64,000 nucleotides of DNA. It comes from Candidatus Poribacteria bacterium (lineage in GTDB: Bacteria; Poribacteria; WGA-4E; WGA-3G). Location: NCBI GenBank assembly GCA_026706025.1, contig JAPOZO010000088.1, forward strand, positions 99,669 through 163,668. The letters run 5' to 3'. Made by a program: the position numbers and the translations under genes. Position 1 is the stretch's first letter. Every line of letters starts with the position of its first letter. Below the pieces are notes generated by a model that saw only the letters and a program-made list of their open reading frames with translations, did not search any database and was not told the DNA's origin. Positions 1 to 64,000 of this stretch are shown one piece after another.

Positions 1-139
1 CAACAGCGACAAGGATGACGACTGCTGCGACGATAATCGTTTGAAGGTTTGCCTTCAAAAACGCGTAGACTTTCAGGAGCCCTTCAATAAATTTATCTTC
101 TTGAATCTCTTCTTTCGTTAGCCGTTTGTTTCGTGCCAT
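1..139 (-). CDS. N-terminus of a YfgM/TPR-like membrane-anchored protein (partial)
   Basis: Only the first 46 codons are inside the window; the gene runs off the left edge. The ATG at 137-139 opens a peptide with a basic start (MARNKRLTKEEIQED), an amphipathic stretch, and a hydrophobic segment (IIVAAVVILVAV) at about residues 35-46. This charged-tail-then-single-anchor layout is what I know from YfgM-like tetratricopeptide proteins of the cell envelope. The TPR part would lie outside the window, so the family is an inference. The tRNA-Gly gene lies 39 bp upstream on the same strand. Confidence 0.55.
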   Translation of the reverse strand, partial: MARNKRLTKEEIQEDKFIEGLLKVYAFLKANLQTIIVAAVVILVAV

Positions 140-178
140 GTTTTTCCTCAGTTTCACACAATTATAAGTCCGGATATA

Positions 179-250
179 AGCGGGTGACGGGAATTGAACC
201 CGTGACCCTCAGCTTGGGAAGCTGACGCTCTACCGCTGAGCTACACCCGC
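179..250 (-). tRNA. tRNA-Gly (anticodon CCC)
   Basis: The reverse complement folds as a complete 72-nt cloverleaf. The acceptor stem GCGGGTG pairs with CACCCGC, and the D-arm carries TAGCTCAG with GGTAGAGC. The anticodon stem TCAGC/GCTGA holds the loop TTCCCAA, giving anticodon CCC. The T-arm contains GGTTCAATTCC. The discriminator base is T and no CCA is encoded. CCC decodes GGG glycine codons. Confidence 0.95.
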
Positions 251-417
251 ATTAATTCTATTATATCATACACTTCTGGGATTGTCAAGGAAAGTTAAAA
301 CAAGAAGCAGGCATCGGCAGGATAAACAATTATGGGTCGCAAGTTTCGCCTGATGCCCGCTTTTTCGTTGCGCTAAGACATGCGGACTTCGCCTACAATA
401 TGGGTCATCCGGAATAT

Positions 418-885
418 CTACTGCAATTTATCTAATTCACCCAAGACCTGCGCTGCACTTAGCGTATTATCCGGCGGTGCATCTTCGACGTGCTTGAAGG
501 CGATGTTCCCTGCCTTATCAACAATGAATACGCCGCGCGTGGTAATACCGACCGCTTCGAGTGCCATGCCGAACTGCTTGGATACCTCAAGATTCATATC
601 CGCAAGCAATGGGAAATCGACACCGCCGAGTTCCTGGCTCCATGCCTTGTGTGCGAAGGTCGAATCGCGGTTGATAGCGATAACATCAGCACCTTTCGCT
701 CGAATCGCATCAAGATTTTCGTTGAAATCTGGCACTTGCTCAGCACAGACGGGTGAGAAAGCGAGCGGGTAAAAGAGCACTACTAAATTTTTGCCTGAAT
801 AGTCGCTCAGTGAAACTTCGGTATCTTCTTGATTGACTGCCCCGTTCAAGGTGAAATCCGGTGCAGCACTGCCTACATCTGCCAT
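418..885 (-). CDS. Peroxiredoxin (AhpC/TSA family, one-cysteine, AhpE-like)
   Basis: This 155-residue thioredoxin-fold enzyme should reduce hydroperoxides in the cytoplasm. The peroxidatic site is the P40-LAF-S44-PV-C47 stretch, matching the PxxxT/SxxC signature. C47 is the only cysteine in the protein, so it cannot form an intramolecular disulfide and must be recycled by an external thiol, as in AhpE-type one-Cys enzymes. I chose the ATG at 883-885 because a strong TAGGAGGA ribosome site lies just upstream. The longer reading frame to 942 would start inside the neighbouring inverted-repeat element. No signal peptide is visible. Confidence 0.9.
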   Translation of the reverse strand: MADVGSAAPDFTLNGAVNQEDTEVSLSDYSGKNLVVLFYPLAFSPVCAEQVPDFNENLDAIRAKGADVIAINRDSTFAHKAWSQELGGVDFPLLADMNLEVSKQFGMALEAVGITTRGVFIVDKAGNIAFKHVEDAPPDNTLSAAQVLGELDKLQ

Positions 886-910
886 TAAAATCCTCCTATA
901 TGCACTTGGA

Positions 911-1039
911 TAGGACTTACGCATGCTGCTCTTTTGTAGCATAGGAGACTGTTGGTCTCCTGTGCCAAGAGACCGTCTGCGTTTTTTCCAAGCACCCTAC
1001 TTAACAGTGTGTGCTAAAATCAAAATTGCGTAAGTCCTA
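911..1039. mobile_element. 129-bp MITE with 13-bp terminal inverted repeats
   Basis: The ends are exact inverted copies: TAGGACTTACGCA at 911-923 and TGCGTAAGTCCTA at 1027-1039. The 5-bp direct repeat TTGGA flanks both sides (906-910 and 1040-1044), as expected for a target-site duplication. No transposase could fit, so this is a non-autonomous element. It separates the peroxiredoxin gene from the convergently placed end of the next secreted protein gene. The family of its mobilising transposase is unknown from this window. Confidence 0.8.
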
Positions 1040-1088
1040 TTGGAAAGCGCGCTTAGCGCCGTTTATATCGTTTCGGTTTATGGAAAAA

Positions 1089-1763
1089 TTATTTCCTTTT
1101 CAAGGCTGCCCACGATGTCGCAAGTTTGCCTCGCGGTTCAATTGCTGTGAGCGTAGCCGCTGTATTGCCGTTAACACTGACATCGTCGAAACTCGCTTGG
1201 GTATCCCACGTCCAGACACCAACTCTTCCGAAGGGATACGCCTCATCAATAAAGACCCCTTGCTTTATGCCGTTAATAGCGACAGTGATCTGGCTGCCTT
1301 TAACTTCGACCTGGAGTGTGAACCATTCCTGACGGGCAAGCGTTAGTCCGATAGGCTCAATGTCGTGTTCAATCTCATCTCGTCCTTCAAACCCATCTTT
1401 AAAAGCAGTACTCCGGCGATGACGCCATAATTCGGACTTGTTCTCCTTCGGACAAATGAGATACACATAATACTCAAATTCACTTTGTGCTCGGAAAACG
1501 ATGCCAGCCCAATGTCCTGCTTCGATGCGGACCTTAGCCGCTAAAGTGTGATCTGCCCAGTCGGCGCCATCAGCCAACGTATGCTGTGCTTTACCCCAGC
1601 GCATTGTCTGCTTATAGACCCCTTCTTCCACTTCCCAACTTCCGTTCGCGGGGGTCCAATCGGCGGCATCGTTGTCAAACGTCCATATCTGCTCTTCAGC
1701 AGTGGCAACAGAGACGAGACAGATACTGATGCACACCATAAATAATGCAAATCCGCTTTTCAT
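1089..1763 (-). CDS. Secreted concanavalin/LamG-like protein with GKLATSW tail
   Basis: The chosen start (ATG 1761-1763) gives about 224 residues opening with a signal peptide (MKSGFALFMVCISICLVSVATAEE). An in-frame extension to 1820 is possible but adds a non-signal leader, and no clear ribosome site decides the start. The body, with DWADHTLAAKVRIEAGHWAGIVFRAQ, a WFTLQVEVKG strand and GRVGVWTWDTQASFDDV, looks like the jelly-roll fold of 3-keto-disaccharide hydrolase/LamG-type carbohydrate-binding modules. No catalytic residues can be assigned. The C-terminus IEPRGKLATSWAALKRK closely matches the end of the upstream neighbour, suggesting a shared tail. Likely envelope or exported. Confidence 0.7.
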   Translation of the reverse strand: MKSGFALFMVCISICLVSVATAEEQIWTFDNDAADWTPANGSWEVEEGVYKQTMRWGKAQHTLADGADWADHTLAAKVRIEAGHWAGIVFRAQSEFEYYVYLICPKENKSELWRHRRSTAFKDGFEGRDEIEHDIEPIGLTLARQEWFTLQVEVKGSQITVAINGIKQGVFIDEAYPFGRVGVWTWDTQASFDDVSVNGNTAATLTAIEPRGKLATSWAALKRK

Positions 1764-1841
1764 AATGCCCATCATGTTGACGAGTTCGGTTAAACGGACA
1801 GTAGGGCGAGGCACCATCACCTCACCCTACCCTTAAAACAT

Positions 1842-2609
1842 TTATTTTGCCTTAAGTCTACCCCACTGTGTAGCGAGTTTACCTTGGGGTTCAACAGAAA
1901 GCGTTCCGATTTCCATCTCTTTAACTTCGGCCTCGGTCAATGCGACGGAGTAAATACGGGACTCCTCGATGTGCGCGTTGAGCTCGCCGGGGCCACCAAG
2001 TCCGTTTGTATGCCGTTTGCCCCAAATGGCTTCAGCATCACCCGTTGGCCAGGTTTTAATGTCGCCCTTTTCATAACTACCAAGATTCACACCGTTACGG
2101 TAGCCAGTTATTTTGTAAGTTCCACCCTTATCTTCGTAAGTGAAGGCTAAGTAAACCAGTTCGCCTTCTTTCTTTTCATTGTGGGCTTTGGGAAAATCCT
2201 CAGTACGGTGGAACCAACTGCTTCCAGACATCCACTGACTCGGTTGGCGTTCGGCGTAGACAATTGCATTGAACTGGTCTTCGCTCACTTTGTCCAATGT
2301 GAGTGCTGAGCCTGCTGTTGCCGCGAGACTATCCAAAGCAACCCATGTCATCAATGTCTTTTCTTCGATATCGGGACCCGTATACTCAAGTGCGTGTGCC
2401 CATTTTCCGGTCGCAACAACAAGTTGACCATCTTTGAGTTCGGCACCGTGGAGGTCTATATCATCCCAGTTTCCAATTTCGTCTTTTTCACTATCAAATA
2501 GCCACCATCCAAGCAGTTTGTCTGCTTGGGCGCCTTGGGCAAATACTGCTGGTGTCGAGAGACTTAACACCAACAAAACAGCAAAAATATAATAGACTTT
2601 CATTCTCAT
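1842..2609 (-). CDS. Secreted LamG-domain protein with GKLATQW tail
   Basis: This 255-residue protein starts with a signal peptide (MRMKVYYIFAVLLVLSLSTPAVFAQ) followed by a LamG/pentraxin-like jelly roll. Recognisable elements are LLGWWLFDSEKDEIGNWDD near the start, ALEYTGPD, TLMTWVALDSL, and the late LNAHIEESRIYSVALTEAEVKE strand-helix typical of LamG ends. AGGAG sits about 9 bases before the ATG at 2607-2609. It ends VEPQGKLATQWGRLKAK, nearly the same as the downstream gene's tail, and the two genes are co-directional 78 bp apart. Function is probably glycan or surface binding, by inference. Confidence 0.75.
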   Translation of the reverse strand: MRMKVYYIFAVLLVLSLSTPAVFAQGAQADKLLGWWLFDSEKDEIGNWDDIDLHGAELKDGQLVVATGKWAHALEYTGPDIEEKTLMTWVALDSLAATAGSALTLDKVSEDQFNAIVYAERQPSQWMSGSSWFHRTEDFPKAHNEKKEGELVYLAFTYEDKGGTYKITGYRNGVNLGSYEKGDIKTWPTGDAEAIWGKRHTNGLGGPGELNAHIEESRIYSVALTEAEVKEMEIGTLSVEPQGKLATQWGRLKAK

Positions 2610-2761
2610 TGCGAATTGCTCCTGTTTGGTTCAGGTTAGATTCAGCGCGGGCAGTTTATCTTGCGGACAGAAAACAGATTGTGCGGCTACCCGCATTAGG
2701 TAAGTCAAGAATATTATACCATATATTTTATGTGAAAGTCAAATGATTTTAGAGGTCTTTA

Positions 2762-2806
2762 AATTTTCAGTTTTCAGTTGCCAGCCATCAGCAATCAACG
2801 TCCAAT
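2762..2806. repeat. Degenerate CAGTTTTCAGTTGCCAGCCATCAGC-type repeat in a 380-bp gap
   Basis: The 2610-2989 gap holds no convincing gene. At about 2762-2806 it contains a run built from CAGT/CAGC words (TTTTCAGTTTTCAGT, then CCAGCCATCAGCAATCA). Similar text recurs at 18268-18292 and 30472-30512, so it is a dispersed low-complexity repeat rather than a regulatory site of this locus. Confidence 0.5.
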
Positions 2807-2906
2807 GAGCGTCACTATCGGGAGGTCACTCCAACAACCAAAAGACATCAAGCGGAGAATAGAAATTAAGGGCGTTGAATGACGCTCCTCGAAAGTAACG
2901 CGTCAC

Positions 2907-2935
2907 TTGCAAATTATCCTTGTATGTGTTACTAT
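2907..2935 (+). promoter_or_regulatory. Candidate extended -10 promoter for the 2990 gene
   Basis: TTGCAA (2907-2912) and TACTAT (2930-2935) are separated by 17 bp, with a TGT extended -10 directly before the hexamer. The predicted start of transcription is about 45 bp before the ATG at 2990. The match is partial (4/6 in each box). Confidence 0.4.
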
Positions 2936-2989
2936 TAATAGCACGTAACTTAAAACCAAATAGCAAGAACACGGTTAAAGGAATAAAAT

Positions 2990-5728
2990 ATGAAACGGTT
3001 GACGCTGCTGCTATCACTCGTCATCAGTATTGGAATATTCTGCCAACACCTTTCCGCCCAAGAAAATGCGGACACGAGACGGATGACAGCCACGATAACA
3101 GGACGGATTATTTGGGATGGCCACGATCTGTCGCATGCGAATGTGTCCGTCTATCGGGATGAAAAACTACGGGAGTTGTACATCAGTGGGATTCCAAAAC
3201 TCGGTGATGGGCAGTTTGAACTTAGCGTCGAACCCGGTCAATATTATCTCGCGGCTTATGTAGATGTTGACAAGTCAGGCAATTTCGATGCCGGGGACGG
3301 CTTCGGTATCTTCGGGATAACTCAGTGGGATGACGAGAAACAGAAGTATCAGATAATCAAAGTAAATCACAGAGAAACCATTCGGAGCATAGAGATCCCG
3401 ATAATCGCGCGAGCAACACGGACTGATGGAAAATTTAACCTCGTTCCAGCATCCCGATATCGACCGACCGAACTCCAACAGTTCCAAGCCGATTTACGTG
3501 CAGCAACCTCTGGTTGTAGCGGGACCCTTAGCCTCGCACTTGACGAGGAAAACCCAACGCCTTTCGCGCTTGAAGGGCGTAAAGCCTTAATTCTCGCTTA
3601 TACAGATTTATCTTGGAAATATCGTGCAGGGATTACCACTGTGTCGGATTCAGGGGCATGGATACTCAATTTGCCGCCGGGCAAATACTATCTAATGGCG
3701 ATTGTCGATAACAATAAGACGAATAAACTCGATGCCGGAGATGACTTCGGGTTTTATGGTGTCGCAAACATGCGCAAACGCGGGGAATTCCCTGAACCCG
3801 TATTGATTTCACCCAACAAACTCATCACAGATATTGGCATAACAATTAGTGCTACTTATCAACAACAGAAAAAGACATCCCAGGAAAATTCAAGTATACT
3901 CACAGGTAAAGTATCGCTCCCTGAAGGGACATCTGCGCGCATAGAGGTGTACGCTGAATCTACTTTAGTCACCCCTATCGCGAGCGGCGAAACCGCTATC
4001 GACGGCACATTTCATATAGCCCTGCCACCTGGTGAATATTATGTTATCGTTAACTTAGATGCCAATAAAGATGGCAGATATAGTGAAGGCGACGGTTTGG
4101 GCGGCTATGGAACCGTGGATATCACAACGCAGCCCCCGGTACCGATCACACTCAGTGCGGGTGAAAATCGGAAGATTGATCTCCTTATAAGCGCGCACTA
4201 CGATGCAAACGGACACCTCCACGCGACACCGCCCGGCATTGAAACGCATATTGAACAGGGCATTATCGCAGGGCGCATTACATGGGATGGCTATCCGATT
4301 CAACAAGGTATTTTAACGCTTTCGTATGCCCCTGACTTCCGAGCACCCATCGCGATGCCGATTACAGTTGCTGGAGATGGTAACTATCAAGTTAATGCCC
4401 TACCGGGCACCTATTATGTCATGGCAGTAATGGATGCAAACAACGATGGCAAAACAGGCATCACTGATGGTGTTGGGATATATGGCACGCGCCACCCGGT
4501 GCGCGGTGAGCCTGCCCCCGTCAATGTCTTTCCTGGGCAGATAACATCTCATATCAACATTGAAATCCTCGCAAGTTACATTGATAAAGATGGGAATATG
4601 GCAGAGATTGAGGATGGCGGACGCTGGGAAATCAAAAGACGCTTCGGTGAACCCGAAGATGTCTTTAGCATTACCCGCAACGGACGTGTAAATGAGGAGT
4701 GGAAATATTGGACAAAAGGCATCGGTTTCCTCTGGGAAGCAAACGGTGTCGGTTGGGAACTTGGAGACATAGAAGAATTCACGCCTAAGGCAGGCGTTGC
4801 CGCAAAGATAGAGGAAAATAGGAGAGCAGCACCTGAACCCAGAGACCTCACCACTACGGAACAGCAGGACCCGCCACAAACTGAACAATTTCCCGGCGTT
4901 ATCTACTTGACTTATGACAATATCATCTGGGGGATTTCGCCCGATGGTATGAGTGTCCCATTCGACACTGGACACAGCCCGACAGTCGCAAACGACGGGA
5001 CACTTACCTACCAAGACCCAGACGGGAACGTTATCATCCGAAGCCCCGATATACCCGATGGGAGTTTGCTGCTTGATAGACGCGAGATGGCAAAGGATGT
5101 GGCAATCTCGCCGGACGCACAATATGTCGCTTATACACGCCCGGATGTTGGCAATCGGAGTCGGGTTGTTATGCGGCACATTCCGAGTGGATCCGAATAT
5201 GTTGTTCCATCAACTGCGTTGAAAAGTTTCACACCTGCTTGGAATAGCGATGGTAGCATGCTCGCGTATGTCACAGCGGGAACAATCGAAAATCCGGATG
5301 ACATCGCTTCAAACGCTGAGAAACGGAGACGAAATATCTACGCATTTGATCAAGTGAAAACGAGTGTAGAACCGATTGTAGTGTCCCCAGCAGATGATAC
5401 GCAACCGGCTTGGTCGCCTGCCGATCCAAATCGGTTGGCATTCACACGCACGGACGGCAATCATCAGCAAATTTGGCTCATCACCTACGCAGGCGACGGC
5501 GTGCCGACAGAACGACAGTTAACCCAGAAAGGCGGCTCTCATCCGGTCTGGATTCCGCCTGAAGGACATTGGATTTTATATGAAAACAACGGTCAACTCT
5601 GGAGAATTAACACGGAAAGCCCAATAACCACCGAAGCACCGCTGATGCACAACGGTCAGATCATTTTTGGACATGAACCTGCCATTTTAGGGGGCGATGT
5701 CCAAACTAATACTAAACGTGAGGAATGA
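2990..5728 (+). CDS. Large secreted protein with repeated EF-hand-like modules and a TolB/WD40-like C-terminus
   Basis: The 912-residue product has a signal peptide (MKRLTLLLSLVISIGIFCQHLSA). At least four modules follow in residues ~35-540, each with a carboxypeptidase-regulatory-like beta strand pair, an L/E-PPGxYYLxA turn, and an acidic DxDxSGxxDxGD-type loop (for example VDVDKSGNFDAGDGFG near residue 91). These loops resemble dockerin/EF-hand calcium sites. From ~650 on, PD40/TolB-like blades appear (ISPDAQYVAYTRPD, PAWNSDGSMLAYV, PAWSPADPNRLAFTR). The protein is thus likely exported and calcium-binding, with a propeller end. Its stop overlaps the start of the next gene, so the pair is translationally coupled. 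Substrate is unknown. Confidence 0.75.
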   Translation: MKRLTLLLSLVISIGIFCQHLSAQENADTRRMTATITGRIIWDGHDLSHANVSVYRDEKLRELYISGIPKLGDGQFELSVEPGQYYLAAYVDVDKSGNFDAGDGFGIFGITQWDDEKQKYQIIKVNHRETIRSIEIPIIARATRTDGKFNLVPASRYRPTELQQFQADLRAATSGCSGTLSLALDEENPTPFALEGRKALILAYTDLSWKYRAGITTVSDSGAWILNLPPGKYYLMAIVDNNKTNKLDAGDDFGFYGVANMRKRGEFPEPVLISPNKLITDIGITISATYQQQKKTSQENSSILTGKVSLPEGTSARIEVYAESTLVTPIASGETAIDGTFHIALPPGEYYVIVNLDANKDGRYSEGDGLGGYGTVDITTQPPVPITLSAGENRKIDLLISAHYDANGHLHATPPGIETHIEQGIIAGRITWDGYPIQQGILTLSYAPDFRAPIAMPITVAGDGNYQVNALPGTYYVMAVMDANNDGKTGITDGVGIYGTRHPVRGEPAPVNVFPGQITSHINIEILASYIDKDGNMAEIEDGGRWEIKRRFGEPEDVFSITRNGRVNEEWKYWTKGIGFLWEANGVGWELGDIEEFTPKAGVAAKIEENRRAAPEPRDLTTTEQQDPPQTEQFPGVIYLTYDNIIWGISPDGMSVPFDTGHSPTVANDGTLTYQDPDGNVIIRSPDIPDGSLLLDRREMAKDVAISPDAQYVAYTRPDVGNRSRVVMRHIPSGSEYVVPSTALKSFTPAWNSDGSMLAYVTAGTIENPDDIASNAEKRRRNIYAFDQVKTSVEPIVVSPADDTQPAWSPADPNRLAFTRTDGNHQQIWLITYAGDGVPTERQLTQKGGSHPVWIPPEGHWILYENNGQLWRINTESPITTEAPLMHNGQIIFGHEPAILGGDVQTNTKREE

Positions 5729-7053
5729 TGAAAAAATCTTACACCCAATTAACTCACATTGTCCGATTTTCTATACTGATAATATCCCTTATTGCGGTCA
5801 ACGCTGCCACTGCACAGTGGCTCTTGATACCGATGGAACAGGGGAAGCAGACCAACCACCTGAAAGCCTACGGCTTGACGTACTGGGCACTGCAAGTGCC
5901 ACGTGAGTACCGATGCTACTGGTGGTTGAACTACCGCGGTGGTGCGTTCGTTCTCCCAGATTCACAAGATGTGCGCGTCCGTGCTGTCCTAATGGGTGTC
6001 CGTTTTGAACCGATGAGCGATGCCGACTATACCAGCATTAAGCAATCTGTTCTTGAAGGCAGCAATATGGACGAGATTCTCTTAGAAAAAGCACCGAAAA
6101 TCGCCGTATATGCGCCATCAGAGGCATCTCCGTATCGAGATCCGTGGGACGATGCCGTCAAAATTGCGCTGGATTATGCTCAGATCCCCTATGACGAAAT
6201 CTGGGATAAAGAGGTACAAAGCGGCGTTCTACAGGCAAAAGGCTACGACTGGCTCCACTTACACCACGAGGATTTCACCGGTCAGCACGGTAAGTTTCAC
6301 GCCTCGTTTTCGACGCAAGTCTGGTATCAGCAACGGACACTGATGTTTGAGCAGGCGGCAGCGGAAGCCGGATTTCAAAGGGTCGCCCAACATAAGGGAC
6401 AAACCGCCCAAATGATAGCAGACTATATCGCTAACGGTGGATTTATCTTCGCCATGTGCTCTGCACCCGAAACACTCGACATTGCGCTGGCGACACGTGG
6501 CGGATCAATTGACATCGTAGCACCTGAACTCGATGGAACACCGATTGCCGGGGATGCTGAAGCGCGACTCGACTTTCAGCGTACCTTGGCATTTGAGAAT
6601 TTCAGCCTCCATACGAATCCGTATCGATACGAATTTTCGGACATAGACAATCCGAACCCTGATAGAGACGCACAGAGTGGCGTTGAAGATTTCAAACTTT
6701 TTGAATTCGCGGCAAAGCACGATCCAATCCCAACAATGCTCACGCAAAACCATGTTAGCGTTGTGCCGGGCTATCTCGGTCAGACGACCTCGTTTAATAT
6801 GGACAAGATTCGGGGGTCTATCACGATTCTCGGACAGGTAGAAGGCACGAACTATGCGAAATATATCCACGGTAAATTAGGGAAAGGCACCTTTACATTT
6901 CTCGGTGGACACGACCCAGAGGATTATCGCCACCTTGTCGGCGAAGGGGCAATCCCGACGAACCTCGATTTGCATAAACATTCACCCGGATATAGGCTCA
7001 TCTTGAATAACATCCTATTTCCAGCCGCTCGTAAGAAACCGCAGAAAACGTGA
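5725..7053 (+). CDS. Secreted protein of the family often annotated asparagine synthetase B
   Basis: The product (442 residues) has an N-terminal signal sequence and lacks the glutaminase and synthetase domains of true AsnB. It matches from memory the conserved envelope family so labelled in Bacteroidota and Planctomycetes. Matching landmarks are LLIPMEQGKQTNHLKAYGL, WWLNYRGGAFVLPD, YDWLHLHHEDFTGQHGKF, GGFIFAMCSAPETLDIALA, PTMLTQNHV, TFLGGHDPEDYRH and HSPGYRLILNNILFPAA. The fold probably includes a class-I glutamine-amidotransferase-like part, but the activity is not known to me. Two ATGs (5725 and 5728) follow GTGAGGA; the first overlaps the upstream stop. Coupling to the large modular protein suggests a joint surface role. 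Confidence 0.75.
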   Translation: MMKKSYTQLTHIVRFSILIISLIAVNAATAQWLLIPMEQGKQTNHLKAYGLTYWALQVPREYRCYWWLNYRGGAFVLPDSQDVRVRAVLMGVRFEPMSDADYTSIKQSVLEGSNMDEILLEKAPKIAVYAPSEASPYRDPWDDAVKIALDYAQIPYDEIWDKEVQSGVLQAKGYDWLHLHHEDFTGQHGKFHASFSTQVWYQQRTLMFEQAAAEAGFQRVAQHKGQTAQMIADYIANGGFIFAMCSAPETLDIALATRGGSIDIVAPELDGTPIAGDAEARLDFQRTLAFENFSLHTNPYRYEFSDIDNPNPDRDAQSGVEDFKLFEFAAKHDPIPTMLTQNHVSVVPGYLGQTTSFNMDKIRGSITILGQVEGTNYAKYIHGKLGKGTFTFLGGHDPEDYRHLVGEGAIPTNLDLHKHSPGYRLILNNILFPAARKKPQKT

Positions 7054-7146
7054 ATACTTATAAACATATCGCCCTTACAGGGCTAAAGAGGGTTGGTGGC
7101 ACGCGTATCTTTTGAAAGGTTTTTCATAGCGGAGGTCAGGTGAATA

Positions 7147-7307
7147 ATGGAAGAATCACGCATAGAAAAAAATGATGCAACGGCGAAGGCAGAATCGCCT
7201 GAAGTAGAGGAAAAAAAAAGAAAGCGTCAACAGCAGAAGGATGTATGGGATACGGGTGCATATTAGAACTGCTACTATATCTATTAGTAGGACTTTTCAG
7301 CTGCTGA
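7147..7307 (+). CDS. Candidate small membrane protein split by an A9 run
   Basis: An ATG at 7147 with an upstream GGAGG opens a charged 39-codon frame (MEESRIEKNDATAKAESPEV...) that stops at 7266. It contains nine consecutive A bases at 7211-7219. A one-base backward slip there enters a frame that reads on to a TGA at 7305-7307 and ends with ASTAEGCMGYGC followed by the hydrophobic run ILELLLYLLVGLFSC. The joined product would be about 53 residues: a charged head plus one membrane helix, a sensible small-protein design. It may be transcriptional slippage, a homopolymer sequencing error, or a decayed gene. Confidence 0.4.
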
Positions 7308-7353
7308 AGCTTAACAACTTTTAACGACAAAGTTGACAGGTTTACAAACGCTT

Positions 7354-9465
7354 ATGAAAATTACACTCGCAACGTGCAACCTGAATCAATGGAGCCTCGA
7401 TTTTGAGGGCAATACGGCGCGTATTATTGAATCTATTGAGATCGCAAAAGCGAGTGGTGCGCGGTATCGGTTGGGACCGGAACTGGAAATCACAGGCTAC
7501 TCTTGTGAAGATCATTTTCTGGAACTTGACACGCTGCGGCATAGCTGGGAATCGCTTGCGGGTATCCTCAAAGGTGGGCATACTGACGGCATCCTGTGCG
7601 ATATTGGGATGCCTGTCATGTACAAAAATGTCCGTTATAACTGCCGGGTCTTCGTGTTAGATGGCAAGTTGTTGTTAATCCGTCCAAAGATGGTCCTGGC
7701 GAGCGATGGCAATTACCGGGAGCACCGCTGGTTTGTGGCATGGGAGCGGGGTTGGACAACCGAGCCGTACACACTGCCACGCGAGATTACCGAACTGACT
7801 GGGCAACGGCAGGTACCCATCGGTATCGCAGCGATAGCGACTGCGGATACGCTTTTGGCAGCTGAAACCTGCGAAGAACTCTTTGTGCCGATGAGTCCAC
7901 ATATCCATTTCGGTAACGCTGGTGTCGAGATTATCGCAAACGGTTCCGGTTCTCACCATGAGTTACGAAAACTCGATACACGTATCGCGCTGATTCGGAA
8001 CGCGAGTGCCAAAAACGGGGGTATCTATCTCTACGCGAACCAACAAGGATGTGACGGGGGTAGACTCTATTTCGATGGCTGCGCACTGATTGCCCAAAAC
8101 GGTGAGATTTTGGCGCAAGGCTCCCAATTCTCACTCAAGGATGTAGAGGTCGTCACGGCCACGGTAAATCTTCACGATGTTCGCACCTATCGAGGGGCGA
8201 AGGCGAGTCGTGCTGTGCAAGCGAGTAAAACCGAGCAACTTCCACAGATAGACATTGATTTTGATATGGAAATAGAAGGCGGGAAGGGTGCTCAATCTTC
8301 CAATATTCTCTTCCAATCTTCTCTTCCAATCGAGCCACATACGCACGAACCGGAAGAAGAGATCGCTTTGGGGCCCGCCTGCTGGCTCTGGGATTACCTA
8401 CGCAGATCTGGTGCAGAGGGTTATTTTATCCCACTCTCTGGCGGCGCAGACAGCGGTGCCGTTGCGACACTCGTCGGTTCAATGTGCCAGTTGGTAGCAA
8501 AAGCGATACGTGAAAAAGATAGAGCCGTCATCAACGACATCAACCGTTGGCTTGCCGACGGTGAAACACCCGATGTTTTCGCAGACCCGGGTGCCCTCGC
8601 CAATCGTCTGTTGTATACATGCTATATTGGTACAGAGAATAGTTCGCGCGAGACCCGGAAACGCGCAAAACAACTCGCGGCGCAGATTGGCGCACATCAT
8701 CTCGACATCAATATGGATGGACTTGTGAACGCGCTGCAATCACTCTTTACGCGTATTACCCAGAAAAAACCGAGATTCAAGGTTGAAGGGGGTACCCATC
8801 AGGAAAATCAGGCACTACAGAACATACAAGCAAGGCTACGGATGGTGCTGAGTTACCTATTCGCGCAGATGATGCCGTGGGTCAGGAACCGTGAAGGCAC
8901 ACTTCTCGTTTTAGGCACCGGTAACGTTGACGAAGCCCTGCGCGGTTACCTCACAAAATACGATTGCAGCAGCGGGGACATCAATCCGATCGGTGGGATA
9001 AGCAAACACGATCTGCGGCGTTTCCTAAAATGGGCGGAACATCATCTCGGTTATACCGCGCTCGCTGAGATTGTAGAGGCACCGCCAACAGCAGAACTCG
9101 AACCAATCACCGAAACTTATACGCAAACCGATGAAGACGACATGGGAATGACTTATGCCGAATTGAGTCGATTTGGGCAGCTTCGGAAAATGGAGCAGTG
9201 TGGCCCCGTGAGTATGTTTGAAAAATTAGTTCAGGAGTGGGATCATCTACCGCCGCGCGAGGTCGCCGAAAAGGTAAAACGCTTCTTTAAATATTACGCC
9301 ATCAATCGCCATAAAATGACGACGCTAACCCCCGCCTACCACGCTGAATCTTATTCGCCGGACGACAACCGATTTGACCTACGGCAGTTCCTCTATAACA
9401 CGCGCTGGACGTGGCAATTCCGGCATATTGATACCTGCGTCAGAAAATTGGAGGCGCAGGCGTGA
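7354..9465 (+). CDS. nadE: Glutamine-dependent NAD+ synthetase
   Basis: This enzyme amidates nicotinic acid adenine dinucleotide using ammonia released from glutamine. The N-terminal nitrilase-type glutaminase shows the triad E43 ([10 protein letters not shown]), K112 ([14 protein letters not shown]) and C173 ([10 protein letters not shown]). The C-terminal synthetase carries the ATP-loop SGGADSG at 362-368 and [31 protein letters not shown]. At 703 residues it is the long two-domain form shared with eukaryotes and some bacteria. I start at the ATG at 7354 because the family begins [13 protein letters not shown]; a TTG at 7333 would add seven residues. The stop overlaps the next gene. Confidence 0.93.
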
Positions 9466-10994
9466 TGCACCCAATTTTAAAAAACACAATCTTTATCTTC
9501 ACCGCCATGTTCACTTTCAACACCGCGTCCGGCGCGCCCAATGTACCCGTAAACTTTGACGGATGGGTTACCGATGCACTTGCGAAGTTGGAAACCGACG
9601 GTATCACAGGCGGATTCCATCGGCAGACCGCACCACTCTCGAGAGCAGAGGTCGCACAAATTATACGACAGGCCGAATCGCGAATACGCGCAAGGCGCGT
9701 CATTCCATCAGAGATAGATCGGAAACTCCTTGAAAAGTTGAAACGAGCGTTTCATAGAGAACTCACAGATAGCGATGGAAGGCGAATAGACTTTCTTCCG
9801 CAACTCCGTGCGACAGAAAAAAAAATAGCACCAGCACTTGCGGCAGCTTTTCACTGGACAACAGGGACGTTTAAACCACGGTCAGCACCGCGCTTAGCAC
9901 TTTATTCTCAATTTGAAGCGCATAACTTTGAGAGTCCCCCGCTTGACGGAAAGACAGCAGGACAACGGCTTGAACGGTGGCGTGGCGAGTACACTATGGA
10001 CTTCAAAAGGAGTTATTTACAGGTAAATGGTGAACATCTTAACCTGCTTGTCGGCAGGGATTGGACTTTCTGGGGGGCGAGTCGGTATAAAACGGTAGGG
10101 ATCTCGGATAACTCACCTCCGTTTGACCAAGTTCGACTGACGGGTACACTTGGAAAACGACTCAAAGCGACAGCTTTCACGACACAACTGGATTCAACAT
10201 GGTATGACGATGGCACAAAACGCTATCTGGCGAAACGCTATCTGAGTGGACACCGACTCGACTATCAATACAACGATCGCGTCGAAATCGGTGTCGCCGA
10301 GTGGGTGCTTTACGGCGGCGATGCGCAAACGCTCGAGTGGAAGTATGCGAACCCTTTCACCTTCTACTACGCGCTACAATATAACGCAAAAGCCGATGAT
10401 AATGTTATGTTTGCCTTCGATGCGGCGATCCGTCCTATTGACGGCGTGCGCCTCTATGCGGAATGGGTTATCGACGATATCCAATATGAATCTGATTCCA
10501 ACGATCCACACGCAGTCGCATGGATTTTGGGCTTGACGTGGTATCCACAACATCTCGATCGCCAACTCGGAATCCATAGCGAATACGCCCGGGTCAATCG
10601 ATGGGCGTACACACATCTCGATCCTGATAACCAGTTCACACACTTCGGCTATGCAATTGGACATCCCATCAGTAACGATTCAGATACATTGCGACTTTCG
10701 GCATCCTATCAATTGACTGTCTCCGCGGCGGCGGAGGTTCGCGCAGGGCTAACCCGTCAAGGTGAAGGCAGCATCGCCGACCGGTTTTATGGTGAAGATT
10801 ACGATTCACTTCCGTTTCCTACGGGTATCGTCGCACGAACAACGGAGATCGGCGGGCGGTTTTCCTATCGTCCATTAGATACGTGGAATCTATTTCTCTC
10901 CTACGCATGGCACCACACGCGAAATAGTGAACACCGTAAAGGGAAAATAAGTCAAAGACACAAACTCATGTTCCAGTTGGGTTATTACCTATAG
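9465..10994 (+). CDS. Wzi-like outer-membrane beta-barrel protein
   Basis: About 509 residues with a signal peptide ([23 protein letters not shown]). A short SLH-like helical segment follows (WVTDALAKLETDGITGGF, LSRAEVAQIIRQAE, residues ~28-70). The rest alternates polar and aromatic residues like a beta-barrel, with the Wzi-family signature region SYLQVNGEHLNLLVGRD followed by FWGASRYKTVGISDNSPPFD. Wzi helps attach or assemble capsule at the outer membrane in known systems. GGAGG lies about 10 bases before the ATG at 9465, which overlaps the nadE stop; a GTG at 9462 is an alternative. Pairing with a lytic transglycosylase fits envelope biogenesis. Confidence 0.7.
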   Translation: MHPILKNTIFIFTAMFTFNTASGAPNVPVNFDGWVTDALAKLETDGITGGFHRQTAPLSRAEVAQIIRQAESRIRARRVIPSEIDRKLLEKLKRAFHRELTDSDGRRIDFLPQLRATEKKIAPALAAAFHWTTGTFKPRSAPRLALYSQFEAHNFESPPLDGKTAGQRLERWRGEYTMDFKRSYLQVNGEHLNLLVGRDWTFWGASRYKTVGISDNSPPFDQVRLTGTLGKRLKATAFTTQLDSTWYDDGTKRYLAKRYLSGHRLDYQYNDRVEIGVAEWVLYGGDAQTLEWKYANPFTFYYALQYNAKADDNVMFAFDAAIRPIDGVRLYAEWVIDDIQYESDSNDPHAVAWILGLTWYPQHLDRQLGIHSEYARVNRWAYTHLDPDNQFTHFGYAIGHPISNDSDTLRLSASYQLTVSAAAEVRAGLTRQGEGSIADRFYGEDYDSLPFPTGIVARTTEIGGRFSYRPLDTWNLFLSYAWHHTRNSEHRKGKISQRHKLMFQLGYYL

Positions 10995-11047
10995 TTATCG
11001 GTTATGTATCATTGCTCCTATATCCGCACCTCCTACGGAACTAATCA

Positions 11048-11719
11048 ATGATTCGGAAACGCACACTCATCTTTGTTACCGCAGCAATCGCTTTGTTCCT
11101 TGTGTTCAGTGGTATCATTAACCCTCACATGGATCTGCGACTGCTCGCGCTGACACCGAAGATTCTTAAATACAAGCCACTGATCCAGAAATATGCCGTT
11201 AAAGAGAATTTGGACCCGCGGCTCATCTGTGCACTGATTGTCCAAGAATCCGGGTTCAACGAAAAAGCGCAAAGTGCTGTGGGCGCACAAGGTTTGACAC
11301 AACTGATGCCTAAAACAGCAAAAGAACTCGGCGTTGAAGACCCATTAGATGCGGAGCAGAGCATCGCTGGTGCAGCACGGCACCTACATACACTCTATCA
11401 TGCGTTTATAGAAAGTCAACAGGATCATCAACACCGACTGGTATTAGCAAGTTATAACGCCGGTCTCGGCCGCGTTCGCGACGCACAAGCCCTTGCCCGG
11501 CATCAACAAAAGGCGAATCCGTTGTTATGGAAACCCGTGCGTAAAGCACTCGGTCAACTAACTGAGCAACATGCATCTATACATAAACAGGTGTGGGGAA
11601 GCGAAGCACCTCCCCACGGGTATTTTGAAGGATTTAATGAGACATCAAACTACGTAAAACGCGTGATGCATTATTATGGTAGGCTCTGTTTTTACGGAGA
11701 AGTGTTATTTTTCTTATGA
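11048..11719 (+). CDS. Lytic transglycosylase (SLT domain)
   Basis: The 223-residue protein has an N-terminal hydrophobic anchor (residues ~6-24) and a goose-lysozyme-like SLT domain. The catalytic glutamate lies in LICALIVQESGFNEKAQS. GAQGLTQLMPKTAKELGV, the helix with AGAARHL, and LASYNAGLGRV are the standard motifs. It should cleave the MurNAc-GlcNAc bond of peptidoglycan in the periplasm, generating anhydro ends. The C-terminal NETSNYVKRVMHYY matches the closing motif of the family. Its last 28 bp overlap the convergent SRPBCC gene, so the final LCFYGEVLFFL may be a poorly conserved tail. Confidence 0.88.
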   Translation: MIRKRTLIFVTAAIALFLVFSGIINPHMDLRLLALTPKILKYKPLIQKYAVKENLDPRLICALIVQESGFNEKAQSAVGAQGLTQLMPKTAKELGVEDPLDAEQSIAGAARHLHTLYHAFIESQQDHQHRLVLASYNAGLGRVRDAQALARHQQKANPLLWKPVRKALGQLTEQHASIHKQVWGSEAPPHGYFEGFNETSNYVKRVMHYYGRLCFYGEVLFFL

Positions 11720-12159
11720 CGGAAGATTTCATCTAACTGTTCTGAGCGGTAGGCGAAAATCTTCTCTATATCCGGACGCACGAACAATTTATTAATAAGC
11801 CCATCTCCCCAAACCGCATATTCAACCGAATCGCCAACAACGACCCCGTTTTCTGTCTCATCAAAGGTATGTGTATGCCGCCAGAGTCGGTAAGGACCGC
11901 GGCGTTGTTCGTCAACAAACCCATAAGGTGGATTCCATTCCGTAATCTCGCTCTGCCAACGGAGTGGAATCCCGCGGAGTTTCAACCGATAATCAATACG
12001 CGTTCCGACGAACATATCAATCGGTGCTGGGGTTAGAATTTCCAAGTGCATCGACGACGGCGTGATCTCAGCGAGGTTATGCGCATTAGAAAAGAATTCA
12101 AAAACTTCTGTAATCGGTCGTTCAAGCGTCCGTTGTGATTCAAAAAGAAATGTTTTCAT
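11692..12159 (-). CDS. SRPBCC-family (START-like) ligand-binding protein
   Basis: A 155-residue cytoplasmic protein with the helix-grip fold pattern. It starts with FLFESQRTLERPITEVFEFFSNAHNLAEITPSSMHLEIL, then GTRIDYRLKLRGIPLRWQSEITEWNPPYGFVDEQRRGPYRLWRHTHTF, and ends with DGLINKLFVRPDIEKIFAYRSEQL. This is the CoxG/cyclase-like SRPBCC branch often found fused or next to nucleoside-diphosphate-sugar epimerases. The ligand is unknown. AGGAGG stands immediately before the run of A bases that precedes the ATG, a strong start. It ends inside the 3' end of the convergent transglycosylase gene. Confidence 0.8.
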   Translation of the reverse strand: MKTFLFESQRTLERPITEVFEFFSNAHNLAEITPSSMHLEILTPAPIDMFVGTRIDYRLKLRGIPLRWQSEITEWNPPYGFVDEQRRGPYRLWRHTHTFDETENGVVVGDSVEYAVWGDGLINKLFVRPDIEKIFAYRSEQLDEIFRHKKNNTSP

Positions 12160-12183
12160 TTTTTTCCTCCTGGCTTTGTGTAT

Positions 12184-12297
12184 TATAGTAAAGTCCGCAA
12201 ATAATTTAACACGCCACGATAGTATTACCCGCTCGTAGGGGCTGGGTCACCCAGTCCCTACGGTCCGCGTGTTCAAATAATTATGGGCTTCACTATA
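12184..12297. mobile_element. MITE, TATAGTAAAG family, copy A
   Basis: The 114-bp element begins TATAGTAAAGTCCGCAAATA and its right end reads as an imperfect inverted copy (reverse complement TATAGTGAAGCCCATAATTA). The centre is a hairpin built on CGTAGGGGCTGGGT/ACCCAGTCCCTACG. Outer TA dinucleotides are consistent with TA target duplication, as in Tc1-mariner/IS630-type elements. Related copies lie at 23786-23931 and 61209-61332. With the small gene below, it fills the 12160-12598 gap. Confidence 0.75.
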
Positions 12298-12426
12298 AAG
12301 TGCTGGATATTCGGATTTAGCCATATTTTCAATTGAACGATAAACAAAAGAATGTTTATTACATGCAATCCACAATTCGGAAACGGATCCAATCTTCGCT
12401 CCCTCTGTTATTGAAAGTCGGCTCAT
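12247..12426 (-). CDS. Small unknown ORF whose C-terminus lies in a MITE
   Basis: A 59-residue frame starts at the ATG 12424-12426 with GAGAGG about 8 bases upstream. The N-terminal two thirds (MSRLSITEGAKIGSVSEL, IACNKHSFVYRSIENMAK) come from unique DNA. The last ~18 codons (ALYSEAHNYLNTRTVGTG) are read through the right half of the MITE at 12184-12297, which provides the stop codon. This looks like a gene truncated or re-terminated by element insertion. I do not recognise the family. It may not be expressed. Confidence 0.4.
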   Translation of the reverse strand: MSRLSITEGAKIGSVSELWIACNKHSFVYRSIENMAKSEYPALYSEAHNYLNTRTVGTG

Positions 12427-12598
12427 GTGCATTACCTCTCAAATGACTGTTATTTGATAATCATAACGCTCGTTTCTACTGTGGGATTCATTTTCAGTGC
12501 TCGTGGTAGTACCGTCAAAAAGCAGTATCATGTGGGTTGGCACGAAACTTGCTTTTTTTTATAGACACAACAATAATTTTACAAGGGAGACCCCTCAC

Positions 12599-12952
12599 AT
12601 GAAAAGCAAAAGTTTGGTTTTCGGCTTCTCGTTTGTGCTTTTGGGTGCTATGATTTTGTCTATGGTGTATGTTCAAGGTGCTATTTCGCATTGGGACGTT
12701 AAAAAGACAACGATTGTTACAGAAACGTGTTGGCTTATCGGCTATCCCTCTCGCACAAAATGCAACGTGGCACAGTTTAAAGAAGTTGTGTTTGAGGAGA
12801 CAAACGCGTACCACATAGCACTTTTAGGTCCAAACAACCAGATTGTCATAGACCACAAGCCCGGCCATGCGGGTCACGCGCAAGTGTCGGAGCGGACAAA
12901 GCACAAGCAGCGCTCAAAACTTGTCTACGATAATTGTGGTGAGTGTAATTAA
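12599..12952 (+). CDS. Small secreted protein of unknown function
   Basis: The ATG at 12599 has GGGAG about 9 bases upstream and gives 117 residues. The first 28 form a signal peptide or anchor (SLVFGFSFVLLGAMILSMVYVQGA). The mature part contains four cysteines, two of them in the final DNCGECN, and a His-rich stretch DHKPGHAGHAQVSERTKHKQ. A metal or disulfide role is possible but not shown. I do not recognise the family. It precedes another anchored unknown protein in the same direction. Confidence 0.55.
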   Translation: MKSKSLVFGFSFVLLGAMILSMVYVQGAISHWDVKKTTIVTETCWLIGYPSRTKCNVAQFKEVVFEETNAYHIALLGPNNQIVIDHKPGHAGHAQVSERTKHKQRSKLVYDNCGECN

Positions 12953-13024
12953 CTAAACAGGGTAGGGGCTGGTGTCCTGCACCAGTCTCTTACCTGTCCC
13001 TTATGACGTGATAGGAGGGTGACA

Positions 13025-13720
13025 GTGAAAGCGAAAATTTTGATATGCGTATTTTTTGCGTTGCTGGTGGGGTTCTGCGTGTATATTGAAGTAAATACGC
13101 GGAAGTTTGTTGACAGCCTGCCCGTAGCTCCTACAAGTAAAGATAAACCGCAATCAGTACAACCGCGCCAAGGTGCGTCAGAAATTCCTAAGTCTGTGTT
13201 AGTGTCGGAGTCGGTATCTAAAAAAAACGAACAGGACACGCCGGCGGATAGCGAAGATATATCAGTGTTACCTGCTTGGTGGGACGACGAGGAATCAGAT
13301 TTGCGCAAGAAAAGTAGCGATCCGTTCTCTGATTTTATCGCAGAACAAGGCGCAAAGGAACGTGGCACTTTGATTGTTGAGGGTATGGCGGGGGAGGAAT
13401 TGTGGAATGCAGAATTGAACCAAATGATAGAACAGTTTGGTGATATACCAGAAGTTCACACGATTATGAAGTATACCCGAATGTTCGCTCACGATTTACC
13501 TTTCCCTCTTGAAAATCAGATTGAATTCCAAGAGGCACTTAATACGATATATCCCTCTGCGAGAAACAGACGGACGTTAGATTTCCTAAAATGGCAATAC
13601 TCTCGCGGTAACATAGGCGAGATTACGGACGGGGATATTGCGGAGTTGCGTGCTATGGGTATCAGCGTAAAACAAGAATTGACAGAAACAGGATTCCGCA
13701 CGACTATATCAACAGAGTAA
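13025..13720 (+). CDS. Membrane-anchored protein of unknown function
   Basis: A GTG start at 13025 is favoured because AGGAGG ends 6 bases before it; the GTG at 13019 would overlap that site. The 231-residue product has one N-terminal transmembrane segment (ILICVFFALLVGFCVYI). A Pro/Ser/Thr-rich acidic linker follows (residues ~30-95), then a mostly alpha-helical periplasmic domain containing ARNRRTLDFLKWQYSRGNIGEITDGDIAELRAMG. The last segment looks like a helix-turn-helix hairpin but no family is recognised. It is probably exported in a pair with the preceding small secreted protein. Confidence 0.6.
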   Translation: MKAKILICVFFALLVGFCVYIEVNTRKFVDSLPVAPTSKDKPQSVQPRQGASEIPKSVLVSESVSKKNEQDTPADSEDISVLPAWWDDEESDLRKKSSDPFSDFIAEQGAKERGTLIVEGMAGEELWNAELNQMIEQFGDIPEVHTIMKYTRMFAHDLPFPLENQIEFQEALNTIYPSARNRRTLDFLKWQYSRGNIGEITDGDIAELRAMGISVKQELTETGFRTTISTE

Positions 13721-13988
13721 ATTTTAACAGATTTTAGCACTGGGAGTTAAGTTTTTTCTATTTTCGACATAGATCCGCTGACAATTGGGGGAATTTGCGG
13801 AATGGGTGATTCGGTGTTAGGTAGCAATTTTAGAAAAAACGCATCATAGCATCGTAGGTGTTTTGCTTTGGTGTTTCCCTTAGGTAGAGCAGAGTTGAGA
13901 AAAGCAATACGGATAACCCAAGCACATTTCAGCACCCTAAACCGTAATATCAGTCAAGAAAATAGCGAAACCCAACGGAGACCTACTA

Positions 13989-14333
13989 TCAGTTATCCTC
14001 ACCTTCAGAGGTATGTTCAAGCTGCGCGAGTCGTTTGTCTAAAGCCTGTTGCTGCTGTCCCAAACGCAAGACATACAGCATGAAGACCAACCATATCACA
14101 ATATAGGCAGCGGCGAGATATTTGAGGCGGGTCCTCTGCCCTTTTTCGAGTATCTCAATAGAACTTATCACCGCCTGCTCCACGACCTCTTCATCCACTG
14201 GAACCTCGGACTGTGAGATTGCTTCTGAAACAGCCGCTGAAACCTTGTCAGATGTTATATCAACTGGCACTTGGGTCGCAAAGATGAATAACACCAAAAC
14301 CACCACAAAACTTGCTAAAATCAATATTTTCAT
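13989..14333 (-). CDS. CcmD-like protein with an extended N-terminal domain
   Basis: The last ~50 of 114 residues (RLKYLAAAYIVIWLVFMLYVLRLGQQQQALDKRLAQLE) match the CcmD pattern: one transmembrane helix followed by a charged helix. CcmD normally stabilises CcmC-haem-CcmE in System I cytochrome c maturation and has 40-70 residues. Here an extra N-terminal transmembrane segment (ILILASFVVVLVLFIFATQV) and an acidic periplasmic region (residues ~24-60) precede it. The start overlaps the ccmC stop by 4 bp (ATGA), which supports the assignment. Other ccm genes are not in the window. Confidence 0.7.
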   Translation of the reverse strand: MKILILASFVVVLVLFIFATQVPVDITSDKVSAAVSEAISQSEVPVDEEVVEQAVISSIEILEKGQRTRLKYLAAAYIVIWLVFMLYVLRLGQQQQALDKRLAQLEHTSEGEDN

Positions 14334-15010
14334 CCAGATGTCTCCTCAAGGTATTTCTGTTGTAATCTCTCATAGCGGGCTTCTGTCTTTTTCATTCGGT
14401 ACCGGATGATTAGCAAGAATGTAAAGAGCATAATCAGTGCAAGCAGTGCTACCATCCATGTATACCGCATTGTCGCCTCAAGACTCCATTTTGTCCCACG
14501 GTCCGGATGTAATCCGCCTTGCCAGATATCTACGGCGTAATAGACAATCGGGACATCCAGATAAGCGATAATTCCGAGTACTGCGGAATAGACACCGCGC
14601 TTGTCGCCTTCTAAAGCGGAGCGGAGAATAAAATAACCGATGTACATAAGCCAGAGCACAAGCGTGCTCGTGAGGCGAGCCTCCCAATTCCACCATGTGT
14701 TCCATGCATACCGCGCCCAGATGGGTCCTGACAGCAACGCGACCGTGCAAAAGATAACACCGAGTTCCGCCGCCGCAACAGCCAGCAGATCGTCGTTCGG
14801 TCTCCGTTGGATAAGGTACTTGATACTAAAAACACAGTTGACACCAAATGCCACAAAAACGGTGAGTGCCGCTGAGACATGGTAATAGAAGATCTTTTGG
14901 ACCTCAAGCATTGTGCCTTCAGTGCGCGCGTAACCGAAGATAAGATAGAGCGAGATGAAGATGAGGATGGCAGTGATAGCGGCTATTATTTTTGTACTTA
15001 GATTTCCCAC
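14330..15010 (-). CDS. ccmC: Haem exporter/handling protein CcmC
   Basis: This 226-residue polytopic membrane protein presents haem to CcmE in System I cytochrome c maturation. The tryptophan-rich WWD motif WNTWWNWEARLTS lies at residues ~103-115 in a periplasmic loop. Candidate axial histidines are H44 (FYYHVSAAL) and the later one in GGLHPDRG. Six transmembrane helices are apparent. A GTG start at 15010 overlaps the end of the map frame by 13 bp. Translational coupling to map upstream and the ccmD-like gene downstream suggests one operon. Confidence 0.9.
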   Translation of the reverse strand: MGNLSTKIIAAITAILIFISLYLIFGYARTEGTMLEVQKIFYYHVSAALTVFVAFGVNCVFSIKYLIQRRPNDDLLAVAAAELGVIFCTVALLSGPIWARYAWNTWWNWEARLTSTLVLWLMYIGYFILRSALEGDKRGVYSAVLGIIAYLDVPIVYYAVDIWQGGLHPDRGTKWSLEATMRYTWMVALLALIMLFTFLLIIRYRMKKTEARYERLQQKYLEETSG

Positions 15011-15783
15011 AATGCGCTCCCTGTTAGAATTTCGGGACCATCGGAAAGGACCGCTACCGTGTGTTCAAAGAGAGCGGATAAGGAACCGTCTACAGTTGTA
15101 ATCGTCCATCCGTCTGGCGACATCTGTACATCAGGTAACCCAATATTCACCATAGTTTCAATAGCGAGTACCATTCCGGGTCTGAGGCGCAACCCGCGTC
15201 CGGCAACACCCACACACGGAACCTCCGGTGCTTCGTGTAGGTTTCGTCCGATCCCGTGCCCAGCAAAACTCTGGAGTACAGAGAACCCATGCGATTCCGC
15301 CCCATTCTGTAATTTGAAAGAGATATCCCCAATCCGGTTCCCCGGTTTCGCTTCAGCGATCGCATCGTAGAGCGAACTTCGCGTCGCGTCAAGCAACCGT
15401 TCAGCTGAGACTGAGATGTCTCCAACAGGGAAAGTGTACGCGTTATCGCCGTGATAGCCGTCAATGCTGACAGCGGTATCAATCCCGATAATGTCACCTT
15501 CTTTCAACACTTGGCTTTCGGCTGGAATCCCGTGGATGACAACATCGTTAATCGAGGTACATATCGTGGCAGGATAGGGGTTGTGTTCCGGTAACTGATA
15601 GCCTAAGAAGGAAGATGTAGCATTGACTTCGGCAATTGTATCACGTGAAATGCGTTCCAAGTCGGCGGTGGATACACCCGGAGCAATTGCCTCTCCAATG
15701 CGCTTAAGTACAGTCGCAGCCGCTTTACCGCTCCGTTTCATCTTCTCAATTTCGAGTCTGTTTTTGATCCTAAGTTTATCCAT
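14998..15783 (-). CDS. map: Methionine aminopeptidase type I
   Basis: This enzyme removes the initiator methionine from nascent proteins. The 261-residue pita-bread fold shows the dinuclear metal ligands D102 and D113 (IDTAVSIDGYHGDNAYTF), the histidine in AGHGIGRNLHE, the glutamate in LAIETMVN, and the final one in FEHTVAV. The substrate-site histidine is H84 (VVIHGIP). The usual IEP reads IET here, a mild deviation. The start overlaps the miaB stop by one base (TGATG), so the two are translated together. Confidence 0.93.
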   Translation of the reverse strand: MDKLRIKNRLEIEKMKRSGKAAATVLKRIGEAIAPGVSTADLERISRDTIAEVNATSSFLGYQLPEHNPYPATICTSINDVVIHGIPAESQVLKEGDIIGIDTAVSIDGYHGDNAYTFPVGDISVSAERLLDATRSSLYDAIAEAKPGNRIGDISFKLQNGAESHGFSVLQSFAGHGIGRNLHEAPEVPCVGVAGRGLRLRPGMVLAIETMVNIGLPDVQMSPDGWTITTVDGSLSALFEHTVAVLSDGPEILTGSALWEI

Positions 15784-17225
15784 CAGACGATCTGTCCAAT
15801 CAAGGTATGCGCTGTTGTACTGTCAATGCGAACGTTGACAACCTCACCGATTTTACTATCTACTTTGGGAAATACTGTCGTTTTGAAACCGTCTGTTTTT
15901 CCGTAATATTTATCTGCTTCCCGACGCGATTCGCCTTCCACAAGCACAGCGACAGTATCACCGACTGCAGCCGTGTTGATTTCCGCAGAAATCTGCTCCT
16001 GAAGTTCAATAATCTGTTTGAGGCGTTCTCCCTTTTCTGTCTCCGGCACATCATCGGGTAGCGCTTTGTGGGCAAGTGTCCCTTCACGTTCAGAATACTT
16101 GAACATGAACGCCGAATCGTACCGGATGTCCGTCATCATCTGATACGTCTCCATAAATTCTGCTTCGGTTTCGCCACAGAAACCGACGATAACATCGGTG
16201 GAGAGGGCAATATCAGGGATGCGTTCGCGGAGTTTTGAGACGAGCACCCGATACTCTCCCGCTGTGTAGGTACGCCGCATCCGCTCAAGTACCGGCGTAG
16301 ATCCAGATTGCAGCGGGAGGTGTAAATGTTTACAAACAGTTGGAGAACTCGCCATCGCGTCAATCATACGCTCCGTCGCATCTGCCGGATGTGGCGAGGT
16401 AAAGCGCACGCGTTCTAAGCCGTTGACTTCGCCGACAGCATAGAGCAGATCCCCAAAATCGGAGCCGTTGTCGCGATAGGAGTTAACCGTCTGACCGAGT
16501 AAGACGACCTCTTTGAAACCTTGGTCAACCAATTTTTCGACATCTTCAACGAGAAGTTTCAATGGCAGACTCCGCTCCCTACCACGGACAAAAGGAACGA
16601 TGCAGAAGGTGCACATCTTATCGCAGCCTCGCTGAATCGTGAGCCATGCCCGGATCCCTTCTTTTCGGATGGGTGCGATGTCGGCGTAATCCTCGCTTTT
16701 GTCCAAGCGTAATCCGAGGAACGGATCTCGGTCTTTCAGGGAGACGTGCGCCTCCACACCACCTGTCAACGAATCCAGCGCGATGGGTAGATTCCGATAG
16801 GCATCCGGTCCCATCACGAGATCAACGTAGGGTGCAGCGTCCAAGAGTCGGTCGCGGAGATGTTGCGCCATACAACCGCAGACCCCGATAATGAGTTCTG
16901 GCTGCCGACGTTTGCGGTGGTTGAGATGCTTAAGCCGATTAATAACCTTCGTTTCCGCGTTTTCCCGTATCGCACAAGTATTGACGAGAACGACATCGGC
17001 ATCGTCGATATGCGTCACGGTCCGGTGTCCACTTTGCGTTAAGATACCTGCCATCAGTTCGCTGTCACTGACGTTCATCTGACAGCCATAAGTTTCGATG
17101 TAGACCCGGCGCGCGTGTGCATGCTGAGGCGTGTCAGTAGATGTCCCGCCTTGCGATTTTTGCGGCGGTGGATGCGGGATGTCTTTATTATTATAAAGTG
17201 GAAAAAGCGTTTCGTTTTTCATCAT
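15783..17225 (-). CDS. miaB: tRNA-2-methylthio-N6-dimethylallyladenosine synthase MiaB
   Basis: This radical-SAM methylthiotransferase converts i6A37 to ms2i6A37 in tRNAs. The N-terminal UPF0004 domain holds three cluster cysteines (YGCQMNVSDSE, NTCAIRENAE, GVCGCMAQ). The radical SAM triad is CDKMCTFC, and a C-terminal TRAM domain follows (residues ~415-480). I start at the ATG 17223-17225, which overlaps the upstream stop in an ATGATGA arrangement. A leader extending to 17258 would lie inside the neighbour. The 50-residue pre-domain is longer than usual and Pro/Gln-rich. Confidence 0.93.
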   Translation of the reverse strand: MMKNETLFPLYNNKDIPHPPPQKSQGGTSTDTPQHAHARRVYIETYGCQMNVSDSELMAGILTQSGHRTVTHIDDADVVLVNTCAIRENAETKVINRLKHLNHRKRRQPELIIGVCGCMAQHLRDRLLDAAPYVDLVMGPDAYRNLPIALDSLTGGVEAHVSLKDRDPFLGLRLDKSEDYADIAPIRKEGIRAWLTIQRGCDKMCTFCIVPFVRGRERSLPLKLLVEDVEKLVDQGFKEVVLLGQTVNSYRDNGSDFGDLLYAVGEVNGLERVRFTSPHPADATERMIDAMASSPTVCKHLHLPLQSGSTPVLERMRRTYTAGEYRVLVSKLRERIPDIALSTDVIVGFCGETEAEFMETYQMMTDIRYDSAFMFKYSEREGTLAHKALPDDVPETEKGERLKQIIELQEQISAEINTAAVGDTVAVLVEGESRREADKYYGKTDGFKTTVFPKVDSKIGEVVNVRIDSTTAHTLIGQIV

Positions 17226-17986
17226 GACATGTTCATATAATCTTGGTGGTATCCCCATAAATCTACAATGAAGAGATCGCCAATGTATGCAAGCACACGA
17301 TATTTTAACGTGTGCGTTGTCCGTGTGTTTATTGTAAAAGGTGCCGTCTGTGCGAAGAGGTGCCCGAAAGAAGCATCCGCCGCGAGAAATGTTGTGTCGC
17401 CGTTTGACGGATGCGGAAAGATAGCGACCCCGACGGCTTCCTGCTCAGCAGCCGTAAGTCCGCAGAGCGTACCCCACGCCGATATATTGTTATTTACCTC
17501 TGACTCGCCGATCCGTCCGTCTGCATTAGCGGCTTTCCGGTACTCCATCTCAGCAGTGAGACAACCGAGGCCTATATCTCCCGTAAATTCAAGCGAGTGA
17601 CTCGGTGCGTGTAATGAGAACTCCATATCCAAGACTTGCACTTCGGTCTGACGTGGATGAACTTCTGTCGTGCAAGTTTCTATCAGGTACGGTTCTGCCG
17701 AATCTTTCCAGGTCGTGACAATAGAAAATCGCGCTGAATCTGCCGCCGTGTCGCGCGTAATTTCATCGTGACCCAGCTGCCCGTCATTGACGGTTCCGCG
17801 AGTGAAACAGATTCCCGGCGGATGCTGATGCCCGATATTCGTGTCGCCCGTTACCACTTGCCCGTTGGGCGCATAGAACGGATGCAGATATGGCGGACGT
17901 GCCACCCCGCCACCATGGTAGCAAGTAAGTATCGGCGCACCGTCTTCTGTAATGGATAATTCTTTTTCGTTAAATTCGTATAACAT
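17222..17986 (-). CDS. DUF6807 (PmoA-like) family protein
   Basis: The 254-residue protein has the layout of the DUF6807/PmoA family of Planctomycetes, Bacteroidota and relatives. Landmarks are HGGGVARPPYLHPFYAPNGQVVTGD, IGHQHPPGICFTRGTVNDGQLGHDE, and VGVAIFPHPSN with a beta-sandwich rhythm throughout. The conserved histidines (HPF, HQHP) suggest a metal or sugar-related site. The PmoA name is a legacy label and no methane oxidation is implied. No signal peptide is seen. It heads the operon with miaB, map and ccmC, overlapping miaB by 4 bp; the functional link is unclear. Confidence 0.75.
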   Translation of the reverse strand: MLYEFNEKELSITEDGAPILTCYHGGGVARPPYLHPFYAPNGQVVTGDTNIGHQHPPGICFTRGTVNDGQLGHDEITRDTAADSARFSIVTTWKDSAEPYLIETCTTEVHPRQTEVQVLDMEFSLHAPSHSLEFTGDIGLGCLTAEMEYRKAANADGRIGESEVNNNISAWGTLCGLTAAEQEAVGVAIFPHPSNGDTTFLAADASFGHLFAQTAPFTINTRTTHTLKYRVLAYIGDLFIVDLWGYHQDYMNMS

Positions 17987-18061
17987 AAATGCTATGCGTA
18001 AATTATACCACGCATCTCACTATAATGCAAACGCGATTTAGGGGTTATCAGCAGAGGCACT

Positions 18062-18243
18062 CAATTGTCCATTTTTTGATCGAATTTTCACCCCCAGGTC
18101 CGGTAGGTTCGGTTTTGCGGTGTACTCACCTGCCCCCCTGATAAGGGGGGATAAAGGGGGTGTTTTTGCTGGGGTGTTTCTTGCGATCTGCATTCCTAAC
18201 CGAACCGGATACTTAAAAAAAGACGTGAAATCCAATAACTTCT
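18062..18243. repeat. Dispersed repeat (CCGGTAGGTTCGG family), copy 1
   Basis: The 17987-18415 gap has no clear gene except the promoter noted below. This block contains GGTCCGGTAGGTTCGG and, further on, ACCGAACCGGAT as its inverted partner, followed by CTTAAAAAAAGACGTGAAAT. The same outline occurs at 39605-39734, and a 21-bp identical piece in inverse orientation at 30582-30602. Copy 1 carries about 40-50 extra bases with a C6/G6-type hairpin around 18130-18160. Read in reverse, both full copies encode similar SFFKxPVRLG peptides. Confidence 0.65.
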
Positions 18244-18346
18244 AAAACTTGAATGGCTCTGGGGTTATCAGTTTTCAGTTTTCAGTTAAAAAGAGGTCTG
18301 ATTAACCAAGGTATCTCTTAATGGCTCTGACCCACGCCTGATTAGG

Positions 18347-18376
18347 TTGCTATTTGTCCGCAAAATAAGGTATAAT
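18347..18376 (+). promoter_or_regulatory. Candidate sigma70 promoter for the PuuD-like gene
   Basis: TTGCTA (18347-18352) and a consensus TATAAT (18371-18376) are separated by 18 bp, about 40 bp before the ATG at 18416. Confidence 0.5.
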
Positions 18377-18415
18377 TTATGTATAGTAAAACGATTCAAA
18401 AGGAGACTTTTATAT

Positions 18416-19108
18416 ATGCCACCTATTATCGGAATTACATTTTCATCCGAGAGTATAAGGGGTACTTCTAAGAACTATATCCACGCCATTGAAGAGTTCG
18501 GCGGCATACCCCGCAAACTGTATCCCGATGTGCCAGATTCTGAATACGCTGATATTGACGGACTTTTACTAACAGGGGGTCCCGATATTGACCCGGCCTA
18601 TTATGGTGAAGAGAGGCATGAAACTACAGACATTAACGCAGCTCGCGACGAGCTGGAGTTACCACTATACAAGTGGGCTATAGAGAAAGATCTCCCCGTT
18701 TTCGGAATCTGCCGCGGTATCCAGATTATGAATGTTGCAATAGGAGGCAGCCTGTACCAAGATATTCCTTCACAGTTTACATGCCGTTTGACCCATAAGA
18801 TACTGGTAAATTCGGACGACTCTTGGCATAGTATTAATAAGATTCAACCAGGCAGTCTACTAAACCAAATTACAGGTGAGAGCATCACCGAAGTTAATTC
18901 AAGACATCATCAAGCCTTAAAAGTAATTGGCAAAGGGTTTACCGTAACTGCACAATCAAAAGATGGCATCATTGAAGCAATAGAAGATAGATCAAAACGG
19001 TTTGTGCTTGGCGTGCAATACCATCCAGAGCGGATGACCCAGACCGCTGAATTCCGTGAACACAGACGTAAACTATTTGAGGCGTTTATTAAGGCTGCCT
19101 CTCGATAA
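18416..19108 (+). CDS. Gamma-glutamyl-gamma-aminobutyrate hydrolase-like (class I glutamine amidotransferase, C26)
   Basis: The 230-residue enzyme has the PuuD-type fold that hydrolyses gamma-glutamyl amides in polyamine breakdown. The nucleophile is C99 in VFGICRGIQIMNVAIGG, with the His-Glu pair in GVQYHPERM. The family marker GLLLTGGPDIDPAYYGEE lies at ~49-66 and NSRHHQALK precedes the His. AGGAG sits about 10 bases before the ATG at 18416, so the longer frame from 18347 is rejected. No other polyamine gene is adjacent, so the exact gamma-glutamyl substrate is open. Confidence 0.88.
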   Translation: MPPIIGITFSSESIRGTSKNYIHAIEEFGGIPRKLYPDVPDSEYADIDGLLLTGGPDIDPAYYGEERHETTDINAARDELELPLYKWAIEKDLPVFGICRGIQIMNVAIGGSLYQDIPSQFTCRLTHKILVNSDDSWHSINKIQPGSLLNQITGESITEVNSRHHQALKVIGKGFTVTAQSKDGIIEAIEDRSKRFVLGVQYHPERMTQTAEFREHRRKLFEAFIKAASR

Positions 19109-19183
19109 CACCATAAGTCCATTTAGGGGATTTCACAAATCTATAAACATGCCGTCCCTACAGGACTTAGGCGCATTTAGTAT

Positions 19184-19319
19184 CGTAGGTTGGGTAGAAC
19201 GGATGCCATCAAATCCGTAAAGGTTACAGAAAGATGAGGCACCTCTATACACGCTAATCAAACAAAATACCCAGTGAAACCCAACACTTTCATCGTAAAG
19301 CCTGAAGTTGGGTTTCACT
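19184..19319. repeat. GTAGGTTGGGT...GTGAAACCCAAC palindromic repeat, copy 1
   Basis: The 19109-19482 gap has no gene. It holds CGTAGGTTGGGTAGAACG at 19184 and a perfect 13-bp inverted repeat AGTGAAACCCAAC (19273-19285) / GTTGGGTTTCACT (19307-19319) with a 21-bp loop. Partial CCTAACCTACG and TCAACCTACG words follow to about 19470. Related copies are at 36799-36905 and 39421-39596. Confidence 0.65.
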
Positions 19320-19482
19320 ATGTTTTTGAGGATATACGGTAGTACATTAGATTCGACGTATCTTTGAAACAGTGATACTCACATCTCAGTTCCCTTCTAC
19401 CTAACCTACGGGACCATGTAAATCCTAAATTGACACCTATGGGTCTTTTACCGCTCTACTCAACCTACGTATATTACAAGAT

Positions 19483-20415
19483 TTAGAAATTAGCGACCAA
19501 AGAGAACCGGTGTGTCAATCCGAGAACACCGAAGGGGACGAGTGCGTAATCGACTTGAAATCGCAGAACCTTCAATCCGAAACCGCCTCTGAGTCCAGAA
19601 ATCGCACCTAAATCGTTGCCGCCGATCCTGTAATTATAGCCAGAGCGGAGTTGCAAGATATTGCCGATCGTGTAGCCTGCCCCGACCGCAAGAGAAATAT
19701 CGTTGTCGGCGGGACGGATAACGTCTGTCGTTAGGACAAGTGCCTCACCCCAGAGTCTGTATGCTGCACCCAGCCTGAAGGTAACAGGTAAACCGAACGC
19801 CTCTTCAATAAACGTCACACGCGGTCCGAGGTGCTGCGCGTTGAACCCCAACGAAAGCGGTATATCAGAAAAAGTGTATAACCCACCGAGATCAAAGGCG
19901 ATACCGGTCCCCGTTTCGTCAGCAATCTCCTCGCGTAAGAATTTCGCGTTCGCACCGAAGGCGATGGAACTGCTGATATTACGCGCATACGAAAAGATCA
20001 TCGCGAGATCGTAAGGACGGAAAACTGTCGTCTCGTTTCCCTCCCTATCGCGCCCCTGTAATTCGCCAAAAGACAAGAAACTTGCACTGGCACCGAGGGT
20101 GCCGATATTCCCCAATGGCAGCGCAACCCCGACAAACTCATGATTGATGCCAGCAAACCATTCGTTGTGCATGAGTGCAAGTTGTGGTTCTTGAAGTTTC
20201 GCCAGACCCGCTGGATTCCAATAAGAGGCGTACAGATCATCGGTCGCAGCGACTTGGGATTCGCCCATCCCGATTGCTTTCGCGCCGACCCCGATTTTAA
20301 GGAACGTCATGGCGCGGGTGCCAGCGTTTTCGTGGATGTCGGTGTTATCTGCTATGACGGGTCCACATGCGAAAATGAGAACTGTAATGCAGGTGTATGT
20401 AAAAAATCTGTTCAT
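19483..20415 (-). CDS. PorV/PorQ-family outer-membrane protein
   Basis: The 310-residue product has a signal peptide (MNRFFTYTCITVLIFACGPVIAD). The UPF0164/PorV signature follows: AGTRAMTFLKIGVGAKAIGMGES, LYASYWNPAGLA. The rest is an FadL-like beta-barrel pattern ending in the aromatic-terminal LTHRFSLVANF. PorV-like proteins act in surface attachment of type IX secretion substrates or as general outer-membrane proteins; no por genes are seen here, so the role is open. The ATG at 20415 gives the cleaner signal peptide; the frame extends to 20427. A second family member lies at 33839-34936. Confidence 0.8.
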   Translation of the reverse strand: MNRFFTYTCITVLIFACGPVIADNTDIHENAGTRAMTFLKIGVGAKAIGMGESQVAATDDLYASYWNPAGLAKLQEPQLALMHNEWFAGINHEFVGVALPLGNIGTLGASASFLSFGELQGRDREGNETTVFRPYDLAMIFSYARNISSSIAFGANAKFLREEIADETGTGIAFDLGGLYTFSDIPLSLGFNAQHLGPRVTFIEEAFGLPVTFRLGAAYRLWGEALVLTTDVIRPADNDISLAVGAGYTIGNILQLRSGYNYRIGGNDLGAISGLRGGFGLKVLRFQVDYALVPFGVLGLTHRFSLVANF

Positions 20416-20444
20416 AAGTATTTCCATCTAATTTTCTAAATGTT

Positions 20445-22049
20445 TTATCTTTCAGTTTGGCCGTTTGAGGGGACATCCTGCATCACAGGAATAACATAAC
20501 TCCGAATTGATACACTATCAATGACTTCCGTTTCAACTCGCGGTTCAGGGGTCTGCCGGTGATCAAACACGACATAGTATCCCACTGTTGCTCCTTCCGA
20601 CTTAAGATACGCCGCAAGCTGCGTTTTACCTACTTGATAACGGTTGTTCCCTCTCCAAATTTTTGTTTCAACGACATACTTTCTCCCATTGTGGGTGATA
20701 AGGATGTCCATTCTGCCGCGTCCCGTTGGCACCTCGATGTGCATAAGACCGCCGATCCGTTTAACGAACGCATCAAGGTAGGCGAGCAAAAGGTGCCGTC
20801 CTACCGACTCCTGGGGGGTCTCTGGCACTTGCAGGATTCTGAATCCTGCGCGTCCAATGAAGTCTTGGAAGTTATCAAGTAACGCTTTCATTTCAATCTG
20901 TCCTGTAGATGTGAGATAATCCCGCAACTCATCACTGGTGTTTTCTGAAAAGTATTCCTGCTCCAATCCATTTACGACTGGCTTGAATGCCCTCATAATC
21001 CGATAGAGATAAATCGGATTGAGGATATCACACATACCGTCAACCCCCTCTTTGATGACACCATAGGTAGCGAGTTCACTGATAATGTCATCATCCAAGT
21101 TGAAATCTACACCTTCATCGCGTGCCATAATTTGCATCAGAACGCTCTCAAAACGTGGATCTCTGCGGATATTTGTTGTCAACTGATCAATGTTGGTATT
21201 CCGTTCCCGCAGCAGCTGTGTATGTGCCGTTGTGAAGTGCGTCATCGTAATCGATTCAGCCTTCGGGATATCCATCTCTTCGGTAAGGATCTGCGCGAAC
21301 CGGTTGACAAGCACGGGCTGTCCTGCAGTCTGTTTATAAATGGATTCAACGACTTCGGGGACAAACGCTTGCCCAATTTCGTCTGTATATTGTCCCAGCA
21401 GTCCTTGTATCTGTTCAAGGGTAAAGTTCGGCAGGCGAAACTCGTCTTGAATATTGAACGGGGAAACAGACCTATCGTAGTTGAGTTGCGTGATACTTTT
21501 AACCCCGATGATGCCAACACTGTGTGGACACCGAGGTTCATCAGATAAGTAAACGTGGCGGAGTGTATACAGAAAATCGCTTACAACGGTTTGTGGGATA
21601 CCATCAAACTCATCGATAACAACAACAACTCTCTTATGCTCAAGAAAACCCAATAATTCCTGAAAAAAAATCATCAGTGAGAATTCATCGGTTAGCTGCG
21701 TTTCCTCCAAAAATTGTATCAGTGATGTTGGGGGAATTTTCCCGCGTTGTTGAAAAACGGTCTTTATTTCCCGCTGTATCATATAGTAGAGTCGTTGATA
21801 AAAAGTGGCAGGGGCGGTGTTGCGCACTATTTGAAAATCCAATTGTATAGGAAAGTAGGCTGTATCTTGCGTCGTGAGTGCCTCCAGTGCCAATCGAAAA
21901 AAGGTAGTTTTGCCGGTTTGCCGCGGCGCGAAGAGGACAATGTAACGTCCATCTTTGACGCGGTCGATAAAATCGGCAATCTCATCGGTCCGAGAGACGA
22001 CATAATGTTTATTGGGGTATACGCGACCTTGGGTGCCAAAACGTCTCAT
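20445..22049 (-). CDS. AAA-like ATPase fused to a PD-(D/E)XK nuclease-like domain
   Basis: The 534-residue protein starts with an AAA-like ATPase. Walker A is APRQTGKTT at 41-49 and Walker B is VVVVIDEFDG at ~140-150, with a preceding YPNKHYVVSRTDEI segment typical of the PF14516-like family. The C-terminus (about 440-510) holds GRMDILITHNGRKYVVETKI, whose D...ExK spacing matches a PD-(D/E)XK nuclease core. Such ATPase-nuclease fusions are common in accessory and defence-type regions, but the target here is unknown. It lies 20 bp from a PIN-domain toxin gene. Confidence 0.8.
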   Translation of the reverse strand: MRRFGTQGRVYPNKHYVVSRTDEIADFIDRVKDGRYIVLFAPRQTGKTTFFRLALEALTTQDTAYFPIQLDFQIVRNTAPATFYQRLYYMIQREIKTVFQQRGKIPPTSLIQFLEETQLTDEFSLMIFFQELLGFLEHKRVVVVIDEFDGIPQTVVSDFLYTLRHVYLSDEPRCPHSVGIIGVKSITQLNYDRSVSPFNIQDEFRLPNFTLEQIQGLLGQYTDEIGQAFVPEVVESIYKQTAGQPVLVNRFAQILTEEMDIPKAESITMTHFTTAHTQLLRERNTNIDQLTTNIRRDPRFESVLMQIMARDEGVDFNLDDDIISELATYGVIKEGVDGMCDILNPIYLYRIMRAFKPVVNGLEQEYFSENTSDELRDYLTSTGQIEMKALLDNFQDFIGRAGFRILQVPETPQESVGRHLLLAYLDAFVKRIGGLMHIEVPTGRGRMDILITHNGRKYVVETKIWRGNNRYQVGKTQLAAYLKSEGATVGYYVVFDHRQTPEPRVETEVIDSVSIRSYVIPVMQDVPSNGQTER

Positions 22050-22068
22050 TTCTTATTCCAATTGATGG

Positions 22069-22512
22069 CTAAACCCCTGCAGGATTAACAACCTCAATTC
22101 CTTCATCAGTATAGCGTTGAAAGTCTGTTACATTGAAAGTTAGGATATGCTTTACATTATGAGCAATCATTGACGCAGCCAACCGTGCATCGTGAACCTG
22201 AACACCGGACACATCATACTTTACGACGAGTTGTCTCCACACTGGATAGACTGTGAACGAATCGGGTAACAAAGGGAAAAGCTTTTCCAAATCTTGCAAT
22301 AAGTCATCTGCTTCAACTGTTGTTTGTCCAAAACCGTTTCGATCAGTGGGTCGAGTAGATACGTTCCAGAATTCCGCAAAATTTTGTGACGTAGTTCGTA
22401 GTTGGTGTTCATTTGCCAACAATTCACGGATAGCAGCCCGAACAATTGGGGAACGTGGATCAGCGGGGAATGAAAATCCCAACAAAACATTGGTGTCAGT
22501 CAGATAAATCAT
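22069..22512 (-). CDS. PIN-domain ribonuclease toxin (VapC-like)
   Basis: The 147-residue protein has the PIN signature: D6 (MIYLTDTNVLL), a glutamate in NFAEFWNV, the acidic cluster VHDARLAASMIAHNV and a final NVTDF. These four acidic sites hold the Mg2+ for RNA cleavage. The gene starts 2 bp after the end of the upstream small partner gene, the usual toxin-antitoxin layout. The RNA target cannot be read from sequence. Confidence 0.88.
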   Translation of the reverse strand: MIYLTDTNVLLGFSFPADPRSPIVRAAIRELLANEHQLRTTSQNFAEFWNVSTRPTDRNGFGQTTVEADDLLQDLEKLFPLLPDSFTVYPVWRQLVVKYDVSGVQVHDARLAASMIAHNVKHILTFNVTDFQRYTDEGIEVVNPAGV

Positions 22513-22514
22513 AA

Positions 22515-22745
22515 CTATGGATGATCTTCGTATATACCTTCGCGACTCATCGCATAGTCTGATAATGGTGGAAAATCAGGACCGACATATTTCATAAATT
22601 TTTTTCCCAATTCATCTGCTAATGCCTCAAATTCCTCAAGAGATAACTGCGCATTGTTAACTGTTGATACCTTCTTAGCATTGTCAAGGACTTCTAAATG
22701 TAAATTATTATTATTATTCGGATAACTATAAACCGTAACCGTCAT
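22515..22745 (-). CDS. Probable antitoxin partner of the PIN toxin
   Basis: The 76-residue acidic protein starts MTVTVYSYPNNNNN and carries LSLEEFEALADELGKKF, ending with REGIYEDHP. AGGAG is about 8 bases before the ATG at 22743-22745; an ATG three codons upstream touches the same site. It has no recognised DNA-binding domain, so the antitoxin role rests on size, acidity, and the 2-bp gap to the PIN gene. The C-terminal DYAMSREGIYEDHP looks like the strand-plus-extended arm that VapB-type antitoxins insert into the toxin. Confidence 0.6.
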   Translation of the reverse strand: MTVTVYSYPNNNNNLHLEVLDNAKKVSTVNNAQLSLEEFEALADELGKKFMKYVGPDFPPLSDYAMSREGIYEDHP

Positions 22746-22761
22746 CTGTTTCATCTCCTTT

Positions 22762-23523
22762 TTATGACGCATTCGCGTCCGTTTCTGTCTCATCCTTCTG
22801 CGATTTTTCACGTATTTCCCGATCTTGATCTTGAATAAGGAAGTCTACTTTCTGTAAAATTTTTTCTTGAATATTACGCGGGTATTGACTTATGCGACTC
22901 TCCAGAAAGTCAGTATGCCTCCGTATCCTATGCTCAAATACGGGTTCAGTCAGAATTACGGGTTTTCGAGTGCCAGTGGCAATGCTGTTGACATCCTCCT
23001 GTAACTTTTTAGTGGCCTCCGCTATCTCAAAAAGCGGTGGTCTACCAATGTGTGAGAACCCCTCGTTCTCGCTAAAATCGAGATGAAATGTGCGTTCATG
23101 CTCGCGATCCACTACGTCTTTATATTTAACGGTAATCTCCAATGGTATTTGCTTGAGTTCATCATATTTATCCATTACATTGACCAAAAACTGTTCAATC
23201 TTCCGTCCGGGTTCAAAGTAAGCGATTCCGCCCTTGAGAAAACCGATCTTCTCAAATGGTATGTCAAGACAGGGTATAGAAGAAGGTTTTGTTCCGAACC
23301 GTAGATTCCGGGCTGCGCCTGTCCCTATATTTTCTACACAGATCATGACGAGACTAACGTATGCTTCATGGCACCGGAGTGATATTGCAATTTCAGGCGT
23401 GTTATTGGCTTTTAGCAGCCGCCATGTCAGATAAACGTAAATACCTGTGATACCAACAAGCACAACGGTGGCAACCCCTATTATCACGCCACTATTTGCG
23501 TTTAACCACTCTATGATCCCCAT
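22762..23523 (-). CDS. Membrane-anchored protein of unknown function
   Basis: The 253-residue protein has one N-terminal transmembrane segment (GVIIGVATVVLVGITGIYVYLTW, residues ~12-34). A beta-rich domain follows (ISLRCHEAYVSLVMICVENIGTGAARNLRF), then a charged helical tail rich in Glu, Lys and Gln from ~190. The ENIGTGAARNL turn resembles conserved sequence in membrane-associated proteins of unknown role found next to defence genes. It ends 16 bp upstream of the antitoxin start and shares its direction, so the four genes 20445-23523 may be co-transcribed. Confidence 0.6.
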   Translation of the reverse strand: MGIIEWLNANSGVIIGVATVVLVGITGIYVYLTWRLLKANNTPEIAISLRCHEAYVSLVMICVENIGTGAARNLRFGTKPSSIPCLDIPFEKIGFLKGGIAYFEPGRKIEQFLVNVMDKYDELKQIPLEITVKYKDVVDREHERTFHLDFSENEGFSHIGRPPLFEIAEATKKLQEDVNSIATGTRKPVILTEPVFEHRIRRHTDFLESRISQYPRNIQEKILQKVDFLIQDQDREIREKSQKDETETDANAS

Positions 23524-23785
23524 AATTTTCTCCTTATGTATATTTTAACCCAATCTTGGTAATTTGGCAACAAAAAGCCCCATCTACATCAGAGCGATTC
23601 AGTTTTAAAAATTTACTCCATATATGGATATACTTTCTTCTGTAGGAGCGAGCTGTGCTCGCGATCTTACGGAAAAAACGTTAACTTATGTAAATGAAAA
23701 TCGAAATCAGAATCGAAAACTGAATCTTCCTGCCATCTACATTCAGCAGTGTTCAGTTTTCCTTGAAACTGTCTGAATCCCGGCT

Positions 23786-23931
23786 TATAGTAAAATCCGA
23801 AAATAATTTAACACTTGTAGTCTAAACTTTTAGTTTGGGTTTCCTTGTAGCATAGGCTGTTAGCCTGTGGCATATAACTTCAGAGTTCACACGACGATAC
23901 GAGTGTATAAGTAATTACGGAATCTACTATA
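23786..23931. mobile_element. MITE, TATAGTAAAG family, copy B
   Basis: The 146-bp element starts TATAGTAAAATCCGAAAATA and ends with an imperfect inverse (reverse complement TATAGTAGATTCCGTAATTA). It is the longest and most diverged of the three copies. It is the main recognisable item in the 23524-24517 gap, together with the 40-residue gene below. A short hairpin GTGCGATAAATCGCAC lies near 24338. Confidence 0.7.
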
Positions 23932-24091
23932 AACAAAAATTAACGCCGAATACAGGTATGGTATTCGACGCTGCTTATGAAATTTATAGGACTCATGTCG
24001 TTTTTGATTGAAAACAGTCTCTTTACAAAATTTGACTATTTAGAATCAACGATAACCTATCAGATTATATTCATCCAGATAGATGAAACTT

Positions 24092-24214
24092 TTAATTTTT
24101 TTCACGGTGTTTCCCAATGCTTGTCCGTTTTCTGGTATCTATGATGGACCAAATAGAAAAACTGATGCCTATTACACCAAGAATTGAACCTGTGATGATA
24201 ACTGCTGCAGTCAT
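24092..24214 (-). CDS. Small single-pass membrane peptide (40 aa)
   Basis: The ATG at 24212-24214 has GAGGA 8 bases upstream. It encodes a single transmembrane helix (AAVIITGSILGVIGISFSIWSII) followed by a basic tail (DTRKRTSIGKHREKN). The design (good ribosome site, helix then positive cytoplasmic end) supports a real small gene. The function is unknown. It lies between the membrane-anchored unknown and the restriction-modification gene. Confidence 0.5.
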   Translation of the reverse strand: MTAAVIITGSILGVIGISFSIWSIIDTRKRTSIGKHREKN

Positions 24215-24517
24215 TTGATTAATCCTCATCCGACAATTCATAGGTTCGTAGTAGGGCAAGTCTGCGGCGTACGCGAAGAAACACCCAAGCAAAAACCCCA
24301 AATGCGACGTGCATTATTGCCCGTTATTGACTTGTGGACGTGCGATAAATCGCACTACTACGAACCTGCCCTCAAATTCAAAGTTGAAAGACTACTATTA
24401 TCTTTACGGAAATTCTCCCAACTTCTGCCATCAGAATCAATCGTTCATAAATAATAGCATATTTTACAGAGAGAATCAAGAAAGTATAGGTTACGGCACG
24501 CCGAGCAGGTTCTTCTA

Positions 24518-27500
24518 CTACTGTAACGCTGGCAAATTCTCAACAATATCCACCGTCTCCAGACTGACAGTAATCACCTTGCCGATGAGTTTGACGACAT
24601 ACTGCGGATCGTCTGCACGGTTTGGATCGTTCACAATACCGCTGCGTTTGTCTATTTTAACACAATATTGATTAATTATCCACTCCAACGCGGAACGGGT
24701 GCCGAGTCGGTAATCAAACGCTTTTTCGGGGATGCCATCAAGTGTCAAGAAATCGTTGTATACAATCTGCGTTTTGTCTTTGGAGAGTTTCATTTTCTCG
24801 ACGCGCCAATCGAGGGGTGTGTCTGGGTTCTGGACGAACTTGAGTTTATCATATTCGGGTTGGGATTCGTAGCTGACGTGGAGGTCTGCTAACCGTTCGC
24901 CTGCTTTTGCGAATCCCCAGAAGTCGTTGGCAAAGGGGATGTGTGGCAGATCACGTTTGAGGTTTGCCTCGTATTTTCCGCTATACGCCGGATGATGCAG
25001 GAGTCCGTAGTTATAGTGAAAGATGTCCCATTTGGTGATAGTATTGTCCTTGTAGCGGGTTCGGAATTCTGCCAATGCCCAATCGGTGATGTTCTCGCGG
25101 CGGTTTGCGCTGTCTTCGTCATAGATATAGAATGGGAAACATTGAGAGCCACCCTGTGGCAATTGATCTGCAAGCCGATTGACCATTAATCCAAACATTG
25201 GCCATTCTTTTCCGACCTTAAGCCATATAACTCGATTTTCTATTTCGGTTTCGAGTACAGGAAAAATAGAAGGAAAGACGTATACACGTTCAGTCATCAT
25301 TCGGTCAAAGTAAAGGTTAGATTTCGTGAATGGACGATAAAGAGATGTCCGTATTTGCTCAGGCGAAAAATCAGCGACCTGTCCACTTTTCAATTTCAGT
25401 TTCAAGCCTGAACTCCAACCGATTTTTTCATCATCAGAAACCACAAAATCATCAACCTCAGCATCTTGATTTTCCCGCCGTTCCCACTTGAATACCTGTT
25501 CGTTGTAGGTCTCAATCATCCCCCTCATGTTTTCAGTGAGAGCGTCTTGATTGAAGTTGTAAGCCCAAGCATCACGATTGGTTTTTACACCACTGCTATA
25601 AGTTTTGAAAATCACATCTATTACTTCACCTCTTGTTGCTTTTGTCTCTTTAGTCCCCATTGGAATGAAGGTATCAAACTCGGTGTGAAACCCGTCTGTG
25701 AGCCATGTCTGGCGTGCATCTGGTTGAATCGTTTGCCACTGAATATCGCCAGCGTGTTGAGACTCATTTAGAAAACTGAATTTCTGTTTTTTGTCCCACA
25801 AATCGTCGGTCCGGTAGTAGAAGATACAGGGGGATTCTGATGAGTTCCCATCTTTCTTGACAAATAGGTTGATACTCACACCGACACGAATTCCGAATAC
25901 ATTGGCATCGGAGACCTTTAACCCCTTCCTTGCATTCCCACCCAAATCCAAAATATAAATCGCGGCGCAATCTTCAGCGAGGTGTTTCCGCATGCCGTCA
26001 AACGCTATACCGTCGAGGAAACTGTTGTTTGTCACAAAGGCTACAATACCCTCTTTCTCTATTCTGTCCAATGCCCATCGAATTGCTTTGACGTACGAAT
26101 CTGAGAGGGCATTTTTGTTCGTTGCCTTTGAATCATGCGAATAGGTTTCCCGCACCCGTTTATCCATTGTTTTATATTTCCGGTTCTTATTGTTATCGTT
26201 CTCGTTGACCTGTCCGACATTGTAGGGTGGATTACCGATGACGACAAACATCGGCGACTTCTTTTGCTTCTCAACCCGCTCTGTATTGTCGGCGGTGAAT
26301 AGCTGCATCTGGCGGTCTTCTGCCATCTCAAATGTATCCACCAAGCACAAGCCTTCGTAAGGGACGTACCGGTTCGTTGCCGTGTAAAACGTATGCTCAA
26401 TATTGAGACTGGCGATGTAGTAAGGTAGGAGCATCACCTCGTTGCACTGGAGTTCTGGCGGGTCGGCGGTGTATTTTCGCTCTAATGCGATAGGGTCAAG
26501 TGCTTGCATGATACGGACGATAAAGTTGCCAGTCCCAACAAACGGGTCGATGATATTCACACCGGTATCAGAGAGGGAACGGTCAAACTCGGTCTGTAGA
26601 ATATGCGCGACGCTTTTCACCATGAAATCGACGATCGGTTGCGGTGTGTAGACGATGCCGTGCGTATCTGCCACCTTGACGGAGAAGCCTTGAAAAAATT
26701 GCTCGTAGACGGTGTTGAGGAACCCCTGTTTCTGTGAGAAATCGGTGATAGTGGCGGCAGTCTGCTCGATTGCAACGTAGAAGGGGTCCAAACTCTGGAG
26801 GAACTGGTTGCGGTCGAATGTCTGTGAGGTGAGCGCGTCGATGACGTTCTCAATTTCGCGGGCGATGATATTGCGGCGTGTAAAATCGCGGTTGTTGAAA
26901 ACGGTGCGGAAGATGCGTTCCGTCAACAGGTGCTGGATGAGCATCTCCTCTACAGCGGCGATGGAGAGGTTCGGATTGATTGAAGTTTGGCACTGTTCAT
27001 GGAAACTGATAAATGCTTTCTGAAATCGCGGGTTGTTTTGGCGTTCGGTTTCGATTAACGCTGTCAATTTTTCACCGAGTTCAGGGACGGTCTCCTTGAA
27101 CTCAGAGACGGCGGTATGCCACGCCGAGATGTTCTCTTCCTGATACGCGAAGAAGCTCTGGAGAACGTTGACGAGGTTTCTCGGTTCGGTGATGTCTAAG
27201 TCCAGTTGCAGCTGCCCGTGTTGATAAAGCAGCGCGTGTGTCGGGGACTGGAAGACGATATTTTTGGAAGGGTAGCCCGCGGCGAATTTCTTATCCGTTT
27301 CGACGTAAAGATCATCCTGTGTATCTTTTGCTTCCCAATAGCCATAAGGCAGCCCGAAGGTATCAACGACTTCGCCATCGGGTGTTATCCGTCTGTTCTC
27401 CGGTGTGTAATGTGTCTTTTCACAAACGAGGATGAGGTCTGCCTGTCGGCAGTAGTGTTGGAGGAGACTCTGGAATGCCGTTCGGACTGCGCCTTCATGT

Positions 27501-27586
27501 GCTGCGCCGATGCTGTCGTATTCTTGGAGCTCGGCATAGTAATTTTTGATGGATTTGTGGGTGGGTTTGATGTTGAGATGGGGCAT
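24518..27586 (-). CDS. Single-chain restriction-modification enzyme (type IIG-like)
   Basis: This 1022-residue protein combines nuclease and N6-adenine methyltransferase. Near the start, D75...E85-A-K87 (VDTFGLPYGYWEAKD) fits a PD-(D/E)XK nuclease core. Methyltransferase motif I is DPFVGTGNF at 347-355 and motif IV is NPPYNVG at 452-458. The C-terminal ~400 residues would form the target-recognition part. No helicase motifs are visible, so it is closer to type IIG than to type I or type ISP. No separate specificity or methylase gene adjoins it. It starts 7 bp after the end of the preceding barrel-protein gene. Confidence 0.85.
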   Translation of the reverse strand: MPHLNIKPTHKSIKNYYAELQEYDSIGAAHEGAVRTAFQSLLQHYCRQADLILVCEKTHYTPENRRITPDGEVVDTFGLPYGYWEAKDTQDDLYVETDKKFAAGYPSKNIVFQSPTHALLYQHGQLQLDLDITEPRNLVNVLQSFFAYQEENISAWHTAVSEFKETVPELGEKLTALIETERQNNPRFQKAFISFHEQCQTSINPNLSIAAVEEMLIQHLLTERIFRTVFNNRDFTRRNIIAREIENVIDALTSQTFDRNQFLQSLDPFYVAIEQTAATITDFSQKQGFLNTVYEQFFQGFSVKVADTHGIVYTPQPIVDFMVKSVAHILQTEFDRSLSDTGVNIIDPFVGTGNFIVRIMQALDPIALERKYTADPPELQCNEVMLLPYYIASLNIEHTFYTATNRYVPYEGLCLVDTFEMAEDRQMQLFTADNTERVEKQKKSPMFVVIGNPPYNVGQVNENDNNKNRKYKTMDKRVRETYSHDSKATNKNALSDSYVKAIRWALDRIEKEGIVAFVTNNSFLDGIAFDGMRKHLAEDCAAIYILDLGGNARKGLKVSDANVFGIRVGVSINLFVKKDGNSSESPCIFYYRTDDLWDKKQKFSFLNESQHAGDIQWQTIQPDARQTWLTDGFHTEFDTFIPMGTKETKATRGEVIDVIFKTYSSGVKTNRDAWAYNFNQDALTENMRGMIETYNEQVFKWERRENQDAEVDDFVVSDDEKIGWSSGLKLKLKSGQVADFSPEQIRTSLYRPFTKSNLYFDRMMTERVYVFPSIFPVLETEIENRVIWLKVGKEWPMFGLMVNRLADQLPQGGSQCFPFYIYDEDSANRRENITDWALAEFRTRYKDNTITKWDIFHYNYGLLHHPAYSGKYEANLKRDLPHIPFANDFWGFAKAGERLADLHVSYESQPEYDKLKFVQNPDTPLDWRVEKMKLSKDKTQIVYNDFLTLDGIPEKAFDYRLGTRSALEWIINQYCVKIDKRSGIVNDPNRADDPQYVVKLIGKVITVSLETVDIVENLPALQ

Positions 27587-27593
27587 AGCATTT

Positions 27594-28268
27594 TTAATAC
27601 AGATTTATCCCGATACTAAAAGCGGTATCAGAACTCTCAAAAGAAAATAGAAGAGATCCGATGATGCTCGTCGTCTTTGACATCTGAATTTCTACCCCGG
27701 CTTCTCCTAAAATACTACTATCGCTCACAGTTTCTTCAAATCCTGTCCATTGCCGCTCTGTAACATCCCAAGCACTTGAATAATATACGCCAAAAAATGG
27801 GGTTATACCCCATCTTGATTTCGTACCCAACCGTTTTAAAACACCACCGCCACCGGTAAGTCCAAGTATCCGTGTTTTAACGAACGTCTCACTTGTTGCA
27901 GCATTCACAGTCCGGGAAAACATAGCACTAAAACTCCCCTGAAGAAAATAATCTAAGCCTGTCTGCCCCAACGAGTTAATTCGGACTACCGACAGTCCAA
28001 CCACAGGAGCTGGCGGAATTTCTAACATTCTATTGTACACATCATCCTCAATAAGGGCAACTCCCCCTGCGAAAGAAATTCTTAAATCCCTGTCAATTCC
28101 GTAATCAAGGCTACCAGTTATTGTGTTGATATTTTCGGTTGTACTAAACCCAAGTTCAAGCCCCGTCCTGCCTTTCGGGAGTTTGTATATACTTGTCTGA
28201 GCGTAAGCAGTAATAGGGAGTAAAGCGAAAAAGAAGATGATGTAGCGGTGTACTTTTTTTAACTGCAC
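27594..28268 (-). CDS. Outer-membrane beta-barrel-like protein
   Basis: The GTG at 28266-28268 is preceded by AAGGAG at about 8 bases. The 224-residue protein has a signal peptide (VHRYIIFFFALLPITAYAQ). It continues with alternating strands (TGLELGFSTTENINTITGSLDYGID, LRISFAGGVALIED, SIIGSLLFSFESSDTAFSIGINLY), ending in an aromatic residue as barrels do. It resembles small 8-10-strand outer-membrane proteins. It lies between the exporter gene and the restriction enzyme, all on the reverse strand. Confidence 0.65.
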   Translation of the reverse strand: MQLKKVHRYIIFFFALLPITAYAQTSIYKLPKGRTGLELGFSTTENINTITGSLDYGIDRDLRISFAGGVALIEDDVYNRMLEIPPAPVVGLSVVRINSLGQTGLDYFLQGSFSAMFSRTVNAATSETFVKTRILGLTGGGGVLKRLGTKSRWGITPFFGVYYSSAWDVTERQWTGFEETVSDSSILGEAGVEIQMSKTTSIIGSLLFSFESSDTAFSIGINLY

Positions 28269-28325
28269 TTTTATCGCTCCTTTTAAAAAAGACGTTTGAA
28301 GTCTGCTCGCGTCGCGCTTAACAAT

Positions 28326-29507
28326 TTACCGTGTCAACTGGATGATAATACCCACGCCGCTGATGACGATGTAGGCGAAGGTACTGACGAGACCCCAGTT
28401 GACTTGGAACTTCTTTTTAATCTCTAAAATGTCACCGGGGTAGAGTAGCATTTGCCGTGCCTCACCTTCAGCTGGGTTGAATGTGAAAGGTGTTTCTATG
28501 GTTGTACCATCACGCCGGTGGATGAGGACCTCTTCACGGTTGGCAGAAACCTCGAATCCACCAGCGAGTGCAAGTGCCCGCGCAATGGTCAAAGGACCGC
28601 GAACACGTTGCGCGCCCGGGGCGCGAACGTACCCCGTTACATAGATAGGCTCAACCTTAAAGACATTAGGGACAAACAAGACATCACCGTCTGATAAAGA
28701 TGGAAGCTCGACACCCCTTGGCGGCGATTTCCAAAACTGTTCGGAGAGGTTGAATTCGGAGAGTGACCCGCTTTTTGCGACCTTCACAACAGCGGTCAGA
28801 TCAGCTTCTCGATCGGGGCCGCCAGCGCGGGCAAGTGCTTGCCTGATACCAATGTTTCCACGCACAAAAAGTTTTCCGGGGTTTTGTACCTGCCCTTGCA
28901 CTTCAACAACCGCCAGTGGCATAATATACACCAAATCGTTGATGTTGACGCGGATATTGCGGTCAGGATGGTTTGTTGAGAGGTCGTAGGTTTCAACTTT
29001 TTGGGTTGTATCGGTGCGAATTAATTGGACACCTTGGCGATCAGCGTTCTCTGCCATACCGCCCGCGAGCGCGATGGCACGGTATAAATCGATATCGGTC
29101 TCCGGCGAAATGGTATAACGTCCGGGGGTTTTCACTGCACCGCCGACGAAGACTCCGTTTTCTTGGGACACCAAGGACACCATAACAACAGGGTTGCTAA
29201 TGTGCTTGAGAAACTCGCGAATCCGATGATTGACCGTTGTCACTGTAGCCCCAGCAACATCAAACTCGCCGCCGAAGTAGTTGATTCTACCGTCCCCACG
29301 GACCTGCACGGAATGCGTATATTCCGGCTGCCCGATGACAGTAATTAGAAGAGTATCACCTTTCTTGATACGGTAAACATCGCTAAAAAGTGTGGGAGTC
29401 GCAATGCAAAAAAGTAAAATAAGGCAGGCTTGTAAACTTCGGAAAAAGTAGACCATAGCGTTTTTCTGAGAAGATGTCATTTGGGTATGTTCAGAATCAC
29501 CAGCCAC
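28326..29507 (-). CDS. Wza-like polysaccharide export protein (SLBB)
   Basis: The 393-residue protein has the poly-export domain after a signal region (VYRIKKGDTLLITVIGQPEY, residues ~44-63). Three SLBB-type folds follow: VFVGGAVKTPGRYTISPETDI, VEVQGQVQNPGKLFV, YVTGYVRAPGAQRVRG. The C-terminal NWGLVSTFAYIVISGVGIIIQL could be a membrane segment. Wza-type proteins form the outer-membrane exit for capsule or exopolysaccharide. The start at the GTG 29507 is uncertain; an ATG at 29480 would also keep the signal sequence. No polymerase or flippase is nearby. Confidence 0.85.
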   Translation of the reverse strand: MAGDSEHTQMTSSQKNAMVYFFRSLQACLILLFCIATPTLFSDVYRIKKGDTLLITVIGQPEYTHSVQVRGDGRINYFGGEFDVAGATVTTVNHRIREFLKHISNPVVMVSLVSQENGVFVGGAVKTPGRYTISPETDIDLYRAIALAGGMAENADRQGVQLIRTDTTQKVETYDLSTNHPDRNIRVNINDLVYIMPLAVVEVQGQVQNPGKLFVRGNIGIRQALARAGGPDREADLTAVVKVAKSGSLSEFNLSEQFWKSPPRGVELPSLSDGDVLFVPNVFKVEPIYVTGYVRAPGAQRVRGPLTIARALALAGGFEVSANREEVLIHRRDGTTIETPFTFNPAEGEARQMLLYPGDILEIKKKFQVNWGLVSTFAYIVISGVGIIIQLTR

Positions 29508-29538
29508 AATCTCTTCTCACAGCACCTTTCAACTTGTG

Positions 29539-29751
29539 TCAATTTGAGGTTTCGTTGGTTTCAAAGATAGTGAGTTGAGCCGCTGTTGATTCAAACCGTT
29601 TGTGGATACCGATCCTTTTGTTAGGTCGCCGCCGCCAATGCTCTTTGACATAACTTCCGTTCCGCCTACGATGTCCTCGGACATAGACTTTCCCAGCCAT
29701 GCGGACATGCGCTTTTGCTTCCTTAATGAGGTAGAGTTGCTTGGCTTTCAT
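29539..29751 (-). CDS. Small basic protein with VRGHRRRNGSYVKEHWRR motif
   Basis: This 70-residue, highly basic protein contains KVYVRGHRRRNGSYVKEHWR. It resembles the short VkGYyRkdGTYVrpHyR motif recurrent in many bacterial and eukaryotic proteins. No signal peptide is seen. The start ATG has a weak ribosome site. It sits between the exporter gene and the zinc-ribbon gene in the same direction. Function is unknown; the motif only suggests a small surface or nucleic-acid-interacting peptide. Confidence 0.55.
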   Translation of the reverse strand: MKAKQLYLIKEAKAHVRMAGKVYVRGHRRRNGSYVKEHWRRRPNKRIGIHKRFESTAAQLTIFETNETSN

Positions 29752-29773
29752 AACGATCTGCTTGTGTGCCTTA

Positions 29774-30121
29774 TTATTCTTCCTTCAACGAATCGAAATA
29801 GGCTTTGAGACATACCCGGGCGCGTGGGACTAAATTAACCGGCACAAGGACATCACCCCATTCCGACTGGGAGGCGTTGCCTTTTACGCCACCATAATTA
29901 GGCACCTCATGGCAGCGCAAATAGACCGGAATCCCCTCATCTTCTAAGACGCTCTGAAGGATATTTCCTGCTAATTCGTTCGGCACAGATTCAAGGGCGT
30001 ACCAGTCCCCGTATTCCGGGATCTCGGTTTGTGCTGCTTGCGGCACGAGGTATACTTGACAATCCGGACATGTTGAGATTGCTTCTTTATATGTAGTGTT
30101 GCATTGTGGGCAAAACGGCAT
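29774..30121 (-). CDS. Zinc-ribbon plus DUF2007-like protein
   Basis: The 115-residue protein begins with a zinc ribbon of four cysteines (FCPQCNTTYKEAISTCPDCQ). A compact domain follows, with ALESVPNELAGNILQSVLEDEGIPVYLR and VLVPVNLVPRARVCLKAY, the DUF2007 pattern of putative signal-transducing proteins. The short 115-residue form is typical. Upstream (30122-30614) there is a repeat-rich intergenic region, so the gene may be monocistronic or head the leftward small-gene group. Confidence 0.75.
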   Translation of the reverse strand: MPFCPQCNTTYKEAISTCPDCQVYLVPQAAQTEIPEYGDWYALESVPNELAGNILQSVLEDEGIPVYLRCHEVPNYGGVKGNASQSEWGDVLVPVNLVPRARVCLKAYFDSLKEE

Positions 30122-30270
30122 GGTGTTTTCTCCATGTAAACGGGCGAGGTGTTTTTGATAGGGTGTTTCCCATAGGAAACCTCGCCAGTAAAAGAGGACA
30201 GGGTTTTGTACGACGCCACACCACGGTGCTTTTACGTTAAGCGGGTTCTCGTTGGTACATTCACATTATT

Positions 30271-30429
30271 ATAACCCAAGTTGCTACCAACGGATTTTGA
30301 GCATTGTAACGCGGTTTTTCCGACACTTTCTTCACCCCGTAGGGGTGTTATATCTATAGAAACAGCATATTTAAGCGACCGCACTCCGTAGGAGTGCTAT
30401 GTAGATAAATAGGTGGCAACTTGCGTTAT
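30271..30429. mobile_element. MITE-like element with 18-bp inverted ends (third family)
   Basis: The left end ATAACCCAAGTTGCTACC (30271-30288) is inverted at the right as GGTGGCAACTTGCGTTAT (30412-30429), with two mismatches. The interior has two short hairpins (CCCGTAGGGG and CTCCGTAGGAG types). The rest of the 30122-30614 gap holds a CAGTCAGC-type low-complexity stretch (30472-30512) and a 21-bp copy of the CCGGTAGGTTCGG repeat (30582-30602); no gene is seen. Confidence 0.6.
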
Positions 30430-30614
30430 TATAGTAACACACGTGCGAGAATTTGTCAAATGTTAAAATTAGAAGCAGTCAGCAATTAGCCATCAGCCGT
30501 CAGCAATTTCTGTCCGAGTAGGCACATATTCAAGAGGTTTTTGAAATCTTCAAGGTTTCCTCGTAAATCCGGGGCGGTTCCAAACCGAACCTACCGGACC
30601 TGCGGATTGAGACA

Positions 30615-31430
30615 TTAGAATTTCCAGAGACGTAGTGCCGTTTTGCCTAACACCCATTCCCGGTCTTCTGGTGTAAAGAAATCCATCTCATCTCGGACAA
30701 CCGCCAAGGTTTCTGCATAACTGGCACGGCTGAGACAGACGGGCCAATCAGTACCCCACATGAGTCGCGAACCGCCGAAGGCGCGATATACTTCCTTAAC
30801 CTGTTCAAATGTGTCCGACCATGGGTACCCTGTTTTCGAGATTGACCACGTATGGCTTATTTTGACATAGACGCGAGGAAATTTTGCAAGATTGAGCAGT
30901 AATTCAAGTTTTTCAGGCGCATCAGGCGAGCAGCTCGCCATGTGGTCTACCACGACATCGAGATCCGGGTGCTGCTCCAAAAGCGGCACAAGATCGACCA
31001 ATCGCTCGGCTCCAGTGAGCATAAGCAGTGGTACACCGAGTGTTTCGGCACGACTAAAGATAGGCGGCATTAACGGTCCTGTGAACCAATCACCGGCGGG
31101 TCCGACAGACGGACTCAGCCGCACGCCATGGAAACCGTGCTCTTCTGTCCAACGGCTGAGATGTTCCGGTGCCGCCGGGTCTTCGGGGTTGATCCGACAC
31201 ACGCCCATGAATTTATCGGGATACCTTTTCATAACGTCCGCGGCGTAACTATTATCCCATCGATAGTGGATGACTTGAACGAGGACGGTTTTTTCTACAT
31301 CATTTGCTGCCATTAGTTCCAAAAGCATCTCTGCGGTAGCGTCCTCGGTGGGCGGACTTGTTGTCTCCGGTGCCCACGGAAACTGCGGATCGTTTTTCCA
31401 AACATGAACATGTGGATCAATAATTCTCAT
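30615..31430 (-). CDS. Amidohydrolase family 2 (TIM-barrel) hydrolase
   Basis: The 271-residue enzyme has the family markers: DPHVHVW at the start (metal-binding HxH), a lysine/aspartate strand with VVDHMASCSPD, and the closing SRLMWGTDWPVCLS carrying the conserved acidic residue. It is close to the 2-pyrone-4,6-dicarboxylate/L-rhamnono-lactone-type amidohydrolases. It overlaps the flippase-like membrane gene by 4 bp (ATGA), so it is co-translated. The substrate is not evident. Confidence 0.85.
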   Translation of the reverse strand: MRIIDPHVHVWKNDPQFPWAPETTSPPTEDATAEMLLELMAANDVEKTVLVQVIHYRWDNSYAADVMKRYPDKFMGVCRINPEDPAAPEHLSRWTEEHGFHGVRLSPSVGPAGDWFTGPLMPPIFSRAETLGVPLLMLTGAERLVDLVPLLEQHPDLDVVVDHMASCSPDAPEKLELLLNLAKFPRVYVKISHTWSISKTGYPWSDTFEQVKEVYRAFGGSRLMWGTDWPVCLSRASYAETLAVVRDEMDFFTPEDREWVLGKTALRLWKF

Positions 31431-32428
31431 ATCTCTAATGACTCCTTCGGTTTTTTGAAATATCCGTATAGACCTAAAGGTACACAGTAAAGTAGAATCA
31501 GGATGTGCAGGCTAAACCCTGTGACAGTCGCTACTTCTATAGAGGTCCCGAAATGTGATAGCAGCCAGACGAACGGAAACTCTGTCGTCCCGAAGTTGCC
31601 AATCGTTTGGACAGGCAAAAGATTAAAGACGTTGGTAAATGCAAGTGCAAACAACACCTGCGTTATTGGTACATCAACCCCCATTTCAACAACAAGGTAG
31701 CACTGAAATCCGAATCGGATTACAAGGCACATCAAAGAATATGCCCACACCTCCAAAAACCGTCGATTCAATCGGAACGCCGTGAGTTCCTGCAGCACCT
31801 GTAACCCCTTATCGACAATCCATGAAACCGCTCGCTTTTCAAGGCGTAATAGCGGTCTCGCGCATCGGTCAGCGAGTTTCATACAGACCTTCGGCGCGAC
31901 AGAGACGAAAACGACGACCGAAATTAAACCGCTTCCTATAAGAAGGGGCATGAGATACAGAACAATGCCAGTGAAGGTATCCCGAAGTTCAGCACGCAGG
32001 AGCCACCCGGTTGCAATCACTAAACCCATTAACAATATCAAATCAATCAGACTTGCTACCAGCAGCGAAGCAATCCCTTGTGTTGCTTCCACTTTCTGCC
32101 GACGTTGCATCAGATAGACATAAGAGACATCCCCTGTCCGCATCGGGAGGATATTGCCCCAAAAGGTATGCAACGCTAAAATTGGAAAAATCTGATGTAG
32201 ACTGCTATCAAGATTCAGCAGTGCTCGGAACCGTGAGGCTTTCGCCAGAACTAACAAACAGTAGCATGTGAATCCGATTAAGAGTGCCTTTATTGACAAT
32301 CGACGCAGGGTTTGCGGTATCTCTTGAAGGTCAATCTCTTTTAAGAGGAAGTAGGTTATGATGACTGCGAGTAGCGTTGGTAAGCCGATCTTGGCAATCC
32401 GCTGGAATTGTTCTCTGTTCAAAGGCAC
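31427..32428 (-). CDS. Flippase-like/LPG-synthase transmembrane-domain protein
   Basis: The 333-residue protein has about eight transmembrane helices and matches the lysylphosphatidylglycerol synthase TM region (UPF0104/AglD-like). Landmarks are LKASRFRALLN-type and NILPMRTGDVSYVYLMQRR in the loop after the third helix. It probably flips or transfers lipid-linked groups in the inner membrane. A GTG start at 32428 is used. It lies head-to-head with the MFS gene, so the 174-bp gap should hold divergent promoters. Coupling to the amidohydrolase is by a 4-bp overlap. Confidence 0.8.
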   Translation of the reverse strand: MPLNREQFQRIAKIGLPTLLAVIITYFLLKEIDLQEIPQTLRRLSIKALLIGFTCYCLLVLAKASRFRALLNLDSSLHQIFPILALHTFWGNILPMRTGDVSYVYLMQRRQKVEATQGIASLLVASLIDLILLMGLVIATGWLLRAELRDTFTGIVLYLMPLLIGSGLISVVVFVSVAPKVCMKLADRCARPLLRLEKRAVSWIVDKGLQVLQELTAFRLNRRFLEVWAYSLMCLVIRFGFQCYLVVEMGVDVPITQVLFALAFTNVFNLLPVQTIGNFGTTEFPFVWLLSHFGTSIEVATVTGFSLHILILLYCVPLGLYGYFKKPKESLEI

Positions 32429-32521
32429 GCTCGCTATGGGTTATGATTGATTTTTCTGTTTTATAGAATTTGTATTATGGTATCCGTTGAAGGTTTAATT
32501 GTCAAGATTTCTTTTAAAGAC

Positions 32522-32550
32522 TTGCTTTTTAGTTTGTGGCATTCTATAAT
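32522..32550 (+). promoter_or_regulatory. Candidate promoter for the MFS gene
   Basis: A perfect TATAAT (32545-32550) stands 17 bp after TTGCTT (32522-32527), and the ATG chosen at 32603 is 53 bp downstream. The start at 32447 would precede the promoter, so it is disfavoured. Confidence 0.4.
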
Positions 32551-32602
32551 ATGCATCTTACAATTGTCTGATTTTTATAGAAACGCGGTATCATTTCATC
32601 TC

Positions 32603-33829
32603 ATGGATAACAATCAAGACACCTCAAAAACTTCCACTCGGAAACAGTTCTATTTTCTCACGTTATCACATACCGTTCTCGATTCCTACGCGACGCTTCT
32701 CTCACATTTGCAACCGCTCCTGCTGACGAAGTTAGCCACAGCTGCGACACGGAATAGCTTAGCGGGGAACTTCGTTTCAATTTACAGCGTATTTAGCTCA
32801 TTCGGACAGATAGTCTTTGGATGGCTATCAGATCGTGTGCGAACAGTGCATTTTCTGACAATAGGCGTGGCCTTTAGTGCGCTCGGTTTAAGTCTATTGT
32901 GGCTTGCGCCATCTGTTAATATTGTGTATCTGTTGTTAGCTATCGGTGGTATTGGGGTCGCTGCATTCCACCCACAGGCGACGACTTATGCAGGTGCGCT
33001 CGCTTCAGAACAGAGAGGGATGGGTATCTCCATATTTCTAACAGGTGGAAACGTTGGACGTGCACTCGGGCCGCTGGTACTCCTGTTTATCCCGTACCGT
33101 TTCGGCTTGGAATACCTTGTTTGGGAAATGATACCCGGTTTACTCGTGGCGTTGCTGTTACCAAAAGTATTAAAATTTGAGAAGGCACTCGATTTAACTG
33201 TCAGCACGAGCGGCACACCAAGCGACGATCAAATCCCGCAAGAACCGTTTTGGCGTGTTGCTTCACCGCGCCTGCTCCCCATCATTGTGCTATTCGTTAT
33301 TGCGGCGATGCGAACCGTTACACTCACCGGTATCGAAACCTTTCTTTCTGTCCATTTAGCCGATCAAGGCTACTCAGACCAAGGGCGTTCTCTGGTCATC
33401 GCCCTCTTTATTTTCGCCGGGTCAATGGGTATTTTGTCAAGTGGATGGCTGATGAGTCGCGTCAACACTTATGTTTTGTTATTGGTATCACTTCTCGGTG
33501 CGCCGCCCCTTCTTTACTGGTCGTTACACACGGACGGGTTCAGTTTCCTCGCACTCCTCTTTTTAGGCAACGTCATTCTTACGAGTTCGATAACTGTTAA
33601 CATTATTCTCGCGCAGATCATGTTGCGCGGACATGAAAACATCGCCTCCGGTTTAATGATGGGTGCCGCGTGGGGTGTCGGTGGCTTTTTGAATAAAATT
33701 GTTGGTGTTTTAGGAGACCAATACGGTTTGCCGATTGTGTTAGACGGTTTGGTGATGCTCCCGTTGGTCCTTGCACCGCTCTTGATCCTGTTACGCGATC
33801 AACCAGATTTGTCGAAACCAAGCGTCTAA
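32603..33829 (+). CDS. MFS transporter (fosmidomycin-resistance-like)
   Basis: This product (408 residues) has twelve predicted helices. Motif A is present as FGQIVFGWLSDRVRTVHFLT after helix 2. The early segment LSHTVLDSYATLLSHLQPLL and AAFHPQATTYAGALA place it near the Fsr (fosmidomycin-resistance) branch. It probably exports small molecules by proton antiport. The ATG at 32603 is chosen over the upstream TTG because the extra leader is not membrane-like in layout and lies before the promoter. No adjacent regulator is seen. Confidence 0.85.
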   Translation: MDNNQDTSKTSTRKQFYFLTLSHTVLDSYATLLSHLQPLLLTKLATAATRNSLAGNFVSIYSVFSSFGQIVFGWLSDRVRTVHFLTIGVAFSALGLSLLWLAPSVNIVYLLLAIGGIGVAAFHPQATTYAGALASEQRGMGISIFLTGGNVGRALGPLVLLFIPYRFGLEYLVWEMIPGLLVALLLPKVLKFEKALDLTVSTSGTPSDDQIPQEPFWRVASPRLLPIIVLFVIAAMRTVTLTGIETFLSVHLADQGYSDQGRSLVIALFIFAGSMGILSSGWLMSRVNTYVLLLVSLLGAPPLLYWSLHTDGFSFLALLFLGNVILTSSITVNIILAQIMLRGHENIASGLMMGAAWGVGGFLNKIVGVLGDQYGLPIVLDGLVMLPLVLAPLLILLRDQPDLSKPSV

Positions 33830-33838
33830 AGTCGCTTC

Positions 33839-34936
33839 TTAAAAATTCCACAGCAGACTCAAAAAATGTGTGCTAATCAGGTCACCGAAGAGGAGCGCGT
33901 AATCGAGCCGAAACTGGCGAAGTTGGATACCGATGCCGCTTGTAAGACGGCTCTCGCGGTAGCCGAGGCGTAAAGCTAAAGGTTTGCTAATCTGATACTC
34001 TATACCGAGATGCATCTGACCACCATAGCGTTGCTGCCACTGGTAAGAGAGGATCAATTCTCGATTGAAAACACGACTGTTAGTATACGCCACCCCTATA
34101 TTCCAATTCGCAGGAATAGATTCTTTCGGCGCAGACAGCGTGTTCCACGTCAAAGTCGTCTTTGAAATGTCCTGAAGATTGACACCGAAGGAGAGACTAC
34201 CGAAGTTCTCCAGCCTAAAAAGCCCGTTAAAGTCCGGCAAACGGACAAGCGCGCCAACATCAAAACCGTATCCCCAACTCCCGTAATTATAAATGTCAAT
34301 ATCGCCGCCGCTTAAGCGTTGCGAAATCCATTTTGCATTCGCACCGACCATAAACTCCGGCGGCACCGAATCCCTACCGAAGTTATCCCACCACGATTGA
34401 CTGACAACCCAACGCGTGGCGAGTGTTAAAACATAGGCGTTTTCACTATCGTTTAGGTAACCCACAGGCGTAAAGTCTGATTCTCTCGGTCGGTTTTTGG
34501 CGAGGTTCCGTCGTTCACCGGCACTAATATTCGGATCAAAGGCTGGAACGAGTGGATAGATTGGGATGTCGTCTACGCCTGCCCGAATCCACGACAGCCC
34601 GAGATTGAGTTTCGGCAGAATTTGCGTTGTACCACTGATATAGTTGAACGTGCCTAACCCGGAACGCCGCGCGGCGTGCATCAGACAGAACTGATAATTA
34701 TCGGAAACCGCCGCAATACCAGCAGGGTTCCAATAGGTAGCCGTCGCATCGTCAGCAATGCTAACATACGCGCCACCTAATCCGAGTGCGCGCCCGCCAA
34801 CACCGTTTGTTAAAAAATCACCCGTATAGTTTTCGGCGACAGCCGGTAAAACAGCAATACAAATACATCCGACGAGTATTGTGACAAAACAGATGCGATG
34901 TGTAGTATTAAGTTTTCGTCGTTGAAAATTGATCAA
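33839..34936 (-). CDS. PorV/PorQ-family outer-membrane protein, second copy
   Basis: The 365-residue product has an N-terminal signal sequence and the same family marker as the gene at 19483: FLTNGVGGRALGLGGAYVSIADDATATYWNPAGIA. The rest is barrel-like with a closing ISTHFLSLLWNF. It is larger by a loop region (residues ~120-190) with DPNISAGERRNLAKNRPRE. The two copies are not adjacent and differ clearly in sequence, so they are paralogues rather than a recent duplication. The convergent MFS gene ends 9 bp away. Confidence 0.8.
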   Translation of the reverse strand: MINFQRRKLNTTHRICFVTILVGCICIAVLPAVAENYTGDFLTNGVGGRALGLGGAYVSIADDATATYWNPAGIAAVSDNYQFCLMHAARRSGLGTFNYISGTTQILPKLNLGLSWIRAGVDDIPIYPLVPAFDPNISAGERRNLAKNRPRESDFTPVGYLNDSENAYVLTLATRWVVSQSWWDNFGRDSVPPEFMVGANAKWISQRLSGGDIDIYNYGSWGYGFDVGALVRLPDFNGLFRLENFGSLSFGVNLQDISKTTLTWNTLSAPKESIPANWNIGVAYTNSRVFNRELILSYQWQQRYGGQMHLGIEYQISKPLALRLGYRESRLTSGIGIQLRQFRLDYALLFGDLISTHFLSLLWNF

Positions 34937-35007
34937 TTGGTTTCTCTTTTCCTTGGATCCATTATGATGGTACTATAGCTTTGTAGACGGCGCACGACAT
35001 GTACCTG

Positions 35008-35065
35008 CTATTCTATAACGGTACTATTTTCTCGACGGCACACGCCGTGTACCTACTACTTTAAC
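35008..35065. repeat. GTAGTAGG-CGTGTGCCGT palindromic repeat (35 kb copy)
   Basis: The reverse strand reads AGTAGTAGGTACACGGCGTGTGCCGT and belongs to the family that forms the tandem array at 49617-49795 and a copy at 40894-40920. It overlaps the 3' end of the FGE-like gene and supplies its last codons and stop. Confidence 0.6.
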
Positions 35066-35833
35066 ACAGCGGAAGCCGACATCGCTGCTTAAAAGTGAGG
35101 GTTTCTCAGCGAGCCGATTCGCGACGCGGACGCTTTTTGCGTTGAAACTCCATGACCCACCACGCACAACACGCTTTTCTTTGCTAACACCGGCATTTGT
35201 AATAGCCTGTTGGACGTTCTCAGCACCAGCAATCGGGTTATCTCGTGGTGCATCCGCGTAAAACTTTCGGTGATATGTGTCAAGACACCACTCCGCGACG
35301 TTCCCAGACATATCGTGCAATCCGTAGCCGTTAGCAGGATAGGCACCGACAGGTGTCGCGCGTTCATCATGCGCGCCAGATTTTGTATTTTTGTTGTAAT
35401 TTGCGCTGCTGGCATCAATCGCATCTCCCCACGGATAATCCTGCGCGATTAACCCACCGCGTGCGGCTTTCTCCCATTCGGCTTCTGTCGGTAACCGCTT
35501 GCCTGCCCATTTCGCATACGCCATCGCATCCTGCCAACTGACCTGAACCACAGGGTGTTGATCGGTTGGCGAGGTTCGCTCTACAGATTCTGGTAGCGGT
35601 CGATGCCCCGTTGCTTCAACAAATTCCTTGTATTCTGCAACCGTCACCTCATGTTTGTCAATATAAAAGGCATCAAGATAGACAGTATGCACCGGCTTCT
35701 CATCGCGCTCGCCGTTGTTACTTCCCATGCGGAACTCGCCTGCTGGGATCAGCACCATATTGACGGTTTGTGAAGACAGGCTCGCTGTAACATATAAAAC
35801 ACCGATGATCAGGAGAGTCAATACAATTTTCAT
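35024..35833 (-). CDS. Secreted formylglycine-generating-enzyme-like (SUMF1-fold) protein
   Basis: The 269-residue protein has a signal peptide (KIVLTLLIIGVLYVTASLSS). The FGE fold follows: MVLIPAGEFRMGSNNGERDEKP, YIDKHEVTVAEYKEFV, GKRLPTEAEWEKAARGG, GLHDMSGNVAEWCLD, and RVVRGGSWSFNAKSVRVANR. The final core ends VGFRCVK. True FGE needs a paired cysteine near the end, but only the C of GFRCVK is present in that region, so sulfatase activation is unlikely. The terminal GTRRVPSRK is encoded by a dispersed repeat. It overlaps the phytanoyl-dioxygenase gene stop. Confidence 0.85.
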   Translation of the reverse strand: MKIVLTLLIIGVLYVTASLSSQTVNMVLIPAGEFRMGSNNGERDEKPVHTVYLDAFYIDKHEVTVAEYKEFVEATGHRPLPESVERTSPTDQHPVVQVSWQDAMAYAKWAGKRLPTEAEWEKAARGGLIAQDYPWGDAIDASSANYNKNTKSGAHDERATPVGAYPANGYGLHDMSGNVAEWCLDTYHRKFYADAPRDNPIAGAENVQQAITNAGVSKEKRVVRGGSWSFNAKSVRVANRLAEKPSLLSSDVGFRCVKVVGTRRVPSRK

Positions 35834-35835
35834 CA

Positions 35836-36699
35836 CTAAACTCGATTCAAATCAAAGGCGTTCCAATAATACTGGTACTGCGTTGATTTCCAATCGGTAT
35901 AAATTTCGTCCCAACCCATCCGATTGAAATGCGGTAAAAGCGACCCTTCTGTGACCGGCTTCGAGCATCCTTGATAGCGATAATCGACCGAAAGTCGAAT
36001 CAGATCCGGACTCTGGTTCGGCAGTGCCTTATGAACGGCATGACTGTGGAAGAAAAGCGCGTCGCCAATCTCGTAGTCTCCTGCTACCCAATAGAGTCCG
36101 TCTGCTTCCAAGGGTTCGGTATCAATGCCGAGTCCACCCGCACCGAGGGCTGGTTTCACGGGATATATACCGCCTTGATGCGATCCAGAGAGTACTGTTA
36201 ATCCACCCAACGCTGTCGAACACACGCCGAGCGGTATCCATGCGGTATAGGTCTCCTCTGTGCCCCGGATATGGATAAAATCTTGGTGTGCAGGCGTTGT
36301 GTATTTAGTGTTTTCTGGGAACATAATTCTTCCAATATTCCGCGGATGCACAAGTGTCTTCTCGCCGAAGAGTTTGTCCAACATGTCCAAGATCGCTGGA
36401 TGGTGCGCGAACGCATGGAAAGATTCCAAGGATTGGAATTCATCTAAGACGGGCCAATAACCGTCATCGCCTTCCATGTAGGGACCCCCCGTGCGGATGC
36501 CGTCCATCAAGGCATCTCCACCTTCTGCCCATCCGTGTCGATGACAGATTTCTAAGAAATCTTGACGCAAGTTATAGATAGAATCGGCATCAATCAAGCC
36601 ACGGAAAAAGAGATAACCATCTTGCCGCGCCTGCTCTTGCAGTTTATCGGGTTCACCTAAAAGTTCATTTGAAACATTAAAGGGTTCAATCCTTGCCAT
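35836..36699 (-). CDS. Phytanoyl-CoA dioxygenase (PhyH) family protein
   Basis: The 287-residue Fe(II)/2-oxoglutarate oxygenase shows the HxD pair H138-x-D140 (TTPAHQDFIHIRG), with a distal His in FFHSHAVHKALPN. A 2-oxoglutarate-binding Arg should lie in LIRLSVDYRYQG. The ATG at 36697-36699 has AGGAGC upstream; the longer frame to 36882 would run through the repeat region and is rejected. PhyH paralogues are numerous in Poribacteria-like genomes in my recollection, where they may hydroxylate lipids or sponge-derived metabolites. It is coupled with the FGE-like gene. Confidence 0.88.
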   Translation of the reverse strand: MARIEPFNVSNELLGEPDKLQEQARQDGYLFFRGLIDADSIYNLRQDFLEICHRHGWAEGGDALMDGIRTGGPYMEGDDGYWPVLDEFQSLESFHAFAHHPAILDMLDKLFGEKTLVHPRNIGRIMFPENTKYTTPAHQDFIHIRGTEETYTAWIPLGVCSTALGGLTVLSGSHQGGIYPVKPALGAGGLGIDTEPLEADGLYWVAGDYEIGDALFFHSHAVHKALPNQSPDLIRLSVDYRYQGCSKPVTEGSLLPHFNRMGWDEIYTDWKSTQYQYYWNAFDLNRV

Positions 36700-36798
36700 A
36701 AAACGCTCCTTGCTGACAAAAACAGTTGTAGACTTAAGGATATTATAGCAACAAAACGGGTGGCGTGTCAACTGTTGTCGGTTGTCAACTATCAGTCC

Positions 36799-36905
36799 TG
36801 TAGGTTGGGTTGAACGGAGACCTACTAAAAATCGTACACAGCACAGCATTTTCAAAGGAACAGAGAAACTTGAAATCACCACCGAGTGAAACCCGGGGTC
36901 CCCAC
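36799..36905. repeat. GTAGGTTGGGTTGAACG repeat, copy 2
   Basis: Within the 36700-37174 gap, TGTAGGTTGGGTTGAACGGA (36799) is followed at about 36885 by GAGTGAAACCCGGGGTCC. This matches the ends of the family seen at 19184 and 39421 but with a decayed hairpin. A 71-residue reverse frame at 36930-37145 is not convincing. No other gene is seen in the gap. Confidence 0.5.
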
Positions 36906-37174
36906 CCGTTACTGGAAAGGTGCCTACGTCTATATTTGTATTTTATTTTCTAACCCTCCTTTAACTATCAAACTCAAGTTACGATAGTCTATTTTCCCCT
37001 TTGGTTGCAAACACTGACGGTTTTCTTCAAAACTGAGTTCATAGAAAGGCGATTTGTCGCAATATTCTTGCCCTGTAATTTTGAAAGTGTGATACAATTC
37101 GGAACAATGTGCAATAAATGTAGAAATGTATAGACGCACTATCAAAGCGGACCCTCTATTTTAGGAGATATTTC

Positions 37175-38356
37175 ATGCTTAGCATCAAACACCTTGAAGC
37201 GATTCCGTTGAACGTACCTTTCTATCACGAGCGGGTCAGCCGACACATGCACCGCGCTTTGACGCACGGTGAACGGGTTCATGTTTACCGTGTTGAACTC
37301 AGCAACGGCGTTGTCGGATACGGCGAGAATTTATCAGATGAATCAGCGAACATTGAACAACTGATCGGACAAAACGCGTTTGCATGTATGAACGATGACA
37401 GCGTCGGGTTCGGTATTCAGATGTCGCTTTTTGACGCGATCGGCAAATCGGTGGATGTGCCTGTCTACCAACTCATTGGACCCAAGGTTCGCGAGAAATG
37501 CCCCATTTCGTGGTGGGATATTGATATGCCGCCGGAGGATTGGGTGGCGGAAGTCCAAGAATCGGTGAAACGCGGTTATACGTCTGCGAAACTCAAAGCG
37601 CGTCCGTGGCGCGACATCTTCGCGCAGGTGGATGCCGTCGGTGATGCGGTGCCAGCAGACTACCGGCTCGACATTGATTTCAACGGATTCCTACGGACTG
37701 CGGATAACGCTATCCCTGTTTTACAACACTTAGATAAACACCCGAATGTCGCTATCTATGAGAGTCCGTACTATCTCGGCACAGATGTAGAGGGTGCAGC
37801 GCGATTGCAAGCGGCTGTCGAAAAACGGATTGTAGAGCATTTCAACGAGTCCTGCTTGCATGCGCGGTGTTGTGGTGGGTTCGTTGTCGGTGGTGGTGTG
37901 AACTCGCTCCGGCGGACGAACGCGCTCTGTGCTTCGTTCGATCAACCCTACTGGCTCCAGATGGTCGGCACAGGGATTACAACGGCGTACTCGGTGCATC
38001 TCGGTGCCGTGCTATCCCAAGCGGAATTACCAGCGATTACGTGTCATGAGTTGTGGGAATCGGACTTGCTCGAAACGCGGCTTCCGGTGGTTGAAGGAAC
38101 AATTCAGGTTCCTGAGTCGCCAGGACTGGGGATTACGGTTGATGAGGCAGCGTTAGCAGCATACCGTGTGGATCCATCTACACCGACACCGCAGCAGTTG
38201 TTCAATCAGACCGATTATACGTGCAGGGTGCATATCCCAAACGAAGGCGGTGGCGAGACGGTCCACGATTTTGACAACGAGGGTGTCTATTACCCGGCGT
38301 TCAGCGAAGGAGAATATCCAGGGTTCGTGCCGGGGGTTTGGATGGAAGTGGTTTGA
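37175..38356 (+). CDS. Mandelate racemase/enolase-superfamily enzyme
   Basis: The 393-residue protein has the two-domain enolase-superfamily architecture. The KxK base pair is K139/K141 (SAKLKARPW) and metal ligands include D168 (DIDFNG) and E196 (YESPYY). The third ligand and the second base are less clear, so the reaction (racemase, dehydratase or cycloisomerase) cannot be named. AGGAG stands about 8 bases before the ATG. Cysteines cluster near residues 230-250 (CLHARCCGG), unusual for the family. The neighbours are not functionally related. Confidence 0.85.
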   Translation: MLSIKHLEAIPLNVPFYHERVSRHMHRALTHGERVHVYRVELSNGVVGYGENLSDESANIEQLIGQNAFACMNDDSVGFGIQMSLFDAIGKSVDVPVYQLIGPKVREKCPISWWDIDMPPEDWVAEVQESVKRGYTSAKLKARPWRDIFAQVDAVGDAVPADYRLDIDFNGFLRTADNAIPVLQHLDKHPNVAIYESPYYLGTDVEGAARLQAAVEKRIVEHFNESCLHARCCGGFVVGGGVNSLRRTNALCASFDQPYWLQMVGTGITTAYSVHLGAVLSQAELPAITCHELWESDLLETRLPVVEGTIQVPESPGLGITVDEAALAAYRVDPSTPTPQQLFNQTDYTCRVHIPNEGGGETVHDFDNEGVYYPAFSEGEYPGFVPGVWMEVV

Positions 38357-38422
38357 TATGGTGGTTGTGTGGATCTCGGATTTTCTGTGATTCACATAAC
38401 CCACACATCGCAGTGTTTTGCA

Positions 38423-39280
38423 TCATTCAACGTTTTCAGCAAAATAATCGGAATCTACACGTTTGACTTCGTACGTTTTCTCTATGGAAACACCAACATT
38501 GTGTTCGATCATATATTGGGCAAGTTGGTTTCCATCAATAAGAATAATTTTGAAACCTGAAGCATCGTACGCTCTCGCAGCCTTGGTAAAATCTGATGTT
38601 GTGATGAAAATTCCCTTATTAGCACCTTTTCCAGCCAACGCCCCCGCAAACCTTGCAATATCAGGTTCACCAACATTTCCTTCCCACCGTTTTGCTTGAA
38701 CGTAAATCACGTCAAGACCGAGTCTGTCCTCATTAATAATACCATCAATTCCACCATCACCACTGCGTCCTACGGCTTGGGCATCTTCGCGTGAACCACC
38801 ATATCCCATTGCAACGAGCAAATCAATAACTAATTCCTCAAAAAAAGTAGGAGAGTTCTTTTTAATTTGTTGCAGTAATTCTTCCGCTAATTCCTTTCTG
38901 ATTTGCTGATAATTTTCTTCAATGGATTTTTCAGGACGTTGGTTACCTTCTCCAATCCCAAGGTTTTCCCCAGAGTCAGGTAGGTCCCCACTAGTTCCAG
39001 CGTTTAGATCAGGCGCAGAAATTTCTTCTACGCTTTGACTTAAAACATTACGTCCGAGAGCTGTTATTCGGTAATGCCGTTCTCTGGATCGCTCTATGAG
39101 TCCTTTACGACTCAAGGATTTTTCCATCTGTCCACTTTTACCTAGTTTCCTCCTTTCATCCTCGGTAAGCGAAAAATGTTCGGTAAGCATTTTTATAATA
39201 CTCAAGCGACGGTATTCTTGACCGTTAGCTATGTGCTGAAGAACAGGTAGAGTCATTTCGTCAGTAGATGGTATAGGCAT
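38423..39280 (-). CDS. Mrr-like restriction endonuclease
   Basis: The 285-residue protein has an N-terminal winged-helix Mrr_N-type domain (residues ~10-85, LPVLQHIANGQEYRRLSII). The C-terminal endonuclease domain carries FEELVIDLLVAMGYGGS, GRSGDGGIDGIINED and YVQAKRWEGNVGEPDI, the D...QxK active site of the Mrr branch of PD-(D/E)XK enzymes. Mrr cleaves methylated DNA in E. coli. The ATG at 39280 has GGAG upstream at about 12 bases; an earlier TTG at 39304 is weaker. The gene sits alone beside repeat-rich DNA. Confidence 0.85.
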   Translation of the reverse strand: MPIPSTDEMTLPVLQHIANGQEYRRLSIIKMLTEHFSLTEDERRKLGKSGQMEKSLSRKGLIERSRERHYRITALGRNVLSQSVEEISAPDLNAGTSGDLPDSGENLGIGEGNQRPEKSIEENYQQIRKELAEELLQQIKKNSPTFFEELVIDLLVAMGYGGSREDAQAVGRSGDGGIDGIINEDRLGLDVIYVQAKRWEGNVGEPDIARFAGALAGKGANKGIFITTSDFTKAARAYDASGFKIILIDGNQLAQYMIEHNVGVSIEKTYEVKRVDSDYFAENVE

Positions 39281-39420
39281 CTTTATCAAAATCTCCAATA
39301 TCAATTAAAATTTTCTACGACTTTTCGCACTATAATAGTTTCAAAAATGTCTTAAGAGCATAACACATCTAATCTATTTGCCAAGGAATTTCGTTTGACA
39401 CTCAGGGATATTGAACGTGC

Positions 39421-39596
39421 CGTAGGTTGGGTTGAACGAAACTGAGAAACCGGATGTGTGGGTTCCAAATCCCCTTCAAATTCAACATGTCGCTGTTAAA
39501 TTCAAGGACTGAGTGAAACCCAACTTTATACCGTCACAGTCCCAGAAATCCGAAAACAAAACGTTGAGTTTCACTCGGTTTCTGTTCAATGTGTAG
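39421..39596. repeat. GTAGGTTGGGTTGAACG repeat, copy 3
   Basis: CGTAGGTTGGGTTGAACGAA at 39421 is followed by GAGTGAAACCCAAC (39511-39524) and an inverse GTTGAGTTTCACTC (39563-39576). This is the fullest copy besides 19184. It lies directly against the CCGGTAGG-family copy at 39605, so two families are juxtaposed in the 39305-39811 gap, which has no gene. Confidence 0.6.
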
Positions 39597-39604
39597 GGTT
39601 ATTT

Positions 39605-39734
39605 AGTTTTCCATTTTTTTGCCAAATTTTCGGACCCCAAGCCCGGTAGGTGCGGTGTTTTTGCTTGGGTGTTTCCCTCCTAACCGCACCGGATCTTTAA
39701 AAAAAGACCTGAAACACAATAAATCCTTAAAACT
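39605..39734. repeat. CCGGTAGGTTCGG-family repeat, copy 2
   Basis: CCCGGTAGGTGCGGTG pairs with ACCGCACCGG further on, followed by TCTTTAAAAAAAGACCTGAAA. It follows copy 1 at 18062 point by point but lacks the C/G-rich insertion near 18130-18160. Its reverse strand can be read as SFFKDPVRLG, similar to copy 1. Confidence 0.6.
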
Positions 39735-39811
39735 AAATCGTCCTGACTTCAAGGATGCCTGGAGCGTCAGAGAGGTAACGATCTCTAACACAATCAGTCA
39801 AGCAAAAACAG

Positions 39812-39839
39812 TTGAATTTCTTGGGCAATATGCTATACT
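39812..39839 (+). promoter_or_regulatory. Candidate extended -10 promoter before the gene remnant
   Basis: TTGAAT (39812-39817) and TATACT (39834-39839) are 16 bp apart, with TGC as an extended -10. It would transcribe the broken thioredoxin-like gene and possibly the lipoprotein beyond it. Confidence 0.4.
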
Positions 39840-39913
39840 ATCTTTAAGTTTCAACAACACATCAATAGACGAAAGGTAAAATATCTTCCAACACCATTTG
39901 AGCAACACCTTAA

Positions 39914-40117
39914 AGAAAAACAAGAGGACAACCAAGTGAAAGTAATTTTGACCATATCCGCAACATCCCTTCCGGGTGGTTCATTGATAGAGATGGCACC
40001 CTAATCTCTCAGCAAGCCAGCGGACCTCTGTTAGAACAGCTCGTATCAGAGGCAGTGAGGGTTAATTTCGTCAAATTCATACTGTCAGTCCTTGAAAAAA
40101 ATAGGAAATTAAAATAA
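39914..40117 (+). pseudogene. Remnant of a thioredoxin-like (TlpA/redoxin) gene
   Basis: The frame 39914-40117 has no start codon and follows a stop at 39911-39913. From 39944 it reads NFDHIRNIPSGWFIDRDGTLISQQASGPL and ends with a long helix to the TAA at 40115-40117. The IPxxWFIDRDGxL text is the strand-turn-strand around the cis-proline in TlpA-type thioredoxins. The front half including the active-site CxxC is missing. A separate frame upstream (YLPTPFEQHLKEKQEDN) may be another broken fragment. The stop lies 1 base before the next ATG. Confidence 0.5.
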
Positions 40118-40118
40118 A

Positions 40119-40889
40119 ATGCGACTGATTTTTTTCATGCTGTGTGGTATCTTTATCCTATTCGGATGCGGTTCCGATGAAATGCCCGCGCCGATAGTGC
40201 AGCAGATGCCGAACTACTTTCCCGATACTGTCGGCAGCAGATGGGTCTATCGGAACGCCGATGGATCCGAGTGGTCGCGAGAGGTTACTGATGGAAATAG
40301 TATTCACGGAGAGGGCTTTCAGGTTTTTACCTACACACCACCGGTTACTGAAACGGAGTTTGACTATCTGAAACCCGATGTTTTACGCGTTACGGATAGC
40401 CAAGTATTATTCGTCATCGGTGAAAAGATAGAGCGTTACGTTCAAAGTGAACTGCCTGCTTCGGTTGCAGACGAATTCGCTGGCTTGGAACTGGATATCA
40501 CTGTAGAGCCGATCACACACCCTGAATTTGTTTTTTGCCAATTGCCGTTGACTCCCAATTTCCAGTGGGATGCCCTCAATACGAATGTCAATGGAAGCAT
40601 TATTTTGCAGAACCTTGTGCTGCTGCAGTTCCCTTTCGCGGTACACGTGAGTGTTAAGGGTGAGGTTGTTGCCATAGGTTCACTTGAGACCCCTGCCGGA
40701 AGTTTTGAGGAAACGTATCAGATCGAATATCAGACAGAAATCACGCAGACGCTCTTCTCAGAGGCAGAAACAACGCAGCAGCGTCAGAGGGTATGGTTCG
40801 CTCCACACGTCGGCATTGTCAAGATTGAGGGTGAAAATGGTATAACTGAATTAATCGCGTATACCTTCCCAGAAATAATCGAAAATTAG
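40119..40889 (+). CDS. Lipoprotein of unknown function
   Basis: The 256-residue protein has a type-II signal peptide with the lipobox LFGC (residues 14-17 of MRLIFFMLCGIFILFGCG), so it is lipid-anchored. The mature part is all-beta: NYFPDTVGSRWVYRNADG at ~32, then repeated strands to ~240 ending with GIVKIEGENGITELIAYTF. The YFPDTVGSRWVY opening is a recurrent start of secreted beta-sandwich proteins of unknown role. The gene follows a remnant of a thioredoxin gene by 1 bp, so it may have inherited its promoter and ribosome site. Confidence 0.75.
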   Translation: MRLIFFMLCGIFILFGCGSDEMPAPIVQQMPNYFPDTVGSRWVYRNADGSEWSREVTDGNSIHGEGFQVFTYTPPVTETEFDYLKPDVLRVTDSQVLFVIGEKIERYVQSELPASVADEFAGLELDITVEPITHPEFVFCQLPLTPNFQWDALNTNVNGSIILQNLVLLQFPFAVHVSVKGEVVAIGSLETPAGSFEETYQIEYQTEITQTLFSEAETTQQRQRVWFAPHVGIVKIEGENGITELIAYTFPEIIEN

Positions 40890-40893
40890 CGTT

Positions 40894-40920
40894 ACGGCAT
40901 ACGGAGTATGCCTACTACTT
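40894..40920. repeat. GTAGTAGG-family repeat (41 kb copy)
   Basis: Between the lipoprotein and the ELM1-like gene, ACGGCATACGGAGTATGCC plus TACTACTT is a single copy of the family that is tandem at 49617. It ends against the following gene's ribosome-binding region, so a TTG at 40919 belongs to the repeat and the ATG at 40925 is the start. Confidence 0.55.
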
Positions 40921-40924
40921 GCAA

Positions 40925-41989
40925 ATGAAAGTTGTTATTTTAAGCGACAATAAGCCGGGGCATTACAAGCAATCTTTAGGCATTGTAGAAAAGTTGTCTG
41001 AATCCGAAACTGAATGGCTTACGGTAGAATTCCGGCGTAAGTGGCGTGATAATCTGCTGCGTGTCTTTATGTGTATTTTCGGCGGCACACCACTCCCGAT
41101 CTCGCTTATCCACACACTTCTTCGCTGGAGTCTCACTGCTGAGACTTACAATGCGTTGACAGCCTTTCGTCCCGCTGATATTATCCTGTCGACGGGTTCA
41201 TCTGTCGCAGCGGTCAACCTACTCCTTGGTAGGCTTCTCGGTGCCAAAACAGTCACATGTCGTAGACCTTCACCGTTGGGGGTCCGAAATTTCGACCTCG
41301 CGATTCTCCCGATGTTCTCATGGCACGGTAAAAGAGACAAGGATAACGTCTGCAAAACAGTCGGTGTGCCGAACCCCATCTCACCAGATACGCTGAATAG
41401 CGAGCAAAAACGACTCATCCAAAAACTCAATCTCCCTGATTGTCCACGGATTGGACTCCTCATCGGTGGCGCAGACCGACACGAAACTATTACATCTACA
41501 GATGCCGAACAACTCAGCGAGATTTGCCAGACAGTTGCAATAGAAATGAATGCACAGATATTGGTCACGACTTCCCGTCGAACACCGACAGAAGTAACAG
41601 CACATTTGGCATCAACACTTAAACACAGCGCGTGGTGTCCGCTCTTCATTGAACCAGACACACCCTCAGAACTTGCAGACCCCTATCAAGCCATCCTCGC
41701 CTTAAGCGATCTACTTATCGTCACCGCAGATAGTTTCACAATGGTGTGTGAAGCGGCGAGTAGTGGGCATCCTGTTATCGTGCTAACACTATCAAGAGAC
41801 ACTGTGAGAAAACCGAAGCGGTATAACGCCTATCAGTACATGGAACACCATGCCATTGTGAACCAATGCAAACTTGATAAGTTAAAGCAGCATATCGCCG
41901 ACGGACTCACCTCGCGTGTACCGAACATGCCGCTCCAAGATACAAATGCAGCAGTGCATGCGATTCGTAATTTAATCGACAGTAACTAA
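40925..41989 (+). CDS. ELM1/GtrOC1-family (DUF1022) protein
   Basis: The 354-residue protein is of the family named after plant mitochondrial fission ELM1, which is widespread in bacteria and has a GT-B-like glycosyltransferase look. Motifs include ILSDNKPGHYKQSLGI at the start, STGSSVAAVNLLLGRL, VTCRRPSPLGVRNFDL, IGLLIGGADRHETI, LVTTSRRTP, and VTADSFTMVCEAASSGHPV near the end. Its bacterial role is uncertain, perhaps nucleotide-sugar transfer in envelope synthesis. The ATG at 40925 is preferred over an in-repeat TTG. No transmembrane segment is seen. Confidence 0.8.
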   Translation: MKVVILSDNKPGHYKQSLGIVEKLSESETEWLTVEFRRKWRDNLLRVFMCIFGGTPLPISLIHTLLRWSLTAETYNALTAFRPADIILSTGSSVAAVNLLLGRLLGAKTVTCRRPSPLGVRNFDLAILPMFSWHGKRDKDNVCKTVGVPNPISPDTLNSEQKRLIQKLNLPDCPRIGLLIGGADRHETITSTDAEQLSEICQTVAIEMNAQILVTTSRRTPTEVTAHLASTLKHSAWCPLFIEPDTPSELADPYQAILALSDLLIVTADSFTMVCEAASSGHPVIVLTLSRDTVRKPKRYNAYQYMEHHAIVNQCKLDKLKQHIADGLTSRVPNMPLQDTNAAVHAIRNLIDSN

Positions 41990-42090
41990 TCCAAAAGAAT
42001 TGCGGAACTTTTTTCCACATTCGGTGTGTCAATCCGTACGATCTAAAAGTTAACATAAACCAACCACAACTTCACCGAAGGAGACACACA

Positions 42091-43383
42091 ATGAAAACCA
42101 AACAGATTGTCCATATACTGACGCTTCTGCTCGCATTAGGAACCGTCGCATTTTTCGTAGCGCGCCCTGAAGCACAAACTACTGAAGACCCTTGGGAAGC
42201 TTGGGTAAACGAACAGACCGAAACTGTGTTAAAGTCTGCTGGCGAAATGGATGCAGCGCGGCGTGCTGAAATGCGTGCCACTATTCGGGAAAAATTTGCA
42301 GCACTCGCCGCAGAACTGAAAAACGAGATCGCGTCGCCACCACAGACCCAAGACTACGCCATCTTGCAGACAACTAAAGAGCTGCGAAACACTTATGACG
42401 AAGGGTACAACCAGAAACACAAGGATACCACCGTCCGCGTGTCCTACACGGCAGGTGATACTGAAATCTTTGCGTATCATGAAAATATCCCGCTCGTCGA
42501 AGTCGATGCGAAATATCCGCGCGACGCATGGCTCCAGATGCTACTCGACAAAGGGATCACAATCAAAAACGCAGAGGCGTATTGGGAATATCTGTTCCTT
42601 CGGGATACCTTAGTGCATCTTGAAAGACAGCCACAGGTATGGACATCCGGACTTTTCGAGATCCCAGCAACCGAGGATTGGGAAACCTATAAAGCTGCCT
42701 ATATTGAGCGAGAACTCGGTCAGATTGAAAAGCGATTGAAAAAAGGACAGCTGGCGCGGGTTTTCAATATTGACGAAATCGTAAAAGAGCACCACCGTCA
42801 TTTAGGAAAAGATGATGTCCCCGAGAAATTGTTTCGATCTCTACACGACTTTCCTAAAGAGATACCCTCGGTTGAGTTTAAGAAGCGCATTATTGTAGTG
42901 CCGCAAACTGTCAAAACACTGCAAGACGCTTACGACGAAAAGTACAACGAAAGGTATGCCATCACTTCTGGAAGTGTCAGCTATACACTCGACAACGGTA
43001 TCAATTTTAAGTATAGTGTCCCGCTTCCGATGAGCGAAGTAGATGCAAAATACCCGCGGGATGAATGGCTCCAGATGCTCCTTGATAAAGGCATTACCAT
43101 TGACAACTTTGAAGAGTACTGGACATATCTATCAAAACGGGATGAATTGGTAGAACTTGAGAAACATCCAGAGGTTTGGTCTTCCAGCCTTTTCGGTATT
43201 TCACCGACTGATCATTGGGAAACTTATAAAGCCGCCTACTTGAAGCAGATGTTTGAGAAACTCCACGACAAGAGAAAGAATGCGGTTTATTTTGGCAAGG
43301 TTGACGCAGAAGAGGCACTCAAGCAATCACGAGCGTTAATTGAGCGATTAGAACGGTCTAAGCCTTCGCTACGCGACCGTTAG
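42091..43383 (+). CDS. Secreted protein with two copies of a DAKYPRxxWLQMLL module
   Basis: The 430-residue protein starts with a signal peptide (QIVHILTLLLALGTVAFFVARPEAQ). It contains two copies of one ~115-residue module. The first (about 92-210) has LRNTYDEGYNQKH, VDAKYPRDAWLQMLLDKGITI, RDTLVHLE and DWETYKAAYIERE. The second (about 275-390) has LQDAYDEKYNERY, VDAKYPRDEWLQMLLDKGITI, RDELVELEKHP and HWETYKAAYLKQM. I recognise no known domain. The gene at 45617 carries a third copy. A bidirectional terminator follows the stop at 43383. Confidence 0.75.
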   Translation: MKTKQIVHILTLLLALGTVAFFVARPEAQTTEDPWEAWVNEQTETVLKSAGEMDAARRAEMRATIREKFAALAAELKNEIASPPQTQDYAILQTTKELRNTYDEGYNQKHKDTTVRVSYTAGDTEIFAYHENIPLVEVDAKYPRDAWLQMLLDKGITIKNAEAYWEYLFLRDTLVHLERQPQVWTSGLFEIPATEDWETYKAAYIERELGQIEKRLKKGQLARVFNIDEIVKEHHRHLGKDDVPEKLFRSLHDFPKEIPSVEFKKRIIVVPQTVKTLQDAYDEKYNERYAITSGSVSYTLDNGINFKYSVPLPMSEVDAKYPRDEWLQMLLDKGITIDNFEEYWTYLSKRDELVELEKHPEVWSSSLFGISPTDHWETYKAAYLKQMFEKLHDKRKNAVYFGKVDAEEALKQSRALIERLERSKPSLRDR

Positions 43384-43405
43384 CGTCCGTTGAATTTGCA
43401 AGAAA

Positions 43406-43433
43406 AGGCGAGGTCCGCGGACCTCGCCTTTTT
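43406..43433. terminator. Strong bidirectional rho-independent terminator
   Basis: A 24-nt perfect palindrome (43406-43429, AGGCGAGGTCCG with its inverse) is followed by a T-run to 43433 and preceded by four A bases. It ends the forward module gene and can also end the convergent Cache lipoprotein gene. Confidence 0.85.
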
Positions 43434-43475
43434 ATTTTAACGTATAGCGCGGCTTCAATCTCCGCCATAGATCGG

Positions 43476-44453
43476 CTAATTTCCTGCTGGCATGGAATCT
43501 TCCACGACTGACACAGCATCTTCCGTTAGAGACACGGAATCTTCCGCCATAGGTTTATAATATCCTGAAGCAAAAAGGTAACCATCGTGGCGGATTGGCC
43601 ACGTGCGCTTCATTTCATTCATGCCACTTTCAGGATTGGGCCATAAGTACTCAATCCAGTGTCCTGTCCCCGTTGCCTTGGCGATCTCTGCCCCTAAAGC
43701 CGATCCATCAAGTCCCATGACATCCTTCAGATCCGTTCCTACCAATTCCTGCATCGGTGCATGCGAAACGAAGGTATCATTTGCATCCGTGATGAACACA
43801 TACCACTGTCCGTCAACACTTGCCGGGGCGTTGTAGTAGGCTGCCGTAGCATCGAGCCCTTCAGATTCATAACGTGCGACCGCTGCCAAGACAAAGGCGT
43901 GCGCAAATGCCTCTGGATCATCTTTTGAGTCTATAAGAATCGTCGCGGGATCAGGACTCCACGGTTCATAGTACCCGGAAGCGAAAAGGTAGCCATCGTG
44001 ACGAATCGACCACGTACGCTTCTGTTCTAATTTGTTAGTTTCTGGATTAGGCCACAAGTACGCAGTCCAACGTCCATCTTCTGTCGCCATAGCGATCTCT
44101 AAACCTGTTAGTGCCCCGTCAACTCCAGAAATCTTGGTTATATCTCTACCAACGAATTCGGGTTTCGCCGGATGCGCGACATAGATATTATTTTCATCAG
44201 CAATGAACACATACCACTGCCCGTCAATACGCATTGGGTCATTGTAATAGGCTATCGCCTCGCTACCTTTTGTTGTGTAGAGATCGACCGCTCCTTGCAC
44301 AAGAGCAACTGCAAACGCCTCCGGATCATCCATTGTCGGCATCTCAGTCGGTGTGACGGCATCCATCATCGATTCCGTCATCGGTCTATCACAGCCAGTG
44401 ATACTAACTGTTGTGAGTCCTATCATCAGTAAAATCAACAAAAAATTTCTCAA
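43476..44453 (-). CDS. Lipoprotein with duplicated Cache-like sensor domain
   Basis: The 325-residue protein has a lipobox (SITGC near residue 21). It contains two ~115-residue repeats with DPEAFAxALVxxAVxxYxxxG, YNDPMRIDGQWYVFIADENNIYVAHPAKPEFVGRDI, TYLWPNPE..KRTWSIRHDGYLFASGYYEPW, and matching second-copy text. This is the single-Cache-type ligand sensor fold seen outside the cytoplasmic membrane. As a free lipoprotein without a signalling domain it may be a binding protein. The start is a TTG at 44451-44453 with GAGGA 8 bases upstream. A perfect consensus promoter sits at 44496-44524. Confidence 0.78.
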   Translation of the reverse strand: MRNFLLILLMIGLTTVSITGCDRPMTESMMDAVTPTEMPTMDDPEAFAVALVQGAVDLYTTKGSEAIAYYNDPMRIDGQWYVFIADENNIYVAHPAKPEFVGRDITKISGVDGALTGLEIAMATEDGRWTAYLWPNPETNKLEQKRTWSIRHDGYLFASGYYEPWSPDPATILIDSKDDPEAFAHAFVLAAVARYESEGLDATAAYYNAPASVDGQWYVFITDANDTFVSHAPMQELVGTDLKDVMGLDGSALGAEIAKATGTGHWIEYLWPNPESGMNEMKRTWPIRHDGYLFASGYYKPMAEDSVSLTEDAVSVVEDSMPAGN

Positions 44454-44495
44454 TTTTTGATTCCTCTTTTAGTCAATAAAATTTAGTTCACTTTA

Positions 44496-44524
44496 ATTAT
44501 AATCACTTACTCCGCGATTGTCAA
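44496..44524 (-). promoter_or_regulatory. Consensus sigma70-type promoter for the Cache lipoprotein
   Basis: On the reverse strand TTGACA (44519-44524) and TATAAT (44496-44501) match both consensus hexamers exactly with a 17-bp spacer. The predicted start is about 35 bp before the TTG start codon at 44453. Confidence 0.8.
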
Positions 44525-44608
44525 ACGCGTCAATTTTTTTCTTGTTATTTTTTCCACAATAGGATAAATTCTGTCGGAATAAACAAACACTGTACCGAAA
44601 ATGGAACT

Positions 44609-45439
44609 ATGAATCTTCTCCCTTACGATTGGATTGCTATTGGGTATTTAGTACTCACCGGTGTACTCATTTTAATCTTTCACAAAAATGTCGCGCGCTG
44701 GTATCTCTATCTGTTCGCACGCGTGCTCTGTATCACAGGCATTGTATTACTGACACCCACTGACGCATCTACGCTATTTCCTTTCCGATTCCTGCGGGAT
44801 TGGTACCCGTTATCCACTATCGCGCTTTTCTATTTCGAGATGGGGAAGTTGACTCAGATGGTGTTTCAACGCTATTTCGATGAAACGGTAATCCGCTGGG
44901 AAAAACAGGTTTTCAAAGGGATGCCAAGTCTTGAACTTAGTGACCGTTTTCCATCTATAATTCTATCGGAAATTTTACATCTCTGTTATTTTAGTTACTA
45001 CGTCATCGCCGTGTTTTTAGCGGTGTGGCTCTATTTCAAAGGAAAAATAGGACCGTTTCAAGAGACAGTTTTCGCGGAGACATTAACATTTAATCTAAGT
45101 CTCCTCTGTTATCCGTTTCTACCTGTCACCGGTCCCCGCTACCTTTTTGAAAAGATTCAAGGTCCATTGTCGAAAGGTTTTTTCTTTAGACTGACCCATT
45201 CGGTTGTCTCAAGAGGTTCCTCGAAAGGCACGGCATTTCCGAGCGCACATGTCTCGTTATCAGTGATTGTGCTGCTCTGTGCATTCCGTTATGATAGTAC
45301 AGCGTTCCTGATTCTACTACCGCTGTGTGTAGGTTTGACACTTGGCACGGTTTACTGTAGATTCCACTATGCGATTGATGCGCTCTTAGGCGCAATTTTA
45401 GCTGGCATCGTCTTCGGTATCACAACCATACTCTTTTAA
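44609..45439 (+). CDS. PAP2-family phosphatase
   Basis: The 276-residue integral membrane protein has six or so helices and the two late PAP2 motifs: GTAFPSAHVSLSVIVLL with the catalytic His, and CRFHYAIDALLGAILAGI. It probably removes a phosphate from a lipid, such as phosphatidic acid or undecaprenyl pyrophosphate. The long N-terminal region (first ~120 residues) and CYPFLPVTGPRYL place it with inositolphosphotransferase/AUR1-like members. No clear ribosome site is visible at the start. It runs toward the lipoprotein gene at 45617. Confidence 0.82.
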   Translation: MNLLPYDWIAIGYLVLTGVLILIFHKNVARWYLYLFARVLCITGIVLLTPTDASTLFPFRFLRDWYPLSTIALFYFEMGKLTQMVFQRYFDETVIRWEKQVFKGMPSLELSDRFPSIILSEILHLCYFSYYVIAVFLAVWLYFKGKIGPFQETVFAETLTFNLSLLCYPFLPVTGPRYLFEKIQGPLSKGFFFRLTHSVVSRGSSKGTAFPSAHVSLSVIVLLCAFRYDSTAFLILLPLCVGLTLGTVYCRFHYAIDALLGAILAGIVFGITTILF

Positions 45440-45482
45440 CGCTCAATCGGCCTCTGTCTTTTATCTCAACACTGCTTTTTCC

Positions 45483-45512
45483 TTGACAGTTTTTTGGATA
45501 GCATAGTAAACT
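45483..45512 (+). promoter_or_regulatory. Candidate promoter for the second DAKYPR-module gene
   Basis: A consensus TTGACA (45483-45488) is followed 18 bp later by TAAACT (45507-45512), upstream of the ATG at 45617. The -10 match is weak. Confidence 0.35.
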
Positions 45513-45616
45513 TAACAGGGTCGTCAAATACAAGTGCTCTTCACGAAAAATTTCCCCGAAATGTAGAAAATAAAACCTCGTTTCAAATGCCCTTGATTGA
45601 GAAAAGGAGAAAATTC

Positions 45617-46366
45617 ATGAAACACATTGTGCTAACGACGCTACGCCTGCTCATTGTCGGAATTGCTTTTATAGGGTGTGGCGCGATATCGGATCATGAG
45701 ATGTGGAGGTCGAATTTTGCGGCACCTACCAAGAAATATACCGGACCTCAAACTGTTGAAGCTCTCATGGAAACGTTTGATGAGAGATACACTTCTCACG
45801 CATCAAACGCAAAGTGGGCAGCAGGTATTGAGACAGCCCATAGTGAAAAACGCCACATCGCGTTTACACTCGTAGATATGGATGCTAAATACCCACGCAA
45901 AGAATGGCTGCAAATGCTCCTCAATAAAGGCATTACGATAGAGACTTTCAAGGCTTATGACGGATACTTCAATATACGATCGGCTCTGATCTTGAAAGAA
46001 TTTTACACCGAAGATGATTGGGAAACGGTTAAAGCAGAATACATTAACACCGAAATCCAGAAATGTCAACAGAAGTATCAAGTAAAACCAGAGACAGAAG
46101 AAGATTGGGTTGTGTTCGGTGAAAACAGACTACCCGCTATTCCAGGAAGAATCTATTTACAAAAAAGCGAGTCAGGACATCGGATCTGGCACATGACCGC
46201 TTCTGAGAAAAAAGAAACGGTGAATGGAGAAGTAATAGTGCTTAATAAGAGTCCAGTACTCTCCGAAGAACAGCAGTCTAATCTCGTAAATGACGGTGTG
46301 GAACCCGTGGGCTGGGAAGTTGTGTATTTGGATGCAAAGGGAAACCCTATCCCTTCTGACAAATAA
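45617..46366 (+). CDS. Lipoprotein with one DAKYPRxxWLQMLL module
   Basis: The 249-residue protein has a lipobox (AFIGC at ~14-18) after the ATG at 45617, which follows AAGGAG by 7 bases. Residues ~45-150 are the same module as in the 42091 gene: VEALMETFDERYTSH, MDAKYPRKEWLQMLLNKGITIETF, and DWETVKAEYINTEI. The rest differs (SGHRIWHMTASEKKETVNGEV and GNPIPSDK). Two proteins with the same module within 2 kb of each other, one a lipoprotein and one secreted, suggest a shared envelope system. Confidence 0.72.
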   Translation: MKHIVLTTLRLLIVGIAFIGCGAISDHEMWRSNFAAPTKKYTGPQTVEALMETFDERYTSHASNAKWAAGIETAHSEKRHIAFTLVDMDAKYPRKEWLQMLLNKGITIETFKAYDGYFNIRSALILKEFYTEDDWETVKAEYINTEIQKCQQKYQVKPETEEDWVVFGENRLPAIPGRIYLQKSESGHRIWHMTASEKKETVNGEVIVLNKSPVLSEEQQSNLVNDGVEPVGWEVVYLDAKGNPIPSDK

Positions 46367-46521
46367 CTGAACCTGACAACCGTAAGCATCTTGGCTCTCT
46401 GCAAAACCTTCCAAACGCTTGCAGAAAACCATGAAAACATATAGGCATTACCGGTAAGTGCGCTGATCGGCGGTGTATCGTTAATCGCAAAATCTACCAT
46501 TAGAGAAAATCGGAGATTCGT

Positions 46522-47751
46522 ATGTCCAACCAACTGGCAATTTCAGGCGGCACGCCTGTCCGCAACATAGAAAGCGAACCGTGGTCCTCATGGCCCCTCA
46601 CGACAACCGATGAGTGGGAATCAAAAATCGAACCGCTGCTCAAGGAAGTGTATTTGAGTGCAAATGAAGGCTCTGGCGGTACGATGATTGAGCGTTTCGG
46701 AGAGCAGTACGCACAGTATACCGGAACAAATTATGCCCTCTTCATGCCACACGGCACCGATTCAATCAGTGCCGCCTTAGCCGGCGCGCTGGATCTCGAC
46801 GGATTTAGTGATGGCGGTGAGGTGATCGTGCCGAACTATACGTTTGTAGCGACCGCAAGTGCTGTCTTGGAACGCCGATGTACCGTAGTGTTTGTAGATA
46901 TTTCACCAGAAACGTTTACAATTGACCCAGCAGGCGTTGAAGCGGCTATTGGTCCCGAAACCCGTGCGATCTTACCTGTGCATCTCGGCGGTCATCCAGC
47001 AGATATGGGGGCACTACGAGAAATCGCCCAACGCCACCAACTTACAATCATTGAAGACTGCGCGCAGGCACACGGCGCAGAATATCAGACAAAAAAGGTG
47101 GGTTCCCTCAGCGATGTCGGCGCGTTTAGTTTCCAAGCATCGAAAAATTTGACCTCCGGTGAAGGTGGCATGGTCACAACAAACGACAAAGACATTCACG
47201 ACCGAGTCTGCGCCTTTATGAACGTAGGGCGTGCACCGGGCGGTGCGAGATGGGAATACCCGCGCCTCGGCTGGAACTATCGTCCGTCAGAATACCTCGC
47301 GGCGATCCTGCTTGTGCGGTTGGAACTTTTAGAAGCACAAACCGACCGCCGTAATCGGAATGCCGCCTATCTCTCTAACGCTTTGGAGGCAATCAACGGT
47401 ATTACACCGCCCCGACTCGCCCCGTGGGTTACGAAACACGGCTATCACCTCTACTGCCTAAAGTATAACCCTGAAGGTTTCAGTGGCAAATCCCGGCAGG
47501 CGTTTGTCAATGCGCTTTCTGCTGAAGGCATTCCGTGTTCCATCGGCTATCGCTCTCCGCTTTCGGAGGAACCCGGAATGGCATACGTTGCGGAGAAATA
47601 TCCACATCTTATCCGATCATTGCCTTGTCCGAATGCCGCACTGGTTTGCGAACAGAGCGTATGGCTCTTCCAAAATATGTTCCTTGGATCAGAAAAGGAT
47701 ATGGATCAAATTGTGGAAGCCATCACTAAAATTCACAAAGCATGGAATTAA
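46522..47751 (+). CDS. DegT/DnrJ/EryC1/StrS-family PLP aminotransferase
   Basis: The 409-residue enzyme has the sugar-aminotransferase fold. The PLP lysine is K208 in FSFQASKNLTSGEGGMV, preceded by the aspartate in IIEDCAQAHGAEY. It starts MSNQLAISGGTPVRN, a common start for the family, and has VIVPNYTFVATASAVL and EYLAAILLVRLELL. It likely aminates a nucleotide sugar in glycan synthesis, or a related ketone. No sugar epimerase is adjacent, so the substrate is open. It is in one direction with the DUF393-LMF gene. Confidence 0.88.
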   Translation: MSNQLAISGGTPVRNIESEPWSSWPLTTTDEWESKIEPLLKEVYLSANEGSGGTMIERFGEQYAQYTGTNYALFMPHGTDSISAALAGALDLDGFSDGGEVIVPNYTFVATASAVLERRCTVVFVDISPETFTIDPAGVEAAIGPETRAILPVHLGGHPADMGALREIAQRHQLTIIEDCAQAHGAEYQTKKVGSLSDVGAFSFQASKNLTSGEGGMVTTNDKDIHDRVCAFMNVGRAPGGARWEYPRLGWNYRPSEYLAAILLVRLELLEAQTDRRNRNAAYLSNALEAINGITPPRLAPWVTKHGYHLYCLKYNPEGFSGKSRQAFVNALSAEGIPCSIGYRSPLSEEPGMAYVAEKYPHLIRSLPCPNAALVCEQSVWLFQNMFLGSEKDMDQIVEAITKIHKAWN

Positions 47752-47807
47752 TCATTCATGCTGAGTATAAAGTTGTAGGCGTTAGACAAACCTTCTGAAA
47801 ATCTCGG

Positions 47808-49622
47808 ATGCACCCACAAAGCAGCAAACCGCTCCTTGTTTACGATAATGACTGCGATTTTTGCCGATACTGGATTACACAGTGGCAGCACGTCACAGGT
47901 GACCGTGTTGACTATGCCCCGTATCAAGAGATGGCGGCGGAATTCCCAGAAATACCGATTTCAGATTTTGAAAACTCCGTGCAGTTAATCCTCCAGAACG
48001 GCACAGTTTTGAGCGGGGCAGAGGCTGTTTTTCGTGCCTTGAACAACGGTTTGCTCCTCTGGTGCTACTACCATCTGTTCGGGTTTAAAAGTGTATCGGA
48101 GTGGGTCTACCGCTTCGTCGCCCAGCACCGCCCGTTCTTCTCTACGTTGACGCGCTGGTTTTGGGGGACCCATACCGAGCGAACAACGTTCCACCTTTCG
48201 CGCTGGCTGTTCCTACGAGGACTCGGTTGTATCTACCTCATCGCCTTTTTATCCCTATGGGTACAGATCCACGGGTTAGTTGGGAGCAACGGAATCCTAC
48301 CGGCAGAACAGTATTTAGCAGCCGTACGTCAACAGATTGGGACGGAAGGCTACTATCTCCTTCCAACACTGTTTTGGTTGAACCCGTCAGATGCTTGCCT
48401 CCATTTCTTGTGTGCCGGTGGCATTGTTTTGTCTCTGGCTCTAATCGCGGGTTTCTTTCCACCGTTTATTCTAACCGGTTTATGGATGTTCTATCTGTCG
48501 CTTGTGACAGTCGGGCAGGTCTTTCTTAGCTTCCAATGGGACGTGCTGCTTTTAGAGGCGGGACTTTTAGCAATCTTTTTTGCACCGCTGCGAATCCGTG
48601 ATACATTCAGGCGTGCGTCTCAACCCTCCGGCGCGTTTTTATGGCTCTTACGTTGGCTCTTATTCCGGTTGATGTTCGCCTCCGGGTTCGTCAAACTTGT
48701 CAGCGATGCCGTGTGGCGAAATTTCACCGCCCTCAACTTCCACTATGAAACGCAGCCCTTACCGACATGGATCGGGTGGTATGTGCATCAATTACCAGAG
48801 TGGCTCCACAAAGTCTCGGTTATCGGTATGTTCGCCGTTGAACTCGTTGTCCCGTTCCTAATTTTTGCACCGAAACGTTTACGGACCGCCGGATGTATCG
48901 GATTGATCGGTCTACAAGTGCTCATCATCCTGACAGGAAACTACTGCTTTTTTAATTTGCTGACGATTGCACTGTGTCTTCTGCTCATTGACGATGTAAC
49001 ATGGAAAGGTCTATTATCCAAACGGTTCATGCCGAACTTCCAATCCGTTGAAGGATCACCTCACCGCTATAGGCGCGTCTGTATCGCAGTGGTGGCAATG
49101 CTTCTCTTTGTGTTCAGTGGTATCCGATTCGGCGGGCAACTTTTTAGAGATGTGCAATTTCCTGATGTCGCTTGGATGAGACCGTTTCGGAGTGTGAACA
49201 CCTACGGACTCTTCGCAGATATGACGGAGTCCCGCCCAGAAATTATTGTCGAAGGCAGCAACGATCGGATAACATGGGAGACTTACCATTTCCGATGGAA
49301 ACCCGGAGATCTCAAAGAGGCACCCAAATGGGTTGCACCGCATCAACCACGTCTGGATTGGCAGATGTGGTTTGCGGCACTACAAGGGAGTTATCGGCAT
49401 ACGCCTTGGTTCCCCCATTTCATAGGTGCACTCCTACAAGGTAAATCTGAAGTCTTGCAGCTGCTGGCAGAAAATCCGTTCCCAGAAAATCCGCCCCGAT
49501 ATGTCCGCGCCACGCTTTACGATTACCATTTTACCGACATCGCCACAAAACGTTCAGAAGGAACGTGGTGGTCTCGTGAACGGAAAGGACTTTATTGCCC
49601 CGCAGTTTCACTCCAAAAGTAG
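47808..49622 (+). CDS. DUF393 (DCC) domain fused to an HTTM/lipase-maturation-factor-like membrane domain
   Basis: The 604-residue protein starts with a DCC-family thioredoxin-like domain (YDNDCDFCRYW, CxxC = C16, C19; residues ~9-110). Roughly eight transmembrane helices follow, with the LMF1 pattern: LRGLGCIYLIAFLSLWVQIHGLVGSNGILPA, SFQWDVLLLEAGLLAIFFAP, and LLFRLMFASGFVKLVSDAVW. A soluble tail ends YVRATLYDYHFTD. LMF proteins assist lipase folding in the eukaryotic ER; the bacterial function is inferred to be redox-linked membrane maturation. The last codons run into the tandem array at 49617. Confidence 0.82.
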   Translation: MHPQSSKPLLVYDNDCDFCRYWITQWQHVTGDRVDYAPYQEMAAEFPEIPISDFENSVQLILQNGTVLSGAEAVFRALNNGLLLWCYYHLFGFKSVSEWVYRFVAQHRPFFSTLTRWFWGTHTERTTFHLSRWLFLRGLGCIYLIAFLSLWVQIHGLVGSNGILPAEQYLAAVRQQIGTEGYYLLPTLFWLNPSDACLHFLCAGGIVLSLALIAGFFPPFILTGLWMFYLSLVTVGQVFLSFQWDVLLLEAGLLAIFFAPLRIRDTFRRASQPSGAFLWLLRWLLFRLMFASGFVKLVSDAVWRNFTALNFHYETQPLPTWIGWYVHQLPEWLHKVSVIGMFAVELVVPFLIFAPKRLRTAGCIGLIGLQVLIILTGNYCFFNLLTIALCLLLIDDVTWKGLLSKRFMPNFQSVEGSPHRYRRVCIAVVAMLLFVFSGIRFGGQLFRDVQFPDVAWMRPFRSVNTYGLFADMTESRPEIIVEGSNDRITWETYHFRWKPGDLKEAPKWVAPHQPRLDWQMWFAALQGSYRHTPWFPHFIGALLQGKSEVLQLLAENPFPENPPRYVRATLYDYHFTDIATKRSEGTWWSRERKGLYCPAVSLQK

Positions 49623-49795
49623 TAGGCACGCTCCGTCGTGCCGTTAAACCTCAAGTAGTAATCACGCTCCGTCGTGCCGTTAAACCTCAAGTAGTAATCA
49701 CGCTCCGTCGTGCCGTTAAACCTAAAGTAGTAATCACGCTCCGTCGTGCCGTTAAACCTAAAAGTAGACACGTTCTACGCTGCCCTCTAACTTCA
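49617..49795. repeat. Tandem array of a 36-bp repeat (four units plus a decayed one)
   Basis: Units at 49617-49652, 49653-49688, 49689-49724 and 49725-49760 are almost identical; a degenerate unit runs to ~49795. Each carries a CACG...CGTG hairpin around CTCCGT. The forward frame encodes 12-residue units VVITLRRAVKP(Q/K). There are no spacers, so it is not CRISPR. It lies in the leader of the IMPase-like gene. Single relatives occur at 35008 and 40894. Confidence 0.85.
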
Positions 49796-49815
49796 AAAAT
49801 CCAATAGGAGAATTT

Positions 49816-50595
49816 ATGCCCAGTCAATTCTTAAAGGTTGCATTGGCAGCAGCCAAAAACGCTGAAGAAATTATCACTGCCTACTACACCGGCGATGCCA
49901 TGAAAGTCGAACTGAAAGAGGATGAAACACCGGTCACGCTCGCCGATAGAGGAGCGGAAAAAGTCATCCGTGAAACCATTAAACAGGCATTTCCCGACCA
50001 CGGGTTTTTAGGTGAAGAATACGGAATCGAAGAAGGAGATTCACCATACGTCTGGATTATTGACCCGATTGATGCTACAAAAAATTACATCCGTAAAATC
50101 CCGATCTTCGGTACACAGATTGCCCTGATGAAAGGCGATGACCTGATTCTCGGTGTCTCCAATGCACCCCTTTTGAACGAACTGCTTTATGCCGAGGCAG
50201 GAAATGGGGCTTTCCTGAACGGCGAACCGATCCAAGTGTCCGATGTCGCACACCCCAAAGACGCAATGGTATGCCACGGCGGACTGAAGTGGTTTGTAGA
50301 AAAAGCCACTTTTCCCGGTATCTACAATCTCATCAATGACGCTGCACGCACAAGAGGGTTTGGCGATTTTTACATGTATCATCTTGTGGCTTCTGCAAGA
50401 GTGGATGCTGTCGTTGAGGCAGCGATTAGCATCTGGGACATCGCTGCCGCCACCGTCATTGTGCGGGAAGCCGGTGGGAAGGTAACAGATATACAAGGAC
50501 AAGCCATCACGAAAGATACCGCTTCATTAGTCGCGACAAATGGTGTCTTGCATAATACTCTATTGAATTATTTTAATGATACGCAATCACCATAG
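49816..50595 (+). CDS. Inositol-monophosphatase-family phosphatase (histidinol-phosphatase-like)
   Basis: The 259-residue enzyme has the metal sites of the family: E67/E68 (GFLGEEYG), D83 and D86 (WIIDPIDATKNYI), and the late aspartate in ISIWDIAAATVIVREAGG. The early DETPVTLADRGAE matches the substrate-side motif. It dephosphorylates inositol phosphate, histidinol phosphate or a relative; the KNYIRKIPIFGTQIAL text leans to the HisN branch. AGGAG is about 7 bases before the ATG. No his gene is adjacent. Confidence 0.88.
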   Translation: MPSQFLKVALAAAKNAEEIITAYYTGDAMKVELKEDETPVTLADRGAEKVIRETIKQAFPDHGFLGEEYGIEEGDSPYVWIIDPIDATKNYIRKIPIFGTQIALMKGDDLILGVSNAPLLNELLYAEAGNGAFLNGEPIQVSDVAHPKDAMVCHGGLKWFVEKATFPGIYNLINDAARTRGFGDFYMYHLVASARVDAVVEAAISIWDIAAATVIVREAGGKVTDIQGQAITKDTASLVATNGVLHNTLLNYFNDTQSP

Positions 50596-50626
50596 ATGTA
50601 TTTTCTTGTTAATCATCAATTGAGTT

Positions 50627-51511
50627 TTACCACCAAGCGGTCCGGTGATATCCTGTTAAATCTATATCTTGACCAAAGGATGAAAGCATTATAACGGTTG
50701 TTGTCGGTTCAAATGTGCAACCGTATGCCCGAAGAGGTGCTTCATACCTGCCACCTTCCGCTGTTTGCCAAGTGCGAATTGTCGGTATTGCCGATTGAAT
50801 TGATGCAATAACCTCCATCGGATCCATATCTGGTGCAATGGGGTCACGAATTAACCCATGTTGATAATATTCTGAGGGTTCATCCCATCTTGCATAACCG
50901 ACAATGTTTTGACCCTGACGTAAAATACGGTACCCACTCATAGTATACTGGTTCACTTTTATGCTTTGTTGATCGCAGCTAACAGGAAAATTCTGTCTTG
51001 CCCACATCTCATCCAACTGAGGTAAAGCACTTAAATCGTTGAGATTCACTTCCGCCCATTTGAGTTCCGATGCGTTCTGATTGGGTGGAAGTTGGGTTTG
51101 TAAATCTTGTGTCAATTGTTGGTAACCAACTTTCTGATACAATCGCATAGCTTCTTCTGCATCAACATCAAGAATGCTGCCACGATAGCCCTTTGTTTGG
51201 AAGTGTGCATGCAGCTCCTGCATTAATCGGGTTGCAACCCCTTGGCGACGCATATCTTGCGCTACAAAGACAGCACCTACTGTTACAAATCTCTGACACT
51301 TGTCTTCAATGAAAAATGAACAAGGTTCACCCCAGACATGACCTACGACCCTCTCATTGACAAGTGCTAAACCTATCCCTTCCGCTTCAATGTGACCCTC
51401 AAACTTATTTCTATAGATGTTCTCATCAACTTGCTCAGCAGGTAACAACAACGCTAAAATAGCGTCATCATCGCCGGGCTGCCAATGTCTGTAAATAATC
51501 TTATGCCGCAT
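50627..51511 (-). CDS. GNAT-family N-acetyltransferase
   Basis: The 294-residue protein has an N-terminal GNAT domain with VTVGAVFVAQDMRRQGVATRLMQEL, the acetyl-CoA pyrophosphate-loop motif (RRQGVA), and a following ALYQKVGY-type ending (RLYQKVGYQQL). A second, degenerate GNAT-like half occupies ~150-290. The start at 51511 is backed by GGGAG and discards ten leader residues. It lies divergent from the cyclase gene with a 162-bp gap containing that gene's promoter. Substrate unknown. Confidence 0.8.
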   Translation of the reverse strand: MRHKIIYRHWQPGDDDAILALLLPAEQVDENIYRNKFEGHIEAEGIGLALVNERVVGHVWGEPCSFFIEDKCQRFVTVGAVFVAQDMRRQGVATRLMQELHAHFQTKGYRGSILDVDAEEAMRLYQKVGYQQLTQDLQTQLPPNQNASELKWAEVNLNDLSALPQLDEMWARQNFPVSCDQQSIKVNQYTMSGYRILRQGQNIVGYARWDEPSEYYQHGLIRDPIAPDMDPMEVIASIQSAIPTIRTWQTAEGGRYEAPLRAYGCTFEPTTTVIMLSSFGQDIDLTGYHRTAWW

Positions 51512-51592
51512 AGTCTCCCTTCCAGACAAAATAGTTTTCATTTATACACCAAAACGGATGCACTTTTCTGGAGGACGCGAGATATGATTTCC

Positions 51593-51621
51593 TTGAATAT
51601 TTCAAGGGGATGTGTTATACT
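51593..51621 (+). promoter_or_regulatory. Extended -10 promoter for the cyclase gene
   Basis: TTGAAT (51593-51598) and TATACT (51616-51621) are 17 bp apart, with TGT as the extended -10. The ATG at 51674 lies about 46 bp beyond the predicted start, after an AGAAGGAG ribosome site. Confidence 0.6.
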
Positions 51622-51673
51622 ACATATCATAGCTTTGTGAGGGCAACATGTTTGTTAGAAGGAGAAAAATATA

Positions 51674-52354
51674 ATGCGCCTTGACTTTCAAAACGTGCTG
51701 GATCTGTCTTATGTGGTCGATGAAAATAGTCCATGTGAGCTGCCGATTGATCCTGCCAAAATTTATGACCAAGCGACGTTGGAAAAAGATGGCTACTTTG
51801 AAAGCCGGATTGACACGTCTGGACACTACTCTACGCACATGGATGCCCCCTGCTTAATGTATCCCGGTGGCGCAACTATCGCCGAGATTCCAAAGGAGAA
51901 ACTGACCGGAAACGCTGTCCTGATGGACTTTTCAGCAATCAAAAAACCGAACGACGCTGTAACGGCAGAAGATATTGAGGCGTGGATAGCCGAAAACGGC
52001 GAGATTTCAGAAGATAGCATCGTCTTTATGCGGACAGGAATGGATAGGTTCGTCTATCAGGATAACTTCAACCGAGAATGGATCGGTTTCAGTGAGGATG
52101 CCGCCGAATTGCTCGTTGAAAAGGGCATAAAGGTCATCGGAACAGATGCCTGTAGTATTGACTCGGTAGCAGGGCACCCACCGTTGCATGACGGTCTACC
52201 GCCTGCACACCTCGTTTTCCTCGGAGCCGGTATCCCGCACGTTGAAGACCTGTGCAATTTGAGTCAACTCCCGACGCATTTCTACGTAGTAATCGCACCC
52301 CTAAAGTTAGCACGGAGCTCCGGCGCACCGACGCGGGTCTTCGCGTTCGTGTAA
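51674..52354 (+). CDS. Cyclase/kynurenine-formamidase-like metal hydrolase
   Basis: The 226-residue protein has the cyclase-family metal motif HxxxHxD at H51, H55 and D57 (SGHYSTHMDAP). The closing region holds IGTDACSIDSVAGHPPLHDGLPPAHLVFLGAGIPHVEDLCNL, also conserved in the family. Members hydrolyse N-formyl-kynurenine or related amides. The exact substrate is uncertain, with no kynurenine genes adjacent. A promoter with an extended -10 precedes it. Confidence 0.88.
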   Translation: MRLDFQNVLDLSYVVDENSPCELPIDPAKIYDQATLEKDGYFESRIDTSGHYSTHMDAPCLMYPGGATIAEIPKEKLTGNAVLMDFSAIKKPNDAVTAEDIEAWIAENGEISEDSIVFMRTGMDRFVYQDNFNREWIGFSEDAAELLVEKGIKVIGTDACSIDSVAGHPPLHDGLPPAHLVFLGAGIPHVEDLCNLSQLPTHFYVVIAPLKLARSSGAPTRVFAFV

Positions 52355-52526
52355 TACAATTTCTGGTAATAGATTTCTCTTTTGTAGAATAAACTGTTAG
52401 TTTGTTCCGCATCGCTATACGTTTCATGAAAACCGGTAATGCAATATCATTATTTGGAAGTGGTATAAGTATCCTAAAGATGTCCCTCTCCTTCAGATAG
52501 GGTGCGGTTCTGCAACCTCGTTTGAC

Positions 52527-54011
52527 ATGAGAAAAATGATACCCAATATCCCCGAACCGATCTTAAACCTGTTATATGAAATCGGTGAAGTTGCAGGAAA
52601 AAACGCTTATCTCGTCGGCGGATTTGTCCGAGACCTCCTGCTCAAACGACCAAGTTCTGATATTGACATCGTTGTGGAAGGAGACGCAATCCGAGTCGCT
52701 GAAACGATGTCTGAACGGTGGAACGGGACATTGGAGACGCATTCCCAATTCGGTACTGCAACCGTCACACCTGAAAATATCGACCTGCCTAAAGTGGACT
52801 TCGTCACCGCACGGCGTGAAACTTATCAAGGCACAGGCACGTTACCTATAGTGCAACGCGGGACGATCACTGACGATTTGCACCGACGCGATTTTTCCAT
52901 CAACGCGCTTGCAATGCGTTTAGACACAAATGCTTTTGGCACCATCGTTGATAAGACAGGTGGGCTGGAAGACCTTGAGGCAGGGATTGTTCGGGTACTC
53001 CACAAGCAAAGTTTCATAGACGATCCGACGCGTATCTTCCGCGCGGCTCGGTATGCTGGACGTTACAACTTTCGTATCGATGAAACCGATCAAGTTCTGA
53101 TTCAGGAGGCACTCCCGATATTGCCACAGTTGAGCGGTGAACGGATACGCAATGAAATTGACAGGGTACTTCTTGAGAAGCATGCAGCCAAAATTGTAGA
53201 ACATCTCACACAACTCGGCGTGTGGCAAGTTATCTTTGTAGGGCAAAATATATCGACTGCATTTGTCTACGACTTTAAGAAGGCAGAACAGACAATATCT
53301 TGGGCATCAGCGCATCTCGTAGATGAAACATTTCAGCCAGAACGGGTTCGTTGGATGACACTCCTCGGCACTGATATGCCGATATGCCAAATTGAAGCCA
53401 TCAGTTTCAGACTCGGATTAGCGCATCAACTCCAGCGACTGATAAGCCGCACACAAGCGATGAAACGCGGGGTTTCGCTTGAAGAGGTAACAGCATCTAA
53501 TTTTGAAAAATTGGGATTTTCGTTGTCGAAAAACACATCTATCGAACACCAGAACGGCATGTGGTGCATCGTTGATGCAGACAATATGAACACTTATGTA
53601 TGTGGAGAAGGGAATCTCTATCGGGTACAAACACCGCTCACTGCTTATAGGCAGTTGAAACAGACGCTTACAGCATTAAAGGCAACAGTAAAACCGAGCG
53701 AGGTTTACCAATTGCTAAAGTCGTATCCGATCGAAGCGTTAGTACTCGGTTATGTAGATGCAATCGTGCCAGAATGGAAACGTGAAAAAATAAAAGACTA
53801 TCTTCTCGTGCTTCGCAAGGTTCAACCGTTTATTACAGGAGACGATTTGATCGCGTTAGGAGAAAAGCCGGGGAAAGCCTTTGAGACAGTGCTTTGGGAG
53901 TCATTTGCTGCACAATTAGATGGAAAAACTGCGACAAAGTCGGAAGCATTTTGTCGCTTGCGGGATTCAAAGACCACTCGCCCCGCAAAACATTGTAAAC
54001 TAAAAAAATAG
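52527..54011 (+). CDS. tRNA nucleotidyltransferase/poly(A) polymerase family protein
   Basis: The 494-residue enzyme has the class-II nucleotidyltransferase head: AYLVGGFVRDLLLKRPSSDIDIVVEGDA with the GG and DxD metal motifs at ~27-54. It continues with DLHRRDFSINALAMRL and FIDDPTRIFRAARYAGRYNF. These are the motifs that set CCA-adding and poly(A) enzymes. Its longer C-terminal half and position with the M50-scpA-scpB cluster fit the variant in many bacteria. Assignment as CCA-adding enzyme is likely but not proven. It lies 20 bp before the protease gene. Confidence 0.85.
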   Translation: MRKMIPNIPEPILNLLYEIGEVAGKNAYLVGGFVRDLLLKRPSSDIDIVVEGDAIRVAETMSERWNGTLETHSQFGTATVTPENIDLPKVDFVTARRETYQGTGTLPIVQRGTITDDLHRRDFSINALAMRLDTNAFGTIVDKTGGLEDLEAGIVRVLHKQSFIDDPTRIFRAARYAGRYNFRIDETDQVLIQEALPILPQLSGERIRNEIDRVLLEKHAAKIVEHLTQLGVWQVIFVGQNISTAFVYDFKKAEQTISWASAHLVDETFQPERVRWMTLLGTDMPICQIEAISFRLGLAHQLQRLISRTQAMKRGVSLEEVTASNFEKLGFSLSKNTSIEHQNGMWCIVDADNMNTYVCGEGNLYRVQTPLTAYRQLKQTLTALKATVKPSEVYQLLKSYPIEALVLGYVDAIVPEWKREKIKDYLLVLRKVQPFITGDDLIALGEKPGKAFETVLWESFAAQLDGKTATKSEAFCRLRDSKTTRPAKHCKLKK

Positions 54012-54031
54012 AATGGAAGATTAGATAAAAT

Positions 54032-54751
54032 ATGTTCAGTCCAGAACAAATATACGGAGCAATTCTTTTAGTTGCACAATTCATTATTCTGCTAACCTTT
54101 CATGAATGGGCACACGCGAAATCAGCAGATATGTTAGGTGATCCAACTGCGCGCGATCTCGGACGGATGTCCCTGAATCCGGGTGTACATATCGACATGA
54201 TTGGTACGATTATACTCCCCTTGTTCGGCAGTCTTTTGGGAGGTGGTTTCTTTGGTTGGGCAAAACCGGTGCCAGTGAATCCTTACAATCTTAAGAACCC
54301 GAGGCGAGACCTGATGCTGATCGCAGCAGCGGGGCCCGTCACGAATATCGTTCTCACTTTTGTAATCTTGGCAGGACTCAAAATAGCATTGGAATTTACA
54401 CCCTTCAATCCGCTTGAATCTTCATCTTATCACCATGAAATAGGCAAGCAAGTTGTTCGTATGGCACTGATCAGTGTATTTCTCGCAGCGTTTAACATGC
54501 TTCCGCTCTTTCCATTAGACGGATTCAGCGTTGTAAGAGGCTTGCTCCCGGAAAACGCAGCACGCCAATTTGAAAAATTGTCACCGTATGGGATGCCAAT
54601 TCTGATGTGTCTCATCTTTCTGCCCTATTTCCTCCCTATTTTCCCTAATGTCTTCGGGTTCTTGGGTCTTATCAGCCTCGACACACTCAAATTGACAGCT
54701 GAGATCGTTGGCTTACCAAAAGTGATCTTATACGAGTTATTATTCCGCTAA
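54032..54751 (+). CDS. Site-2-type M50 metalloprotease
   Basis: The 239-residue membrane protein has HEWAH at 24-28 (zinc ligands and catalytic Glu) and a second metal site in NMLPLFPLDGFSVVRG. Helices cover the rest, with LGRMSLNPGVHIDMIGTIILP and FFGWAKPVPVNPYNL as the family body. This short M50B/S2P-like form occurs widely next to scpA-scpB. It cleaves substrates within the membrane. Gene order cca-like - M50 - scpA - scpB agrees with other bacteria. Confidence 0.9.
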   Translation: MFSPEQIYGAILLVAQFIILLTFHEWAHAKSADMLGDPTARDLGRMSLNPGVHIDMIGTIILPLFGSLLGGGFFGWAKPVPVNPYNLKNPRRDLMLIAAAGPVTNIVLTFVILAGLKIALEFTPFNPLESSSYHHEIGKQVVRMALISVFLAAFNMLPLFPLDGFSVVRGLLPENAARQFEKLSPYGMPILMCLIFLPYFLPIFPNVFGFLGLISLDTLKLTAEIVGLPKVILYELLFR

Positions 54752-54817
54752 ACGTCATCCAACACTTTCAATATGGAAAATCTGTAGTTACATCCTACAA
54801 TCCTGAAAGCATCAAAT

Positions 54818-55672
54818 ATGCTGACTGAAACAACTGAAACCCTTGAAAATCAAGATTTAGAAACCACATCTACTGATGTAGCCCCGCTCTACTCGGTCAA
54901 GTTAGAAGGTTTTGAGGGCCCCCTTGATTTACTCCTTCATCTGATCCAGAAAGAGGAAATGGATATCTACGATATTCAGATCGCGCAAATCACTGACCGG
55001 TACCTCGAATATGTCAATTTAATGGAGGAACTGGATTTAGATGTGGCATCCGAATTTTTGGTGATGGCAGCGACGCTTCTGCATATTAAATCGCAGAGTA
55101 TTCTTCCACAACTCACCGCAAACGCGGAACACCCGATTCGTGACCAAGAGCAACTCGTAAAACAACTCTTGGAATACAAACGCTTCAAAGAGGCTTCTAA
55201 GGTACTCGACGTTTACGCCGAGCGACAGACATGGGTTTATAGTAGAAGTCCGAAACTGCATGAGGAGTTAGACGGCACACGGGAATTCGAGATTAGAGCC
55301 ACCTTATTTGATCTGCTTACCGCTTTCAAGGCTATAAATGACCGCGCTGCGGAAGTAGATGCCGAAGAGCTCTACGAAACGGTTGAAGAAGAAACAATCA
55401 CCGTTGAAGACAAAATTACCTTTATTGAAAGACAGTTGGATGCTGCAGATCAACTGCTATTCGACGAACTGTTCCCTTTATCCTCAAGCAAGACGGATCG
55501 GATTGTCACATTCCTTGCCATTTTAGAACTGATTCGGATCGGAAAAATCGTTACCGTTCAAACGGATCATTTTGAGAGTATCTATATCGTTAAACAGGAG
55601 CACCAGCCGGATCGCGATATCGCGCCGCCGCCACCCGTAGAAACCACTCGTTCAGGAGAACGAGGCTATTAG
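54818..55672 (+). CDS. scpA: Segregation and condensation protein A
   Basis: The 284-residue kleisin of the SMC complex has the N-terminal SMC-binding start KLEGFEGPLDLLLHLIQKEEMDIYDI at ~28-53, with LDLDVASEFLVMAATLLHIKSQSILPQ as the usual next helix. The C-terminal winged helix lies at ~200-270 (VTFLAILELIRIGKIVTVQ). It cooperates with SMC and ScpB in chromosome compaction. No smc gene is in the window. Five bases separate it from scpB. Confidence 0.92.
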   Translation: MLTETTETLENQDLETTSTDVAPLYSVKLEGFEGPLDLLLHLIQKEEMDIYDIQIAQITDRYLEYVNLMEELDLDVASEFLVMAATLLHIKSQSILPQLTANAEHPIRDQEQLVKQLLEYKRFKEASKVLDVYAERQTWVYSRSPKLHEELDGTREFEIRATLFDLLTAFKAINDRAAEVDAEELYETVEEETITVEDKITFIERQLDAADQLLFDELFPLSSSKTDRIVTFLAILELIRIGKIVTVQTDHFESIYIVKQEHQPDRDIAPPPPVETTRSGERGY

Positions 55673-55677
55673 GAACT

Positions 55678-56325
55678 ATGTCTATGGATTCTGAAAATGT
55701 TATTGCTGTCAATCCGATAGAAGAAATTGATCTAATGTCGGAACAAAAACTTAAGTCAATCTTGGAAGCGATTCTGTTTGCAGCGAGCGAACCGATTTCG
55801 ATGGAACAGTTTCAAGACGCGCTGCCAGGCGTCAGTAAACGTGCCATCCGGAAAGCACTCACCGCACTCCAAGACGAGTACCAAGAGATAAATCGAAGTT
55901 TTCATCTCGTTGAAATAGCGAACGGCTACCAAATGAGCACACGCCCAGAATATTCAGAATGGATACAGAAGTTTTATACCCGACAAGTTCGCGTTACACT
56001 GTCGCCATCCGCGCTTGAGACGCTTGCGATCGTCGCATACAAGCAGCCTATCACACGTGCCGATGTCGCAGCAATCCGTGGCGTAAACAGCGACAGCGTC
56101 CTCAACTCGCTCGTTGAGAAAAGACTCGTTCGCATCACCGGCAGAAAAGAGGGGCGCGCCCTGCTTTTTTCAACCACCGACGAGTTCCTGCAACAATTCG
56201 GATTAAAGGATGCCTCTGACCTGCCTTCACTTGATGAAATCGACGAACTTCTTACCACACCAAACGGCAGTGAACCCGCCCAAAATCTACTGCCAGAGAT
56301 GATGGAGGAGGGGGCTGAGCAATGA
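55678..56325 (+). CDS. scpB: Segregation and condensation protein B
   Basis: The 215-residue protein carries two winged-helix domains: LKSILEAILFAASEPISMEQFQDAL at ~20, and LSPSALETLAIVAYKQPITRADVAAIRGVNSDSVLNSLVEKRLVRITGRKE as the hallmark second block. It completes the SMC-ScpAB condensin. It overlaps the next gene thrC by 4 bp (ATGA). The acidic last ~25 residues are variable in the family. Confidence 0.92.
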   Translation: MSMDSENVIAVNPIEEIDLMSEQKLKSILEAILFAASEPISMEQFQDALPGVSKRAIRKALTALQDEYQEINRSFHLVEIANGYQMSTRPEYSEWIQKFYTRQVRVTLSPSALETLAIVAYKQPITRADVAAIRGVNSDSVLNSLVEKRLVRITGRKEGRALLFSTTDEFLQQFGLKDASDLPSLDEIDELLTTPNGSEPAQNLLPEMMEEGAEQ

Positions 56326-57650
56326 ACTACGATGCATGGTTCCAGTGCAGTGAAGGATGCGGTGAGACTTATCCACTCACTGAAATTATCTATCGGTGCA
56401 AAAATTGCGACGGGTTGTTAGAAGTCCAACACGACATGGGCGTACTGAAACAACGCAGCGCGGCTGATTGGAAATCCCTCTTTGAGCAGCGCTATAGGCG
56501 TACACAATACCCCTATGGCAGTGGCGTTTGGGGGAAAAAGGAACTTGTTTGCCCAAACATTGATGATAATAACATCATCTCTATGTATGAGGGCGGCACC
56601 AATCTATTCTGGGCAGAACGTTTCGGTGAGCAACTCGGCTTACACGACCTCTGGATCAAGCAGTGTGGTAACAGTCATACCGGTTCCTTTAAAGACCTCG
56701 GGATGACCGTCCTCGTCTCAATGGTTAAACAGATCATCGCTGAGTCAGGAAATATCCGCGCTGTTATGTGTGCTTCGACCGGCGACACCTCCGCGGCTCT
56801 GGCTGCTTATGCATCTGCAGCAGGTATACCCGCAATTATCCTCTTGCCAAAAGCGAAAGTTACGCGTGAACAACTCATTCAACCTATCGCGAATGGTGCC
56901 CTGACGCTTTCGCTGGAGACAGATTTCGACGGATGCATGGAGATCGTCCAAAAACTTGCCGGGCGGACAGATTTCTATCTCGCTAACTCCATTAATTCTC
57001 TCCGCATTGAGGGACAGAAAACAATTAGTATTGAGATCGTACAGCAGTTTGATTGGGAAGTCCCTGATTGGATTATCATTCCTGGAGGCAACCTCGGCAA
57101 TGTTTCAGCACTCGGACTCGGTTTTTTAATGATGTACGAACTCGGTATCATTGACAAACTCCCGCGCATCGCTTGTGCGCAAGCTGAACGCGCGAATCCG
57201 CTTTATCGAAGTTATCAAACAGGGTTCACAGAGTTCAGCGCAATCACAGCACAAGCGACACAAGCGACAGCCATTCAGATCGGGAACCCGGTTTCGGTGC
57301 ATCGCGCCATACGGACCTTGAAACGATTTGATGGAATCGTTGACCAAGCGACAGAAGTAGAACTATCAGACGCTGCCGCAAGAGCAGACAGAACAGGGTT
57401 ATTCAATTGCCCGCACACCGGCGTGGCATTGGCAGTGCTCATAAAAATGGTCGAGCGCAAACAGATTCAACCTGATGATAGAGTCATTGTCATCTCTACA
57501 GCAACTGGTCTCAAATTCCCAGATTTCAAGGTAGCCTATCACAACGTCGCTCCCGGCGAACCTGCCCCGCGCTACCTAAATGCCCCGATTGAATTGGAAG
57601 CAGACTATGAAGGGGTCCTGAAACAGATTGGTACACACCTCGACGCATAA
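56322..57650 (+). CDS. thrC: Threonine synthase
   Basis: The 442-residue PLP enzyme converts O-phosphohomoserine to threonine. PLP lysine is K124 in NSHTGSFKDLGMTVLVS. The phosphate cradle is the glycine loop WIIIPGGNLGNVSALGLG, and the start holds a zinc-ribbon-like C9/C13/C26/C29 set (CSEGCG, CKNC), known in this subgroup. The last part has VVISTATGLKFPDFK. The 4-bp overlap with scpB shows translational coupling although the pathways differ. Confidence 0.93.
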   Translation: MNYDAWFQCSEGCGETYPLTEIIYRCKNCDGLLEVQHDMGVLKQRSAADWKSLFEQRYRRTQYPYGSGVWGKKELVCPNIDDNNIISMYEGGTNLFWAERFGEQLGLHDLWIKQCGNSHTGSFKDLGMTVLVSMVKQIIAESGNIRAVMCASTGDTSAALAAYASAAGIPAIILLPKAKVTREQLIQPIANGALTLSLETDFDGCMEIVQKLAGRTDFYLANSINSLRIEGQKTISIEIVQQFDWEVPDWIIIPGGNLGNVSALGLGFLMMYELGIIDKLPRIACAQAERANPLYRSYQTGFTEFSAITAQATQATAIQIGNPVSVHRAIRTLKRFDGIVDQATEVELSDAAARADRTGLFNCPHTGVALAVLIKMVERKQIQPDDRVIVISTATGLKFPDFKVAYHNVAPGEPAPRYLNAPIELEADYEGVLKQIGTHLDA

Positions 57651-57695
57651 CTCCCACCTATAAAGATGCAAACTGAATCGTACAGCGATAAAGAT

Positions 57696-57725
57696 TTGCA
57701 ACAAATCCACAAAATATGGTATAAT
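57696..57725 (+). promoter_or_regulatory. Promoter for xylose isomerase with extended -10
   Basis: TTGCAA (57696-57701) lies 18 bp from a consensus TATAAT (57720-57725), with TGG as an extended -10. It is 55 bp before the ATG at 57780, so the gene is probably transcribed separately from thrC. Confidence 0.65.
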
Positions 57726-57779
57726 CTAAGTGTCAACTTATAAACTGTATCAAAATTAATAAGCAATAGGAGTGAATGA

Positions 57780-58949
57780 ATGTCAGAACAGTATCAGCCT
57801 AAGCCTGAGCATAAGTTTACCTTTGGATTGTGGACTGTGGGTAACCCAGGACGTGACCCATTTGGTGATGTTGTCAGGCCCCCTCTGAAACCTACCTACA
57901 CAGTCGAAAAACTCAGTGAATTGGGCGCGTATGGCGTCAATTTACACGATAATGACCTCGTCCCATTTGATGCTTCAGCCGCTGAACGCGATAATATTGT
58001 TAGCGAATTTAAGAAGGCTCTTTCAGATCACGGTATGAAAGTCCCGATGGCGACAACAAACCTATTTTTCCATCCGATCTTTAAAGATGGTGCCTTTACT
58101 TCTAATGACCCGAAGGTACGCGCATTCGCCATTCAGAAAACATTAAATGCCATCGACCTCGGCGTGGAACTCGGCGCAACGGTTTATGTCTTTTGGGGCG
58201 GACGCGAAGGCGCAGAAGTCGATGCCGCCAAGAACGGACCGGATACGGTCAAGTGGAATCGTGAGGCGATGAACTACTTCACGCACTACGTCCAAGACCA
58301 AGGATATGACCTCCGCTTCGCGCTTGAGGCAAAGCCAAACGAACCGCGCGGCGACATCTATCTACCGACGACTGGACACATGCTTCACTTTATCGAAACG
58401 CTCGATCACCCAGAAATGGTCGGCGTTAATCCCGAATTCGCTCATGAAACGATGGCAGGATTAAGCTTTATTCACGGTGTCGCACAAGCCTATGAAGCCG
58501 GTAAACTCTTCCACATTGACCTCAATGACCAGAAGATGAGTCGTTTCGACCAAGATCTACGTTTCGGTTCCGAAAACATCAAAAGTGCTTTCTTCCTTGT
58601 TAAATTCCTTGAGGACGTGAACTGGGATGGCAACCGCCACTTTGACGCTCACGCTTACCGCACTGAAGATGAACAAGGCGTATGGGACTTCGCTGCGGGA
58701 TGTATGCGAAGCTACCTGATTTTGAAGGACAAAGCACACCGTTTTAACGAAGATGCGGAAATTCAAGGGATTCTTGCGGAAGTGCGAGCACGTAACCCTG
58801 AACTTGAAGCACTCATGGCAAACTACAGTGCCGAGAGCGTCGGAAGGCTAAGAAAAATAGACTTTGAACCGGATACCCTCGCAGAAAAAGGACTCGGATA
58901 CGAGAAATTGGATCAACTCACGTTTGAAGTTTTGACGGGAGTCAGGTAA
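57780..58949 (+). CDS. xylA: Xylose isomerase
   Basis: The 389-residue TIM-barrel enzyme interconverts xylose and xylulose, and often glucose and fructose. Typical motifs are [29 protein letters not shown] with the base His, [35 protein letters not shown] with metal Glu and Lys, [34 protein letters not shown] and [10 protein letters not shown]. The length and HDNDL type place it with the shorter class-I (actinobacterial) group. AGGAGTG precedes the ATG. No xylulokinase is in the window, so the sugar context is unsettled. Confidence 0.95.
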
Positions 58950-59137
58950 GCTAAACTTTTACCAGAACCGTAAGGAGGCGTTGACAGTCGGTCGTTGGTA
59001 AAGAGGTTTCGTCTCACATTGGTTACTACTAAAGATAGTCTCAAACCCTGTAGTTCGTAATGAAATGGAGAGCGGATTTAAGGAACGCATCCGATAGGTC
59101 TAACCCCCGTTGTTCCTCCGCAAGGTAAAATTAAAAA

Positions 59138-61033
59138 ATGAATACCCTTATCATTGCGGTTTTGAGTTTCGTCGGTTTCATCGTCGCCTATCACACGTAC
59201 GGTAAATGGCTGGCGAGAAAGATTTTTGGATTAGATGCGCAAGCGACGGTGCCGAGTCAAGAACTGAAAGATGATGTCGATTACGTTCCGACCAAAAAGG
59301 AGATTATTTTCGGACATCATTTCACAAGCATTGCTGGCACAGGTCCGATCGTAGGACCCGCAATTGCCGTCTTTTGGGGATGGCTACCAGCGTTGCTATG
59401 GGTTATCCTGGGGTCGGTTTTTATCGGGGCTGTTCACGATTTCGGCGCGCTTGTGGTCTCACTCCGCAACCGAGGACAAAGTGTCGGCGAAGTAGCGGGC
59501 AGAATGATAGGGCCCCGCGCAAAATTCCTTTTCCTTTTCGTGCTCTTCATGGGCTTGACGATTGTCCTTGCCATCTTCGGTTTAGTCATCGCCCTGATCT
59601 TCTCCTACTATCCTGAGTCAGTTTTATCCGTCTGGGTGGAAATCCCGCTCGCTATCGCCATCGGTCTCTGGATTTACCGCAGAGGTGGTAACATTCTCAT
59701 TCCATCCATTGTCGCCCTCGGTATCATGTACATCGGGATGGGTGTCGGCGCATACCTCCTACCGATCGATTTAAGTCAAATATTCGGTATCCCGTTACTG
59801 GGGCAAACTTACCTGAACGTCGTGGTCGTCTGGACGTTGGTGCTTTTTGTCTACTGTTTTATCGCCTCAGTACTCCCCGTGTGGACACTCCTACAACCCC
59901 GTGATTTCATCAATAGCCACGAACTCGTATTAGCACTGCTCCTATTGCTACTCGGACTCGCCGTAGCAGGCTTAACAGGCAAAGCAGACCTTGTAGCCTC
60001 CGCCCCTGCTGTCGCTTCAGACATCCCACCCGACGCACCACCGATCTGGCCCTTCCTCTTTATCACAATCGCGTGTGGTGCTGTGAGTGGTTTCCACTGT
60101 ATGGTGAGTTCTGGGACTTCCAGCAAACAAGTCGAATCCGAAAGTGATGCACAATACGTAGGCTACGGTGCGATGTTGCTTGAAGGCGGACTCGCCGTTA
60201 TTGTCATTCTCGCCTGCTGTGCTGGCATCGGGATGGGGATTTTCAACCGCACCGGTACCGGTGCAAACTACACTTTTGAGCCTATTATCGCAGCAGAAAG
60301 TGCTGCACCTGTTACCAATCACGATGCATGGAGAACCCGTTATGCTACTTCCGAAACAGTAACAAATGCTGATGGTACAACAACGGTCGTCGGAGGCTGG
60401 GCAAGCCATAATCTCAAGGCAAAGGTGAGCGCGTTTGTTGATGGCGGTGGAAACTTCCTCGCTTCGCTTGGCATCCCACTCAAGATGGGTATCGCAATTA
60501 TGGCAGTACTCGTCGCCAGTTTCGCTGCCACAACGCTTGATACTGCGACACGGCTTCAGCGATATGTCATCTTTGAACTCGCGCAGACAGCTAACATCAA
60601 ACCGTTAATGAACCGTTACGTCGCTACTGCGTTTGCGTTAGTCCTTGCGGCTGCTGTCGCCTTACTACAGGGACCAAGTGGACCCGGTAGTGGCGGCTTG
60701 ACACTCTGGCCCCTCTTCGGTGCAACGAATCAACTCTTAGCAGGATTAGCGTTCATGGTCATTGTCTTCTATCTCGTGCGCCGTAACAAACCGATCTGGT
60801 TCGCGTTCCTCCCGATGGTCGTCATGCTCATCATGCCCGCTTGGGCAATGTTGCATCAAATGTTCGATCCACAGACTGGCTGGCTCTTCACCGGTAAATA
60901 TCTGCTTTTCGGATTTGGGGTCGTCGTAGAGGCGTTGCAAATATGGATGGTTGCTGAAGGTGTTATCGCCTGGCGAAATGCCCGCGGAAATTACCCCGAA
61001 CTCCCGCCATTGGAAAGCGTTGCTGCTGATTAA
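59138..61033 (+). CDS. CstA-family carbon-starvation/pyruvate-peptide transporter
   Basis: The 631-residue integral membrane protein has about 16 helices and the CstA landmarks: YHTYGKWLARKIFGLD, FGHHFTSIAGTGPIVGPAIAVFWGWLPALLWVILGSVFIGAVHDFGALVVSLRNRG, and WPFLFITIACGAVSGFHCMVSSGTSSKQ. The last third has FAATTLDTATRLQRYVIFEL and LWPLFGATNQLLAGLAF. CstA proteins import pyruvate or peptides during carbon limitation. No neighbouring sensor kinase is present. The 188-bp leader after xylA holds no clear promoter. Confidence 0.92.
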   Translation: MNTLIIAVLSFVGFIVAYHTYGKWLARKIFGLDAQATVPSQELKDDVDYVPTKKEIIFGHHFTSIAGTGPIVGPAIAVFWGWLPALLWVILGSVFIGAVHDFGALVVSLRNRGQSVGEVAGRMIGPRAKFLFLFVLFMGLTIVLAIFGLVIALIFSYYPESVLSVWVEIPLAIAIGLWIYRRGGNILIPSIVALGIMYIGMGVGAYLLPIDLSQIFGIPLLGQTYLNVVVVWTLVLFVYCFIASVLPVWTLLQPRDFINSHELVLALLLLLLGLAVAGLTGKADLVASAPAVASDIPPDAPPIWPFLFITIACGAVSGFHCMVSSGTSSKQVESESDAQYVGYGAMLLEGGLAVIVILACCAGIGMGIFNRTGTGANYTFEPIIAAESAAPVTNHDAWRTRYATSETVTNADGTTTVVGGWASHNLKAKVSAFVDGGGNFLASLGIPLKMGIAIMAVLVASFAATTLDTATRLQRYVIFELAQTANIKPLMNRYVATAFALVLAAAVALLQGPSGPGSGGLTLWPLFGATNQLLAGLAFMVIVFYLVRRNKPIWFAFLPMVVMLIMPAWAMLHQMFDPQTGWLFTGKYLLFGFGVVVEALQIWMVAEGVIAWRNARGNYPELPPLESVAAD

Positions 61034-61208
61034 ACAGAATATTGATATAATATCCGTAGAAAACTCCCTTTGGTAAATATTCAGGGTACTTCATTATATC
61101 ATACGGATTCTTTTTTTATCACACAATCCCACTTCTTACCTCAAACCCATACTTCTGACTCCCTCTATTTTCAAATTATGCACCCTTTCTATCGACAAAT
61201 AGTCTCTT

Positions 61209-61332
61209 TATAGTAAAGCCCATAATTATTTGGACGCGCGATTGATCGTAGGGGCTGGGTTACCCAGCCCTTACGATCAGGCAATGTGGGTTGCTATCGT
61301 GGTGTGTCAATTTATTTTCGTGCTTTACTATA
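61209..61332. mobile_element. MITE, TATAGTAAAG family, copy C
   Basis: The 124-bp element begins TATAGTAAAGCCCATAATTA and ends with the inverted TTTACTATA (reverse complement TATAGTAAAGCACGAAAATA). The core is the CGTAGGGGCTGGGT/ACCCAGCCCTTACG hairpin shared with copy A. It is the main feature of the 61034-61419 gap; nothing else is recognised there. Confidence 0.75.
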
Positions 61333-61419
61333 ATCACAGAAATATGAGTCCTATGTCATCGTTTTGGCGATGTTAGTTTTTATCAATCAAGCGAATACCT
61401 TTCAGCGGAAGGAGAAAAG

Positions 61420-62103
61420 ATGCCAGAGACTATAGAAAAACAGACCAAAGACGAAGCACTTCACAACCATCCTTTTGATGCAGAAATCTTTCAAAGGACA
61501 TTCAACAGATACGTTCAAAGATTCAATACTATCTTTATCGTTTCAGTTCTCTTGATTAGCGCGCCTTTCATAGCATACCTGATTGCATGGTATTTAGAGC
61601 AGACCAAAGTTGACGTCACCGGTTTTTTACGTCTGTGGCATGCCGGCGAATCTCTACTGTTAGACGTGGGATTTCCACACATAGCATTCGGAATGTTTGC
61701 ATCTGGAATTGTTTCCGTGAGTCACTTCGCTTTTGGAATTATCTCAATCGGTAATTTCTCTTTTGGCGTGATTTCAATCGGGATGTTCAGCTCTTGCGGT
61801 ATTATATCTATAGGTGTTATGTCGTCTGTTGGTGTTATCGCAATTGGATATGCACGCGTTTATGGGGTCATCACTATCGCTATAGGGAGCAAAAAACCCT
61901 TTGGAAAAAGCACATACATGAACGGAAAGGCTTTCGGAGTGATTGCAATCGGGCGGCAGGCACACGGAATTTATTCGCTATCTTACGGAGAGGAAGGCGA
62001 AGGCACTTATCAGTTTTCACCGAAACGTCAGGACCCCGAGGCTGTCAATCTCTTTACGAGTTGGTTCAAGAAGTTCAAAAACGCGTTTGTTTTGCCTTCT
62101 TAA
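61420..62103 (+). CDS. Membrane protein with Gly-Ile-Ser-Ile-Gly repeats
   Basis: The 227-residue protein has a cytoplasmic start, a transmembrane helix (IFIVSVLLISAPFIAYLIAWYL, residues ~39-60), and then a run of short repeats from ~88 to 170: FAFGIISIGNFSFGVISIGMFSSCGIISIGVMSSVGVIAIG, followed by VIAIGRQAHGIYSL. The repeats match a beta-helix or packed-glycine sheet pattern rather than classic helices. The family resembles bacterial proteins with G-I-x-x-I-G repeats of unknown role. AAGGAG precedes the ATG. The stop overlaps the antisense small gene by 4 bp. Confidence 0.6.
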   Translation: MPETIEKQTKDEALHNHPFDAEIFQRTFNRYVQRFNTIFIVSVLLISAPFIAYLIAWYLEQTKVDVTGFLRLWHAGESLLLDVGFPHIAFGMFASGIVSVSHFAFGIISIGNFSFGVISIGMFSSCGIISIGVMSSVGVIAIGYARVYGVITIAIGSKKPFGKSTYMNGKAFGVIAIGRQAHGIYSLSYGEEGEGTYQFSPKRQDPEAVNLFTSWFKKFKNAFVLPS

Positions 62104-62318
62104 TCCGATACATGCTTCCGTAAAACGTCCCTTACCTTATCCCTTTCTACATCGGATTTTACTTCCTCCACAAACGCTGTTTCCCGCTGAATAAGCACCT
62201 TCACAATATCCGCAAGTCGTAAAATCTGTAGTCGTTTTAGGGTATATTCTGTTACCTCCTCAAAGATACCTTCCTCCTTGAGAAAATCATCAAAACTGCC
62301 TCCTTCATACTTATTCAT
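62100..62318 (-). CDS. Small antitoxin-like protein (HigA-type N-terminus without HTH)
   Basis: This 72-residue protein starts MNKYEGGSFDDFLKEEGIFEEV, which matches from memory the N-terminus of XRE/HigA-type antitoxins (SSFDDFLKEEGIxEEV). The usual helix-turn-helix that follows is not there; instead a charged helix runs to the end (KVLIQRETAFVEEVKSDVERDKVRDVLRKHVSD). GGGAGG stands 8 bases before the ATG. No toxin gene is next to it. It may be an orphan antitoxin or regulator fragment. Confidence 0.55.
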   Translation of the reverse strand: MNKYEGGSFDDFLKEEGIFEEVTEYTLKRLQILRLADIVKVLIQRETAFVEEVKSDVERDKVRDVLRKHVSD

Positions 62319-62351
62319 AATCAGCCTCCCGTTTTGTGGTAGTACGAAAGA

Positions 62352-62375
62352 AGGCGAGGCACAGAGACCTCGCCT
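62352..62375 (-). terminator. Stem-loop terminator of the isochorismatase gene
   Basis: AGGCGAGG (62352-62359) pairs with CCTCGCCT (62368-62375) through an 8-base loop. On the reverse strand it is followed by TTCTTTCG, a weak U-tract. It lies 32 bp past the stop of the isochorismatase-fold gene. Confidence 0.6.
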
Positions 62376-62406
62376 AACAATGAAAATGAACGTCTATCAG
62401 CACGCG

Positions 62407-63186
62407 CTATGCTGGAAGCCCCTCAACAGCCGCAAAGAAATCGGCGTTTGATGCGCTAAACCCATACTGCTGCTCTACTTCCCGAATGGCAATCTCCGTT
62501 GTGAACAGATTATCGTACGTATCGGGGAACTCCACACCCGTCGTGGCATCGCGGAGTAGCACCATGTTATAACCATACCTTGACATAGACCGGATACCGT
62601 AATCCCTACCCAACACGCACCAATTCGTTGCGAAACCGGCAAAGAGCAGATGCAAGATACGCCGCTCCTCCAAGAGTTCATGCAACTGCTGCCCCGTTGC
62701 GATAACAAAGTCATCATCTTGTACATCAATTGCGGGGGATACAGCGAGTTGTGAAGCGAGTTTATCCCAATGGATACCAATACCCGGCGGTTGACTACGA
62801 GGACCACGGTAAACGGCGTAATCACCCGCACGACCTCGGAAATCGGAGGGAGGCCACGCCGAAGGTGTAGACGGTGCAGGTGGCTTATGGCGTTTGAGTT
62901 GTGGATACTGCTCCGCCACCGGTGGCGATGGCGCATGCACGATTGTCAAACCCGCTTGCCGCGCCGAGTCTATCACTGGCACAACGCACTCAGTCGTTAT
63001 CTGTGCCGCGCGTTCTATCCAACTTTCGATGAAATGCACGTTCCACAAATCCACGAGGACCAAAGCCGTCTCATCAACCGGCAACGGCATCTCAAACTCA
63101 CGTCGGATAAACGCAGTTTCACGGCACGGCACATCTGCCGGTGTGCTATCCTGAAAGTAGCGGACACGCAAATCTAAGGTTTTCAT
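62407..63186 (-). CDS. Isochorismatase-fold cysteine hydrolase
   Basis: The 259-residue protein has the catalytic Asp (ETALVLVDLWNVHF), a middle lysine-bearing strand, and the nucleophile Cys in FAGFATNWCVLGRDYGIRSMSRYGY. The final VLLRDATTGVEFPDTYD is the family close. A proline-rich insertion with RHKPPAPSTPSAWPPSD (~100-116) is larger than usual. Members include nicotinamidases and isochorismatases. Here the substrate is open. It starts in a 4-bp overlap with the M16 gene (ATGA). Confidence 0.83.
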   Translation of the reverse strand: MKTLDLRVRYFQDSTPADVPCRETAFIRREFEMPLPVDETALVLVDLWNVHFIESWIERAAQITTECVVPVIDSARQAGLTIVHAPSPPVAEQYPQLKRHKPPAPSTPSAWPPSDFRGRAGDYAVYRGPRSQPPGIGIHWDKLASQLAVSPAIDVQDDDFVIATGQQLHELLEERRILHLLFAGFATNWCVLGRDYGIRSMSRYGYNMVLLRDATTGVEFPDTYDNLFTTEIAIREVEQQYGFSASNADFFAAVEGLPA

Positions 63187-64000
63187 TCTGGCTCCTGAAA
63201 TAGCGACGCGTCCAACTCAGCATTCAACGTGACACCCTTCACTCGACCTTCAGAAAAGAGCTGACCGTCTATATTCTGAACCGTCCGGTACGCTATCTTA
63301 ACACCATCAACATCGCGGTAATCGTCCATGAGGTTCTCTCGGTTAGCAACGACCCCTTGCGAAGCCTCACGATAGGCATATTTCACGACATAGTGGGTCT
63401 CATCACTCACAAAAACCTTCAACATTTCGCCCGATGGCTGTGGAATCAGCAGAATAGACGCAGGCTTGCCTTGCACATCCTCCGTCCCGGCATATTGGAT
63501 TGGAATATCGTTTTGCGAAAGATTCGCCAGGAGCCACACAGTCTCTCGGAAAATACTATCCTTGAAAGCGTCAGCCATTTGCGGTGGAATAGGTTGAACA
63601 CCCATCGGTGTCATCGCATACGCGGCGGAGCCGTCATAGACGTAAGCCATTTCACCTTGGGGCAGCTTTAAATCCTGCCTAAATTTGTCCGGGAAGAGGT
63701 AGTATAACTTGGCGTCTACCTGCATGGGACCTGCCTGTGAATTGGCGGAAATATCTATTTCCATAACAGCGTTCTTCACTGCTTGCAACTTCTCAAGTCC
63801 ACCATGCGCTTCTACTGCTGCAGCGAGGATTTCTTTGGCTTTTGCCATGTCCGCTTCACTCGCTTCTGGCATCGGTTCCGCAGGCGGCGGAGGAGCAGGT
63901 TGCTCTATCTCAATTTCGTTAACCTCCCCGAACTCAGCAAGCGGTCGGTCGAAACTCTCTTTATTTCCGACAGTGACAATCGTCAATGCATCTGGATGGA
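63183..64000 (-). CDS. C-terminal part of an M16 peptidase with a LolA-like tail (partial)
   Basis: The frame is open to the right edge, so only the last ~272 residues are seen. The first ~25 (HPDALTIVTVGNKESFDRPLAEFGEVNEIEIEQP) are the final strands of an insulinase-like M16 domain. After a Pro/Glu-rich linker (APPPPAEPMPEASEADMAKA) comes a beta-sheet region like outer-membrane lipoprotein-sorting protein LolA: VDAKLYYLFPDKFRQDLKLPQGEMAYVYDGSAAYAMTPMG, SILLIPQPSGEMLKVFV, DDYRDVDGVKIAYRTVQNIDG. It may process and bind exported peptides. The zinc site would lie outside the window. Confidence 0.7.
   Translation of the reverse strand, partial: HPDALTIVTVGNKESFDRPLAEFGEVNEIEIEQPAPPPPAEPMPEASEADMAKAKEILAAAVEAHGGLEKLQAVKNAVMEIDISANSQAGPMQVDAKLYYLFPDKFRQDLKLPQGEMAYVYDGSAAYAMTPMGVQPIPPQMADAFKDSIFRETVWLLANLSQNDIPIQYAGTEDVQGKPASILLIPQPSGEMLKVFVSDETHYVVKYAYREASQGVVANRENLMDDYRDVDGVKIAYRTVQNIDGQLFSEGRVKGVTLNAELDASLFQEPE

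Follow-up and report, generated by a model that had tools for sequence, protein, structure and literature searches.

An exported module family of Poribacteria associated with ABC-2 exporter genes and ECF sigma factors

The window, a 64,000 nucleotide stretch of a Poribacteria genome, encodes two exported proteins that share a module, here called module A. Module A is a new, constrained and exported module family, and the domain is filed in none of the database families tested. Relatives elsewhere in the phylum are encoded beside ABC-2 permeases or form the C-terminal domain of ECF sigma factors. Based on these observations, we suggest, with a probability of roughly 40%, that module A is a Sec-exported binding or sensor module serving ABC exporters at the envelope and sometimes wired to a sigma factor. 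Poribacteria are an uncultured phylum of dominant sponge symbionts. A module that they have multiplied and tied to both exporters and sigma factors may give a handle on many of their 'hypothetical' envelope proteins, and offers a testable connection between Poribacterial export and gene regulation.

Two module-bearing genes and their locus

The features of the locus are listed in Table 1. In brief, the double-module protein, AA, carries copies 1 and 2 of module A, and the lipoprotein, AB, carries copy 3 followed by domain B. The first-pass annotation had proposed two modules in the first product and one in the second, and open reading frames, MAFFT alignment and iterated HMMs bear this out. 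The three copies align over approximately 115-125 residues. The block DAKYPR-x-x-WLQMLL-x-KGITI is identical in all three except at the x positions, in line with the earlier description of its core as almost invariant. The motif order described for the three copies holds in part: the DAKYPR block is found in all of them, but copy 3 has RSALILKE and DDWETVKAEYI where R(D/S)xLxxLE and DWETYKAAYI were expected. Copy 3, which corresponds to residues 81-193 of the 45494 ORF, is a shorter form that lacks a stretch of about 12 residues, 'xPxxWxSxLFxIxPT', ahead of DWET.

Table 1. Coordinates of module A copies, their carrier genes and neighbouring genes in the window
Feature	Position	Strand	Evidence
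AA, exported double-module protein, 430 aa	42091..43383	+	ORF, HMM matches, hydrophobic N-terminus, dN/dS
AA N-terminal helical segment, putative (DPWEAWVNEQTE...)	42187..42342	+	by eye in printed sequences
Module A copy 1, AA residues 88-213	42352..42729	+	HMM E 5e-54
Module A copy 2, AA residues 270-392	42898..43266	+	HMM E 5e-54; AlphaFold model
AB, lipoprotein, module A + domain B, 249 aa, from ATG 45617	45617..46366	+	
Module A copy 3, shorter form	45734..46060	+	HMM E 5e-39
Domain B (IPGRIYLQK...GVEPVGWEVVYLDAKGNP)	46061..46360	+	HMM E 9e-26
DUF3108-like lipoprotein (context)	40119..40889	+	PF21347 E 7e-8; cluster c7; syntenic in L038, L042
Lipoprotein with two sCache_2-like stretches (context)	43476..44453	-	PF17200 E 4e-18; cluster c16; syntenic in L038, L042
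PAP2-superfamily membrane phosphatase (context)	44609..45439	+	PF14378 E 7e-17; cluster c32; in L042, not L038

Both carriers are exported, one of them as a lipoprotein, as had been proposed. AA has an N-terminal hydrophobic signal or anchor at approximately residues 6-25. The signal peptide of AB ends at the lipobox IGC, with the Cys codon at 45677-45679, and the product starting at 45617 (MKHIVLTTLRLLIVGIAFIGC) shows the hydrophobic segment and lipobox pattern of bacterial lipoproteins. By eye, the helical segment DPWEAWVNEQTE that precedes copy 1 appears to precede the module in four relatives as well (L054, L021, L062 and L132). Domain B has the pattern PGRxYVxR...GxxPxGxEVVYxDExGN. HMM searches found it in 34 distinct proteins, always immediately C-terminal to module A and never alone.

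The dN/dS ratio, calculated in five comparisons for each gene with orthologues or close relatives, is 0.13-0.18 for AA and 0.21-0.33 for AB; both genes evolve under purifying selection. Since relatives of both are conserved in other species at such low ratios, the likeness of the modules is not a matter of chance.

A Cache-like lipoprotein, with two stretches resembling PF17200, and a PAP2 phosphatase lie between the carriers, as first described. Other species (L038 and L042) keep the order ELM1, AA, Cache lipoprotein, AB, DegT. The locus as a whole, including the DUF3108-like lipoprotein and the genes downstream of DegT, is conserved in genomes G001 and G018, with the PAP2 gene in G001 only. 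We did not find an ABC or ECF gene adjoining the modules, or a PF12679 permease anywhere on the window contig, and the window genes are not part of an operon-like array with a permease. The suggestion of a lineage-specific envelope system stands for the module itself, which is exported, matches no family or fold and is confined to one phylum as far as tested. It holds only in part for the neighbouring genes as a system: their order is kept in L038 and L042, but PAP2 is missing from L038, the two carriers belong to different subfamilies, and the main setting of the family is clusters of ABC-2 exporter and ECF sigma factor genes elsewhere.

Two further observations concern this region and its counterparts. 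By eye, the negative-strand product of 38423-39304 in the window resembles restriction endonucleases of the Mrr type and seems to begin with a winged helix at its N-terminus. At another locus (L049:3954-5219), an ECF sigma factor has a C-terminal region that by eye resembles the DUF3108-like lipoprotein of the window, and it is encoded directly upstream of an AB lipoprotein; both window components thus recur, here with a sigma factor.

Fold, distribution and subfamilies of module A

Searches of Pfam-A and NCBIfam gave no family over the curated cut-off for either window protein or for modules A and B, with E-values up to 1 considered. The best match below cut-off in Pfam was GH49N (score 15.5 bits, cut-off 21.3, E 0.014), an identity that we rejected on account of both the score and the wrong fold class. 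Sigma region 2 and region 4 are absent from both window proteins according to Pfam, and no module protein matched an sCache or dCache profile; only the neighbour at 43476-44453 does. Profile searches found no sequence relatives in the PDB. In the literature searched for Poribacteria together with sigma factors or domains of unknown function, we found no description of module A.

An AlphaFold2 model of the second window module (residues 264-405), built from a 40-row alignment, is confident (pLDDT 86.4, pTM 0.78). In this model a long helix is followed by a beta hairpin, which lies in the variable insert, and then by a helical core and another long helix at the C-terminus. The model of modules A and B together has a pLDDT of 81 and a pTM of 0.61; the A part is good and the B part, mainly beta, is fair. 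Foldseek searches of the PDB with module A gave nothing at E<=0.001, the best rows having TM-scores below 0.4, and neither BFVD for module A nor the PDB for the A+B model yielded a matching fold. The first-pass annotation, which knew of no family with this signature, is thus upheld by sequence as well as fold searches. It had named low structural confidence and a lack of homologues outside the contig as grounds for abandoning the idea; we obtained a pLDDT of 86 and homologues in 63 of 85 genomes of the phylum.

Across 40 diverse modules one Tyr and one Arg are invariant, and Q, L, D, Y, W, L, L, G and L, scattered along the module, are nearly so. An invariant Tyr and Arg without a catalytic-looking set suggests conservation for binding or structure and gives no obvious active site. 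We consider it scarcely likely that module A is an enzyme domain of a new class acting on envelope polymers. A domain with no known fold leaves room for catalysis, and the weak GH49 N-terminal match could be taken as a hint of it, but that match spans 48 residues of an Ig-like domain while the module model is mainly helical, and the module has no conserved His, Ser or Cys and no conserved acidic pair, only the invariant Tyr and Arg and structural residues.

The 63 genomes that encode the module include 58 of the 59 in the window's own family; outside it, carriers are scattered over three other Poribacteria families. There are up to 15 module matches per genome, and six in the genome of the window. 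When 84,980 species genomes were scanned with two peptide patterns, all 14 confirmed loci were in Poribacteria; with patterns of this kind, distant relatives may still occur elsewhere. The searches made of viral contigs and plasmids gave no module relative. As far as tested, the module is restricted to the phylum Poribacteria.

In a tree of the modules, based on an alignment of 126 columns and therefore of limited use for deep branches, the AA and AB modules fall in different old subfamilies. The AB lipoprotein groups with other AB lipoproteins with 100/100 support. Copies 1 and 2 of AA both have conserved counterparts in a second genus of the family (L120), and since each is found across two genera, the internal duplication of AA is old. 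We rejected local tandem duplication as the source of all three copies, given this conservation of copies 1 and 2 and the placement of copy 3 in the AB subfamily; AA and AB, with modules from different old subfamilies, did not arise from one another locally.

Exporter genes and sigma factors around module genes

The neighbour clusters of 40 relatives showed that module genes are flanked by genes for proteins of approximately 470 residues, which are ABC-2 permeases of family PF12679. In four genomes, three of them single-contig and one nearly so, such a permease lies at most 2 kb from 11 of the 18 module genes, where 0.45 would be expected at random positions; the maximum reached in 200,000 random placements was 7. 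For 30 of the 37 single-module genes with enough flanking sequence, a permease gene lies no more than 2.5 kb away, always on the strand of the module gene. The other three module genes in the genome of the window all lie beside a PF12679 permease, and the pattern is repeated, as larger arrays, in other genera of the same family. One locus (L117) encodes, on one strand, three exported module proteins, four permeases, an ECF-module protein, three permeases and an ATPase; L121 is similar. In relatives of the lipoprotein's own subfamily (AB relatives, L081-L083), ECF and ABC-2 genes are found within 2.5 kb. PF12679 permeases number 22 to 62 per genome in G000, G018, G005, G021 and G010 and often form tandem arrays.

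It should be noted that these linkage counts are not independent events, since the clusters have been partly inherited through duplication. Such duplication inflates the counts, and for this reason two other explanations stay serious. One, which we regard as unlikely, is that duplicating ABC-2 clusters simply carried the module gene along, and that its product serves some unrelated purpose at the envelope or towards the host, for instance in the sponge. The huge expansion of PF12679, the likeness of paralogous clusters and the lack of a permease neighbour at the window genes and most AB genes all speak for this. The strand agreement in 30 of 30 cases, the recurrence across several genera of one family and several module subfamilies, and the repeated origin of ECF fusions speak against passive carriage.

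The second explanation is structural: the secreted single-module proteins would bridge ABC-2 permeases to outer-membrane TolC, and the window copies would be an envelope scaffold. Many ABC-linked members have long helical C-terminal tails of the ERAKAQIERSK type, which could form coiled coils, and at three loci (L119, L129 and L131) the module genes are adjoined by genes for an ATPase, a NEW3-domain membrane protein (cluster c13) and TolC. Most module clusters, however, lack TolC, the window members lack the long tails, Pfam gives no similarity to known adaptor families, and fusion to a sigma factor is unexpected for a scaffold. We therefore consider an adaptor role, too, to be an unlikely explanation.

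An N-terminal hydrophobic signal is present in 32 of the 37 single-module proteins. It is very unlikely that the ABC-2 systems secrete them as cargo or effectors, as the many secreted copies encoded beside permeases might suggest: with a signal of their own, Sec export is the simpler route, and the sigma fusions are not exported. Nor is module A a detached permease loop, given that profile-profile comparison shows no similarity to segments TM5-6 and TM1-2 of the linked permeases; this lack of similarity neither supports nor weakens a role for the module with exporters.

Three loci (L044, L065 and L066) encode an ECF sigma factor that carries the module as its C-terminal domain. In L065 Pfam finds sigma regions 2 and 4 in the module-bearing protein, and in L044 and L065, where this was checked, one membrane helix separates sigma factor and module. 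These fusions are encoded close to ABC ATPase-domain proteins (cluster c4, Pfam-checked in L065). At four other loci (L117, L121, L123 and L125) ECF-module fusions that match ECF seeds but have no predicted membrane helix are encoded among ABC-2 permeases. The tree requires at least two label changes to account for the fusions, and the branch that joins those with a membrane helix to secreted, ABC-linked modules has 100/100 support. When a domain has been fused to a regulator in two lineages whose exporter clusters also retain unfused copies, this is classical evidence for a functional link. The fusions without a membrane helix place the module in the cytosol, at odds with a role confined to the periplasm.

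Other one-piece ECF proteins were seen in these genomes. Of the 150 sigma-region-4 matches listed for G018, G005 and G010, 78 fall within open frames 850-1300 aa long. In the two proteins examined (L036:11223-14204 and L069:6442-9438), an ECF sigma factor is combined with a propeller of BNR/Vps10 type at the C-terminus, and L036 also has a membrane helix. Each genome apparently encodes dozens of ECF receptors in one piece. An ECF sigma factor inside an ABC-2/module cluster (L118:9226-10080) has an extension that looks, by eye, like a beta-gamma-crystallin repeat. Near module genes, C-type-lectin and carboxypeptidase-regulatory-like domains are encoded at L058:2633-4891 and L043:6722-7963, and at one of these loci they are part of an ECF sigma factor fusion.

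Proposed role and comparison with known systems

We propose for module A the role of a binding or sensor domain, small, largely helical and peculiar to Poribacteria. The exported single-module proteins, encoded with tandem ABC-2 permeases, would act beside ABC exporters at the envelope and bind either the exporter or its cargo. In the fusions with ECF sigma factors, the state of the module (ligand, cargo or exporter contact) would control transcription. AA and the lipid-anchored AB would be envelope-exposed members of the family that keep the binding role at a locus without an exporter. In favour of a sensor serving exporters we count the linkage in 11 of 18 and 30 of 37 genes, the ECF fusions, the neighbours at L081-L083 and the invariant Tyr and Arg without a catalytic set; against it stand the exporter-free window locus, the duplicated clusters and the cytosolic module in one ECF lineage. 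In a bolder and quite improbable version, one new fold would make up a whole circuit for sensing cargo, with the same module on both membrane sides of a dedicated exporter. Exported and lipid-anchored copies would meet the cargo outside, the ECF-module protein would meet it inside or across the membrane, and the sigma factor bearing the module would set exporter expression.

The family is a new domain family within a variant of known arrangements. Cache domains (PF17200/PF08269) resemble module A in setting and size, and a Cache-bearing exported lipoprotein is encoded between the window genes. Module A, in contrast, consists mainly of helices plus a single small hairpin, and it matches Cache domains neither in sequence nor in fold. 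ABC-2 exporter operons with accessory proteins (PF12679, ABC ATPase, TolC) share with the module clusters the same-strand permease neighbours of most single-module genes and, in some clusters, an ATPase, a NEW3-domain protein and TolC. They differ in that the accessory protein is here module A, a domain without a known family, that the permeases stand in arrays and have unusually long TM1-2 and TM5-6 segments, and that the window locus has no exporter. ECF sigma factors with sensor extensions are known both in soluble (ECF41, ECF42) and in transmembrane form (ECF48, ECF52, ECF53, IutY), and the extensions described are SnoaL-like, TPR/YCII, zinc-finger plus TM, and carbohydrate-binding (PMC8999054). 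Some relatives of module A are likewise C-terminal extensions with a membrane helix (as in L044) or without one (as in L117) (PMC8999054), whereas module A is none of the described domains and the window proteins carry no sigma domain.
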